DNA of 42,149 nt from a virus: IMG/VR virus record IMGVR_UViG_3300009405_000008, positions 1 to 42,149 of that record. One strand, written 5' to 3'. This document shows positions 1 to 42,149 of this stretch, one piece after another. A model generated the notes under the pieces. The model was not told where the DNA came from. It saw only the letters and a list, made by a program, of their open reading frames with translations, and ran no database searches. Within the stretch, counting starts at the first letter, position 1, and each line of letters opens with the position of its first letter. The position numbers and the translations under genes are program-made.

Positions 1-585
1 CGTTACCACACTGCGGTACGGGAGTACATCCACTCCAACCTCTACGACCCCAACCGAGCGCGGGCTGAGCAACACAATCGCCAAGTGCTGCTGGACTCGA
101 TTTCCAGGTTTGCAACGCCTAACGATTGGGTAGTCGTATTCGACGCAGACGAGCACCTGTACGAGTTCGGCACCAACGTGTTACGTGAACGTTGTTCGCA
201 CGTTGTGTGCCGTCTCTATGAGGTTCACATAACACCAGAGGACGAAAACGAATACTACAGGTACCGCCAATGGGTTTCTCCGCGCAAACTCGATATACCA
301 TTCTTCTATCGTTGGCATGATGGGCTACGATTCGAGCGGCCAGACCAACGCATCTTGACGCCCGCTCACGAAGGCGGTATACGTTGCGGTTACATCAAAC
401 ACTGGAGTAAAGGTTTCGCTCCGTGGTTGTACCAGCGCAAAGTCGAGTACTACCAACAGTGGCCCAAGTACGCGGAGAAGTGGGCCTTACGTGATGGCCT
501 CGCAGTCAAACACGATATGTGCGATGACTTTGGTGCACCACTAATCAAATGGGAGGATGCAATTGCCAACGATAGTCCAACCTGA
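1..585 (+). CDS. Glycosyltransferase family 2-like protein, C-terminal part
   Basis: The reading frame is open from base 1 and ends at TGA 583-585. The translation has the GT-A features of small phage family 2 glycosyltransferases: a segment YDPNRARAEQHNRQ just before the catalytic region, then VVVFDADEHLYEF at about 133-165, where DADE (142-153) is the metal-binding DxD-type motif, and later a HWSKGF segment. Such enzymes transfer a sugar from a nucleotide-sugar donor, but the acceptor cannot be read here. The N-terminus is missing at the window edge; the open frame starting at 42007 supplies it if the ends are joined over the shared CGTTA, giving about 240 residues. The gene overlaps the polymerase start by 29 bases, which suggests co-transcription. 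The family call is good; the role (modifying phage DNA, phage proteins or host surface) is unknown. Confidence 0.75.
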   Translation, partial: RYHTAVREYIHSNLYDPNRARAEQHNRQVLLDSISRFATPNDWVVVFDADEHLYEFGTNVLRERCSHVVCRLYEVHITPEDENEYYRYRQWVSPRKLDIPFFYRWHDGLRFERPDQRILTPAHEGGIRCGYIKHWSKGFAPWLYQRKVEYYQQWPKYAEKWALRDGLAVKHDMCDDFGAPLIKWEDAIANDSPT

Positions 586-2878
586 TGGACCTGAAGACGC
601 ATCAATTGTCGTGATCGGCAAAGCACCAGGTAATGACGAGCTACTCGCTAACAAAAACTACGTAGGTTACACCGGCCAACTGTTGTTCGACAAGATCCTC
701 GCACCGAACCGTATCTACCGGCATGATTGCCTACGTATGAACCTATACTGGGAACCACTTGGAGGTGACGACAATGCATGGAAACGACTTGATGATCCGT
801 TCAAATACGGTCCCCAATGCGACACTCTCATCAAAAGCTATCCCCGACGACTTATTATCGCAGCTGGAGAAGAAGCGTTCAATTATCTTACCGGCGAATC
901 TGGTATTTCGTCTTGGCGCGGATCGATATTCTATTCCGACGAATATAACTGTCCAATTATGCCAATGATCCAACCCGCAGCAATTATGCGGGACTACACA
1001 ATCCTCCATCTGTGTCGCCTCGATGCAAAGAAAGCGAGGTTCATCTATGACAATCCGGATTTCCGTCCACACCCACATACTGTCACGCATTACGCATCAC
1101 TACTCGAAGAGTGTGGATCTCAGGATGGAGCTATACGCGCTTTACTCAATCGTGCCGAGGCTTACGAAAGCGCACCCGTGTTATCGTTTGATATCGAAAC
1201 TCGTGGGCACGCAATGTCTTGCATTGGCTTCGCGCAGAACGCATCGGAAGCTATCGTATTACCAACTGATGAAACTCTACCTATTGGTGCCCGCCTCCGC
1301 GCTATGCGAATGGTTGCTCACCTGTTGGATCAGCCGATGCCAAAGGTTGCACAAAACCTCGACTTCGACTGTCAACACCTTGCCCGACTCTATGGAATAG
1401 GAGTCCGAAATGTATGGATGGATACAATGGTGGCGCACGCTTGTGTGGAATCCGAGTTGTCGCATAGTCTCGCAACGCTTGTCTCCATATATACCGCTCA
1501 TCCATTCCATAAGGACATGGACAAGACTGGTGCTGAGTATTGGCGCTATTGCGGTCTTGACTGTTGCACGACCTATGAGGTGGCTATGGCACTTACACGC
1601 GAGCTACACGATAAGGGAATCCTAGAGTTCTTCCAATCACAGGTAACAATGCCCGTCACCAAAACGTTGGTACGTATGGAATGGACCGGCGTACGAATCG
1701 ACGAGGGAGAAAGGAAGCGACTACGTGATCACTTCGAGCAAGAGGCGGAACGCGCTACGGAAGACCCAGCACTCGGGGGCATTAACCCAAAGAGCAGCCA
1801 ACAAGTACTCGCCAAGCTCGCGGAAATGGGGGCTACTCCTCGTGCGCAAGGAAAGGTTACAACGGGCAAAACGGCTCTCAAATTGCTTCGGGATAAAAAT
1901 CCCAAAGTACGGCCATTTGTCGATGCTGTCCTTGCTACACGAGCGGCTCGTGATTCGGTATCTAAGAGTCTTAAGTTTAAACTCGCAACAGATGGACGAA
2001 CCCGATGCCAATTCAAAACAAGTGTGACCAAAACAGGGCGTATATCGTCGACAGCAGATACGTTCAATTGCGGGACCAATTTGCAGAATCAGCCAAAGCG
2101 CGTCCGAAGTATGTACGTTCCCGACGAAGGCCTGGTCATGTGGGCTTGCGATGCATCACAAATAGAAGCTCGACTTACCGCTGCCCTATCTGGCGACGAG
2201 GCTTACGTGCGTGCATATATGGACCCGGACATCGACCTCCACGCGGAGACGACCGTACGTTTGTTCCATGCCAGAGGTGTGACGATGGATATTGTTCGCG
2301 AATTGATCCCCGGCAACAGCGACGAATTTACGTGGCGAGACGCAGGTAAACGAGCGCGTCACGCAATGAACTACGGCATCGGGCCTCGTAACCTAATGGA
2401 GAACATGAATGCCTACGTCGAAGGCCTCAACATCACATTTAGAGAAGCTAAGTATTTCATTGAACAGTTCAAAACGATGCACCCAGGTGTCGTTCGATGG
2501 TGGGACGAAGTCATGCGCCGGGTTCGAGTTAAACGCATACTTGTCAGTCCCTTCGGACGCTACAGACATTTCCTTGATCGTCTTAGCGATTCCAACAGGA
2601 ATAAAATCGTTGCACACCTACCTCAAGGAATGGCCGCAGATCACATCAATAAAGCTCTCGTGCGAACTGAACGAGACCTAACTCGTATACCCCGCGCAGA
2701 CGTGCTGATCCAAGTACACGACGAAATCGTAGGTCAATGCAGAAAGGAGGACATAGATGAAGTACGCAAGATCGTAGTGGGCGCAATAGAAGCACCCATG
2801 CCAATCGAACTTGGTGGAAAACCACTCATATGCCCAGCAGACTTCGCTTACGGACACAACTGGAAAGAGTGCAAATAA
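557..2878 (+). CDS. Family A DNA polymerase with N-terminal UDG-like domain
   Basis: Probable replicative polymerase, 773 residues. Residues about 1-165 resemble the family 4/5 uracil-DNA glycosylase fold (VIGKAPG, then YVGYTGQLL). Two usual active-site motifs look changed: GEAPG reads GKAPG, and the later HP(S/A) motif reads QPA, so glycosylase activity is doubtful. A DnaQ-type 3'-5' exonuclease follows, with D212/E214, N267/D269 and Y331xxxD335. The polymerase domain has motif A at D532 (DASQIE), motif B R594-K598-H602-Y606-G607 and motif C H721-D722-E723. The residue matching E. coli Phe762 is His602. ATG 557 is the first in-frame start after a stop at 542, but GGGAGG (551-556) abuts it; TTG 563 would have ideal spacing and loses only two residues. 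The preceding glycosyltransferase gene overlaps it. Confidence 0.95.
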   Translation: MQLPTIVQPDGPEDASIVVIGKAPGNDELLANKNYVGYTGQLLFDKILAPNRIYRHDCLRMNLYWEPLGGDDNAWKRLDDPFKYGPQCDTLIKSYPRRLIIAAGEEAFNYLTGESGISSWRGSIFYSDEYNCPIMPMIQPAAIMRDYTILHLCRLDAKKARFIYDNPDFRPHPHTVTHYASLLEECGSQDGAIRALLNRAEAYESAPVLSFDIETRGHAMSCIGFAQNASEAIVLPTDETLPIGARLRAMRMVAHLLDQPMPKVAQNLDFDCQHLARLYGIGVRNVWMDTMVAHACVESELSHSLATLVSIYTAHPFHKDMDKTGAEYWRYCGLDCCTTYEVAMALTRELHDKGILEFFQSQVTMPVTKTLVRMEWTGVRIDEGERKRLRDHFEQEAERATEDPALGGINPKSSQQVLAKLAEMGATPRAQGKVTTGKTALKLLRDKNPKVRPFVDAVLATRAARDSVSKSLKFKLATDGRTRCQFKTSVTKTGRISSTADTFNCGTNLQNQPKRVRSMYVPDEGLVMWACDASQIEARLTAALSGDEAYVRAYMDPDIDLHAETTVRLFHARGVTMDIVRELIPGNSDEFTWRDAGKRARHAMNYGIGPRNLMENMNAYVEGLNITFREAKYFIEQFKTMHPGVVRWWDEVMRRVRVKRILVSPFGRYRHFLDRLSDSNRNKIVAHLPQGMAADHINKALVRTERDLTRIPRADVLIQVHDEIVGQCRKEDIDEVRKIVVGAIEAPMPIELGGKPLICPADFAYGHNWKECK

Positions 2879-2936
2879 CTACGAACGAACGGAGGTACCC
2901 TATGAGTCAACCGCAACGCGTACCGAAAGAAAAGGA

Positions 2937-4217
2937 ATGGCTGAACAACATGACTACTTGCGGAAGTACATGCTGTATACGGACAATCAGGAATCTCCAG
3001 CGGTCTTTCATCGGTGGGTGTCGCTCGCAACACTTGCCACACTTATGTGTAGGCGCATATGGTTAGATCGAGGACCGGAGGGAATACTGTACCCAAATCT
3101 GTACGTTGTTCTGGTAGCAGGGAGTGCTCTTTGCAGAAAGAACACCGCGATTGCTTTGGGAACCCGGTTGTATTATGCAGTGCGTACACGAAGAGAAGAC
3201 AACGGTCTTGGAGCTGGCCTCCCGAATGCGATCTCTGGCAAAGTCACTACCGCAGCTCTGCTTAGCAGTATGAGCGAGGTCGGCCTCGACACAATGCACT
3301 CGGACGCCTCGGGCAGTGAGGGAGACAAGATTTCCCGTCCAATATGGTTACTCGGCGCGGAACTCGGCGTACTCGTTTCCCAACAGGCACAAGCTGACGG
3401 ATTTGTGGATCTTATCACAGAGGCCTACACAGGAGAAAATAACCTTGAAAATGTCACGAAAACTGCGGGAGTATCTCAAGTATACGATCCAAGCATTAAT
3501 CTCCTCGGAGGAACCACTCCTGCCTGGATTGCCGAGAACCTCACGTCAAACTTGTTCAACCAAGGCTTCAGTGGGCGGTGTATCTTTGCGTTTGCGGAAA
3601 AACCCGATAAGAAAATCGCGTTCCCGGAGTTTAGCGCAACGCAAAACAGACTCCGCGATGAGCTTGTAGACTTCCTATACGAACGATCCTTCATGGGCGG
3701 AGAGATGCGTATGTCGCATGGTGCCCGCGACTTGTTCGAGCATTGGTACATGAATCGTACCGCGTCCATAGAGGATGAGCGAGTACAGACAGGCTTCTTC
3801 GGCAGAGAGCACGCACACGTATTGAAGGCTGCAATGTTGATCAGTGTCGCACGGCGTGACGACTTGACGATTCGTAAACGTGACTTGGAAGACGCTTTCC
3901 GGTGTCTTAAGCCAATAAAGGAGGGATTTCAGAATGTATTCGGAGATGTATCCTACGCAGACGAACGTACCAGCAATCGGTACCTCGCTTCGATGCTCCG
4001 TAAAAACGGTGAGATGAGTCGTACCGAGTTGTTGCGTAAGGTACAGTACAGGATGAGTAGCAAGGAACTTGATGCTACACTTAACACCCTTGCGGAAGCG
4101 GGCGTTATCAATGTGACTGACAAGCGTCGTGGAGCGCGGGGTCCAGCAACGAGGGTTTTTTCTATCAAAGGCGAACGTTCAGATTCTGAACATTTACAAA
4201 AGGAGCAAACTGTATGA
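2937..4217 (+). CDS. DUF3987-like P-loop ATPase
   Basis: The product resembles phage DUF3987-type ATPases that sit beside replication genes. A typical N-terminus (DYLRKYMLYTD...FHRWVSLATLATLMCRRIWLD) leads into YPNLYVVLVAGSALCRKNTA, which occupies the P-loop position but is degenerate: it lacks a classical GxxxxGK(S/T) and has CRKNT instead. A basic winged-helix-like C-terminus (MSRTELLRKVQYRMSSKELDATL) may bind DNA. I place the start at ATG 2937 (426 residues) because the family domain begins right there; the frame is open further upstream into the polymerase gene. Oddly, the strong Shine-Dalgarno GGAGG (2891-2895) is spaced for ATG 2902 in another frame. The gene lies 58 bases after the polymerase and overlaps the next gene as ATGA. 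A helicase-loading or helicase role is inferred from position only. Confidence 0.75.
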   Translation: MAEQHDYLRKYMLYTDNQESPAVFHRWVSLATLATLMCRRIWLDRGPEGILYPNLYVVLVAGSALCRKNTAIALGTRLYYAVRTRREDNGLGAGLPNAISGKVTTAALLSSMSEVGLDTMHSDASGSEGDKISRPIWLLGAELGVLVSQQAQADGFVDLITEAYTGENNLENVTKTAGVSQVYDPSINLLGGTTPAWIAENLTSNLFNQGFSGRCIFAFAEKPDKKIAFPEFSATQNRLRDELVDFLYERSFMGGEMRMSHGARDLFEHWYMNRTASIEDERVQTGFFGREHAHVLKAAMLISVARRDDLTIRKRDLEDAFRCLKPIKEGFQNVFGDVSYADERTSNRYLASMLRKNGEMSRTELLRKVQYRMSSKELDATLNTLAEAGVINVTDKRRGARGPATRVFSIKGERSDSEHLQKEQTV

Positions 4218-4444
4218 GGAAGCTCAGCTTTCTATGTGATGTCAGCAAGAAGTACCAACGGAAGGAACATGTGTGGGGTTTTCAACTCGAGATGGAAGGC
4301 AAACGTGTCACTAAAGTGACCGCTGTGGACGCAGATGAAGCAGATGTACACCTCAGTGCGAGCTTTGTCGATGAGCTTATCGTATGCGTGACTGAGTTAC
4401 GTACAGCACTTGCAGCCGAACAGAACAAACCTGTCCAACCGTAA
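4214..4444 (+). CDS. Hypothetical 76-residue protein, last gene of the rightward operon
   Basis: No family recognised. The start codon overlaps the stop of the ATPase gene (ATGA at 4214-4217), and AAGGAG (4200-4205) lies eight bases upstream, so translation looks real. The 76-residue product is mixed alpha/beta in composition, starting with MRKLSFLCDVSKKY and with a helical acidic middle (DADEADVHLSASFVDELIVCVTEL). It is the final gene before the convergent hairpin. An imperfect relative of the GTTCA-N5-TGAAC hairpin lies at 4177-4191, just upstream of its ribosome binding site. Confidence 0.7.
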   Translation: MRKLSFLCDVSKKYQRKEHVWGFQLEMEGKRVTKVTAVDADEADVHLSASFVDELIVCVTELRTALAAEQNKPVQP

Positions 4445-4450
4445 CGTCGT

Positions 4451-4485
4451 GTGGGGGAGTATACCTGGCGAATATACTCCCCCAC
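4451..4485. terminator. Convergent 13-bp hairpin between early and late operons
   Basis: GTGGGGGAGTATA (4451-4463) and TATACTCCCCCAC (4473-4485) form a perfect 13-bp stem with a nine-base loop. It lies seven bases after the stop of the last rightward gene and six before the stop of the last leftward gene, so it can serve both operons. Neither strand has a U-tract after the stem, so it is not a standard intrinsic terminator; it may act as an RNA 3'-end stabiliser or need a factor. Confidence 0.75.
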
Positions 4486-4490
4486 AACTC

Positions 4491-4889
4491 CTAATCGTCA
4501 TCCTCCTCCAACGAATCTCCACGAATTACCTCTCGGCACAGACTATACAACAACTGCCCACTTCCCATTGTGCGACAGTACTTGTGCAAACACCCCATCA
4601 ACAGGTCTTTTTCTTTACTCTTGATCGCGTACGACTTGAACATTCCTGGTTCGCCCTTTACACACAACTTCTTCAGCAACTTCGCGCGTTTCCACACCTC
4701 GCCGTCATCGATCTTCTCGACTCCTCCACTGGCCGGATCAGGTAACGGCTCTTTGAGCGAGTTGTAGCACAATGTACCCAGCTTCAACTCGTTATCACCC
4801 TGTTTGATCGGCTCATCCCACAAATCTACCAACGGCTCGTCAAAATCTATCTCTCGTCGTTTGTTGTCGTTCGTCGTAGGTTCGGTCAT
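4491..4889 (-). CDS. Hypothetical acidic protein, last gene of the late operon
   Basis: No family recognised. The 132-residue product is strongly charged, with an acidic N-terminal third (KRREIDFDEPLVDLWDEP), a middle Lys-rich helix (EVWKRAKLLKKL) and an acidic tail EEDDD. Start ATG 4889 is preceded by a very strong AAGGAGGT at correct spacing. No signal peptide or membrane segment is visible. It is the last gene of the leftward operon, ending six bases before the convergent hairpin. Its position after the fibre and the small membrane-type proteins is compatible with a lysis or assembly role, but nothing in the sequence proves this. Confidence 0.7.
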   Translation of the reverse strand: MTEPTTNDNKRREIDFDEPLVDLWDEPIKQGDNELKLGTLCYNSLKEPLPDPASGGVEKIDDGEVWKRAKLLKKLCVKGEPGMFKSYAIKSKEKDLLMGCLHKYCRTMGSGQLLYSLCREVIRGDSLEEDDD

Positions 4890-4900
4890 GTGGTACCTCC

Positions 4901-5047
4901 TTACTTGAAGATCGCCTTAGCAACCCTCGTGAGAATGGATACAACAAAATCGTCTTTCTTACTACTTGAAAGACCCGTAAGTACGTCGAGAATCTTCAAC
5001 CCCGCCAACACCATAATCCCAAATTCTGCACTACTCAATCCTTCCAT
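4901..5047 (-). CDS. Small 48-residue hydrophobic protein
   Basis: This short frame starts at ATG 5047 behind AAAGGAGG and ends at TAA 4901, eleven bases before the next start. The product opens with MEGLSSAEFGIMVLAGLKI and ends in ...VVSILTRVAKAIFK. Two amphipathic or weakly hydrophobic helices separated by a short SSSKKDD linker are visible. It sits between the TM/coiled-coil protein and the last late gene, where small lysis genes often lie. The strong ribosome binding site and tight spacing support a real gene; a role in lysis is only inference. Confidence 0.65.
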   Translation of the reverse strand: MEGLSSAEFGIMVLAGLKILDVLTGLSSSKKDDFVVSILTRVAKAIFK

Positions 5048-5104
5048 CCGTGCCTCCTTTGTAAACCCACGTATTCGTGGATACCGAAGTAGAAATCATT
5101 TATC

Positions 5105-5398
5105 TCAGTGTTCGTGGTTCAAGATTGTTTCCATATCGCTCCAAAATAACGGACGTTTTTCGTAAAACTCTTTCGTACGCTTCTCCTTGTCCTCTGCGTA
5201 TATAAGTAGTTTCTCCACATTCTTATCAACTCGGTCTAACTTCTGCCGGTCGAGTTGTCGATCCGCTTCCAACACATCCAACCGTTCGTCGCATTCGTTG
5301 TACGCGTTCCAGCCAATCGTAGCGACACCGATGACCAGCGGCATCATAATACCCACTGCCCATTGAACCCATGAACGAGCGTTTTCACCGTTAGCCAT
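5105..5398 (-). CDS. Single-TM, coiled-coil protein (spanin- or holin-like candidate)
   Basis: The 97-residue product has a short polar N-terminus (MANGENARSW), one membrane segment at about residues 10-28 (VQWAVGIMMPLVIGVATIG), then a charged, helical region rich in D, R, K and E with heptad-like leucines (LDVLEADRQLDRQKL). This N-in, long-coil arrangement is typical of inner-membrane spanins and of some holin-like lysis proteins of phages. ATG 5398 overlaps the stop of the tail fibre gene as TGATG and follows GGAGG at good spacing; a GTG one codon earlier is possible. No peptidoglycan hydrolase is adjacent, although an M15 peptidase lies in the early region. Lysis assignment is plausible but unproven. 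Confidence 0.65.
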   Translation of the reverse strand: MANGENARSWVQWAVGIMMPLVIGVATIGWNAYNECDERLDVLEADRQLDRQKLDRVDKNVEKLLIYAEDKEKRTKEFYEKRPLFWSDMETILNHEH

Positions 5399-8300
5399 CA
5401 CGCCGCCTCCAGTAGTTCGATACGCTTCTTCAGCGCGTCTATCTCCTGAGAACGCTCCAGATCGCGCCCCATGAACGTCTGCATGGTGCCGTCGAGGTCT
5501 TGCACCGATTTGACCAGTGGACCGACCAACTCAGCTTTTGACACACCCCACTTCGGTTCGGAATCTTCGTCTGTCGGATCAGGTTTAGCAACTGCGTGAG
5601 GATAGATTTCATTCAGCTGATGCGCTCCAAATCCTACTTCTACATGTTCACCGCTCTTCTTGCGGTCAAACTCTATCAACTCAATCTGTCGAATGCCTTC
5701 AATTCCTTTTATCTTCGTTGCGGTGATGTTTTCTTTCAACGACTCATCCGACGCATCGACCAACTGGAACGTGCCACTGGTGTTCCAGATGTAACCTACG
5801 TTGTCACCGTCGCCATCATTGCAAAAGAGATAGTAGGTATTACCACTACCATCATCTGCGCCAGCCGTTACACGAATACCAGAGCGATCCGCACTATTAC
5901 CGTCATTTTGAACGATAAAAATACTATCTGCTTTGTCTCCATAAAAAGTTGACTGTCCATCATTCGCAATCGTCAGCTTCGCCGTTCCCCATGTGATGTC
6001 ACCGGGTGCCTGTGCGCCAGCAGTAAAGAAAAGATGAGAACCGTTAATCTGCTGATAGAGACTTGCTTCATCATTGACAATGTTTTCGCTGTTTCCAGCA
6101 GTATCACTGATAACATTCTGCCCAAACCATACTTGTGCGCCAGCCGCAGCGGTTGTTTCATTGGCAAGATAACCCGTTCCACCGAATTGAAAACCAGTAA
6201 ACGCTGCGTAAGGGGCAGATTCAGGCGTCACGCCCAACCCGAGATTGCCGCTGGAGTCGAGCGTCATCGCAATCGTCGAGCCATAGCCAAATTCTATACC
6301 GCTCGTTCCAGCAAGACCGAGATAATCGACTGTCGGTGAACCGCTGAAGATATGCTGCGACACGCCGACAAAAGCAGCATCGCCATCTGTCGTGTCGGTG
6401 TAACGTATGTAGCAGTTGCTCTCCGACTTCATGTGGAGAAGATTAGAAGGCGTCGTGCCGATGCCGACGTTGCCACCACTTAATTGAAAGGCTATATCAC
6501 TAACAGCGGTTACGCCTGTTTTGAGTGCCTGTATGGAAGTATGAGTATCGCCCGTAGCAGACCCGTGAGCAATGAGCAGTGTCGATCCGGTATTCACATT
6601 GTCAAAGTTACTGTTGCCGATATTCAGCACATTGACAGATCCAGCCGCACCGCGAATGTCGGTGCGATAACCCGGCGAAGCCGTGCCGATGCCGACGTTG
6701 CCGCTGCTGCTGAACCGCGCAATCTGCGCCAACGCTGCGCCTTCAGGTTTGGTGTAAATATCAAAGTGACCACCTGAATCATCTCCAGCATTTGCATCTG
6801 ATGTCTCTACCACGCCCGTCAGCAGAACAACGCCTTTGCCCTTGGCGGCGGTATCGTCACCGTTGTTATTATTTACGAATGCCACACCACCGATAGTGCG
6901 ATTATCCGTATTTTTGGGCGAACCTAATTCCAACACAGCCGCATCATTAGCACCGTCGCCCGTGCTATTGTAGATCGTCACAGCCAAATTACTATTAGCG
7001 AACGTGCGTGTATCTAAGCGTGGACTGGCTGTACCGATACCCACATTTCCACCCGACTTGAGCGTCATCGCAGTCGCAAGATTCGGCTGCAAGTATAAAT
7101 CAGCCGTAGCATAGATAGACGATTGGTTGCCCGTATTGTCGAGTATGAGTTGCGAATTACCCGTATCGTCGCGGATGTGCAATTTCTTTGCTGGACTCGC
7201 AGTGCCGATGCCGACGTTGCCGCCGATATAAGCACCGACATTCTTCGTGCCTCCACCTGTCGGTTCATCAATCCATAGGCCATACAGATTGGTGATTACC
7301 GCAGACCCCGGCAAAGAAGCATCTGTTATATACACCCCCGCCGCATTGGTCACTGTTCCAGACGCACCCGCTTCATCGCCTACGGTTGCACCTAATCCGA
7401 TCAACCCCGGTGAAGACGATTGCGTCAGATTATTGCTGTTCGATGCAGAGAGAAAGCCTTGAGCAATTGCACCATACCTATTGCCTGTTCCAGAGGATGA
7501 CGCAATAAATCTCGTTCCAAACAATGAACCATAGGCAGAAGTATTTCCGCTACTGCTTTCAGTGCCAGACACATAAAACTTTGCTACAGACGCAGATGCA
7601 CCAATGTTCACCCGATCATCGCCACCATTCACAAAAAATATATACTCAGCATCATCACTTTCAATGCGAAAATCTACATCCGCGCCCGCCTCATTGTGAA
7701 CAACCGCGCCACTGGTGTTCAGCGTCGTCACCGTCGCGGCTGCTGCGGACGCGCCTCCAATAGTCACTCCATCCAGCGTTCCACCGTTTATATCTGCTGT
7801 CGTAACCGTTCCAAGATCAGTCCACGTTCCAGTGATTGTCACCGCATTCGCCAGCGTCCACGCAGATGGGTTGATCGTGAAAGCGTCACCCGTTGCATTG
7901 CCGATGGTCGTATTTCCGGTAGACGATAGATCCGTCACCGTGGTCGCACCCGCGCCGAGGGTAGTAAACGTACCAGCAGCTGCACTTGCACCTCCAATTA
8001 CAGTGCCATCAATCGTACCACCGTTGATGTCCACCGTAGTGATTGTACCCAGATCGGTCCACGTACCGGTGAGTGAGCCTCCTCCACTTGCGTTCAACGG
8101 ACGAGTGGTTGCATTTGTCGCGCCAAACTCAAACACCTCCGTCAACGAACCTGCAATAATCGTCGACAACTCCACCACACCATCTTCCTCGTCATCGGTC
8201 ACATCTGTGAACTTTACCGCAAGTCGTGCGTACTCTGTCTCCTCCGGGGTGCCCGCATCGTTGTCGCCCATGTACGACACGTACAACCCGTCATCATCCG

Positions 8301-8592
8301 CTAACGTACCACTCGCTGGGTCCCAACGTACCTCGTGCGACTTGACCAGGCCGGCCCCACTCGCTCCGATGTTGACAATTTCGTCAACAATCACACCCGC
8401 CGTGAACGTTTTCCTCGCAGCGTAAGTCTGTGCAATATCAAGCACGCCTATTGCACCACTCCCGCTCGTTTTCATATACGAACTGGTGAAACCGCTCGCG
8501 AACAATGCGAATATCGCATCAAGATCGCGATTCCACTCAGTCTCTGTGGGCTTCTCGCCGGATGCCCAATAGTCTTGTCGTGTGATAGTCAT
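5398..8592 (-). CDS. Tail fibre/spike with S74 intramolecular chaperone
   Basis: Likely receptor-binding fibre of 1,064 residues. The N-terminus (MTITRQDYWASGEKPTETEWNRD) should attach to the particle. Residues about 160-300 hold two near-copies of a beta-rich unit, WTDLGT(I/V)TT(V/A)DINGGT(I/L)DG...IGGASAAA. The central shaft has repeated NVGIGTASP-type segments, a common fibre repeat. The C-terminal 120 residues carry the peptidase S74 (endosialidase) chaperone signature: DESLKENI, a GFGAHQLNEIYP segment and a final coiled coil (LKKRIELLEAA). In this family the chaperone trimerises the fibre and is then cut off. AAGGA lies upstream of ATG 8592. The shaft is visibly AT-richer than the capsid gene, which may reflect mosaic exchange. 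The ligand cannot be read. Confidence 0.92.
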   Translation of the reverse strand: MTITRQDYWASGEKPTETEWNRDLDAIFALFASGFTSSYMKTSGSGAIGVLDIAQTYAARKTFTAGVIVDEIVNIGASGAGLVKSHEVRWDPASGTLADDDGLYVSYMGDNDAGTPEETEYARLAVKFTDVTDDEEDGVVELSTIIAGSLTEVFEFGATNATTRPLNASGGGSLTGTWTDLGTITTVDINGGTIDGTVIGGASAAAGTFTTLGAGATTVTDLSSTGNTTIGNATGDAFTINPSAWTLANAVTITGTWTDLGTVTTADINGGTLDGVTIGGASAAAATVTTLNTSGAVVHNEAGADVDFRIESDDAEYIFFVNGGDDRVNIGASASVAKFYVSGTESSSGNTSAYGSLFGTRFIASSSGTGNRYGAIAQGFLSASNSNNLTQSSSPGLIGLGATVGDEAGASGTVTNAAGVYITDASLPGSAVITNLYGLWIDEPTGGGTKNVGAYIGGNVGIGTASPAKKLHIRDDTGNSQLILDNTGNQSSIYATADLYLQPNLATAMTLKSGGNVGIGTASPRLDTRTFANSNLAVTIYNSTGDGANDAAVLELGSPKNTDNRTIGGVAFVNNNNGDDTAAKGKGVVLLTGVVETSDANAGDDSGGHFDIYTKPEGAALAQIARFSSSGNVGIGTASPGYRTDIRGAAGSVNVLNIGNSNFDNVNTGSTLLIAHGSATGDTHTSIQALKTGVTAVSDIAFQLSGGNVGIGTTPSNLLHMKSESNCYIRYTDTTDGDAAFVGVSQHIFSGSPTVDYLGLAGTSGIEFGYGSTIAMTLDSSGNLGLGVTPESAPYAAFTGFQFGGTGYLANETTAAAGAQVWFGQNVISDTAGNSENIVNDEASLYQQINGSHLFFTAGAQAPGDITWGTAKLTIANDGQSTFYGDKADSIFIVQNDGNSADRSGIRVTAGADDGSGNTYYLFCNDGDGDNVGYIWNTSGTFQLVDASDESLKENITATKIKGIEGIRQIELIEFDRKKSGEHVEVGFGAHQLNEIYPHAVAKPDPTDEDSEPKWGVSKAELVGPLVKSVQDLDGTMQTFMGRDLERSQEIDALKKRIELLEAA

Positions 8593-8607
8593 TAGTCGTT
8601 GTCCTTG

Positions 8608-10791
8608 TTACTGTGTGTAAAAACCTTCTTGTCGCGCAATAGCTTGCAAAAACGTTTCGCGTGGTATAGATTTAACGGAAGTAGTAGGTGATAAACCTAA
8701 AATCCGTGCTACTCCAGCAGCCCACATAGGATCTTCTGCCCAAACAGAACCGAAAGTATCAATGGATGGATTGTCACCTAAAATAGTTGAATACCGTGAT
8801 TTGCCAGACAATTTGGCTTCGACATCAGCAGCAAGAGCTTTAAATCCAGTGGCAGCATCAGGAAACCGTAAATGTCCTTTTTCTGTTAGCAGTTCTCCTG
8901 TTGGACTACGTAAAGCGTACTGATCTGCAATTCCTCCTGGTTTTATATCTCCTGGGTTTGCTGCTCTTTGAGGTATTGTATCTTTAGAAGTAGGCGAGGG
9001 TAACAAAGGCGAAGATGTAGAAGACGTAAGCCCGGTTTGTGCTCCCTCACCTAAGAAAGAACCAGATGGTAGCTGAGGTGCTTGTGGTGCCTGCACCGGA
9101 TGCGCTACACTACGTGAAATGCTACGATTCAACCGTCCGATTACACCTCCTGTCTGTTCTTCTTGGATACGTTCGTACAACTCCGCGAAGGTCAGGCCGC
9201 GCTGAGCGATACCGAGTTTACTTGCTGCTTTCTTGGCATCGTTTACAAACTTAGCCGCTCGAGCCAATTTACCCGCTCCGCTACCCATCAACGCAGAAGC
9301 GACACCCACAGCATAGGGTGAAAACACTGTAAGCCCAACAATAGCACCGAGTGGGCCACCTGCGATTGCACCTCCACCAAGAGCACCACCAGCCAACGCA
9401 AGACGACCAAGACCAGCAGCTTCAGAACGTCCGACAAGTCCTGCCGGAGCGAAACTGCTCAACCTCTGTCCTGCCATTTTAGCTTTCCCTGGTTGTCCTG
9501 TTATTTCTTCTATTGTACCCAAAGCTAAAAATTCATCTTCTGCACCTTCTGTAAATCCGCGTTCTAATGCGCGCCCAACAACCTTGGGATTGAATGGCTT
9601 TTTCTCAAGTCGTAATGATACGTCTTTCTGTAAAGAATCTAATGAGTCATTTAACTTAGCGAGAGGTTCCGTTACAGAATCATAAGTTACACCTGCCGCG
9701 TCTTGTACATTGGACAAAGCAGCACGTAGGTTGCCTCTTATTTCTCCAGTCAATGCTCCAGAAGTGGTTGCCTGCCTAAACAACAGATCCATTGCTTTCT
9801 TTGCTTCATCCACAGCCAAAAGTGAAGAAGAAGGACCAAGTCCATCAAGGATACCTAAGGCAGCTTCAATTGTATTACGTTCTATTTGTGGTATGCCTTC
9901 GGGAAAGTCTAACTCAAACCAGTCTCTACGTGGCACAACAGAAATTTTAAACTTTTCCAGTGTGCCTCCTGAACCAAAAACACCTTGTTGGACTGCATCA
10001 AGCGAAACAGGTAAGTCTCTATTCTGTGTAATAAAATCATCTTTTGTTTCGCCAAACTGTTTTTTCAAGTCGATGAATCGTTGACGTACAGAAATAGCTA
10101 CATCGCGCCTCATAACTTTATCGCTGATGCCGTCCAAAAACGGCTTTAACCTACCTTCGAAACCAGCTTTGAACGCTTCTTGTATCGCGAGGCTGCCTGC
10201 GCCTGTAGTGAAACCAGGAATCTCCGAGACAAGTTCTCCCGTTGTCTGTGTGGCTTTCCGTACACCTCGACCCGTCACTCCAGCAAGTTTCGACGCGGGT
10301 CCCAAAGCTGCCTGTACTGGATCTCCTGCTACACGTGTCGCTTTCGACAACGCACCGACCAACCCGGTTTTCCCCGTTGGTAAGAATGGAGTAGCTGCGC
10401 CAGCAATTGTCGCAATAGGTGCAACCGGATTGCGTATGAAGTTCTCACGTTCGAACTGTTCCGCGACTTGTCCGCCTGCTTCCATCAATTCTTGCGATGC
10501 TGGTGTCGTACCTGGTCCAAACTGTAGTGTCTGTACCGCTCCGACCGCCAACCGTCCAAGTCCTTTAAGCAAACCAATAGGATCACGTACAGCCTGCTCC
10601 ACATTGCGGCCCTCCTCTGCGAGACCAAACGGCACATTCTTGAACGCCTCAAACAGCGACGTATTCTCGTCCGGCTCGACCGCAGGACTGGGAAACGCCG
10701 ACACGAACATTCCCTGGTTTTTGATGTACTCTTGTACTGCAGGATTAGCCTGTAGATTCAAGGCTGCTATTCGTCGACCATAATCTGCCAT
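8608..10791 (-). CDS. Large internal virion-like protein with C-terminal conserved module
   Basis: This 727-residue protein lies in the slot where podoviruses encode ejected internal proteins. The first 230 residues are Ala/Gly/Pro-rich; residues about 240-440 are helical and charged. A strongly hydrophobic Gly/Ala stretch (LALAGGALGGGAIAGG through VASALMG, about 465-500) could insert in a membrane. The last 110 residues (YALRSPTGELLTEKGHLRFPDAATGFKALAADV... to AIARQEGFY) resemble a module I associate with virion proteins that act on or near the cell wall, but I see no definite catalytic residues. Start ATG overlaps the previous stop as TAATG and follows AGGAG. A DNA-ejection role is inferred. 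Confidence 0.65.
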   Translation of the reverse strand: MADYGRRIAALNLQANPAVQEYIKNQGMFVSAFPSPAVEPDENTSLFEAFKNVPFGLAEEGRNVEQAVRDPIGLLKGLGRLAVGAVQTLQFGPGTTPASQELMEAGGQVAEQFERENFIRNPVAPIATIAGAATPFLPTGKTGLVGALSKATRVAGDPVQAALGPASKLAGVTGRGVRKATQTTGELVSEIPGFTTGAGSLAIQEAFKAGFEGRLKPFLDGISDKVMRRDVAISVRQRFIDLKKQFGETKDDFITQNRDLPVSLDAVQQGVFGSGGTLEKFKISVVPRRDWFELDFPEGIPQIERNTIEAALGILDGLGPSSSLLAVDEAKKAMDLLFRQATTSGALTGEIRGNLRAALSNVQDAAGVTYDSVTEPLAKLNDSLDSLQKDVSLRLEKKPFNPKVVGRALERGFTEGAEDEFLALGTIEEITGQPGKAKMAGQRLSSFAPAGLVGRSEAAGLGRLALAGGALGGGAIAGGPLGAIVGLTVFSPYAVGVASALMGSGAGKLARAAKFVNDAKKAASKLGIAQRGLTFAELYERIQEEQTGGVIGRLNRSISRSVAHPVQAPQAPQLPSGSFLGEGAQTGLTSSTSSPLLPSPTSKDTIPQRAANPGDIKPGGIADQYALRSPTGELLTEKGHLRFPDAATGFKALAADVEAKLSGKSRYSTILGDNPSIDTFGSVWAEDPMWAAGVARILGLSPTTSVKSIPRETFLQAIARQEGFYTQ

Positions 10792-12257
10792 TAGCGTACT
10801 CCTGCCCCAAGTTGTAACTGGTAGAGTTGTACCGCTGCGTTAGCATCTCCTGCATCCGCACGACGAATCAAATCCTCCAACTGCTCATCGGTCATTCCAG
10901 TACTTGCAGGTGTGATCGAAGGCACTTTGGCAGTTGGTGTGGTTGTCGTCTGTTGCGTGGGCTGTACTCCAAGATCCTGGATAGACGGCGCACGTATATT
11001 CATCGCATTCAAACTATGCAACAGTGATGCTGAGGTTCGATCAGTGATGCCCTGAAGTACATCAAAGTTCTTTACCTGAGTCTTGTACACTCCGCCTGGA
11101 TCCGGTATGAGCAAAAGGTTACGCTGGAAATCTGGCTCAGTCATGATACCAGCCTCTCGCATATTGCGTAGCGACAGCGTGAGACTCGACCGTTGCTGTT
11201 CTAAACTTGCCATTGTCGCAGCAGCTTCGGTGCCAGGGAGATTACGCATGCCGCCTGTGAATCCTGCCACACCTTCAGCGGCCAAAAAGTCTCGTTTGTA
11301 CGCCTGGAGGTTCTGATTGAATCCCGTAATCGCACCAACTTGTCCACGTTCAGCTGGAGACATCGGTTTCAACAGGGCTGACTGCAACACATCTTCACCC
11401 AGATACGGAGCAACCTTCTTTCGTTCTTCCGGACTTATCTCTCGGAACACCATAGGATTCTGTTGTATTGTACTAACAAGATCCACAATCTGGTTCTGTT
11501 CCTGTTGTAACTTCTGCTGTGCCTGGGTTAGCTGCTGGGTGCGTAGATCCGTGTTTACCTGTAACGCTGCGTCTGCACGATCAGCTGCACGTACAGCTAA
11601 GTCTGTGCCGACCTGTGCTCGTTGGCTGACCTGTTGTGCCAGTGCGTCAGAAGCACTCTGGCGACTTACCTGTCGTAAAGCTTCTCGTTGCTGGCCAAGA
11701 CCAGACAACAGACCCGAGTTAAACGAAGAACCAGGCACGTTACCTGGTATGTTCAATTGTGCTGGATCCAACTCGTCGAGACGTAGCTGTAACGCAGCGT
11801 TACGTTCGGCTGTGTTTAAGTTGAGTCCTTGGCTATCCTCGAGGATCTGCTGCCGTAACTTCTCGATCTGTGCCTGTGCCTCAGCACCACCTGCTGCAAC
11901 ATTCGCCGCACGTTGTGACGCGGCACGTGCGTCCGCAGCTGAGTCAAGCTGCGACTGAGTCATTCGAGCCGCGTCACGCAACTGTAGCCCTGCACTGACA
12001 AGGTTTGCACCAGTCGACACACCTCCTGCGAGACGTTCACCAAAACCAGGATCGCTTGGCGATGTATCTACTGGTATCGATGAACGTCCCTTCGTCAACG
12101 CGGACACCAACCCACTCGTTGCAAGATCCTGACGCACACGCTTGCGGTCCTTTTTCGCTCGTCGTCCACCCAACAAATTGGAAATAAGTCCCGCACCCGT
12201 ACTAATTCCTGCGAGCGTAAGTTGCGGATTTGCTGCTAAAAAAGCTGGAATAGCCAT
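10791..12257 (-). CDS. Helical internal virion-like protein
   Basis: The 488-residue product has a short hydrophobic N-terminus (MAIPAFLAANPQLTLAGISTG) ending in a basic patch GGRRAKKDRKR. A long Ala/Gln/Leu-rich helical region, with probable coiled coils, follows from about 90 to 260. It lies between the repeat-rich protein and the 727-residue protein and overlaps the latter as TAATG, so the three probably form an internal or ejection set. The start region lacks a normal Shine-Dalgarno site; instead a TGTTCA-GAAAG-TGAACA hairpin ends four bases before ATG 12257, with GAAAGTGA in its loop and 3' arm as the only SD-like sequence. No enzymatic motif was recognised. Confidence 0.65.
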   Translation of the reverse strand: MAIPAFLAANPQLTLAGISTGAGLISNLLGGRRAKKDRKRVRQDLATSGLVSALTKGRSSIPVDTSPSDPGFGERLAGGVSTGANLVSAGLQLRDAARMTQSQLDSAADARAASQRAANVAAGGAEAQAQIEKLRQQILEDSQGLNLNTAERNAALQLRLDELDPAQLNIPGNVPGSSFNSGLLSGLGQQREALRQVSRQSASDALAQQVSQRAQVGTDLAVRAADRADAALQVNTDLRTQQLTQAQQKLQQEQNQIVDLVSTIQQNPMVFREISPEERKKVAPYLGEDVLQSALLKPMSPAERGQVGAITGFNQNLQAYKRDFLAAEGVAGFTGGMRNLPGTEAAATMASLEQQRSSLTLSLRNMREAGIMTEPDFQRNLLLIPDPGGVYKTQVKNFDVLQGITDRTSASLLHSLNAMNIRAPSIQDLGVQPTQQTTTTPTAKVPSITPASTGMTDEQLEDLIRRADAGDANAAVQLYQLQLGAGVR

Positions 12258-12261
12258 AATT

Positions 12262-12278
12262 TGTTCACTTTCTGAACA
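12262..12278 (-). promoter_or_regulatory. Start-codon hairpin, copy A
   Basis: On the coding strand this reads TGTTCA-GAAAG-TGAACA, four bases before ATG 12257. A T-A pair extends the stem to seven. The purine loop matches the other three copies (22017, 32020, 38673) in the sense orientation. It contains the only SD-like bases for this gene, so stem formation could control translation. Confidence 0.7.
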
Positions 12279-12296
12279 AGTGCATTTTGTGTAGAC

Positions 12297-15200
12297 TTAG
12301 ATTTCGACACTGCGTGTCTTCGACAGTCTAGCTGCCAATGCTTGTCGGCGAAGAATCTCTTCCTGAGTCAATCCCGCATCAGGCGTGTTGTTCACAATCG
12401 GTCTTGGCGTTATCCCACCTCCAAGATTATTCGAAAACTCATCGATAAACGGAGACAGTGTGCGGCGAACTCCCGTATTTCCAGCAGTACTCGCAGCAAT
12501 GTCTACACCAAGCAAGTTTAACAACTCATCGAGTCGTCCACTTCTCTGTGCCTCGTTTGCAAGGCGCTGCTGGAGTGTATCCTGTCCTTTGAACTGTCCC
12601 GTAATACCGGCTTCTTGGAAGGTATTCGCTGAATCAACCGCACGTTGGTCCAGTGTAGTGTAACGCTGCCCACCCTGTTCAAATGCCACACGTCCCAGTG
12701 CCTGCTCTCGCGCAAGTGCGTCAGCAGCATTGAATTGTCTGTTTTGTTGTCCGAGCTGTTCGCGACCGAGCGAAAACTCAGGACGACCCGTCTGCGGGTT
12801 AATAATCCTACCGGTCAACTCTTCTCGTGCGAGTTGCTGCGAATCACCAAATTGTCTTCCCTGCTGTAGCCGCCCTTCACGTACTTCATCGAGCTGCCTA
12901 CTCGCCAACGATTGAGTCGGACCACTACGCGGATCGGTCTGTATCTGGCCGGTAAGCTCTTCCCGTGCCAAGTTTTGACTCGCACCAAACTGTTGTGCCT
13001 GTTGACCTCGTGCAGCTACCTGCTCCTCTAATGTGCGATCAAATTGATCCCCCTGACGTGCTCCTGCCTGCTGAGCCAGTGACGTGGTATACCTACCCGT
13101 CTGAGGATCATAGATACGACCAGTAAGCTCCTCGCGTGCAAGTTCTTGTCCCTCACCGAACTGACGCCCCTGCTGCAAACGACCTGCACGCTGCTCGGCA
13201 ATCGTCTGATCAAATTGGCCGCCCTGCTGTGCGAGTTGTCTCGCAGCTAACGATTCTGTCGGCGCACGGCCCGGACCTTGACCAAATATTTGACCTGTGA
13301 GTTGTTCTCTTGTGAGTTGCTGTCCTTGTCCGAATTGTCTATCCTGCTGCGCACGGTCTAAACCAGCTTGTGTACCAGCAAACTCAAGTTCAGCGCCACG
13401 TAAATCGAGGTTAAACCGATTCTGCTGTGTTTGCGCAGTCAGTCCGCGTTGAGCAGCAAGCTGTGACTCCTGCCCAAGAAACTCTCTCTGCAGCCGATTT
13501 TGTTCTGCTCCTGCTTCCAGCCGACCAATCTCAAGTCCACGATTTAGTGTACCTTCGTTGATTAAACGTCGTTGTTCTGCATCAAATTGGCTCTCTTGTC
13601 GACCACCAGCTACGTCAAATTGACGCTGACCTTCGAGTAATCGTTGGATATCAAGGTCTCGGTCACGTGTAGATTCGGTAATCAAACGCTGTCTCTCTGC
13701 CTGTGCTTGGTCTCCAGCAAACTGACGTTGCAACACTGCCTCACTTGCCTGTGCCCCAAGCTCTGCTCCACGAAGGTCTAACTGAAAACGGTTACCTTGG
13801 GTCGCGAGTGTCTGCCGTAGCTTACGTTCACGTTCCAACTCAGAGCGGTCCAAGCCAGACTCACTTCGTTGGAAACCTCTGTCAAGTGCTGCCTGACGGC
13901 CTTGCGCGTCTAAGGTTTCTGTCTGTAGCTCTGCGCGCGCGTCACGTTCTGCCTGCCCCTCTGAGGCTTGCTGCGCCAACTGCTTCGCCTGTATGGTATC
14001 AGTCCACCCCAGACCCGGCACCATCACCTTGCCAGCATCCTGTTCTCGAGTCAATCCCCTATCGAGACTGGCCAGCTGCGTGCGTGCCAGTCGGTCGGCA
14101 TCGGCCAGGGTCTCCTGTTGGGCCAGCTGTTGCGCTGCCAGCGTCTCATCATCACCAAAACGGCCCAAGGCTTGACTCCGTTGCATGGAACGGTCAAAAG
14201 CCGCTTGCCGACCGACCTCGGCACGGGCTAACTGGTTTTCCCCAAACTGCGCAGTTTGCAAGGTCGTCTGCAGATCTCTGGCCGCCTGTGCGTCTTGAGT
14301 TTGCTGAGCCAATTGCTGTGCCTGCAGCGTCTGCGTCCCTCCGGGGTTGACCGTCCTAAAACCAAACAGGTCATTGACCTCCTCGGGGGTAGGCTGTCGT
14401 CCCGTCTGCTTGGTAAACGCCTCCGCTACCTGTCTCTCTACGGCTGCCCGTTCATCCGGCGTTGCAAAACCCTCCCTGGCGCGGAAGTTCTGAATAGCGT
14501 CTCGCATACCTAATGAAGCAGCTGTGACCGCACCTCCACCTACAACACCCGTCAGTCCAGCCATCGTAGCACGTTCAGACAAATTTTGCTGTCGACCCGA
14601 GAGGCGGTTAGCTGCTTCTCGCGCTGCAATCTGCTCATCAAGCGCACTACGCTGTAGACCTTGACTACCCACCCGAGCGGCCGTCGCCTCTGCCAAGGCA
14701 TTGTTAGCTATACGCTCTTGCAAGTTGCGACCATACAACGCCTGCTGCTCTGCCGATGTCCTGGCAAGTACATTCTCGCCAAACTGCGCCGTATCTCTGG
14801 CCGTCTGAAAGCCTGCAAGGGCCGAGTCGCGTTCCGTCTGTGCGGTCGTGCCTGCCGTCTGCAAAGCGGTCTGTTGCGCAAAAGCTGCTGTATCTCTGGC
14901 AGTCTGATAACCAGCCAAAGCCATATCACGTTCAGTCTGTGCTGTATTTGCAGCCGTCTGAAATGATGTCTGTTGTCCAAAAGCTGCTGTGTCTCTTGCT
15001 GTCTGAAAACCTGCTAATGCAAGATCTCGTGCAGTCTGTTGTTCTCCGAGTGCTGTATCACGTGCGGTTTGCGCTTGCCTCTGAAGTAGATTCTCTCCGT
15101 ACTGCGCATCACGTGCTGCCTTCGCCTGTGTGCCTGCAGTTGCAAGCAGGTCACGTTGTAGCTGACGGTACAACTCATCCGACTGGGCCTCCTCGCTCAG

Positions 15201-15818
15201 CCTAAGCCGATCCAATCCCAACCTTGCACCAGCTTCCGCCTGCTGTCCTGCGGTCTGACTCAGCGCGAGTGCGTTCTGTACATCTTGCTGCTCCAATCCT
15301 TCGAGCTGTTGCGCACGATTCGCTCGTATCCCTGCTTCGCCTCGCAACACTCCGGACTCAAATTCACCGAGTACATCAGCCGTGTTCAACGACCTCCGCA
15401 GCAAGCCGAGGCTACTCAGGTTGGACACGGTCTGCTCTCGTGCCTTCTCCGCTGACGCGCCATAATCCGCAAGCAACGACTGTGTCACCACATCATTGCT
15501 CAAATCCCGTCCGCTTTGTATTTGGTCGCCCAGCCTCGTTTCCAGCAAGCTGTTGACATTGTCCGATGTCGCACCAGCAGCCAATGGCGGAGGCGGAGGA
15601 GGAGGCGGAGGAACATCTGTACTCACACTCGTTTTATGCTGTGCGGCTATGTTCTGGTACTGTTGTCTCCCTGCAGTAGCAGGAGCCGCACTAAACGTTC
15701 CCCTCGCTTGCCCCACAAACGAACCACCTTGTGGACCGAACGCACCACCCACGTTCTGACGACGTTTCTTCAGGTTGTTGCCTACGGTATCGCTACCAAC
15801 ACCAAATGCACCAGGCAT
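12297..15818 (-). CDS. Large Gln/Arg/Ala-rich repeat protein, virion-associated
   Basis: This 1,173-residue protein is almost wholly low-complexity helix. After nine prolines at 70-78 comes a helical region, then three tandem units of about 33 residues built on LAG(F/Y)QTARDTA.F...T. A second zone near the C-terminus has roughly 55-residue units with core LAREELTG(R/Q)I, followed by P.(T/S)G and a SLA segment. The shape suggests long rods or coiled coils. It sits between the nozzle-like gene and two internal-type proteins, so a particle role (internal, ejected or tail appendage) is likely but the exact one is unknown. ATG 15818 overlaps the upstream stop as TAATG and follows AGGAG. Confidence 0.65.
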   Translation of the reverse strand: MPGAFGVGSDTVGNNLKKRRQNVGGAFGPQGGSFVGQARGTFSAAPATAGRQQYQNIAAQHKTSVSTDVPPPPPPPPPLAAGATSDNVNSLLETRLGDQIQSGRDLSNDVVTQSLLADYGASAEKAREQTVSNLSSLGLLRRSLNTADVLGEFESGVLRGEAGIRANRAQQLEGLEQQDVQNALALSQTAGQQAEAGARLGLDRLRLSEEAQSDELYRQLQRDLLATAGTQAKAARDAQYGENLLQRQAQTARDTALGEQQTARDLALAGFQTARDTAAFGQQTSFQTAANTAQTERDMALAGYQTARDTAAFAQQTALQTAGTTAQTERDSALAGFQTARDTAQFGENVLARTSAEQQALYGRNLQERIANNALAEATAARVGSQGLQRSALDEQIAAREAANRLSGRQQNLSERATMAGLTGVVGGGAVTAASLGMRDAIQNFRAREGFATPDERAAVERQVAEAFTKQTGRQPTPEEVNDLFGFRTVNPGGTQTLQAQQLAQQTQDAQAARDLQTTLQTAQFGENQLARAEVGRQAAFDRSMQRSQALGRFGDDETLAAQQLAQQETLADADRLARTQLASLDRGLTREQDAGKVMVPGLGWTDTIQAKQLAQQASEGQAERDARAELQTETLDAQGRQAALDRGFQRSESGLDRSELERERKLRQTLATQGNRFQLDLRGAELGAQASEAVLQRQFAGDQAQAERQRLITESTRDRDLDIQRLLEGQRQFDVAGGRQESQFDAEQRRLINEGTLNRGLEIGRLEAGAEQNRLQREFLGQESQLAAQRGLTAQTQQNRFNLDLRGAELEFAGTQAGLDRAQQDRQFGQGQQLTREQLTGQIFGQGPGRAPTESLAARQLAQQGGQFDQTIAEQRAGRLQQGRQFGEGQELAREELTGRIYDPQTGRYTTSLAQQAGARQGDQFDRTLEEQVAARGQQAQQFGASQNLAREELTGQIQTDPRSGPTQSLASRQLDEVREGRLQQGRQFGDSQQLAREELTGRIINPQTGRPEFSLGREQLGQQNRQFNAADALAREQALGRVAFEQGGQRYTTLDQRAVDSANTFQEAGITGQFKGQDTLQQRLANEAQRSGRLDELLNLLGVDIAASTAGNTGVRRTLSPFIDEFSNNLGGGITPRPIVNNTPDAGLTQEEILRRQALAARLSKTRSVEI
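14800..15050 (-). repeat. Tandem in-frame repeats coding for QTARDTA units
   Basis: Within the 1,173-residue gene, about two and a half copies of a roughly 99-base unit encode LAG(F/Y)QTARDTA(A/Q)FG-type segments. The protein units are more alike than the DNA, consistent with older duplication held by selection on the helix. Confidence 0.6.
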
Positions 15819-17350
15819 TATTCACTTACTCCTGTTGTCCTACGTGGTTTTACAATCGGTCTCGAATAGTGGATCAAACTACGACGAAGCACGAATGGTG
15901 TATCGTCGTTTTCCGCCTGTAAACGTAGCGTCATCTGGCGACTCCATCCGGTTAGATCAATGTCAATCGGCTGCACCGCACTACCACCACGAATCACACT
16001 TGTGCCAATCGTGAACTCGGTCACAAGTGCATCACTCGGATCGCCAAAGTCTACCGACTCGGTTACACTCGCGAGGCCGCTGCCACTCTGTGAGAAGAGT
16101 ACACTCACGTCGACCGCTTGCGGCTCAAAGTTCATTGTCGCGAGAGTCCACAACACATCCACGCCACTATTAATCGGAGGTGCACCACTAAACGTTCCGC
16201 GTATCGTAATCGACGCATCATCGTCTGTGTTACCACTGTTGTGCTTCCAAATTAGTCCATCATCAACGCCTCCCATGTGCGGGAGACCGTCAAAGAATGC
16301 ACTTGCATTACGCGAAAAATCAGCGTGGATTCCAACCAGTTCTTTTGTGCGATAGTCAATTTGGGCAACTCGATTGTTGCTGCCTTGTGCCGAACCCCAA
16401 GGAATGTTGAACCACACGCGTCGTTCAATGGTGTCGACACAGTTGTTGGCGTACTTGAGTCTGCTTGTGTTAAGGTTGTCCCAAAATCGTTCGCCATCAG
16501 TTGCCTCGATTACTTGCGGTTCACCTCCACCACGCCAATAGTACAAGTTCTCCTCGTTGAGGAATATCTGTCCACCGTCCGGTAACTCCGCTACATTCAT
16601 CTTCCCATTCGCACCGATGGGCGTTTTAAGTCGCCAAGCATACGGTGTTGCGGCCACATTCGTGGGTACAGGAACCCAAATGCCCTCACGGGTATGCACA
16701 CACAACATAACCCCACTACCAAACTCACCGTCCTCCACGAAGCCCTTACTCACCGCACGTACAATGTTGTCCGCATAGAGTACACTTGTTGCGCCAACTG
16801 TTTCGATGGCGTTTTGATCCGTGTACCACACCGCATCCTCGTCCGCATCCGTGTGTGCGTGCCACACTCGGTTGTCCCAGAAGTAGCTGATTTCGTTACT
16901 TGTAAACCTACTGCTTACCCCCAGGGCTGCCAAGTTTCCTCCAGCTGCGGCCCACTTAAACGGTCCATCCGATAACGACGAAAGAATAAGAGTCCCAGCA
17001 GCGTTGGTGCTAAAATACAAATTATCTTGATCGTTCGTGATCGAAACCGCACCGGTACGATCCGTCCACGTCCCAGAGACATCTTCATAAAACACACTTC
17101 CTTGTATACACCATTTCCTGCTCGTCGATGCGTTAAACTCATGTTCGCCCAAACCCAAACACGGAGGTACGCCCACTATCGCACTGTCTATATACTCGTC
17201 ATATCCCAACCGTGAGCGGAGTCCTCCATTCCGCATGATTTCCGCGTTGTACAACTCGGCCATATACTGTTGTGGTACTTCTTCGATAGGCACGTCATAC
17301 CTTGCACCTATCCACGGCCCAAGTGGGTGTTGCGCTGTTTCGTAACTCAT
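15818..17350 (-). CDS. Beta-rich tail hub/nozzle-like protein
   Basis: The 510-residue product is dominated by short beta strands with repeated aromatic/Gly turns (ISYFWDNRVWHAHTDAD, NLYYWRGGGEPQVIEA, RVWFNIPWG), as expected for a beta-propeller. Its size and place immediately after the adaptor-like gene match the tail nozzle or stabilisation proteins of short-tailed phages (P22 gp10 and T7 gp12 class). It overlaps its downstream neighbour as TAATG and its upstream neighbour likewise at 17350. No transmembrane or enzymatic motif is visible. The assignment rests on composition, length and gene order, not on a clear sequence signature. Confidence 0.6.
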   Translation of the reverse strand: MSYETAQHPLGPWIGARYDVPIEEVPQQYMAELYNAEIMRNGGLRSRLGYDEYIDSAIVGVPPCLGLGEHEFNASTSRKWCIQGSVFYEDVSGTWTDRTGAVSITNDQDNLYFSTNAAGTLILSSLSDGPFKWAAAGGNLAALGVSSRFTSNEISYFWDNRVWHAHTDADEDAVWYTDQNAIETVGATSVLYADNIVRAVSKGFVEDGEFGSGVMLCVHTREGIWVPVPTNVAATPYAWRLKTPIGANGKMNVAELPDGGQIFLNEENLYYWRGGGEPQVIEATDGERFWDNLNTSRLKYANNCVDTIERRVWFNIPWGSAQGSNNRVAQIDYRTKELVGIHADFSRNASAFFDGLPHMGGVDDGLIWKHNSGNTDDDASITIRGTFSGAPPINSGVDVLWTLATMNFEPQAVDVSVLFSQSGSGLASVTESVDFGDPSDALVTEFTIGTSVIRGGSAVQPIDIDLTGWSRQMTLRLQAENDDTPFVLRRSLIHYSRPIVKPRRTTGVSE

Positions 17351-18075
17351 TAGGTTATCGTACCAATTCTAAGCACCGGAGTTTCGCCGAAGTCGCTAAC
17401 TGGCACATTACGCTGGCCAAGTCTCGACTTACTTCCCTTGCTACGGTCATTCCGACTCGCTGCCAGTTCGAGTATCGACAACTTTTTGGCTTCTGCTGCC
17501 GCCGCGTCATCCTGCGCGAGACGCGAGCTGAGAAAGGCGGAGCATATTCCGTGGTACAACGCACGCTGTACGGGTCGAGGTACGTATGTATCCAAGTCGA
17601 CAGATTCCAGCAACTCCCCGCTTCCTGCGTCTGCACTTACTATCTTTGGAAACAACTTGTAATACCGATACTTCACTGTCACATTTTTGTTGACAATACG
17701 CCAGAAATACGCCTGCCACGCACCGGTGCTGTTGTTCACACCAGTCAGCGCCACAGTATCAACCTGACCATCCTCGTTCACATCCGGGTCGGCGAAATCT
17801 ATATCCGAAATATCCCTCATAGTAATCGGGATGTTGTCCGTCACATTCCACCAATGCGTAATTTCAACTATGTCAGTTTCGAGATCGACAGCTGAACCAC
17901 CCGCTAACGTAAGGGCTTCTGTGGCAACTGTGTACTGCCACCACCAATCCGTATAGTCGAGTAGTTCAGCCAACTCGGAATTGAGATACGTCAATGCAGA
18001 GGCTTTATGCGAGGAATTGGTGACACGGAACCCCGCTCTTGCCGCTCCCGTTTCCATTATCTCTAATCCAGTCAT
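17350..18075 (-). CDS. Head-tail adaptor-like protein
   Basis: The 241-residue product has an N-terminal helical part (ALTYLNSELAELLDYTDWWWQYTVATEALTL), a central beta region (VDLETDIVEITHWWNVTDNIPITMRDISDID) and a C-terminal helical Lys/Arg/Ala-rich tail. This order, with paired aromatics after the first helix, is seen in phage adaptor or tail-tubular-A proteins (T7 gp11 and P22 gp4 class). It lies directly before the nozzle-like gene. AGGAG precedes ATG 18075 at good spacing. The short acidic PDVNEDGQVD segment resembles a Ca-binding loop but could be coincidental. Confidence 0.6.
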   Translation of the reverse strand: MTGLEIMETGAARAGFRVTNSSHKASALTYLNSELAELLDYTDWWWQYTVATEALTLAGGSAVDLETDIVEITHWWNVTDNIPITMRDISDIDFADPDVNEDGQVDTVALTGVNNSTGAWQAYFWRIVNKNVTVKYRYYKLFPKIVSADAGSGELLESVDLDTYVPRPVQRALYHGICSAFLSSRLAQDDAAAAEAKKLSILELAASRNDRSKGSKSRLGQRNVPVSDFGETPVLRIGTIT

Positions 18076-18084
18076 TTCGATCTC

Positions 18085-18438
18085 CTATACCATGCTCGAT
18101 GCAGCCAACTGTTCCGCGTTTTGCTCAGCCCGTTCCAACTGGTTTTGCGTCAGTTGCTGTCCCTCGAGCCACTTCTTTTCCGCAATCAACTCCGCCTCGC
18201 GTCCACGCATCTTTGTCGCGTAACTCGGAGCCGGTACAAAGTTTTCCGCGTGCGTCACTTCTCCGTACGCGGCCATGTACGCACGAGGGTCAGGTTGTGC
18301 TAACCCCTGGCGTTTCTTGATCTTGCTGTTCACGCCAAGTTCGGCCGCTATCGCCCTCTTCTGCTCCGGCGACGCGCCCTGTACGGCGTTCAACAAGTTC
18401 GCTAATAGATCTTCCTTCGGAGCCTGGTCTGTAGCCAT
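18085..18438 (-). CDS. Small helical protein in the head-tail region
   Basis: No family recognised. The 117-residue product is charged and helical (EDLLANLLNAVQGASPEQKRAIAAEL, then KKWLEGQQLTQNQLERAEQNAEQLAA). It is probably a particle or assembly component given its place before the adaptor gene. GGAG lies about eight bases before ATG 18438. Its first 149 bases are also read, in another frame, as the end of the GT-like gene. Confidence 0.65.
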   Translation of the reverse strand: MATDQAPKEDLLANLLNAVQGASPEQKRAIAAELGVNSKIKKRQGLAQPDPRAYMAAYGEVTHAENFVPAPSYATKMRGREAELIAEKKWLEGQQLTQNQLERAEQNAEQLAASSMV

Positions 18439-19138
18439 TTTTGTGTTTCTCCAACAAATTTTGCACTTCGATTAGTTTCGCATATTGTAGCCGAAGTTCT
18501 GGTGGTACATCGCCGTGCGGCAGGGTACAACCGAAGTGCGTGAATGGACGCACTCCGATTTCCCCCGTCGCGTGGCAAAGTTGCATATCCGTGCCCTTTG
18601 GTCCCCACTCGGTTAACGGATTCCGTAGCAACTCATCGAACAGGGAGAGTTCAACAAGAGTGAATCCATAACCAATCACGTCGACTTCAACTATGTGAGG
18701 TCCGCCCTCGATGTATTCGACCGGATTCAGTACGAGTTCCGGATCGAACATACTCAAGCTCGGGTCACGTTTACGCAATGCAATCGAAAACTCAGGTCTG
18801 CCTCGAGCGTAGGTGTGCAGACCGATGAACCGCTTCTGTGATTCCAGCAACACATCGAGACCATCTACAGGGAAACCCCAATGATCGTCCTCGATAAATA
18901 GTATATGCGAAAATCCTTGTTCTTTGGCCTTCGCTACTCCGGTGGCTTGGGCTTTGTGAAGAGGCGAACGGTATATGTGGTCGAATTGTATCGACTGACC
19001 GTACATAACCTTCTGCGCCGCGTACCACTCTGTAAAGTGTGGCCAGAATTTTTCGTGTTCATCGAATCTGCACACCCACACCAGGATGCGCTTACTCGAG
19101 AGTGAGGAACACGGCTGTGTGTCCCGTCGTATCTCCAT
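18290..19138 (-). CDS. GT-A glycosyltransferase-like protein in the capsid gene block
   Basis: The roughly 282-residue product has the look of a GT-A fold enzyme: a first strand ILVWVCRFDEHEKFWP, a helix HKAQATGVAKAKEQGF, then HILFIEDDHWGFP, where EDDH at about 83-86 occupies the DxD metal-binding position, followed by a VDVIGYGFTLVELSLFDEL segment. The annotation is therefore glycosyltransferase-like with unknown donor and acceptor. I start at ATG 19138 (GGAAGG ten bases upstream); the frame stays open to 19234, and a later start is possible. It overlaps the upstream structural gene by 47 bases and the downstream gene by 149. Its place among head genes raises the idea that it modifies a virion protein. 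Confidence 0.6.
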   Translation of the reverse strand: MEIRRDTQPCSSLSSKRILVWVCRFDEHEKFWPHFTEWYAAQKVMYGQSIQFDHIYRSPLHKAQATGVAKAKEQGFSHILFIEDDHWGFPVDGLDVLLESQKRFIGLHTYARGRPEFSIALRKRDPSLSMFDPELVLNPVEYIEGGPHIVEVDVIGYGFTLVELSLFDELLRNPLTEWGPKGTDMQLCHATGEIGVRPFTHFGCTLPHGDVPPELRLQYAKLIEVQNLLEKHKNGYRPGSEGRSISELVERRTGRVAGAEEGDSGRTWREQQDQETPGVSTT

Positions 19139-19901
19139 CCGCAAGGCACCTTCCAACAGTGGGTTCCGTGGTGAGGTCAACCGCGTTCGTGCCTCCACCA
19201 CCAATGGTCTGCACAGCTCCGGCAACGCCGTCACTGAGAGTGAGAATATCTCCCTTCACGGTTGCGAGATCGGTCAATGCGGTGTACACGCCTCTTGTCT
19301 GCGCCCAACCGAAGTAGTTCGCGGTCATGGCGGCCATCGAACCACCAACAACCATCGCATCGGTTGCAGCAGTGGCTGGACGAGCTTTCCAGGTCATCAG
19401 GCCGGTGATCATGATGTCCGACGCAGTCGTGAGCAGCACTTTGATCGCATCGTACAGCCGCAGGTCGGTCACGTTGCTCGCCGTCGCGGTGTTGCCGCGT
19501 ACACGGTAGGTATACCCCTCACCAGCATCATCAGTGATGGAAACGTAGCCACCCGCGTACTGGTTCAGTGTAACCCCACTAACGTCCGTCGAGCTAATGC
19601 GAATCTGCGTGTCACCGACACTATTGTATCCGCTACCCGCAGCAGCGAGAACGCCGTCCGTATCGGCGAGAGCCGTCGCAGACACATCCTGCGAAACGAT
19701 GAGACCAACAGCCGTGGTGGCCACGTACTTCGTGTACCGCCAACGCCTGCCGTCTTCGCACTCCAGCAGCGTACCCACAGGGAAGTTCTGGGTCTCGCTG
19801 TTTTCGTGTACATCCGGATCACCGGCGATCCCGCCACCGATTTTGAACTTGTTCCCAACGATCAGACCCTGTTCGTCAGGATAGATAATTGCGCGTGCCA
19901 T
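19092..19901 (-). CDS. Virion structural protein, possible capsid decoration
   Basis: The 269-residue product follows the capsid gene by twelve bases and has the best ribosome binding site in the region (AAGGAGGGA before ATG 19901). It is rich in small residues and beta strands (GLIVGNKFKIGGGIAGD, QIRISSTDVSGVTLNQYAGGYVSITDDAGEGYTYRV), with an Ala/Thr-rich middle and a C-terminus predicted to be an extended beta structure. This is what decoration or head-fibre proteins downstream of capsid genes look like. No family signature is clear enough to be specific. Confidence 0.6.
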   Translation of the reverse strand: MARAIIYPDEQGLIVGNKFKIGGGIAGDPDVHENSETQNFPVGTLLECEDGRRWRYTKYVATTAVGLIVSQDVSATALADTDGVLAAAGSGYNSVGDTQIRISSTDVSGVTLNQYAGGYVSITDDAGEGYTYRVRGNTATASNVTDLRLYDAIKVLLTTASDIMITGLMTWKARPATAATDAMVVGGSMAAMTANYFGWAQTRGVYTALTDLATVKGDILTLSDGVAGAVQTIGGGGTNAVDLTTEPTVGRCLADGDTTGHTAVFLTLE

Positions 19902-19913
19902 GTCTATCCCTCC

Positions 19914-20885
19914 TTAAGCGGTGACCGCGGTGAGAACGCCCTGCCTCTTCAGCTTGTTGCAGGTCATCTGGCACCCGAGCACCACAAATGCGACCTGAGA
20001 CAGCTGGTTGTACGGAGACTGGAACGGCGTTTTGGTGAGATTCACTCCACTCTGAACCTTGAACTTCAAGAACTCAGTGTTGAGGAAATAGATGTGGTTC
20101 GCGGCGACGTTGGACTCCTTGATAATCGGAGCACCGTTGAAAGCCGGTTTGCCGTTGAAGATGGCTTTCTTCTTGTTCGTCGACTGGAACCGCGAGTATC
20201 CGGTACCACTCATGGCGTTCTGGTAGCTGCCATAGATGTCCAGCGGCATGAAGATACCGTCGGGCGTTTCTCCACCATCGGATACGTTGTTCCACGCGGT
20301 GTTCATGGCAGCGATACCATCGTACACGCCGGTACCCGTCTGGGTGAGAAAGGTCGTGGCCGTGGCGCTGTAATAGTTGCGCCAGACGTCAAGAGTGGCA
20401 CGATTCAAGCCACCGAGCGTTCCCGTAGTGGGATCGTCGGCAACAATGTCCTGCATCCCAAGCATCGAGACGCCGGCCTGTGCGCTCCACATCGCAACGT
20501 TGACCTGATTGCGAAGGGTCTTGAAGCTGTTCTGGGTACGAGCTGCGAGCAGACCCATAGCATTGGAAGCTTTACGCGCCTCGGTCTTGTCATCAAACGC
20601 GATGGTGATCGGCACGACCACGTAGCGCGGCTTATAGAAAGCCTTGGTGATGATTTCGACTTCGTCCGTGTTAAGCTCCTGATGCCCTTGAATCCACTCT
20701 GCCGTGTTCTCCTCGTACTCGACTGCTTCGGCGTATTCCTTACCACCCGTTTCCATCTCGAGAGCGAAACGCCGCAACCACTGAAAAGTTTCCGGTACGT
20801 CGAAAACGTTGTCCGTGATTCGCTTGCGCTCCGAACGCATGGTAAGGCTCCAAGCAGTATCCCATTGTTCAGTAGTCGTCTGCAA
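19914..20885 (-). CDS. Major capsid protein, HK97-like
   Basis: The 323-residue product has the pattern of a major capsid protein family found beside scaffold and portal genes: an N-terminal SLTMRSERKRITDNVFD...WLRRF helix, a long spine-helix region (TEARKASNAMGLLAARTQNSFKTLRNQVNVAM), and near the end GKPAFNGAPIIKES...HIYFLNTEFLKF, the usual C-terminal strand leading to a P-domain. The likely start is TTG 20885 (AGAGGA five bases upstream), because a stop blocks the frame just before it and the family normally has residues ahead of SLTMRSE; ATG at residue 16, with GGAG seven bases upstream, is the alternative. Codon use is visibly more GC-rich than neighbours, as expected of a highly expressed gene. 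Confidence 0.9.
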   Translation of the reverse strand: MQTTTEQWDTAWSLTMRSERKRITDNVFDVPETFQWLRRFALEMETGGKEYAEAVEYEENTAEWIQGHQELNTDEVEIITKAFYKPRYVVVPITIAFDDKTEARKASNAMGLLAARTQNSFKTLRNQVNVAMWSAQAGVSMLGMQDIVADDPTTGTLGGLNRATLDVWRNYYSATATTFLTQTGTGVYDGIAAMNTAWNNVSDGGETPDGIFMPLDIYGSYQNAMSGTGYSRFQSTNKKKAIFNGKPAFNGAPIIKESNVAANHIYFLNTEFLKFKVQSGVNLTKTPFQSPYNQLSQVAFVVLGCQMTCNKLKRQGVLTAVTA

Positions 20886-20900
20886 TTGGATCCTCTTTCG

Positions 20901-22004
20901 CTACTGTGTGAACCCCGGTATCTGCGCTATGGCCGTCTCAGCCTGTTGTGGGGACATAGCACCTCCTGGGGCAACGAATTGCTGCACAGGCGCGGCCACA
21001 GGGACCGGTCCGGCAGCGGCTTGTTGGGCTGAGATTACTTGCTGTTCCGTGTTCTGGATCTGCTGTGACTGTTGCCCAGCTATACCCGCCGCATACTCAA
21101 AAGCACTCATTACGGTGTGGGGGCGTCCCGTCGCAGGGTTTACTTTCCCATGATAGTCGAGTATGCCGTCCGAATACCGATCTAAGAGTACGCCGTACTT
21201 CGCTCGGGCTTCCTGAACCTCAGAGTCAATCGTGGTACTCCGCTGTGTTTCGAGGGTGCCGGATACGTTCTGCATGTTCTGCGACAATGTTGCAATTTCC
21301 TGCTTCAGGGATGCGATTTCAGCCGTCGCTGCTTGCACCTCTTGTGCTGCAAGATGTTTGCTCACATTGTACACAGTCATTGCTTCGTTCCAACCCTCCT
21401 GCTGCGGAGAGTATCCGTAGTTAGCAAGTAACTGTACTGCTTCCTGGCCAGGTGCAGCCAGAGCGGTAGTCGTAGGTTGTCCGTTCGTAGGTTGCGCCCC
21501 TGCGGGCGTAGGCTGTTGTGGTATACCAGCAGTGGCCGCCTGTACAGATTGCAAATGCTGCTCTGCTTGGGCACGCATGTTCTGTACCTCAGCAAGTTGT
21601 GCCTGGTAACTTGCGTTGAGAGCTTGTGCGGTCGCGGCAAGTGGCTGGTATTCGGGCGGTACCTGATCAGGCGTTACCCTCGTCCAGTCCTGCAACTGGT
21701 TCGGGTTGAACGGCTGAGCAGTAGCTGGTACCGGCTGTCCAGGAGCTTGCGGCACTGCCCCAGGTTGTGCTTGTGGAACTGGTTGCGCCGTAGCGGGCTG
21801 TACCATCTGTGCAGCAGCAGGCACCGCGTCGAGATTCGGTGGAGGAGTGCCAAAACCTGGCATATCGTCTTCAACATCCTCCACTGGCGCGGCTTGCATT
21901 GGATCAGGCGTCTGACCCACAGGTGCAGGCGGTACAACGCTTTGCGGCTGAGGAGGAGCAACTACTCCTCCATCGGGTGTTGGTACACCGGTAGGAAAGT
22001 TCAT
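20901..22004 (-). CDS. Scaffolding-like protein
   Basis: The 367-residue product lies between the portal-linked genes and the capsid gene, the usual scaffold position. It starts with a Pro/Gln/Ala-rich disordered half, continues in a long coiled coil (ASYQAQLAEVQNMRAQAEQHLQSVQ and AAQEVQAATAEIASLKQEIATL) and ends in another disordered Gln/Ala-rich tail. Such proteins assemble with capsid subunits and then leave. The start ATG 22004 has AAGGAG seven bases upstream, right after a TGTTCA-GGAAA-TGAACA hairpin. A tiny out-of-frame ATG-AGA-TGA lies between the SD and the start. Confidence 0.75.
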   Translation of the reverse strand: MNFPTGVPTPDGGVVAPPQPQSVVPPAPVGQTPDPMQAAPVEDVEDDMPGFGTPPPNLDAVPAAAQMVQPATAQPVPQAQPGAVPQAPGQPVPATAQPFNPNQLQDWTRVTPDQVPPEYQPLAATAQALNASYQAQLAEVQNMRAQAEQHLQSVQAATAGIPQQPTPAGAQPTNGQPTTTALAAPGQEAVQLLANYGYSPQQEGWNEAMTVYNVSKHLAAQEVQAATAEIASLKQEIATLSQNMQNVSGTLETQRSTTIDSEVQEARAKYGVLLDRYSDGILDYHGKVNPATGRPHTVMSAFEYAAGIAGQQSQQIQNTEQQVISAQQAAAGPVPVAAPVQQFVAPGGAMSPQQAETAIAQIPGFTQ

Positions 22005-22016
22005 CTCATTTCTCCT

Positions 22017-22033
22017 TGTTCATTTCCTGAACA
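22017..22033 (-). promoter_or_regulatory. Start-codon hairpin, copy B
   Basis: On the coding strand this reads TGTTCA-GGAAA-TGAACA. The stem is followed directly by the AAGGAG ribosome binding site of the scaffold gene, with ATG 22004 another seven bases on. Loop orientation matches the other three copies. Confidence 0.7.
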
Positions 22034-22061
22034 TTTGGGCTGACACGTCGCCTCCGCCCGG

Positions 22062-22607
22062 TCACGCAGCTTCTGGATCATCTGCGCCCCGTTCGACGTT
22101 TGCGAGCACCCTATTGGTGTATTCGTCCGTAAGCTGGTCAGGACGAACCGTCTCGATCCCGTATTTCGCTCCGTTACCTGAGTGGACTGCATCGAGTACC
22201 TTCTTTTCTATTTTGGGTATCTCGGAAAGATCCCACGTGGTGAGTTCCGCAAGGGGATCAGGTGCAGCCGGAGGTGGAGTAAATGGTTTCCCTGGTCCGT
22301 TGTACCCTTCGGGGTAAGCTGGCTCAGCTGTGCCGTGTACTGGATCACTCGCCTCGTAAAGGCCAAGCTCCCGCAATACTTCTTCTTTATGGCCTTTCGA
22401 ACGGATGAAACGTCCCAGTGCTGGCACATACTTGCCATACATACTGCTGTCGTTCGGGTTGGAGAATAAAATCGACCCAAAGTTTATTTCCAGTGGGATG
22501 GCACAATCTGGACACAGAGGCACAAATGGATCACCGTCTGGATTCCAGTTGTTGAAATTGTTCACTCGTCCATCGCACTTCGGACAGAAGTAATCATGCT
22601 TTGCCAT
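22062..22607 (-). CDS. Zinc-ribbon protein next to portal
   Basis: The 181-residue product starts with a CxxC...CxxC zinc ribbon (FCPKCDGRV and PLCPDCAIPLE, about residues 8-36), of the FmdB-like type often found next to phage portals and capsid genes. The rest is charged and probably helical, with a Pro-rich hinge (GPGKPFTPPPAAPDP). Its start lies one base after the portal stop behind GGAG. A role as assembly or packaging accessory is inferred from position; nothing catalytic is seen. Confidence 0.65.
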   Translation of the reverse strand: MAKHDYFCPKCDGRVNNFNNWNPDGDPFVPLCPDCAIPLEINFGSILFSNPNDSSMYGKYVPALGRFIRSKGHKEEVLRELGLYEASDPVHGTAEPAYPEGYNGPGKPFTPPPAAPDPLAELTTWDLSEIPKIEKKVLDAVHSGNGAKYGIETVRPDQLTDEYTNRVLANVERGADDPEAA

Positions 22608-22608
22608 T

Positions 22609-24660
22609 TTACGCTCCTATACTCTCAAGTTGTCCCTGTCCTTGCGTCGTTTGCTCTGCAACCTCCTGCGCATTGGATTGTACCAACTGCTGGAGATTGT
22701 TTGCTGGAACCTGTCCACTCGCAGAACGTGACATAGGAACGTGGCCGGAGGTTTGTGATTCGATGGATTGCACATGTTCCTGTACATGCTCCAGGACCAC
22801 ATTCATGACCATCTGCTGCACCTCTGGTGGCAACGCTTGGAATTCGGGTGACTGTGCGATATTGTTCGGATCGTGGATGGTGATGTGTACCGGGTGGTCT
22901 TCGCCTGGCGTCACGCCTGGGTTCTGTCCACGCATGAGGTACACGATGTTTTCCATCTGTGCGAGCCGAATAGTATCGCTTCGTCCTCCGCCCTTTAGGA
23001 GTCGCGCGGGGTTGCCAAGTACGTCTTCGTACGCACTTAGATACACCGCATCCAACGCAACTCTGTCTACATTTGGACTACTAACCATTCGATCGTAAAC
23101 TGCTGTGATCAACTCCCTGTTAGCAGGTGAACTGATCGGACCGCCACTACGAATATGCACGGATAGATTGTACTCGTAAAGGAAGTCCTTCTGTGTCAAC
23201 GCAACAAAGTTTGCCTGTTCGTCGCCACGTGAAATGTCTGCGATTAGACCCATCGGAGGATAGCGTGGATCACGGAACATACGAAACGAATTGTCCAGCA
23301 CCGTTGTATGTACACCACCTACCCTGTCGAGGATCCACTCGCGATTCATGGAACCTTCTGCACCACGTTGGGCGCTTTCTGTAGCACTTTGCCTCGCGCC
23401 GCCAATGCTTAACGTGTCGACACGAAGTGTTTCTGCTTCGTACTGGTGTAAGTCGGCCTCAAGCGACACCTGGTCGGGCACCGATGCGGACCAGTTTACC
23501 GGCGACAGGCCATTTACCGGGTCGTTGAGCTTCACTACGTCGCCATCCTCGATATTCTTCAGTTGCTCCTCGAGGTCCGGGTTATTGATCGCTTCACGGC
23601 GACTAATCGCAATGAGACGTGCAAACCGCTTGAGCAAGTCCGCACGACGCGATACGCTCTCTACGGTTAGGTTCTCAATGTCCCGCACATAGTCCATTGG
23701 TGCCCGTGCGTGGAAACCTTCCAACCCATCGTCAATCTTCAACGGGATGAACGGTACGCCACTGGTAAAGATCGAGCCTTCACCAGGGGTAAACCCCACT
23801 ACGCGCTCCTGGCCCGTGATGGGATCTCCCACTTCGATTGGCTCTACCGCACGGAATGGATGGTCCCGTTCCTCGATCTCAGTGGGTACACCTGGTGCAA
23901 ACGTAATCAACTTCTGCTCCCACCGGTCGTGGATTTCCACCAGTTGTACGTATTCTCCGTTAGCTTTCGACTGGTTACGGAAGTCCCCTTGGAGTTGGGT
24001 TGTCAACGTGTCGGTACCGAAATCCGCAAATACTTCTGGATGTACGTTGCCGTTCGGTAATTGGGACTTGTTCGAGTTGTAGCGGGGATTGTCTATAACG
24101 AATTGCCTCGGCACATCCATGAAGTCCATCACGTACCGCGTTGCGTTGAGATCATGCGGAGGGCACATGAAGTCTACGCCAATGTTTGTCGCTGGACGCC
24201 ATTGGAAGTACGGTAAGCCAACTTGGTCACTGTTGTTTATCGCGTACGGTTGGAACGAACCCTGCATACTTGCCACATATCCCATCTTGCCCCAACCAAT
24301 GGAGCGAACAACCGCATCAATCAGCATTTGCGTCACGTGCTTCTTTACGCCAAGTAGACGGATCAACTCTTGTCCGGCGGCTTCCAACCGTGTGGATGAC
24401 TCTTTAAGGTCGAATGGCATCCGTTCCGCGTATGGTTTCACCTTCACATCTACCCGTGGGTCGGGTATTACCGACGATACGAGTATCTGACGAAGGAGTG
24501 GGTACATTCGCGAGAACTTCACGATGCGTCGGACGCCATTTATTTCGAAGCGCATATTGAGATTGTTGACATTCCGCTGCCACTCGAGATTCTTCGAGTC
24601 GAGGAACGCCCGTTGCTGATCCATCTCATTACGCCAAAAATCACGTTGTTCTGGTGTCAT
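22609..24660 (-). CDS. Portal protein
   Basis: The 683-residue product sits directly after the large terminase, overlapping its stop as ATGA, and before the scaffold and capsid genes, which is the standard portal position. The N-terminus has the helical LRQILVSSVIPDP... clip/stem-type region after an aromatic start (MTPEQRDFWRNEMDQQRAFL), and there is a typical central helical barrel segment with repeated ARLIAISRREAINNPDLEEQL-type sequence. The Gln/Ser-rich C-terminus (QSIESQTSGHVPMSRSASGQ) resembles short-tailed phage portals. Twelve copies would form the DNA entry channel. The length fits podovirus-type portals. Assignment is by gene order and overall pattern. Confidence 0.85.
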   Translation of the reverse strand: MTPEQRDFWRNEMDQQRAFLDSKNLEWQRNVNNLNMRFEINGVRRIVKFSRMYPLLRQILVSSVIPDPRVDVKVKPYAERMPFDLKESSTRLEAAGQELIRLLGVKKHVTQMLIDAVVRSIGWGKMGYVASMQGSFQPYAINNSDQVGLPYFQWRPATNIGVDFMCPPHDLNATRYVMDFMDVPRQFVIDNPRYNSNKSQLPNGNVHPEVFADFGTDTLTTQLQGDFRNQSKANGEYVQLVEIHDRWEQKLITFAPGVPTEIEERDHPFRAVEPIEVGDPITGQERVVGFTPGEGSIFTSGVPFIPLKIDDGLEGFHARAPMDYVRDIENLTVESVSRRADLLKRFARLIAISRREAINNPDLEEQLKNIEDGDVVKLNDPVNGLSPVNWSASVPDQVSLEADLHQYEAETLRVDTLSIGGARQSATESAQRGAEGSMNREWILDRVGGVHTTVLDNSFRMFRDPRYPPMGLIADISRGDEQANFVALTQKDFLYEYNLSVHIRSGGPISSPANRELITAVYDRMVSSPNVDRVALDAVYLSAYEDVLGNPARLLKGGGRSDTIRLAQMENIVYLMRGQNPGVTPGEDHPVHITIHDPNNIAQSPEFQALPPEVQQMVMNVVLEHVQEHVQSIESQTSGHVPMSRSASGQVPANNLQQLVQSNAQEVAEQTTQGQGQLESIGA

Positions 24661-26102
24661 AATATCCCGTCAGCATATACTGGTTCGGTTAGATCGTAAC
24701 GTCCCTGAGATGGACTTGTACGCGCATCGAGTTCTGCGAGGATGCCCTCAAGTGTGAACGCATTCACTGGCGATTCGCCGGCTCTACGTTCGCCGGGTGG
24801 AAAACAGTGCATACACGCATACCGCACTTCGTCACCTACGTGGTCCTCTCCACCCTTCTCAACGTCTTCCGATACGCCGTCTTTTTTCTTCAGTGCGGGT
24901 ACTGTACGGAAAAAGTTGTCGTTCCAACCCTTGAACGCACGTAGTTGGCCTTGTGCGAACAGGGTACGCATCAGTCGCCAACCGTTGATCCGGTCGTCTA
25001 CTCCTTGGCTGAGTACAATCCCTTCTTCGAGGAATATGTCTGCGCTGGAGTTGGCGAGTTCTTCACTGCGGAGACGCCGGCGAGTCCACATATCTGGCGG
25101 TGCGATGAAGACCTCTGGTTGCCGTCTTCGCAGGTACGGATTGTTGTCGACAAATTGTTTGATGTTCTGTGCGTGTTGGTTCGCTGCTTGGTCACCTCGA
25201 TAGTATTCACCGATTCGGTACATTCGCTTGTCTGGGTCCATGGTGTACAAGCCAAACGAGGTTGGTGCAAGTTCGCCGTAGTCCATCACTCCGTAGATTG
25301 GCCAAGATGGAGGAATTGGAAACGGATCGATCTCGATTTTTGCACGATTAAAGTTCGAGAAGAACTGTCCTGGGTATATATCCCAGTTACCGTCGAGATA
25401 CGCCGAGCCAAGCTGTGGATCGTGTGCGACAAACCTCCGCAGTACCTTCACATAGTTTGGATCTGCCTGCATCAACGCGGGGTTGTCTTGCACTTTTGCG
25501 GGCAAGAATACATAGTCGTCGGGGTTCTCGTCTTCGTTATAATCCCGGTCAATCCACAGACGTTTGACCCAGAGGTGACCGATACCCCCAGGGTTTCCCG
25601 TAGCCCACATAACAGGGCTGATTCCTGGTTTCGAGGTACGATTCGACTGGGATAAGACGTGCCACATTGTTTCTGTAAACTGTGTAACCTCTTCCACTGC
25701 GACAAAGTCAAATTCTCGCCCCGCGTAATTGAAGATATCCTCTTCGTGTTGTGCGTGTCCGAATACAAGTTTACTTTCCTCAGGACCGGGTACAGTGAGT
25801 ACACTTTCGTTCTTCGTGTACCAATCTCGCATGAATGGGAATTGCATAAACAACGGCAAAACGTGGTTGCCGTAGAGTTCCGGGTAAGTTCGCCGAATGA
25901 GCAGACCAACTGTTCCCGGAAACTCCGTGAGAAGTGCGAGCATTATCATCCGTGCTGCGTGACTCTTTCCTCCGCCCTTTGCTCCACCGTAAAACGGATA
26001 TCGGTGGGTGCCACTTCGTATAACATCATATAGCCATCGCTGTTTGTCCTGCAATGCGATGTTGATGTCCCAAGTTGAGCCAGCAGTGGATTTCTTAGCC
26101 AT
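24657..26102 (-). CDS. terL: Terminase large subunit
   Basis: This is the ATPase-nuclease that packages DNA into heads. Walker A is GGAKGGGKS at residues 39-47; Walker B is FDFVAVEEVTQ at about 130, with the catalytic acidic pair. A motif III-like segment follows (MWATGNPGG). The C-terminal RNase H-like nuclease starts at IYGVMDYGELAPTSFGL, whose Asp is the first metal ligand; FIAPPDMW and GDEVRYACM are further candidate acidic sites. The length of 481 is normal. It overlaps the previous gene's stop by eight bases. The headful or cos nature of packaging cannot be read, though the circular assembly is compatible with headful or with terminal repeats. Confidence 0.95.
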   Translation of the reverse strand: MAKKSTAGSTWDINIALQDKQRWLYDVIRSGTHRYPFYGGAKGGGKSHAARMIMLALLTEFPGTVGLLIRRTYPELYGNHVLPLFMQFPFMRDWYTKNESVLTVPGPEESKLVFGHAQHEEDIFNYAGREFDFVAVEEVTQFTETMWHVLSQSNRTSKPGISPVMWATGNPGGIGHLWVKRLWIDRDYNEDENPDDYVFLPAKVQDNPALMQADPNYVKVLRRFVAHDPQLGSAYLDGNWDIYPGQFFSNFNRAKIEIDPFPIPPSWPIYGVMDYGELAPTSFGLYTMDPDKRMYRIGEYYRGDQAANQHAQNIKQFVDNNPYLRRRQPEVFIAPPDMWTRRRLRSEELANSSADIFLEEGIVLSQGVDDRINGWRLMRTLFAQGQLRAFKGWNDNFFRTVPALKKKDGVSEDVEKGGEDHVGDEVRYACMHCFPPGERRAGESPVNAFTLEGILAELDARTSPSQGRYDLTEPVYADGIL

Positions 26103-26730
26103 CCGGGTTACCTCGTTGTGCGTTCATCAACCTTGTAACTCCGGTTGCTCGTTCCTCGGTGATGCCAATGAGCCGTTCGTCGAACGCGAGCTTGTCGATT
26201 TCCGCATGGACGCGTTGTGCGTTGGTGTCACATGCATCGAGTAGCCAAGCTGCCTCGTCGCTGAAGAGCCAGTCGAACACACTGTCGCCGGATAACCATT
26301 CTTTTTTATACTGGAGGATGCGATCCATTACGGTAAATGCGTTAAGGTCAAGTTCCTTGGCAATTCGCCATCTACTCCACCCAGCATCAGACATTTCCAC
26401 CGCGAGCGGTACCCACTCCAATTCCTCCCTGTGCCAACGTCGCAGAAGTTGTACGCCTTCTTCCATCACACGGAGCATTAGATGCACGCAAAAGGCCATC
26501 TCGCGTTGTTCTGCAACAAGTTGTTCGGCTGGCGTCTGACGGGAGAATGTTTGGCTCGAGTAGTCACTTATGTTGGTGGTTAAGTCACTCTGTTTGACGT
26601 ACTTCCTGAACGGGACTCCCACCCATCTGCGCATCCCGTTCGTTGTGTACTGATCCCCCTGGTAGTGCTTCATTTTCGCCCGTGGACGCGGAGTCGACGA
26701 CTGTGACGTTTGCTTCGATTGGTCGGCCAT
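26095..26730 (-). CDS. HTH protein upstream of TerL, candidate small terminase
   Basis: The 211-residue product ends just inside the TerL gene. A helix-turn-helix-like segment (MSDAGWSRWRIAKELDLNAFTVMDRILQY, around residues 110-140) follows a helical part (REMAFCVHLMLRVMEEGVQLLRRWHRE). Small terminases have an HTH and sit in just this place, so that is the leading guess, with the next upstream gene as rival. GGGGGA lies six bases before ATG 26730. Its first 146 bases also code for the C-terminus of the upstream HTH protein in another frame. Confidence 0.55.
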   Translation of the reverse strand: MADQSKQTSQSSTPRPRAKMKHYQGDQYTTNGMRRWVGVPFRKYVKQSDLTTNISDYSSQTFSRQTPAEQLVAEQREMAFCVHLMLRVMEEGVQLLRRWHREELEWVPLAVEMSDAGWSRWRIAKELDLNAFTVMDRILQYKKEWLSGDSVFDWLFSDEAAWLLDACDTNAQRVHAEIDKLAFDERLIGITEERATGVTRLMNAQRGNPDG

Positions 26731-27151
26731 TTGGATCCCCCGTTTTCGGAGTGTATTCGCTGATGTTGAGGTTAATCTGTACCCCTTGTGTTTGCTGTGT
26801 TTGCATCAGCTCTTTGGCCGTACCGAACATCTCAGTGCGTGCTTCCGCGAGCAACCTGCGACATTCTTCGTAGTCCCCGAGCGCGTCACGTTTTTTGTAC
26901 AGTGCCTCGATGCGGCGTAGTCGTTCGACCTGATTTGCGATGGGTACTTCTGCGATCAGAGCGAGCCTATTCGTCTGAGCACTCGCAAAGAGTTTTTCGG
27001 CGGCAACTGTGGCAAGCTCCCGACGAACGAAAGCTGCACTGGTGTTGAACTTCTTTGCGATGTCCGTGATTTTGGCGCGCTCGTAGACGAGCATACTAAT
27101 GGCAACCGCAAGGTCGATGGTGGTTTTTTTCGATAGTTGTGCATCAGGCAT
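26585..27151 (-). CDS. HTH protein, second small-terminase candidate
   Basis: The roughly 188-residue product has an N-terminal HTH (AVAISMLVYERAKITDIAKKFNTSAAFVRREL) and a helical arm (VERLRRIEALYKKRDALGDYEECRRLLAEARTEMF). The remainder is flexible and Gly/Ser/Asp-rich. I start at ATG 27151, two bases after the upstream stop; ORF extension to 27187 is possible. It may be a small terminase or a DNA-binding regulator of the late operon. Note the 146-base two-frame overlap with the next gene. Confidence 0.6.
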   Translation of the reverse strand: MPDAQLSKKTTIDLAVAISMLVYERAKITDIAKKFNTSAAFVRRELATVAAEKLFASAQTNRLALIAEVPIANQVERLRRIEALYKKRDALGDYEECRRLLAEARTEMFGTAKELMQTQQTQGVQINLNISEYTPKTGDPNGRPIEANVTVVDSASTGENEALPGGSVHNERDAQMGGSPVQEVRQTE

Positions 27152-27153
27152 GG

Positions 27154-27570
27154 CTACGCCAACAGTCTTACGATGAGTTCGATCCAAACGCCGTCACCTG
27201 CCGCGCCTCCCGTGGTGGTTGCGACTATGTCGCCTGTGCCGCCGGAACTGCCTGGATCTGTGTGCAAGGCTTTAGCTGCGTCTGAGTCGAAGTTTTCCAT
27301 CTTGTCGATGACGCATCCTGGAGGACACACCAGTATGAGATCGTCTGCTGTGTGTTCCCACTCAAGGAGCAATGTGACTCCGCCTGCAGCTATTTTGTAT
27401 GCGATGATTTCCGACGAGGTTGGCGCGTTTACGCCGTCGTAGGTCAACGCAGACAAGTCTACGATGGCTTGGTCCGCTAGGTCGGAGGCATCCGCTACTC
27501 CGCCATACCTCACGTGGAGGATTGGACTGTTGGTTTCTTGGTACGTCACACTGTCGAGGGCCCAAGACAT
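27154..27570 (-). CDS. Small beta-rich protein, first gene of the late operon
   Basis: The 138-residue product has hydrophobic beta strands (PILHVRYGGVAD, IAYKIAAGGVTLLLEWEH, LILVCPPGCVIDKM) and a Gly/Thr-rich C-terminus. GGAAGGT precedes ATG 27570 at the right distance. It leads the leftward operon, directly followed by DNA-packaging genes. It resembles small virion structural proteins, but no family is clear. Confidence 0.65.
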   Translation of the reverse strand: MSWALDSVTYQETNSPILHVRYGGVADASDLADQAIVDLSALTYDGVNAPTSSEIIAYKIAAGGVTLLLEWEHTADDLILVCPPGCVIDKMENFDSDAAKALHTDPGSSGGTGDIVATTTGGAAGDGVWIELIVRLLA

Positions 27571-28100
27571 AGATACCTTCCAGAAATTGGTTTTAGTTGG
27601 ACGTGGGCGTATGTCACTGTCACACAGTCCTGAGGGGGAACCGGGTGTATCCCTACGTGGTAGATCGTCGTACCAAACGCTAAGTCGTGTAAAAACAACA
27701 CTTTACGTCAAGGTGACAACCTGGCACACACTACGTCGTACCTGGAGACAATTTGGCAGCTACGACGAAGTATCAAGTGTGTACAACGTCGTACCGTTCA
27801 ATGTTGAACGATTTTTGCTGTGTGCTAACGTCTTGATTGTAAACAAGTTACGGCAAATTGGCGTAAGTGTGTGTTTTTACTGAAGTTACATCCTGGGTGA
27901 CAAAATGGCATACGAGGTGCAAAATTTCCATATTTCTCAGAATTGAGACCCTTGTCTCATTGTTGCGAAACTACGATATATCGTAACAAGTATACCTTTG
28001 TTCACCAAATGGAAAAAACTTACACGCCTACACAAAAAAACTTGACACACAGCGAGCTATACCATATATTACTTGTAACCTCAAACAAGGAGAGTACAAC
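27571..28100. promoter_or_regulatory. Divergent control region between late operon and rightward gene
   Basis: No gene is visible in these 530 bases. The contents are three direct copies of CGTCGTACC (27666-27674, 27734-27742, 27787-27795); an inverted CGTTCA-ATGT-TGAACG at 27795-27810; TGAGAC-CCTT-GTCTCA at 27944-27959; a perfect 14-bp palindrome TACGATATATCGTA at 27972-27985; and a rightward sigma-70 promoter at 28042. I could not identify a good sigma-70 promoter toward the late operon, so the three repeats may mark sites for a phage-encoded activator of it. Confidence 0.6.
28042..28070 (+). promoter_or_regulatory. Sigma-70-type promoter
   Basis: TTGACA (28042-28047), a 17-base spacer and TATATT (28065-28070) match the consensus closely. 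It lies about 30 bases before the start codon at 28101, with AAGGAG in between. Confidence 0.8.
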
Positions 28101-28412
28101 ATGGCAGCCACCAGACCAGAGCACGAGCGCAAACGGGAACAGTTCAATCGAGAGTGCGACGCAACAGCGAAAGCACATCAACAAGGAATGAACGATATGA
28201 AAACTGCTCGAACATACGCAGCCAGCCCAAGCAGCACAAGCACACGAAAGAATCGTATACGCAAGGACGCACAAGACTTGATCGCGATCAACAACCAGTT
28301 CGCTGATTATGTATTAGGAACAGTCTGGAGCGGTGGCAGCACAAGCTGGAACGACCCACGTAGCTCTACGTTGTTTGCAGTGACCATCAAAGACGGTAAG
28401 ATTATACCGTAA
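28101..28412 (+). CDS. Small charged protein with own promoter and terminator
   Basis: No family recognised. The 103-residue product has a basic, hydrophilic, probably helical N-terminal half (RPEHERKREQFNRECDATAKAHQQG), a Ser/Thr-rich linker and a C-terminal part containing WSGGSTSWNDPRSSTLFAVTIKDGKIIP. This short C-terminal segment could be a KTSC-type or similar beta-barrel piece but the match is weak. It is a stand-alone unit: a near-consensus promoter at 28042, AAGGAG before the ATG and an intrinsic terminator at 28430. Such self-contained small genes at the edge of early regions are often host-takeover proteins. Confidence 0.7.
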   Translation: MAATRPEHERKREQFNRECDATAKAHQQGMNDMKTARTYAASPSSTSTRKNRIRKDAQDLIAINNQFADYVLGTVWSGGSTSWNDPRSSTLFAVTIKDGKIIP

Positions 28413-28429
28413 CATACGATCATAAGAGC

Positions 28430-28466
28430 AAAAAATCCCTTGTCTATGTTAGATGAGGGATTTTTT
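28430..28466 (+). terminator. Intrinsic terminator
   Basis: AAAAAATCCCT (28430-28440) pairs with AGGGATTTTTT (28456-28466), and TCT/AGA with wobble pairs extend the stem inward. The six T's provide the U-tract for the rightward transcript; the six A's make it usable from the other side as well. Confidence 0.85.
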
Positions 28467-28599
28467 GTGTTCAATCAAAAACTATGAACAGCTGTGATAT
28501 ATTATTCATTTAGTGCATTTTACGTATTCAAGCTGTGCATAAAAAGCAGACACACCTCAAGCAAGTTAGCACACAACAACAAGCACACAGCGAGCAAGC

Positions 28600-28693
28600 G
28601 CGCCAAACACAGCTTCAAGGGCCGTCAACGGTTCCAGGGCCTATCTATAGCTCCAAAGGCCCAAAGGCCCAAATAGGGCCGTTCCAGCCCGCC
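28600..28693. repeat. GGCC-rich short repeat cluster
   Basis: Repeated GGCC cores appear within about 80 bases, including AAAGGCCCAAAGGCCCAAA and two related GGGCC...GGTTCCAG/GTTCCAG pieces. No gene is evident. It lies just after the stop of the 101-residue leftward gene, so it might form the 3' end of that transcript. Confidence 0.45.
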
Positions 28694-28999
28694 TCAAGCC
28701 AGATCCGCATTTTCCCCATCCCCAAATTTCAACTTCCCACCCTCGAACCAAACCTGGCACCAAGGAGCCCAATTTACGACACGCCACTCTTTACCACGTA
28801 AATGTTCTAACCGCAGTCGTGTGCGCTCGTAAACGAGCCTATACTGGTTGCGTCCCTTGCCCTTGTACAATCGGCCTATACGGTCACTTGTCCACCCTCG
28901 CGCAATTGCCCACGCCCACACACTCGAACGCACAAACGCACAGTCTATACGCCGCTTTCGTGTATGGCCGATTGTAACACGCTTGTGTTTGTGTGGCAT
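28694..28999 (-). CDS. Small basic protein, paralogue of the next gene
   Basis: The 101-residue product is rich in Arg, Lys and Trp. Its central and C-terminal part shares a pattern with the 80-residue protein at 29099: V.AWA.A.GW..DR.G.L, then RL....R.RLE, then W and finally GGKLKFG. Small phage proteins with a GW..DR.G motif are common but uncharacterised. The ribosome binding site is weak, and an inverted GTTCAAC...GTTGAAC pair brackets the start. It has an added basic N-terminus (MPHKHKRVTIGHTRKRR), perhaps for nucleic acid binding. Confidence 0.6.
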   Translation of the reverse strand: MPHKHKRVTIGHTRKRRIDCAFVRSSVWAWAIARGWTSDRIGRLYKGKGRNQYRLVYERTRLRLEHLRGKEWRVVNWAPWCQVWFEGGKLKFGDGENADLA

Positions 29000-29098
29000 G
29001 GTTCAACGTCCATTTTCTTAATGTTGAACAATTGTGCGTAGACAAAAATAAACGACGCAACCTACACGCCGTTTACAATGCGAGTTGACAGTTCCGTA

Positions 29099-29341
29099 CT
29101 ACCCTATTTTAAGTTTGCCATCTACTATAGAAAGTTGTTTCCACGCACAACTTGCCACGCGTACCCATCCTGCGCTTGTTTTTAATTCTAAACGTACATT
29201 GCGTACACCAAATTTTAGCCTTTTTGTCTCTTGTATGGTGGTCTTTTTCAGGTGTCCCCATCTATCTTGTTTCCACCCATTAGCTTTCCCCCATGCAACT
29301 ACATTTTCTTTGATTAGATGCACAGATAGTTTATGGTTCAT
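29099..29341 (-). CDS. Small basic protein, GW..DR.G family
   Basis: The 80-residue product carries the same core as its neighbour at 28694 (VVAWGKANGWKQDRWGHLKK, RLKFGVRNVRLEL, WVRVASCAWKQLSIVDGKLKIG). CGGAG precedes ATG 29341. It follows the terminator of the 151-residue gene by under 50 bases, so it depends on read-through or on an unseen promoter. It is probably a small DNA/RNA-binding or host-directed protein; the function is unknown. Confidence 0.65.
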   Translation of the reverse strand: MNHKLSVHLIKENVVAWGKANGWKQDRWGHLKKTTIQETKRLKFGVRNVRLELKTSAGWVRVASCAWKQLSIVDGKLKIG

Positions 29342-29387
29342 TGTTCGCTCCGTTTGTTGTGTGTGTGTGTGCGTTGTTATTCGTTGT

Positions 29388-29427
29388 TAAAAAATTGCCC
29401 CGCTTCAATAGGTGCAAGCGGGGCAAT
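29388..29427 (-). terminator. Intrinsic terminator of the leftward cassette
   Basis: ATTGCCCCGCTT (29394-29405) and AAGCGGGGCAAT (29416-29427) form a 12-bp GC-rich stem with a ten-base loop. Read leftward, six T's follow the stem. It ends the 151-residue gene. Confidence 0.92.
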
Positions 29428-29445
29428 CGTGTAACAGGTGCGAAC

Positions 29446-29901
29446 CTACAAACCCAACTTTGCGCGCATCTCCGCCGTGTACTTTTCGGAGTACTCCGCG
29501 TTTTCTGGGTCGTTTCGCATGGCGTTGAATGTGTCCATAGCGCCAGCGTTGAACGCCTTTTCGAGCGTCCTCTTCCACGAGCCATAACCGGGACCAGATC
29601 CGCCACGAGCGGGGTCAATCGACAAGAACACGAGCGCGTTGTATCCCTTTGCTAAGCGTGTAGCAGCGTCCGGTACCGCCCCAACATCGACATTTAACGT
29701 CGCGCAAGCCTCACGCACATCAGCGTCAATTTCAGCACGCAGCTCTTCGGTCACGTCAACGCCGTCTGCAATCTCAACCCAAGGACTCTCGAAGTCGAGC
29801 AACGCTTTGCCCGACTTGTCTGTACGTCCGACATACGGCCTCGCGCTGATAGTGTGCGTCGCCTTTTCGATCAACGTCTGCATTTCGGCTTTCTTCGCCA
29901 T
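29446..29901 (-). CDS. Hypothetical 151-residue protein with consensus promoter
   Basis: No family recognised. The product starts MAKKAEMQTLIEKATHTIS, contains an acidic helix (DVTEELRAEIDADVREACATL) and ends in a helical segment (WKRTLEKAFNAGAMDTFNAM...EYSEKYTAEMRAKLGL). It is soluble and acidic, with no signal peptide. Codon use is more GC-rich than the surrounding AT-rich region, and it is bracketed by a perfect consensus promoter (29971) and a strong terminator (29388), so high early expression is likely. A host-interaction role is a guess. Confidence 0.75.
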   Translation of the reverse strand: MAKKAEMQTLIEKATHTISARPYVGRTDKSGKALLDFESPWVEIADGVDVTEELRAEIDADVREACATLNVDVGAVPDAATRLAKGYNALVFLSIDPARGGSGPGYGSWKRTLEKAFNAGAMDTFNAMRNDPENAEYSEKYTAEMRAKLGL

Positions 29902-29970
29902 CTTGTGCCAACCTTTCGTTGTGGTACGTTTTTGCGGTTCGCCGTGTGCGTCCCGCTATTGGTACTTTAA

Positions 29971-29999
29971 ATTATACAAAAGTTTTTCTGCTATGTCAA
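29971..29999 (-). promoter_or_regulatory. Consensus sigma-70 promoter P1
   Basis: Read leftward this is TTGACA, 17 bases, TATAAT, an exact consensus. It stands before the 151-residue gene. About 20 bases upstream are shared with P2 (ATAATC.TGTTGTAG), as is CTTTTGTAT.ATT across the -10. Confidence 0.92.
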
Positions 30000-30013
30000 C
30001 TTCTACAACATGA

Positions 30014-30178
30014 TTATTTTGCAATTTCTTCGCATATCTTTTTTGCCGTGTTCAATTCCTGTTTACATTCATACAGCATTTCAAGCAATTTAGAGTTTTT
30101 TGACATTCTCGCGTATTGTTCCACATCCTCAATAGATCGTTCCAAGCGGTCAACGTGACGCAGCGACATTTTACTCAT
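30014..30178 (-). CDS. Small 54-residue helical protein
   Basis: This frame starts at ATG 30178 behind AAAGGA and ends at TAA 30014, just before P1. The product is hydrophilic and helical (MSKMSLRHVDRLERSIEDVE to ELNTAKKICEEIAK), with a probable coiled coil. It has its own near-consensus promoter P2, whose surroundings match P1. It looks real although short; no family is recognised. Confidence 0.7.
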   Translation of the reverse strand: MSKMSLRHVDRLERSIEDVEQYARMSKNSKLLEMLYECKQELNTAKKICEEIAK

Positions 30179-30218
30179 TGCGTTTCCTTTCGTTGTAGTT
30201 CGTTATGGGTTACTTACA

Positions 30219-30247
30219 ATCATACAAAAGTATTTATATTGTGTCAA
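30219..30247 (-). promoter_or_regulatory. Near-consensus sigma-70 promoter P2
   Basis: Read leftward this is TTGACA, 17 bases, TATGAT, before the 54-residue gene. Shared upstream and -10 flanks with P1 point to duplication of the promoter module. The two leaders also share ACNACAACGAAAGG at the ribosome binding site. Confidence 0.88.
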
Positions 30248-30916
30248 CCCCTACAACACGATTATTTTCATATACAGCAAAAAAACTTACACAAGCTCGC
30301 TTGCCTATACAATTATATTACACTTCATTTTCGACGCACAAACGTGATCGCCCGCAACCCATTGTAAAACTTGGACTTAGCGTATGAGCCGTTTAAATGT
30401 GTGCGTCAAACCCCCTCTAAGAAACATAAAAACGTGAACAGTAAATCATAACTCGTTTAAAAACAACAACTTAAAACTCTTCAACTTTTCATTGCTGCTG
30501 CGGGCGAGCCTGTGGAGCAGGTCCAGGGCAAAGAAGTGTAGTATATAATACATATATGTATATATATATGCTTAAACCCCCCTGCGCGCCTACTCACACC
30601 TACACCCCCGCATGAATTGTTAATAGTTGCACAGTTTTTAACTCGAATAAAAACAACAACTTACATTTTTTAACTGTTCATGTTAGCCGTGTTTTTTGTT
30701 TCCTACACTGAATAGCCCACGCCAAGTTGTTGTTTTTCAACAACTTATGAAGAATCACGACCTAACCCGTGTATTTACAACAACTTAACCTCAAACGCCA
30801 AAAAGCAATTTCACAGAAAATCCCTTGCATACAATAAACCCAATAAAAACAACAACTTACAAAGAAACAAACCTAAAGCCAACAAATACAACAACTTAAG
30901 GTGCAATCACCTTTTA

Positions 30917-31017
30917 ACTCTTCACGAAACCCGCTCCAAAATCCAATAGTTTAACATTGAACCTTTCGACATTGAGACAAACAACTTTTCGTGAAGAGTT
31001 TCAATTTCGTGAAGAGT
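30917..31017. repeat. TTTCGTGAAGAGT repeats next to a -10 box
   Basis: Direct copies lie at 30987-30999 and 31005-31017, 18 bases apart; an inverted copy lies at 30917-30929. The last copy ends 19 bases before TATAAT (31036-31041). No -35 exists at 17 bases from that -10 (TTGACA at 31021 is only nine bases away), so these repeats may be activator or operator sites overlapping the -35 area of the main rightward early promoter. Confidence 0.6.
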
Positions 31018-31214
31018 AATTTGACAAGCCCGGTATATAATGAACGCATAGCAATAGATGTGCCAAGCGCGCAAAAGCGCAAAGGAAAATTTTTCCCCTC
31101 TGCGACACCTTTGTCTCACCCATCGCCTAACTTATTGCCCACCAACAACTTACAACCCGGAAATCTTTTCCCTTGCCTATTTACCCCTCAATAGTTACCT
31201 TTAACTATAAGAAA

Positions 31215-31293
31215 AACAACAACTTAGCACACACATTGCCCTGCACAATTCCGAATCGTTCGGAAAATGTTTCTTGTGTGCTAAGTTGTTGTT
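31215..31293. repeat. 19-bp inverted repeat with nested palindrome
   Basis: AACAACAACTTAGCACACA (31215-31233) and its exact complement (31275-31293) flank 41 bases that hold TTCCGAA-TCG-TTCGGAA (31249-31265). It is the end of the CAACAACTT array and stands 44 bases before the first rightward start codon. Confidence 0.85.
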
Positions 31294-31337
31294 CAAACTT
31301 GAACGTCCACAATTCACCACAAACAACGGAGCACACA

Positions 31338-31559
31338 ATGCCAACATCCCGCACACAGCAACTAATCGACCACGCAATTTCCGACACACCGCGCATCGTA
31401 CTCCAATTTCACCATCAAGACCAGTTTAACAACTACTACACAATTGAATATAACACACTTTCACGAGAGGAGACCGAATTGTACCTAAACGCACACGCCA
31501 GAAAATTCTACTTCGGATGGCATCGCCGACACGGCTACACCGCAATGCACAAGGACTAA
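31338..31559 (+). CDS. Hypothetical 73-residue early protein
   Basis: First gene of the rightward early operon. ATG 31338 follows CGGAG at good spacing. The product (MPTSRTQQLIDHAISDTPRIVLQFHHQDQ..., ending WHRRHGYTAMHKD) is polar and rich in His, Tyr and Thr. No family recognised. The frame is open further upstream, but that part covers the inverted repeat and is not likely coding. Confidence 0.65.
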   Translation: MPTSRTQQLIDHAISDTPRIVLQFHHQDQFNNYYTIEYNTLSREETELYLNAHARKFYFGWHRRHGYTAMHKD

Positions 31560-31578
31560 AACCTGGAGTGAATGAAAA

Positions 31579-31797
31579 ATGGACTCATTGGATAGACTTA
31601 TCGCACGTGACCTCAACGAAACATTACGCGACCTCGACGAAACCTTGTCCAAAGCAACAACCGTACTCGAAGATGACTCCGGCATGGTTGCAGATGAACT
31701 GGTTGCAATCTCCGACCGACTGGAGACAACCGAAAGCGAATTAAACACCCTCACCGGACTTGTCGAATCCATCGTTGCACTCCTAACCAATGAATAA
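31579..31797 (+). CDS. Small coiled-coil protein
   Basis: The 72-residue acidic product is almost wholly helix with heptad spacing of Leu/Ile/Val (LDRLIARDLNETLRDLDETL, LVAISDRLETTESELNTLTGLVESIVALL). It probably forms a coiled-coil dimer. GGAG lies ten bases before ATG 31579. Function unknown. Confidence 0.65.
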   Translation: MDSLDRLIARDLNETLRDLDETLSKATTVLEDDSGMVADELVAISDRLETTESELNTLTGLVESIVALLTNE

Positions 31798-31808
31798 ACG
31801 AGGAAAAA

Positions 31809-32033
31809 ATGAACCGAATACATGATATTGAAACAGACACACATGGAATAGACAGCATTTCAATAGATCTCGAACAAATTGTATACATTGCCTACTTACC
31901 CAACCAAACAAAAGCCGAGATACACACAAACGGAAGTTCAACAATATTTCTCGACTCACACGATGTAATGCACATTGAACAGCTTTGGCTCGAATATCAC
32001 AATGCACACAACGCGGAGATGTTCAGAAAATGA
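31809..32033 (+). CDS. Hypothetical 74-residue early protein
   Basis: The product (MNRIHDIETDTHGIDSISID..., ending EYHNAHNAEMFRK) has alternating beta strands (IVYIAYLPNQTKAEIHTNGSSTIFLDS) and a C-terminal helix. Small phage proteins with an I.Y....K..I...G....L pattern are common and uncharacterised. ACGAGGA precedes the ATG. Its stop overlaps the next start as ATGA inside a TGTTCA-GAAAA-TGAACA hairpin. Confidence 0.6.
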   Translation: MNRIHDIETDTHGIDSISIDLEQIVYIAYLPNQTKAEIHTNGSSTIFLDSHDVMHIEQLWLEYHNAHNAEMFRK

Positions 32034-32036
32034 ACA
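32020..32036 (+). promoter_or_regulatory. Start-codon hairpin, copy C
   Basis: TGTTCA-GAAAA-TGAACA contains the stop of the upstream gene and the start codon (32030-32032) of the next. The SD-like GGAG lies just before the stem. The bases are also constrained by coding in both genes. Confidence 0.65.
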
Positions 32037-32233
32037 ACCCAAAACGCACACAACGAACCCGTACACGAACATTCAACCTACGAATCAACGAAGACGGCGT
32101 CCTATGCACCGTTGACGAACTCATAGGTCTACGCGCAAACATAGACCGCGCACTGAGCCAATCCACCCGCAAAGAATATTCGTTGTCCACAACACACAAC
32201 AACGTAGTTGCAATACAGGAGCTCGCGCTATGA
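32030..32233 (+). CDS. Hypothetical 67-residue basic protein
   Basis: Product starts MNNPKRTQRTRTRTFNLRIN, strongly basic, followed by an acidic helix (TVDELIGLRANIDRALSQS). ATGA overlaps with both upstream and downstream genes show tight translational coupling. The frame extends upstream to 31985 but the overlap start is more natural. No family recognised. Confidence 0.6.
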   Translation: MNNPKRTQRTRTRTFNLRINEDGVLCTVDELIGLRANIDRALSQSTRKEYSLSTTHNNVVAIQELAL

Positions 32234-32661
32234 ACGTCGACAATCTTGAACTCACCACCAAACTCGACACCTCAACGCCAAAGACCAAACGCATCGCAAT
32301 TGAATACCTCCACGGCAAACAACGCGAGATCGCAGACCTAATCCTCCACCTACAAGACGAACTCGACAAAGAAACTGGCCCACGATACGAAGTCGGCGAA
32401 CGAGTCAAGTTCACCTACGACAAAACCCTAAACAAACTCGGTCGTGTACTCGACGTACGATTCGCCCACGGATGGGAGTATCGACTCGAATACAAAGGAC
32501 TAAACGCAAAGCGAGCTTTATCGCACGCCTGGTTCCGCGAGGACGAAATTTGGCTCTCACTCGGAATACCCCGCGAACCAACGAAGGCACGCAAATCCCG
32601 TGAAACCGCCGAACAACGTCGCACCCGACAACTTCGAATCCTGGAGGCGTTTACAGCATGA
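32230..32661 (+). CDS. Hypothetical 143-residue protein with small beta domain
   Basis: The product has an N-terminal helical part (RIAIEYLHGKQREIADLILHLQDELDKE), then a segment like a small SH3/KOW-type barrel (YEVGERVKFTYDKTLNKLGRVLDVRFAHGWEYRLEY...FREDEIWL), and a basic C-terminus. The barrel-like motif suggests RNA/DNA or protein binding, but this is pattern-based only. ATGA overlaps connect it to both neighbours. Confidence 0.6.
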   Translation: MNVDNLELTTKLDTSTPKTKRIAIEYLHGKQREIADLILHLQDELDKETGPRYEVGERVKFTYDKTLNKLGRVLDVRFAHGWEYRLEYKGLNAKRALSHAWFREDEIWLSLGIPREPTKARKSRETAEQRRTRQLRILEAFTA

Positions 32662-32726
32662 ACACAGGAGGACTATTTCTCCCAAGCCCGTACTGGGCTA
32701 AACTGAAACAAAAGGAGACACACACC

Positions 32727-32927
32727 ATGCCCGATCCGCCCACTCGAAAGCTTCGCACAAGTGTCGACCTCGACAGCGACACCCACGCCAAGTTTATCCG
32801 CGCTGTCGAACGACGTGGCTCCACACGCGGCCTACGCGCTCACGTACTACGCACCCTCGTCGAAGTGTTCCTACTCACAGAACAAGGTTCCTACAACGAA
32901 GCCAACAACCTGTTACGGCGCATATGA
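32727..32927 (+). CDS. Ribbon-helix-helix-like small protein
   Basis: The 66-residue product has a basic N-terminal strand (RKLRTSVDLDSDTHAKFIRAV) followed by two helices, as in CopG/Arc-type repressors. AAAGGAG lies ten bases upstream of ATG 32727, which I prefer; an earlier in-frame ATG at 32658 overlaps the preceding stop and would add 23 residues. A phage regulator role is likely if the fold is right. It could bind any of the repeat families in this window. Confidence 0.55.
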   Translation: MPDPPTRKLRTSVDLDSDTHAKFIRAVERRGSTRGLRAHVLRTLVEVFLLTEQGSYNEANNLLRRI

Positions 32928-33112
32928 CACCAATTACTTTACACCCACCTGAAACACGCGCACGCCGTATCCTACGATACACCACCAACCTGATGTTCCT
33001 TTGTGCCGGAGTTGTCGCGGTATACCTCGTATTCACTCACGCACCGCGTATCTACTACAACTGGGCCATCAAACCATACGTAATTGAAACCATAGAGGAG
33101 TACACTCAGTGA
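32924..33112 (+). CDS. Small single-pass membrane protein
   Basis: The 62-residue product has a basic N-terminal part (ETRARRILRYTTN), one hydrophobic segment at about residues 22-40 (LMFLCAGVVAVYLVFTHA) and a polar C-terminus. Positive charges before the segment suggest an N-in orientation. ATGA overlap upstream and GTGA overlap downstream place it firmly in the operon, directly before a glycosyltransferase. Confidence 0.65.
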   Translation: MTPITLHPPETRARRILRYTTNLMFLCAGVVAVYLVFTHAPRIYYNWAIKPYVIETIEEYTQ

Positions 33113-34017
33113 ACATCCTACTTACCAACTTCGCCATGACCGCACCAGGCGGCACCGAGCGATGGACGCAAACACTCGCAGCCGAATTCAAACAGCTCGG
33201 CCATACCGTCCATCTATGGACACCACATCCCGGCATCGAATCCGCAGCACTCGACGACATCTGCGTCCTCCACAAGCGTCCACCAACCACCCAGCGATTC
33301 GACATCTGCCTCATCAACCACAACAAATGCCTCCAATCCATCCACGGCAATCCCTCGCCAAAGATCTTCACCAGTCACGGACCACACAACACGCTTGAAC
33401 TTCCCATCGAAGGAGCCGACGCATATGTGGCCATATCTGAAGAAGTTCAACAAGTCGTCAATGCCCACGGATTTCGCGCAACCGTGATCCGTAATCCAAT
33501 CGCACCCGAATTCTTCGACGCACCTCCGCCATCTCCTTTCGTCAATTTTGTCCTGTACCTCACAAAAGGCAACTACCCGGACTTTGGCCTTACCCTCGGA
33601 CAAGTGTGCGACAACCGTGGCTTTTACCTCGACATAATCCACTCCGAGCGGTATCCATCCTGTGCAGTGGCGCACCGCATGGCAGCAGCGGACATCGTGG
33701 TCACCATTGGCCGTGGCGTACTCGAAGCCCTCGCCAGTGGACGCAACATAATCGTCGCAGACGAGCGCACACCGAATGGCCCACTCGCTGATGGGTTTCT
33801 CCTACCGGAACACATACGCCCGTGGCGTAAACGCAACTTCGCGGGGCGCACATCCCACATCGAGCCATCCGCTGTCGATCTTAACTCCTGGTTCGATATG
33901 TACGACCCCGCACATTACGAACCATTCCACAAATACGCCCTCGACAACCACCATGCCTCCTCCATCGCAAAGAGCTACCTAAAGCTCGCAGAAAGGACAA
34001 TCGCAAATGCCAGCTAA
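33109..34017 (+). CDS. GT-B (family 4-like) glycosyltransferase
   Basis: The 302-residue product starts MNILLTNFAMTAPGGTERWTQTLAAEFKQLGHTVHLWTP, the Rossmann strand, GG.E loop and first helix typical of GT-B glycosyltransferases. A linker IRNPIAPEFF leads to the C-terminal nucleotide-sugar half, with a conserved-looking acid (GVLEALASGRNIIVADERTPNG) at the E-x7-E-like position. It is shorter than usual family 4 enzymes (about 350-400). The start is GTG 33109, overlapping the previous stop. It is the second of three GT-like genes in this genome; the substrate is unknown. Confidence 0.8.
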   Translation: MNILLTNFAMTAPGGTERWTQTLAAEFKQLGHTVHLWTPHPGIESAALDDICVLHKRPPTTQRFDICLINHNKCLQSIHGNPSPKIFTSHGPHNTLELPIEGADAYVAISEEVQQVVNAHGFRATVIRNPIAPEFFDAPPPSPFVNFVLYLTKGNYPDFGLTLGQVCDNRGFYLDIIHSERYPSCAVAHRMAAADIVVTIGRGVLEALASGRNIIVADERTPNGPLADGFLLPEHIRPWRKRNFAGRTSHIEPSAVDLNSWFDMYDPAHYEPFHKYALDNHHASSIAKSYLKLAERTIANAS

Positions 34018-34255
34018 AGCAATTACCGCACAGAACGGTACCATAATCCCGTTGCACCAGATCCAGCGCGTATTCACCGACGCAGACGGAAACCTCCGCG
34101 CACAACTCATGGCCGGTGCAGAGATTATCATGGACCGCGAGTACGCCGCCGCCGCACACATCGTATGCGCGGAATTGCTCGTATCCTTCGCCCTATCCAC
34201 CGTAATCCCACCGGAGACTTCCGACGATGACGAATCCGACAGCGATTCCGAGTGA
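34007..34255 (+). CDS. Hypothetical 82-residue protein with acidic tail
   Basis: It overlaps the glycosyltransferase by 11 bases. The product has strand-helix character (GTIIPLHQIQRVFTDADGN, then YAAAAHIVCAELLVSFAL) and ends in an acidic run DDDESDSDSE. AAAGGA lies near the ATG. No family recognised. Confidence 0.6.
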   Translation: MPAKAITAQNGTIIPLHQIQRVFTDADGNLRAQLMAGAEIIMDREYAAAAHIVCAELLVSFALSTVIPPETSDDDESDSDSE

Positions 34256-34655
34256 ACTCACACCCGATACACCACGCTACGTATTCTACAAAAACCAGGC
34301 CCGCGAGGTCGAGTGTGTCCAACCCAGTGCGTTGCCGCCACACGCACATCTATACAAGCTCCGTCCGCTTGTCGGCAGCACAGAAGTCGACCTCGTAGAA
34401 CCGGACCTATGCGTACCACTCACCCAGGACGACGAACTCATCATCAAGGTCACAACCTCGTTGCAAGATATGACCGACGACGAACTACGAGCCGCCATGT
34501 CCGCCGCCGAAAAGATCAACGTCAAAGACGACCGAAAGATCACAACCGACGCGGCTACGCGCAAACGCAGCGAAAAGACCGCGCAAAAGAAAGTCAACGC
34601 ACTCGCGATGGCAGCCGCCCTCGGCATAGACGTTACCGAATTGGAGAACAAGTGA
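34227..34655 (+). CDS. Hypothetical 142-residue protein
   Basis: It overlaps the previous gene by 29 bases. The N-terminal half is beta-rich (RYVFYKNQAREVECVQPS...VDLVEPDLCVPL); the C-terminal half is a long charged helix (DDELRAAMSAAEKINVKDDRKIT...RSEKTAQKKVNALAMAAAL). No family recognised. TGATG overlap links it to the next gene. Confidence 0.6.
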   Translation: MTNPTAIPSELTPDTPRYVFYKNQAREVECVQPSALPPHAHLYKLRPLVGSTEVDLVEPDLCVPLTQDDELIIKVTTSLQDMTDDELRAAMSAAEKINVKDDRKITTDAATRKRSEKTAQKKVNALAMAAALGIDVTELENK

Positions 34656-34873
34656 TGGCCGAACGCATTACCATCGAAGTTGCTCCGTTCGCAAACGCAA
34701 CCGTCGACGACCTGCGACACGCAATCGCAGCAGCAGCCACAGCAGGCAACCAACTCGGACGACAAGGGAAAGAGGTCATCGCCATCGGCACCACGCAAGT
34801 CGGCTCCCGTCTCGACATAACCATCGAGTTCCAGACAATCTCACCGCTCGCCATACTCGGAGTAAATAACTAA
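34655..34873 (+). CDS. Hypothetical 72-residue protein
   Basis: Product MAERITIEVAPFANATVDDL..., with a helix AAAATAGNQLGRQG and strands EVIAIGTTQVGSRLDITIEF. GGAG is about ten bases upstream of ATG 34655. It ends with one-base overlap with the nuclease gene. No family recognised. Confidence 0.6.
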   Translation: MAERITIEVAPFANATVDDLRHAIAAAATAGNQLGRQGKEVIAIGTTQVGSRLDITIEFQTISPLAILGVNN

Positions 34874-35769
34874 TGCAATGCAAAATAGACCACGACGCCC
34901 ACGAACTCGTTCTCGACAACAGCTCGCTCGAACTACTACGATCCTGTCCACGAAAGTATCACGAGCGCATATGCCAAGGCCTCGTACGAAAACCAATCGT
35001 GCTCTACGGAGTAGAAGACGCACCGAATCCAGCCCTGCACTTCGGCTCCATCATGCACAACGCACTCGACACGCTCTACACAACCGGCTCGCTCGACCAA
35101 GCAATCGAAGTGTTTGCAGACAACTTCATCGAATCTCCCGACGAAAAGAAGCGTACCCTCGCACGGGGAGTCGAAGTCCTAAACGGATATGTCGACACAC
35201 ATGGCGAATTCCTACGTAACGGCTTCGACGCAGTTGTATGCGAAACCCCATTGCGAATGGAACTCGGCACCATTGTTGTCGCCAGCGCAACTTGGACTGT
35301 GATCTACCAAGGAAAGATCGACAAGATTTTCTACGAATCGGACTCCGAATGTTTTTGCCTCGACCACAAAACATCCACTTGGGCACCGGAGTTCCTGATC
35401 GACTCGTACTCAATTAGCCCGCAATTCTTTGGCTACATATACATGCTCCGACACGCACTCAATGTGCCCGTCTACAAGCTCGTAGTCGACCTGCTCGTCA
35501 TGTGGCCAAAGCGCAACGACTTCATTTGGAAAAACGTCTACCTCGACGACGATGCCGAACGCGAATGGCTCGCAAATATCCTCCAGACCGCGCACACCGT
35601 CCTCACCTACGACGCAGCTGGTGTCTGGCCAATGCACGCACCACACGCCTGCTCAACCTGGAACCGTATGTGCCAATACAGCGACATATGCAACGCCAAT
35701 GTATCCCAGGCACAACTGCTGCGTGACTCACTCTACAAACCCGCAGACTATGACCCGGAGAACTTTTGA
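34873..35769 (+). CDS. PD-(D/E)XK nuclease, Cas4/RecB-like with Fe-S cysteines
   Basis: The 298-residue product shows the motifs of the RecB/Cas4 nuclease family in order: H62 in FGSIMHNALD, D150 in GKIDKIF, D164-x-K166 in LDHKTS and Q184 in QFFGY. Four cysteines, C25 at the N-terminus and C260, C267 and C273 near the end, match the pattern that binds a 4Fe-4S cluster in AddB and Cas4. It probably acts as a DNA exonuclease or recombination nuclease, together with the Sak4-like ATPase and ssDNA-binding protein downstream. No cas1, cas2 or CRISPR is nearby, so a CRISPR link is not supported. The next gene overlaps as TGATG. Confidence 0.88.
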   Translation: MQCKIDHDAHELVLDNSSLELLRSCPRKYHERICQGLVRKPIVLYGVEDAPNPALHFGSIMHNALDTLYTTGSLDQAIEVFADNFIESPDEKKRTLARGVEVLNGYVDTHGEFLRNGFDAVVCETPLRMELGTIVVASATWTVIYQGKIDKIFYESDSECFCLDHKTSTWAPEFLIDSYSISPQFFGYIYMLRHALNVPVYKLVVDLLVMWPKRNDFIWKNVYLDDDAEREWLANILQTAHTVLTYDAAGVWPMHAPHACSTWNRMCQYSDICNANVSQAQLLRDSLYKPADYDPENF

Positions 35770-36083
35770 TGTCCGACGAGAACTGCACCTACCTCAATCG
35801 AGGAGATGGCTCAGCGAGATTCACCGACAGCATGGCCGATCTAACCGCAGAGATACGCTTCAACAACGTACACAACGACCTACAGCTCTGCGGCGCATAC
35901 ATGCGACTCATCCTCGCCTGGGCACGCAGCAGCGAACTCAGCTTCGAGCAAATGATAATCCTATTCGCTAACGAAGCGATGAACATGGGACCACCAGACC
36001 GTACGAGCCTCAACACAATGGACGAACTCCTCGAAGAAAGAGAGCCACCAAATGACGACGACCCCCTCGATCTTGATGTATGA
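35769..36083 (+). CDS. Hypothetical 104-residue protein in recombination cluster
   Basis: The product (MSDENCTYLNRGDGSARFTD...) has a helical core (LCGAYMRLILAWARSSELSFEQMIILFANEAMNM) and an acidic C-terminus. It sits between the Cas4-like nuclease and the exonuclease and overlaps the latter by 32 bases. No family recognised. Confidence 0.6.
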   Translation: MSDENCTYLNRGDGSARFTDSMADLTAEIRFNNVHNDLQLCGAYMRLILAWARSSELSFEQMIILFANEAMNMGPPDRTSLNTMDELLEEREPPNDDDPLDLDV

Positions 36084-36660
36084 CAGCGAAATCATCGACA
36101 TAGGACCACGTGAGATTTTACGCCGTCCAACCTCACTCACGGTCAGTGTTGTTTGCACATGGTCACCCACTGATGGCTTTCGCGATTGGTTCGAACCCGA
36201 CACCGCCGCACTCGTCCAGTACATGCTCACATTCGACTACCTAATCGGTTTCAACACCATCAAGTTCGACAACCCGGTGATCTACCCCGGTCTCAATGAA
36301 GCTTACTCCGGCAAGTTTGTCGACATGTTCGCCGACATCCACGAAGCAACTGGGCGCATGTACGGACTCAAAGCCGTCACACAAGCCAACTGTGGCAGCA
36401 CAACGGACGAGGAAGTCGACGGAGCAGCCGCACCCAAAATGTGGGCCTCCGGTAAACGCCTCGAAGTAATCCGTTATTGCCGCAACGACGTCGAGATGAC
36501 CACCGCGCTTCTGCGACGAATGCTCAACAACAACCCACTCACACTACGAGACAAATACAACAACGTCAAACGACGCAACGTACCACTCCACGCACGAACC
36601 TCAACCACAAGGGAGCCGCTCGACTATGAAAGCATTCGACAGTGCATCGCCTCCGCCTAA
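36052..36660 (+). CDS. DnaQ/RNase H-like 3'-5' exonuclease
   Basis: The 202-residue product has the exonuclease motifs: Exo I with D11 and E13 (LMYDSEI), Exo II N68 and D73 (LIGFNTIKFDNPVI), and Exo III with Y142xxxD146 (RYCRNDVEM). It is a stand-alone domain, separate from the exonuclease within the family A polymerase, so this phage has two DEDD nucleases. It resembles phage YprB-like or RNase H-like exonuclease proteins. Its location with the ATPase and Cas4-like nuclease suggests DNA degradation or recombination. It overlaps both neighbours. Confidence 0.8.
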   Translation: MTTTPSILMYDSEIIDIGPREILRRPTSLTVSVVCTWSPTDGFRDWFEPDTAALVQYMLTFDYLIGFNTIKFDNPVIYPGLNEAYSGKFVDMFADIHEATGRMYGLKAVTQANCGSTTDEEVDGAAAPKMWASGKRLEVIRYCRNDVEMTTALLRRMLNNNPLTLRDKYNNVKRRNVPLHARTSTTREPLDYESIRQCIASA

Positions 36661-37369
36661 CACAGCCCGTACCATCATCAACTACGGACGACCAGGCACA
36701 GGCAAAACCCACAGTGTGGCAACACTACCTCCATGCGCCCGACCAATCGTAATGTTGGACATAGACAAAAAGTCCGACACGTTGCACAACCTACTACCGG
36801 ATGGCGACTTGCTCATCTATCGTTTCGACGAGTTCGTAACCGAAGGCACAAGGAACCCACGTACCCGGAGTGTGCTCTACGAACAGGTAAAGGACTGTAT
36901 CCTCGGCCTCAAAGGTGCACACCCAGATGTACGTACAGTGGTGCTCGACAGTGCAACCACCCTCACCAGTGGCGTAATGCTCGCAGCGAGGGACCATTTC
37001 GGTCGGCCAGATATGTCCAAGAGCGAATGGGACGACTACAACATAACCCTCAACCTGGTTACGAAGGTAGTAGTCGTGCTCAAGGCTATCGGCTGTAACG
37101 TCATCATTAACGCCCATGAGGACACAACGGTCGATCTCGAAGGGACAAAGTCCGGTGCACCCGCGTTTTACGGCAAACTCGCCACAATTGTACCAGGCCA
37201 TATGCAAGAACTGGTGCACTCCCGCATACAAAACTCTCGCAACGGTAACACCTACGTGTGGGAAACCAAAGCTGGTCCGTTCTTTGACGCGAGAACCACG
37301 TTGGATTTGCCCGCAAGCGTGCCACAAGACTACAGCGTATTCTTTCCACAGGAGACCACCGATGGATGA
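36626..37369 (+). CDS. AAA_24/Sak4-like RecA-fold ATPase
   Basis: The 247-residue product has a perfect Walker A (GRPGTGKT, residues 21-28), a second strand IVMLDIDKKS and Walker B TVVLDS (104-109), followed by VVVVLKAIGCNVIINAHED. This is the layout of the AAA_24 family that includes the Sak4-type phage ssDNA annealing ATPases. The same operon has an ssDNA-binding protein of DUF669 type, the usual Sak4 partner. It probably acts in single-strand annealing or recombination-dependent replication. ATG 36626 overlaps the exonuclease end by 35 bases. Confidence 0.85.
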   Translation: MKAFDSASPPPNTARTIINYGRPGTGKTHSVATLPPCARPIVMLDIDKKSDTLHNLLPDGDLLIYRFDEFVTEGTRNPRTRSVLYEQVKDCILGLKGAHPDVRTVVLDSATTLTSGVMLAARDHFGRPDMSKSEWDDYNITLNLVTKVVVVLKAIGCNVIINAHEDTTVDLEGTKSGAPAFYGKLATIVPGHMQELVHSRIQNSRNGNTYVWETKAGPFFDARTTLDLPASVPQDYSVFFPQETTDG

Positions 37370-37742
37370 ATCCAATGCAGATGTCGTCATCAATATGTCC
37401 TCCGACGATGCAGCCGCAATGCGTGAGCGACTCGAACGTCACCCGGCATTTGCCCTGCACGAACTTACTGAATCCCTCGTCAATGAAATTTTCGTAGGGT
37501 TCGCAATGGGCATGTACTTGGAGCACAAAGACCACAACGCAACGCTCCGGCAGCAGTTGCTGCGTGTCTACAAGTACCTAATCTTCACCGATCCGGCCCG
37601 TATAGTCGGCAAAAACGAACCCAAACAATCCGAGATAGGAGGCTACCAAAAACGTGACTGGAAAACCATCGAAGCAAGCCAAAAGCGTGCAGCCGAAGAG
37701 CGAGAACGCGCCGAAAGTTCCATCCACTTACCGACGGACTGA
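37362..37742 (+). CDS. Hypothetical 126-residue protein in recombination cluster
   Basis: The product has an acidic N-terminus (MDESNADVVINMSSDDAAAM) and helical middle (LHELTESLVNEIFVGFAMGMYLEHKDHNATLRQQLLRVYKYLIF), ending charged. ATG 37362 follows GGAG at good spacing and overlaps the ATPase stop. It overlaps the next gene by 89 bases. No family recognised. Confidence 0.6.
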   Translation: MDESNADVVINMSSDDAAAMRERLERHPAFALHELTESLVNEIFVGFAMGMYLEHKDHNATLRQQLLRVYKYLIFTDPARIVGKNEPKQSEIGGYQKRDWKTIEASQKRAAEERERAESSIHLPTD

Positions 37743-38007
37743 CGCAAACCCGTTCGTTCACGTCGACTCGCTCGACAACAAACAGGTTTTCGCAAATCCT
37801 GCTCGCTTCGACTACATCGAAGTCGACGAAACCGACCGAATAGTATTTTTCATCAAACAGTATTCCGCAGGGATATACTCACATATGTCCTTGTCCTTTT
37901 CCACTCAGCCCGAAGCATTTAAGGACATGCTCGGTTACCTGGGCTACGCGCCCACACGTATCGAACAACTCACGAAGCCAACAACCACACCTACGAGAGG
38001 AAACTAA
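37654..38007 (+). CDS. Hypothetical 117-residue protein with GTG start
   Basis: The product has a disordered Lys/Pro-rich N-terminus, then a compact mixed region (FDYIEVDETDRIVFFIKQYSAGIYSHMSLSF...FKDMLGYLGYAPTRI). GGAGG lies eleven bases before GTG 37654, slightly long. The 89-base overlap with the preceding gene is unusual, but the later part is non-overlapping and coding-like. No family recognised. Confidence 0.55.
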   Translation: MTGKPSKQAKSVQPKSENAPKVPSTYRRTDANPFVHVDSLDNKQVFANPARFDYIEVDETDRIVFFIKQYSAGIYSHMSLSFSTQPEAFKDMLGYLGYAPTRIEQLTKPTTTPTRGN

Positions 38008-38011
38008 TCTC

Positions 38012-38473
38012 ATGACCAACGAAGCCTACCCCACGCAGATCGATTTCGGCACCTTCGAAGAGGAACTGGAAGATCTCGACCGCACCATACCTGCTGGCAC
38101 TTACGACATGGAATTCGCCAAGTATTCCTACCGTGACTCCAAGGCGGGCAACCCCCGCGTTATCTTGACTTTCCAGATCATCGGCGAAGAGGACCCGAAG
38201 GTCAACGGCGCACGGATTTTCCACAACATCGGCTTCTCCCGCGACGACGTGTTCTTCATGCGGGCAATCCTCGCTCTCGCCAAAGACGATGCGCCCAAGT
38301 TGCACCTCGACCTGGACGACATCCGCAACGGGCGTAGCGGTAACTACGAAGGAGGCCAGATGGGACTCAGCGACATGTACAAGCGTGTCGTAACCGGAGT
38401 TGTTGTCGTACGTACCGTGGATGGCATCGACCGCAACAATATCCAAGAATTCGAAGACCTCAAGCGTAGCTAA
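38012..38473 (+). CDS. DUF669-like ssDNA-binding protein
   Basis: The 153-residue product resembles DUF669-type phage ssDNA-binding proteins: PAGTYDMEFAKYSYRDSKAGNPRVILTFQIIG forms OB-fold-like strands, followed by ARIFHNIGFSRDDVFFMRAILALA. The GGQMGLSDMYKRVVTGVVVVRTVDG segment supplies the last strands. The protein would coat single strands and work with the Sak4-like ATPase. Codon use is clearly more GC-rich than the neighbouring early genes, fitting high expression. A 209-base non-coding segment with strong complementary arms follows. Confidence 0.8.
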   Translation: MTNEAYPTQIDFGTFEEELEDLDRTIPAGTYDMEFAKYSYRDSKAGNPRVILTFQIIGEEDPKVNGARIFHNIGFSRDDVFFMRAILALAKDDAPKLHLDLDDIRNGRSGNYEGGQMGLSDMYKRVVTGVVVVRTVDGIDRNNIQEFEDLKRS

Positions 38474-38480
38474 GTCACTT

Positions 38481-38668
38481 GGTGCAGCGTAGGTGGGCCG
38501 TGATTCAACGCTCAGGGAGATTGATAGCCGCCTACGTTGTACCTTCATCGGAGGCACAGGTGTTTCAAGGACTGCACCCATGTCTCCCGTAGCGAGGTAA
38601 CGTGTGCCGTCAAGCGATGCTTCACAAATAGTGGAGGGGGACATCGTGGGCCGCGTTACCTCGTTGCA
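38481..38668 (+). ncRNA. Candidate structured RNA element between two early genes
   Basis: The segment has no plausible gene on either strand. GGTGCAGCGTAGG (38481-38493) can pair with CCTACGTTGTACC (38531-38543) over 13 pairs, two of them G-U. GTAGCGAGGTAACGTG (38589-38604) can pair with 38652-38667 over 16 pairs, three of them G-U. Between and inside are smaller stems such as AAGC-GAT-GCTT (38612-38622). No U-tract follows, so it is not a simple terminator. It ends just before the start-codon hairpin at 38673. Confidence 0.55.
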
Positions 38669-38672
38669 CCAA

Positions 38673-38689
38673 TGTTCAGAAAGTGAACA
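38673..38689 (+). promoter_or_regulatory. Start-codon hairpin, copy D
   Basis: TGTTCA-GAAAG-TGAACA lies five bases before ATG 38695 and includes a possible GTG start at 38683. GAAAGTGA in the loop and 3' arm is the only SD-like sequence for the gene, as in copy A. Confidence 0.7.
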
Positions 38690-38694
38690 GCCAA

Positions 38695-38961
38695 ATGCCA
38701 CGTGAACCGCTACCCGACGTACCTTGTCCTCACTGTTCGGCCATCATGGGCCGATACTTTGAAGGCTCCCGACTGTTTTGTACCCCCTGCCACGTTGTCT
38801 ACACCCCAGTAGAAATCACTATCGAAACATACAAACTTCTCAGTGAAAAGAGTATTCGTACGAGATGGTACCACCACACAAAACGCCCGGAGATGTGGGA
38901 TGAAAGTAAACGCGAACGATATCAAAATCCTTCCAAACCGCCAACGCACGGAATACAATGA
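38695..38961 (+). CDS. Small zinc-ribbon protein
   Basis: The 88-residue product has paired CxxC motifs (PCPHCSAIMGRYF and LFCTPCHVVY), a zinc ribbon, and a basic C-terminus (RTRWYHHTKRPEMWDESKRERYQ). GTG 38683 would add four residues and lie within the hairpin. Zinc ribbons of this kind bind nucleic acid or act as small regulatory adaptors; the specific role is unknown. The last 62 bases overlap the start of the methyltransferase gene. Confidence 0.65.
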   Translation: MPREPLPDVPCPHCSAIMGRYFEGSRLFCTPCHVVYTPVEITIETYKLLSEKSIRTRWYHHTKRPEMWDESKRERYQNPSKPPTHGIQ

Positions 38962-40300
38962 CTTCGACACAACGATTGGCCGCGCGTCCGATCTCGACGC
39001 CCTCAAAGCTATGGCTGACCACGACACTCGCATCCCCGCTTTGGTATCCCTTATGGACTCCATTGTTGAACATGGACTTATCGAAGACATCGTTGTGGAC
39101 ACCAAACTCGTACTCATTGCCGGGGAACGACGCACTCGCGCATGCCAACTCCTTGGCCGCATGGTTAATGCTAAATACCTAACCATTGAAGCAAAACAAA
39201 AGGAACCCCGAGATGACTTCGACCGATGGGGAATCGAACTTCACGAAAATATCGAACGAGATGCTCTTACAAAACCAGAGAGAGCGGTTGCGGTGGCGGA
39301 ATATCATCGCCTCCGCCAGTTGCGTACAGCCAAAACCACCACTGCTGACGAAAAACCCGCACGGCATGGCGTACGCGACACAGCCAAAGAGCTGGGTATG
39401 TCCGTTGGTAATGTTAGCGAAATGCAAAAGATCGCTAAGATTCTGGCACTTGCGCCACATCTCCGTTCTGAGACCAGCTATAAATCTATTGCAGATCGAT
39501 TCCGCAGGGAGGTAATAAATGCGATCCGAGCAGAGCAAGCACGACGCTCGTCTACAAGAGCTGCGACAAGTCTTCAACTCTGCGATACACTTTTTATTAA
39601 CGCAGATGGACCTGAGTACCTTCGAGGACTTGAACCAGACACAGTCGATTTCGTCTTTGCTGATGGGCCGTATGGCATCTCCGTCGACGCTACCGGAGGC
39701 TTTCGAACTCAAGGAGATACCAAACAATGGGACGATTCTCTTGAAGCTGCAACCGAGTTCTATCATCGGCTTGTGGGAAGTATCTCTCATGCATTACGTC
39801 CCGGTCGACACGCCCTCATCATGTGCGGGTGGGAACTCTGTCGATACATCAAACGACTCTGCGAACCCACCGACCTTACCTTCGACACCACTCTCCTCTA
39901 CTGGGACAAAGTAACAGCCGTCGCCTCCAAAGTACCCGCTTACAAAGGAGATGCCCAAATTGAAGAGATCATCCACCTCTACAAAGGCTCGCCGACATTT
40001 CCAGCGTCCATCGGCAGGAATCTTCTGCGCTTTACTCGATTGCAAAAACAGGCGTACCCGACGCAAAAACCACCAGCGTTGCTTGAACATTTGGTGCGAA
40101 AATTCACACATCCAGGTGAACTCATTGTCGATCCCTGCTGCGGCAGCGGTGGACTCGTTACAACCGCACTACACGCGAAACGGAGGGCAATAGGATGCGA
40201 CACAAATGCGAAAGCAATCGAACTGGCAAAACAGCTGTACCTGGACGCCGAGCAGCAAGGATCCGATCTGTCCGATTCGACGAACGAGCCCAAAAAGTAA
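38900..40300 (+). CDS. ParB-like/DNA methyltransferase fusion
   Basis: The 466-residue product joins a ParB-like nuclease domain (IVEHGLIEDIVVD, then IAGERRTRAC with GERR at 75-78) and an HTH-like middle (RDTAKELGMSVGNVSEMQKIAK) to an amino-methyltransferase. The order of motifs, catalytic first and SAM-binding later, is that of beta-class enzymes: motif IV DGPYGIS at 255-261, YPTQKP before motif I, and DPCCGSGG at 411-418. The catalytic DPPY reads DGPY here, which is unusual, and the HPTQKP motif reads YPTQKP. It may modify phage DNA to escape restriction or compete with host methylation. Start ATG 38900 follows CGGAG; the frame is open to 38843. Confidence 0.85.
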   Translation: MKVNANDIKILPNRQRTEYNDFDTTIGRASDLDALKAMADHDTRIPALVSLMDSIVEHGLIEDIVVDTKLVLIAGERRTRACQLLGRMVNAKYLTIEAKQKEPRDDFDRWGIELHENIERDALTKPERAVAVAEYHRLRQLRTAKTTTADEKPARHGVRDTAKELGMSVGNVSEMQKIAKILALAPHLRSETSYKSIADRFRREVINAIRAEQARRSSTRAATSLQLCDTLFINADGPEYLRGLEPDTVDFVFADGPYGISVDATGGFRTQGDTKQWDDSLEAATEFYHRLVGSISHALRPGRHALIMCGWELCRYIKRLCEPTDLTFDTTLLYWDKVTAVASKVPAYKGDAQIEEIIHLYKGSPTFPASIGRNLLRFTRLQKQAYPTQKPPALLEHLVRKFTHPGELIVDPCCGSGGLVTTALHAKRRAIGCDTNAKAIELAKQLYLDAEQQGSDLSDSTNEPKK

Positions 40301-40542
40301 CCATCTACACGGGGCGCGGACGGATACAGGTGTTCGGTTGTGTGGGGGACGAGGGCAAAGACATTAAGATCGAATTACGTCGACACAAAACATCATTCGT
40401 TGATGCGCTTGGTGAGTTTGGTTTGCCGTCGAACATCTACAATGTATATCTAAAGTATCGTACAAAATTCGAAGCGATGCGTAACGCAGGTGCAAGTATC
40501 GAAATCCACGATCCAGACCCCACAGCGGAGGCACAGTCATGA
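40195..40542 (+). CDS. Hypothetical 115-residue protein overlapping the methyltransferase
   Basis: ATG 40195 follows GGAGGG with eight-base spacing, inside the methyltransferase gene, giving a 106-base two-frame overlap. The N-terminus is basic (MRHKCESNRTGKTAVPGRRAARIRSVRF), followed by strands (KVTIYTGRGRIQVFGCVG) and a helix. No family recognised. ATGA overlap with the peptidase gene follows. Confidence 0.6.
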   Translation: MRHKCESNRTGKTAVPGRRAARIRSVRFDERAQKVTIYTGRGRIQVFGCVGDEGKDIKIELRRHKTSFVDALGEFGLPSNIYNVYLKYRTKFEAMRNAGASIEIHDPDPTAEAQS

Positions 40543-40943
40543 AAGAACAATACACCCGAGAGACCTGGCCACGGCGTGATTGGCCCAACTTCACCTTCGA
40601 CGAGTTCGCCTGTTCCTGTTGCGATGAGTGTTGGGTAGATCCTCACTTCATGAATCGCCTCCAGCTGCTGCGTTTCATGATCGACACCGGCCTATCCGTG
40701 ACCAGTGGATACCGTTGCTCGGAACACCCAGACGAAATCGACAAAGACACACCACCTGGATCACACCACAGGGGGCGTGCTTGCGATATTGCTGCAACTG
40801 GCGGTGCAATGAGGTTCTTAACCATCCGCTTCGCGATCCAACTTGGATTCACTGGTATAGGAGTACACAAAACATTCGTCCACCTCGACGACATGGCCAG
40901 CCACGAATTCCACGAAGTACGCCCCGTAGTGTGGACATATTGA
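40539..40943 (+). CDS. M15 family peptidase (D-Ala-D-Ala carboxypeptidase-like)
   Basis: The 134-residue product has the zinc ligands of peptidase M15: H77 and D83 in HHRGRACD, and H115 in FVHLDD, with the SGYRC.EH segment upstream that is typical of the family. These enzymes cut peptidoglycan cross-link peptides or D-Ala-D-Ala ends. In phages they serve as endolysins or virion hydrolases. Here the gene lies in the early rightward operon and not beside late genes, so either it is a lysin expressed from that operon or it has another wall-related role. No signal peptide or membrane segment is visible, so export would need a holin. The N-terminus has several Cys (CSCCDECW). Confidence 0.85.
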   Translation: MKEQYTRETWPRRDWPNFTFDEFACSCCDECWVDPHFMNRLQLLRFMIDTGLSVTSGYRCSEHPDEIDKDTPPGSHHRGRACDIAATGGAMRFLTIRFAIQLGFTGIGVHKTFVHLDDMASHEFHEVRPVVWTY

Positions 40944-40944
40944 C

Positions 40945-41145
40945 ATGAACTGGCTCGACGCTGCAACGGCTTCACCAATCAAAATGGCCGCACGGAATGA
41001 AGGACCAACCTGGTATCATTGCACAATCGACGGTGCTGTTGTGTGCCGCAGCGAAGAAGGCAAACGAAGAAAGATGCCCTCCACGTACGCGGACAAACAC
41101 ACCGATTGGGTTTCATGCTTTGTGCGTAGGGGATACGCAACGTAG
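40945..41145 (+). CDS. Hypothetical 66-residue protein
   Basis: The product MNWLDAATASPIKMAARNEG... is basic and Cys/Trp-containing (TWYHCTIDGAVVCRSEEGKRRK, DWVSCFVRRGYAT). The start is one base after the peptidase stop; the SD is weak. No family recognised. Confidence 0.55.
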   Translation: MNWLDAATASPIKMAARNEGPTWYHCTIDGAVVCRSEEGKRRKMPSTYADKHTDWVSCFVRRGYAT

Positions 41146-41167
41146 CTGTTTTTAACGAGGAGGCGTG

Positions 41168-41821
41168 ATGAGCGATTGCACAGACAAAAAAGAGGAGCGT
41201 ATCACCACACTGGAGAGCGAGGTGGAGCATCTTGTTGACCTCATCAAAGCATTAGTGCGGGTGCGTCATAACGGTGTAGGGGGTAGAGACTTTCCTGCCT
41301 TTATTGACCCAGATGGTTGGCTGAAAGAATACGAGAATGAAGTACTAGAAATTGCCAAGCGTAAGAGCGACAAAGGGGTGCAGGTAGTAGAAGACTTCAC
41401 CAATGAAGTACTGGACAGCCTATCTGGCGAGTGTGCTGTGTGTGCGCCAGACCACACCTGTGGTGGATTCGGCAAGTGCGATTGCGCGGATACACTCGCC
41501 AGATATAATTTCCATTCTGAATTTATCGGCAAAAACGCCGCTAAAATCAGAAGATTGGAGGAGCAAGTAGAAAAACTACAGTTGCATGAGCGAGACCAAC
41601 TGCACTGCGATGAACAATCCTATGAAGAGTGCAATAAAAGAATAGACAACGTGCATGAAGATCTCAATTCACGTATCGCGGAACTGGAACAGCGGTTGTC
41701 GCAAAAAGGCGTACCGGACGGTATGAAGTTTACAAGAGGCGGCACGGCGCGTGGAACATTCACCGACGCAGCAGAGAAGGTAAACTGGCTACTGGCGCAG
41801 TTCCGCAAAGAGGAGGAGTAG
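41168..41821 (+). CDS. Coiled-coil protein with Cys-rich insert
   Basis: The 217-residue product has a helical start (RITTLESEVEHLVDLIKALVRVRHNG), a Cys-rich loop at about 95-115 (CAVCAPDHTCGGFGKCDC), which may bind zinc, and a long coiled coil (RRLEEQVEKLQLHERDQ through LNSRIAELEQRL). GAGGAGG precedes ATG 41168. Unknown function; the layout suggests a structural or adaptor protein. Confidence 0.65.
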   Translation: MSDCTDKKEERITTLESEVEHLVDLIKALVRVRHNGVGGRDFPAFIDPDGWLKEYENEVLEIAKRKSDKGVQVVEDFTNEVLDSLSGECAVCAPDHTCGGFGKCDCADTLARYNFHSEFIGKNAAKIRRLEEQVEKLQLHERDQLHCDEQSYEECNKRIDNVHEDLNSRIAELEQRLSQKGVPDGMKFTRGGTARGTFTDAAEKVNWLLAQFRKEEE

Positions 41822-42007
41822 ATGGGTAGGCGAATAACACAACGCATCCACATCTGCGCCATCTGTGATAGGACACCGGACGATGGAGAGTACATGTGGG
41901 AGATGAATGGAGAGTATTGGTGTGTGGAGTGCATTGAGAAAGATGACGTAGAACCAGAAACATTATGGGGTATAGGTATTGATAAAGCACAGCAAGGAGG
42001 TGAGTGA
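41822..42007 (+). CDS. Small zinc-finger-like protein
   Basis: The 61-residue product has CAIC...CVEC (residues about 12-37), a treble-clef or ribbon-like zinc site with acidic surroundings (DRTPDDGEYMWEMNGEYW). It starts right after the coiled-coil gene's stop behind GAGGAG. Unknown function. It overlaps the glycosyltransferase start as TGATG. Confidence 0.65.
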   Translation: MGRRITQRIHICAICDRTPDDGEYMWEMNGEYWCVECIEKDDVEPETLWGIGIDKAQQGGE

Positions 42008-42149
42008 TGGAAATATTCGGCCTACTTAAAGTAGGCAACGAGTCGCATATACTCGACGACACACTAAACATATGGAAACCAGTCTGCACAGGAGGTATAT
42101 TCATATACGGTGACAACTGTGACATACATACACAACTCGTATGCCGTTA
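42007..42149 (+). CDS. Glycosyltransferase family 2-like protein, N-terminal part
   Basis: ATG 42007 overlaps the preceding stop and follows AAGGAGG (41995-42001) at good spacing. The product starts MEIFGLLKVGNESHILDDTLNIWKPV..., with a GGIFIYGDN segment matching the first nucleotide-binding strand of small phage GT2 enzymes, then runs out of the window in frame. The frame continues in base 1's frame if the shared CGTTA is merged. It is the missing N-terminus of the gene at 1-585. Confidence 0.75.
   Translation, partial: MEIFGLLKVGNESHILDDTLNIWKPVCTGGIFIYGDNCDIHTQLVCR

Follow-up and report, generated by a model that had tools for sequence, protein, structure and literature searches.

The window analysed here, a stretch of 42,149 nucleotides that makes up IMG/VR record IMGVR_UViG_3300009405_000008, represents a circular-mapping phage genome of approximately 42,144 bp, as judged from G004, which crosses both window ends and mismatches the window at one position over 34 kb, and from the overlap of the first and last five bases. 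Contigs almost identical to it also occur in 3300009332 and 3300009375. No convincing gene was found within 30178-31338. Leftward genes run from 30178 and rightward genes from 31338, so that transcription in the window diverges from this region; the gene-free stretch between oppositely directed genes, described in the original prediction, was therefore borne out. The flanking genes, the promoter motifs and the two distant genes considered below are as follows.

557-2878, plus strand: family A DNA polymerase with an N-terminal UDG-like domain, adjoining the DUF3987 gene
2811-4217, plus strand: candidate initiator, a DUF3987 helicase-like protein whose C-terminal part is predicted to form a winged helix
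29446-29901, minus strand: small protein at the left flank of the region, present in all relatives
29971-29999, minus strand: leftward sigma-70 consensus promoter TTGACA-17-TATAAT, assigned by motif
30219-30247, minus strand: leftward sigma-70 promoter TTGACA-17-TATGAT, assigned by motif
31050-31065, minus strand: sigma-54-type -24/-12 motif TGGCACATCTATTGCT, reading leftward, the only such motif in the window
32230-32661, plus strand: small protein at the right flank of the region, present in all relatives

The region had been described as carrying a ten-copy repeat array with five exact copies, and this description was confirmed. The nine-mer CAACAACTT occurs at ten exact sites between 30464 and 31291, eight on the plus strand and two on the minus strand, and is absent from the rest of the window; the 12-mer AACAACAACTTA has five exact copies. 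The mean number of CAACAACTT copies expected in the whole window was 0.35 after shuffling, and none of 100 shuffles reached ten. The predicted expectation of about 0.006 copies was close to the value of about 0.007 per 832 bp given by the shuffles. The array is thus real, whereas the nine-mer is not its unit: it forms the 3' part of a 25-bp element, here called A, of the form TAA-N6-TAAAAACAA-N4-TTA, and eight of the ten copies carry the TAA at positions 1-3, 12 bp before CAA. The N4 is constantly CAAC in the window. The A elements were scored with a position weight matrix (PWM) built from 50 sites of 13 relatives, the window being left out, and are listed below with their scores.

30449-30473, plus strand: A element TAACTCGTTTAAAAACAACAACTTA, score 32.8
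30639-30663, plus strand: A element TAACTCGAATAAAAACAACAACTTA, score 33.5
30723-30747, minus strand: A element overlapping a plus-strand copy of the 3' half (30738-30746), the two jointly making a hairpin-like dyad, score 21.5
30763-30787, plus strand: A element TAACCCGTGTATTTACAACAACTTA with a degenerate core, score 14.1
30835-30859, plus strand: A element TAAACCCAATAAAAACAACAACTTA, the best match, score 37.0
30874-30898, plus strand: A element TAAAGCCAACAAATACAACAACTTA, score 21.8
31128-31152, plus strand: A element TAACTTATTGCCCACCAACAACTTA with a degenerate core, retaining TAA and CAACAACTTA
31202-31226, plus strand: A element TAACTATAAGAAAAACAACAACTTA, score 26.6
31282-31293, minus strand: 3' half of an A element
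27681-27888: second cluster (region II), with A elements at 27681-27705 (plus), 27826-27850 (minus) and 27864-27888 (minus), scores 29.9, 14.2 and 24.3

The relatives-only PWM found eight A sites in the window at a score of at least 20. At a score of at least 9, it gave 10 matches in the window, compared with 4 in total over 20 shuffled genomes. Since the regular expression behind the PWM had required both TAA and TTA, the sites of the relatives were collected again by the central TA[ATG]AAACA alone; 48 of 48 began with TAA and 47 of 48 ended with TTA. Region II contributes two strong copies and one weak extra copy, 2.7-2.9 kb left of the AT tract described below, and the A sites of the window are confined to these two intergenic regions. 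The segment 27571-28100 was noted as a second regulatory region, in which copies of GTCGTACC accompany the A elements. A sigma-70 promoter of the form TTGACA-17-TATATT precedes 28101, and TGGCATACGAGGTGC comes close to a sigma-54 motif.

The ends of A, TAAGT..ACTTA, are inverted around an A-rich core, with arms of 3-5 bp. Clear covariation between the arms was not observed (the observed sum was reached by 41 of 1000 shuffles), and A therefore reads as a double-stranded protein site. An RNA or single-stranded DNA hairpin was considered and rejected, on the same lack of clear covariation and on an Rfam search without a credible match. A perfect 19-bp inverted repeat (31215-31233 and 31275-31293) includes the 3' half-element at 31282-31293.

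An AT tract among the repeats had also been claimed. It is present, and it contains the point of minimum stability of the genome: by nearest-neighbour energies, the 30-nt stretch at 30539-30568 comes to -25.3 kcal/mol, where stretches of this length average -41.7 (sd 3.1). Among 50-nt stretches, the one starting at 30529 is likewise the least stable in the genome. Around the tract, interleaved with A, lies a second family of short repeats of about 9 bp, here called B, whose version in the window is AACTCTTCA. When one mismatch was allowed, 6 of the 13 copies of AACTCTTCA in the genome fell in the 1.16-kb region; the exact B 8-mer by itself is only modestly enriched.

30475-30491, plus strand: B iterons AACTCTTCA / AACTTTTCA, an 8-bp tandem on the left side of the AT tract
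30539-30572, no strand: AT tract, candidate DNA-unwinding element, with the least stable 30-nt stretch of the genome
30672-30680, plus strand: B-like iteron AACTGTTCA
30916-30929, plus strand: B iteron AACTCTTCACGAAA
30987-31017, minus strand: pair of inverted B iterons, both TTTCGTGAAGAGT, spaced by 18 bp, right of the tract

Relatives were taken as contigs whose polymerase is 42-44% identical, or whose terminase is 50-55% identical, to that of the window; no terminase relative was found in genome_contigs. They have the same gene order as the window, and their intergenic DNA cannot be aligned with it apart from short shared elements. The occurrence of the same repeat in related phages had been proposed as a check. 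At the matching place, all relative loci with coverage carry 4-6 A elements ringing one alternating-TA tract, and in all six relatives tested this tract is the least stable 30-nt stretch. The AT tract and the two site families are conserved in every relative with coverage. The positions of A relative to the tract are nearly fixed within each of two groups, at about -141, -77, +90 and +165 in group 1 (G005, G006, G007 and G012) and at +118, +183, +247 and +321 in group 2 (G008, G009 and G011). Furthermore, most relatives with coverage have a second A site 0.9-2.2 kb left of the tract. The sequence of B is clade-specific, being CTTCTACAAA in group 1 and AACTTTGAAAC in group 2, and the tandem style of B in the window matches the tandem AACTTTGAAAC and CTTCTACAAA of the two groups. 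In the relatives B lies closer to the tract than A does and tends toward inversion across it; compared with these, B in the window is weaker and less symmetric.

In the four group 1 genomes, the flanking genes are co-directional across the tract and the divergence point lies further left. Therefore, a divergent promoter alone does not describe the region. Where transcription truly diverges in these genomes, a different array was observed, of 3-7 copies of TACTTGGTACTA, close to sigma-54-type motifs that are paired at a distance of 35 bp; in G005 the segment coordinates of the array are 4150 and 4972-5152.

The A element was also found to be associated with sigma-54-type promoter motifs. In 0.51 Mb of these genomes, TGGCAY-N5-TTGC occurs 37 times, compared with about 0.5 expected from base counts alone. 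Sixteen of the 37 lie at most 400 bp downstream of an A element, and these A-linked motifs, the one in the window excepted, are on the same strand as A at 18-19 or 47-49 bp from the nearest A centre; the pairs include near-duplicate loci, so that the independent number is about 14. The motif of the window (31065-31050, leftward) has A sites 75-149 bp upstream. In group 2 a sigma-54-type motif lies right of the tract and is likely the promoter there. In group 1, TTGACA-N17-TATATT-like promoters occupy the right side of the tract, and the A/sigma-54 pairs are found at the left locus. No sigma-54 activator domain (PF00158) was detected in the family, the sole match being in the unrelated contig G015.

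Two viral contigs, G015 (L159) and G016 (L163), each contain five A elements within about 0.5 kb. No protein shared with the family or between the two contigs was detectable, and DUF3987 was not detected in either. The A cluster of G015 is interleaved with ATGCAGTT repeats and lies beside the end of a gene of unknown family, whose product has a weak Pfam match to the MukF winged-helix domain (E 0.011). G015 was also seen to encode a reverse-transcriptase-like protein (529-1422) with a YADD motif. A clusters were absent from the named phages Mel-JY34, ctMlz233, ctLwi270, LS06-2018-MD01, Kuura and VS-ABTNL-3, which have a related polymerase and DUF3987. Cellular genomes were considered as carriers of A and set aside, because the pair pattern returned 29 stretches, with strong A-like sites only in L193. 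When the collection was scanned for AAACA-N5-TTA near sigma-54 motifs, the distances were mostly evenly spread, as chance would give, apart from minor accumulations at gaps of 5 and 27. In six other phage contigs (L242, L253, L267, L309, L316 and L346), AAAACA-N5-TTA stands exactly 27 bp upstream of TGGCAY-N5-TTGC; going by the motifs, this may be another pair of bender and promoter at fixed spacing.

The original prediction held that no typical initiator gene was obvious and that the binding protein would thus be new. On this point the analysis differs, as the DUF3987 helicase-like protein with its predicted winged helix is a candidate. The protein was found in all relatives, with both the domain and the winged helix kept. 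Its alignment, read together with the secondary structure of the model, displays a segment like a degenerate P-loop and, at the C-terminal end, a module of the order helix-helix-helix-strand-strand; the C-terminal domain covers about residues 390-455. As a whole the structure prediction is not reliable (mean pLDDT 44.7), but it is fair over the winged helix (about 62-79). Most fold matches were to winged-helix proteins; Orc1/Cdc6 and MCM chains matched more weakly, and no match fell below E 0.001. Beyond the winged helix the model was too poor for a fold to be assigned. The gene is not adjacent to the region but lies about 14 kb away along the circle. DUF3987 domains have been predicted to be helicases, with winged helices proposed for origin recognition (PMC5862659), and the SaPI Rep helicase recognises its iterons via its C-terminal domain (PMC7581432). 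We infer from the domain model that the winged helix of the DUF3987 protein reads B, and the initiator is likely this protein acting on B.

As for A, its copies are probably organiser sites, perhaps read by a host bender of the IHF/HU type. The E. coli IHF consensus is WATCAA-N4-TTR, and sigma-54 promoters are a classical IHF setting. The conserved half of A, AAACAA-N4-TTA in the sites of the relatives, has one mismatch to this consensus, A instead of T at position 3. A comes near to IHF sites in this half and in its occurrence at an origin-like region and at sigma-54-type promoters. It differs from them, in addition to position 3, in the extra conserved TAA upstream of the core and in the fixed CAAC, since a fixed N4 is not required of an IHF site. 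We hypothesise that, among single candidates, a host protein of the IHF/HU type is the likeliest ligand of A: one half of A comes within a mismatch of the consensus, IHF typically works at origins as well as at sigma-54 promoters, and A is shared by unrelated phages. A ligand encoded by the phage would be almost as likely. No HU/IHF-family gene was found in the phages (0 of 11 records). Opening at oriC, pSC101, R6K and RK2 is assisted by IHF or HU (PMC5043065). The small proteins at 29446-29901 and 32230-32661 are possible ligands. The RHH-like protein (32658-32927) was judged an unlikely ligand of A, since it is present in the window and group 1 and was not found in group 2, which bears A.

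Taken as a whole, the region is best read as a replication origin merged with an early-gene control region, in which the DUF3987 protein would act on B and the A elements would serve as organisers; we give this reading a probability of roughly 0.6, and we hold it a little more probable still that the segment at 30.4-31.3 kb is a replication origin at all. With its C-terminal winged helix the DUF3987 helicase-like protein would recognise the B iterons; the AT tract next to them would melt, and the helicase would then load and feed the UDG/family A polymerase encoded just upstream of its gene. Meanwhile, the A elements, including the ten CAACAACTT sites, would bend or wrap the region and would also serve the early promoters. 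Several observations count against this reading: promoters also occur in the region, A is linked in the relatives to promoters of the sigma-54 type, B is weaker in the window than in the relatives, and the DUF3987 gene stands apart from the region and is poorly modelled outside the winged helix. A change of GC skew at the site, which would support an iteron origin without being essential to it, had been suggested as a check, and it was not seen. The skew follows transcription, with no flip anywhere in the window and with flips in the relatives that lie away from the tract; for a bidirectional origin, this is at best neutral and at worst a mild argument against it.

The prediction of an iteron origin bound by a phage initiator survives in part, the origin being favoured by the conserved AT tract, the two site families and the co-directional flanking genes of four relatives, and the ten repeats being probably not simple initiator iterons, given that A also occurs at a second locus, at fixed distances from sigma-54-type promoters and in two unrelated phages. 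The view that they are true initiator iterons, bound directly by one phage protein (DUF3987 or a small conserved protein) with B secondary, is nevertheless the strongest competitor, though a doubtful one. No sequence of the region is better conserved than A, its TAAGT..ACTTA ends around an A-rich core resemble RepA_N and PLE iterons (PMC7145576), and DUF3987 and the two small proteins are found in all relatives. However, a RepA_N initiator (PF06970) was found in none of 12 records at E<=1, the two unrelated phages have A clusters without any common detectable protein or DUF3987, the placement of A at the second locus and at the promoters speaks against it, and it is B, not A, that changes with the clade, as is usual for iterons specific to an initiator.

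We regard it as unlikely that the region serves chiefly in transcription control, with A as operator, enhancer or architectural sites of early promoters, including sigma-54-type ones, and with the AT tract as a by-product. This would account for the A-linked TGGCAY-N5-TTGC motifs (16 of 37, nearly all on the same strand at the two spacings) and for the leftward sigma-70 promoters and sigma-54-like motif beside or within the region. It leaves unexplained why each genome has one tract of minimum stability, always amid the sites, and why, in group 1, clusters of A stand on the left of the tract and next to sigma-70 promoters. Moreover, the family encodes no sigma-54 activator domain. Far less probable is a partition or centromere-like site, or an array of operators for a repressor, or of stoperators like those known from cluster A mycobacteriophages: the sites are clustered, asymmetric and mostly co-oriented, and a ParB-N domain is encoded at 38843-40300, but this domain is fused to a methyltransferase, neither a ParA partner nor an integrase was seen among the genes examined, and stoperators are dispersed between genes genome-wide, whereas the A sites here occupy two intergenic regions.

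The preferred reading, an origin merged with early-gene control, describes a variant of the iteron origin, which is a known kind. The SaPI Rep/ori and the SCCmec Cch2 origin likewise have a helicase-type initiator whose C-terminal domain reads short iterons in a noncoding origin, and the SCCmec helicase is accompanied by a family A polymerase (PMC7581432); in contrast, the candidate helicase here is of the DUF3987 family, its gene stands apart from the origin, and the 25-bp A element is additional. The iterons to which RepA_N initiators bind are semi-palindromic and converge on a poly-A tract. The RepA_N plasmid and PLE iterons (pSK41, pTZ2162 and V. cholerae PLE), with their semi-palindromic form, A-rich core and clustering in a noncoding origin (PMC7145576), bear some likeness to A, whose TAA and TTA ends surround TAAAAACAA; the phages here lack a RepA_N protein, and the short arms of A do not clearly covary. 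In the phage lambda ori and iteron plasmids, iterons also lie beside an AT-rich unwinding element, often helped by IHF or HU (PMC5043065); they differ in that two site families are interleaved here, with B often inverted across the tract in the relatives, and an O-like or Rep-like initiator was not seen. Finally, A recurs outside the candidate origin at a second locus, and the candidate initiator is of the helicase type. Phage P4 is comparable in this: sites of one kind occur both in its ori and in crr, a few kb off, and a helicase-type protein is its initiator.

The most interesting part of the arrangement is the shared 25-bp A element, which is undescribed; a literature search for the motif letters returned nothing relevant. 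It can be used to search for regions of this kind, and it ties sigma-54-type promoters, DNA bending and phage replication together in a way that can be tested. We speculate, tentatively, that A is a portable cis element coupling origins with sigma-54-type early promoters across unrelated phage lineages, read by one common protein, probably a host DNA-bending protein, while the clade-specific B would mark each origin for the DUF3987 helicase initiator. The region also offers a concrete candidate origin and initiator for an uncultured phage family and makes origin recognition by a DUF3987 winged helix testable; in the literature consulted, DUF3987 proteins, which occur in phages and satellites, figure as predicted helicases only.

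Several further features were observed. The product of 38843-40300, in which the ParB-N domain is joined to an N6/N4 DNA methyltransferase, is kept in all relatives. A family 4 glycosyltransferase-like gene (33109-34017) stands among the early genes of the window, and its counterpart was not found in the relatives examined. At 14788-15039, a direct repeat lies within the gene for a 1173-aa structural protein; it is about 153 bp long and 76% identical, with an offset of about 99 bp. Moreover, contig L136 (IMGVR_UViG_3300028908_000029), with a GC content of 56%, contains an AT-rich island bearing many ACAATAACTTA repeats in both orientations.
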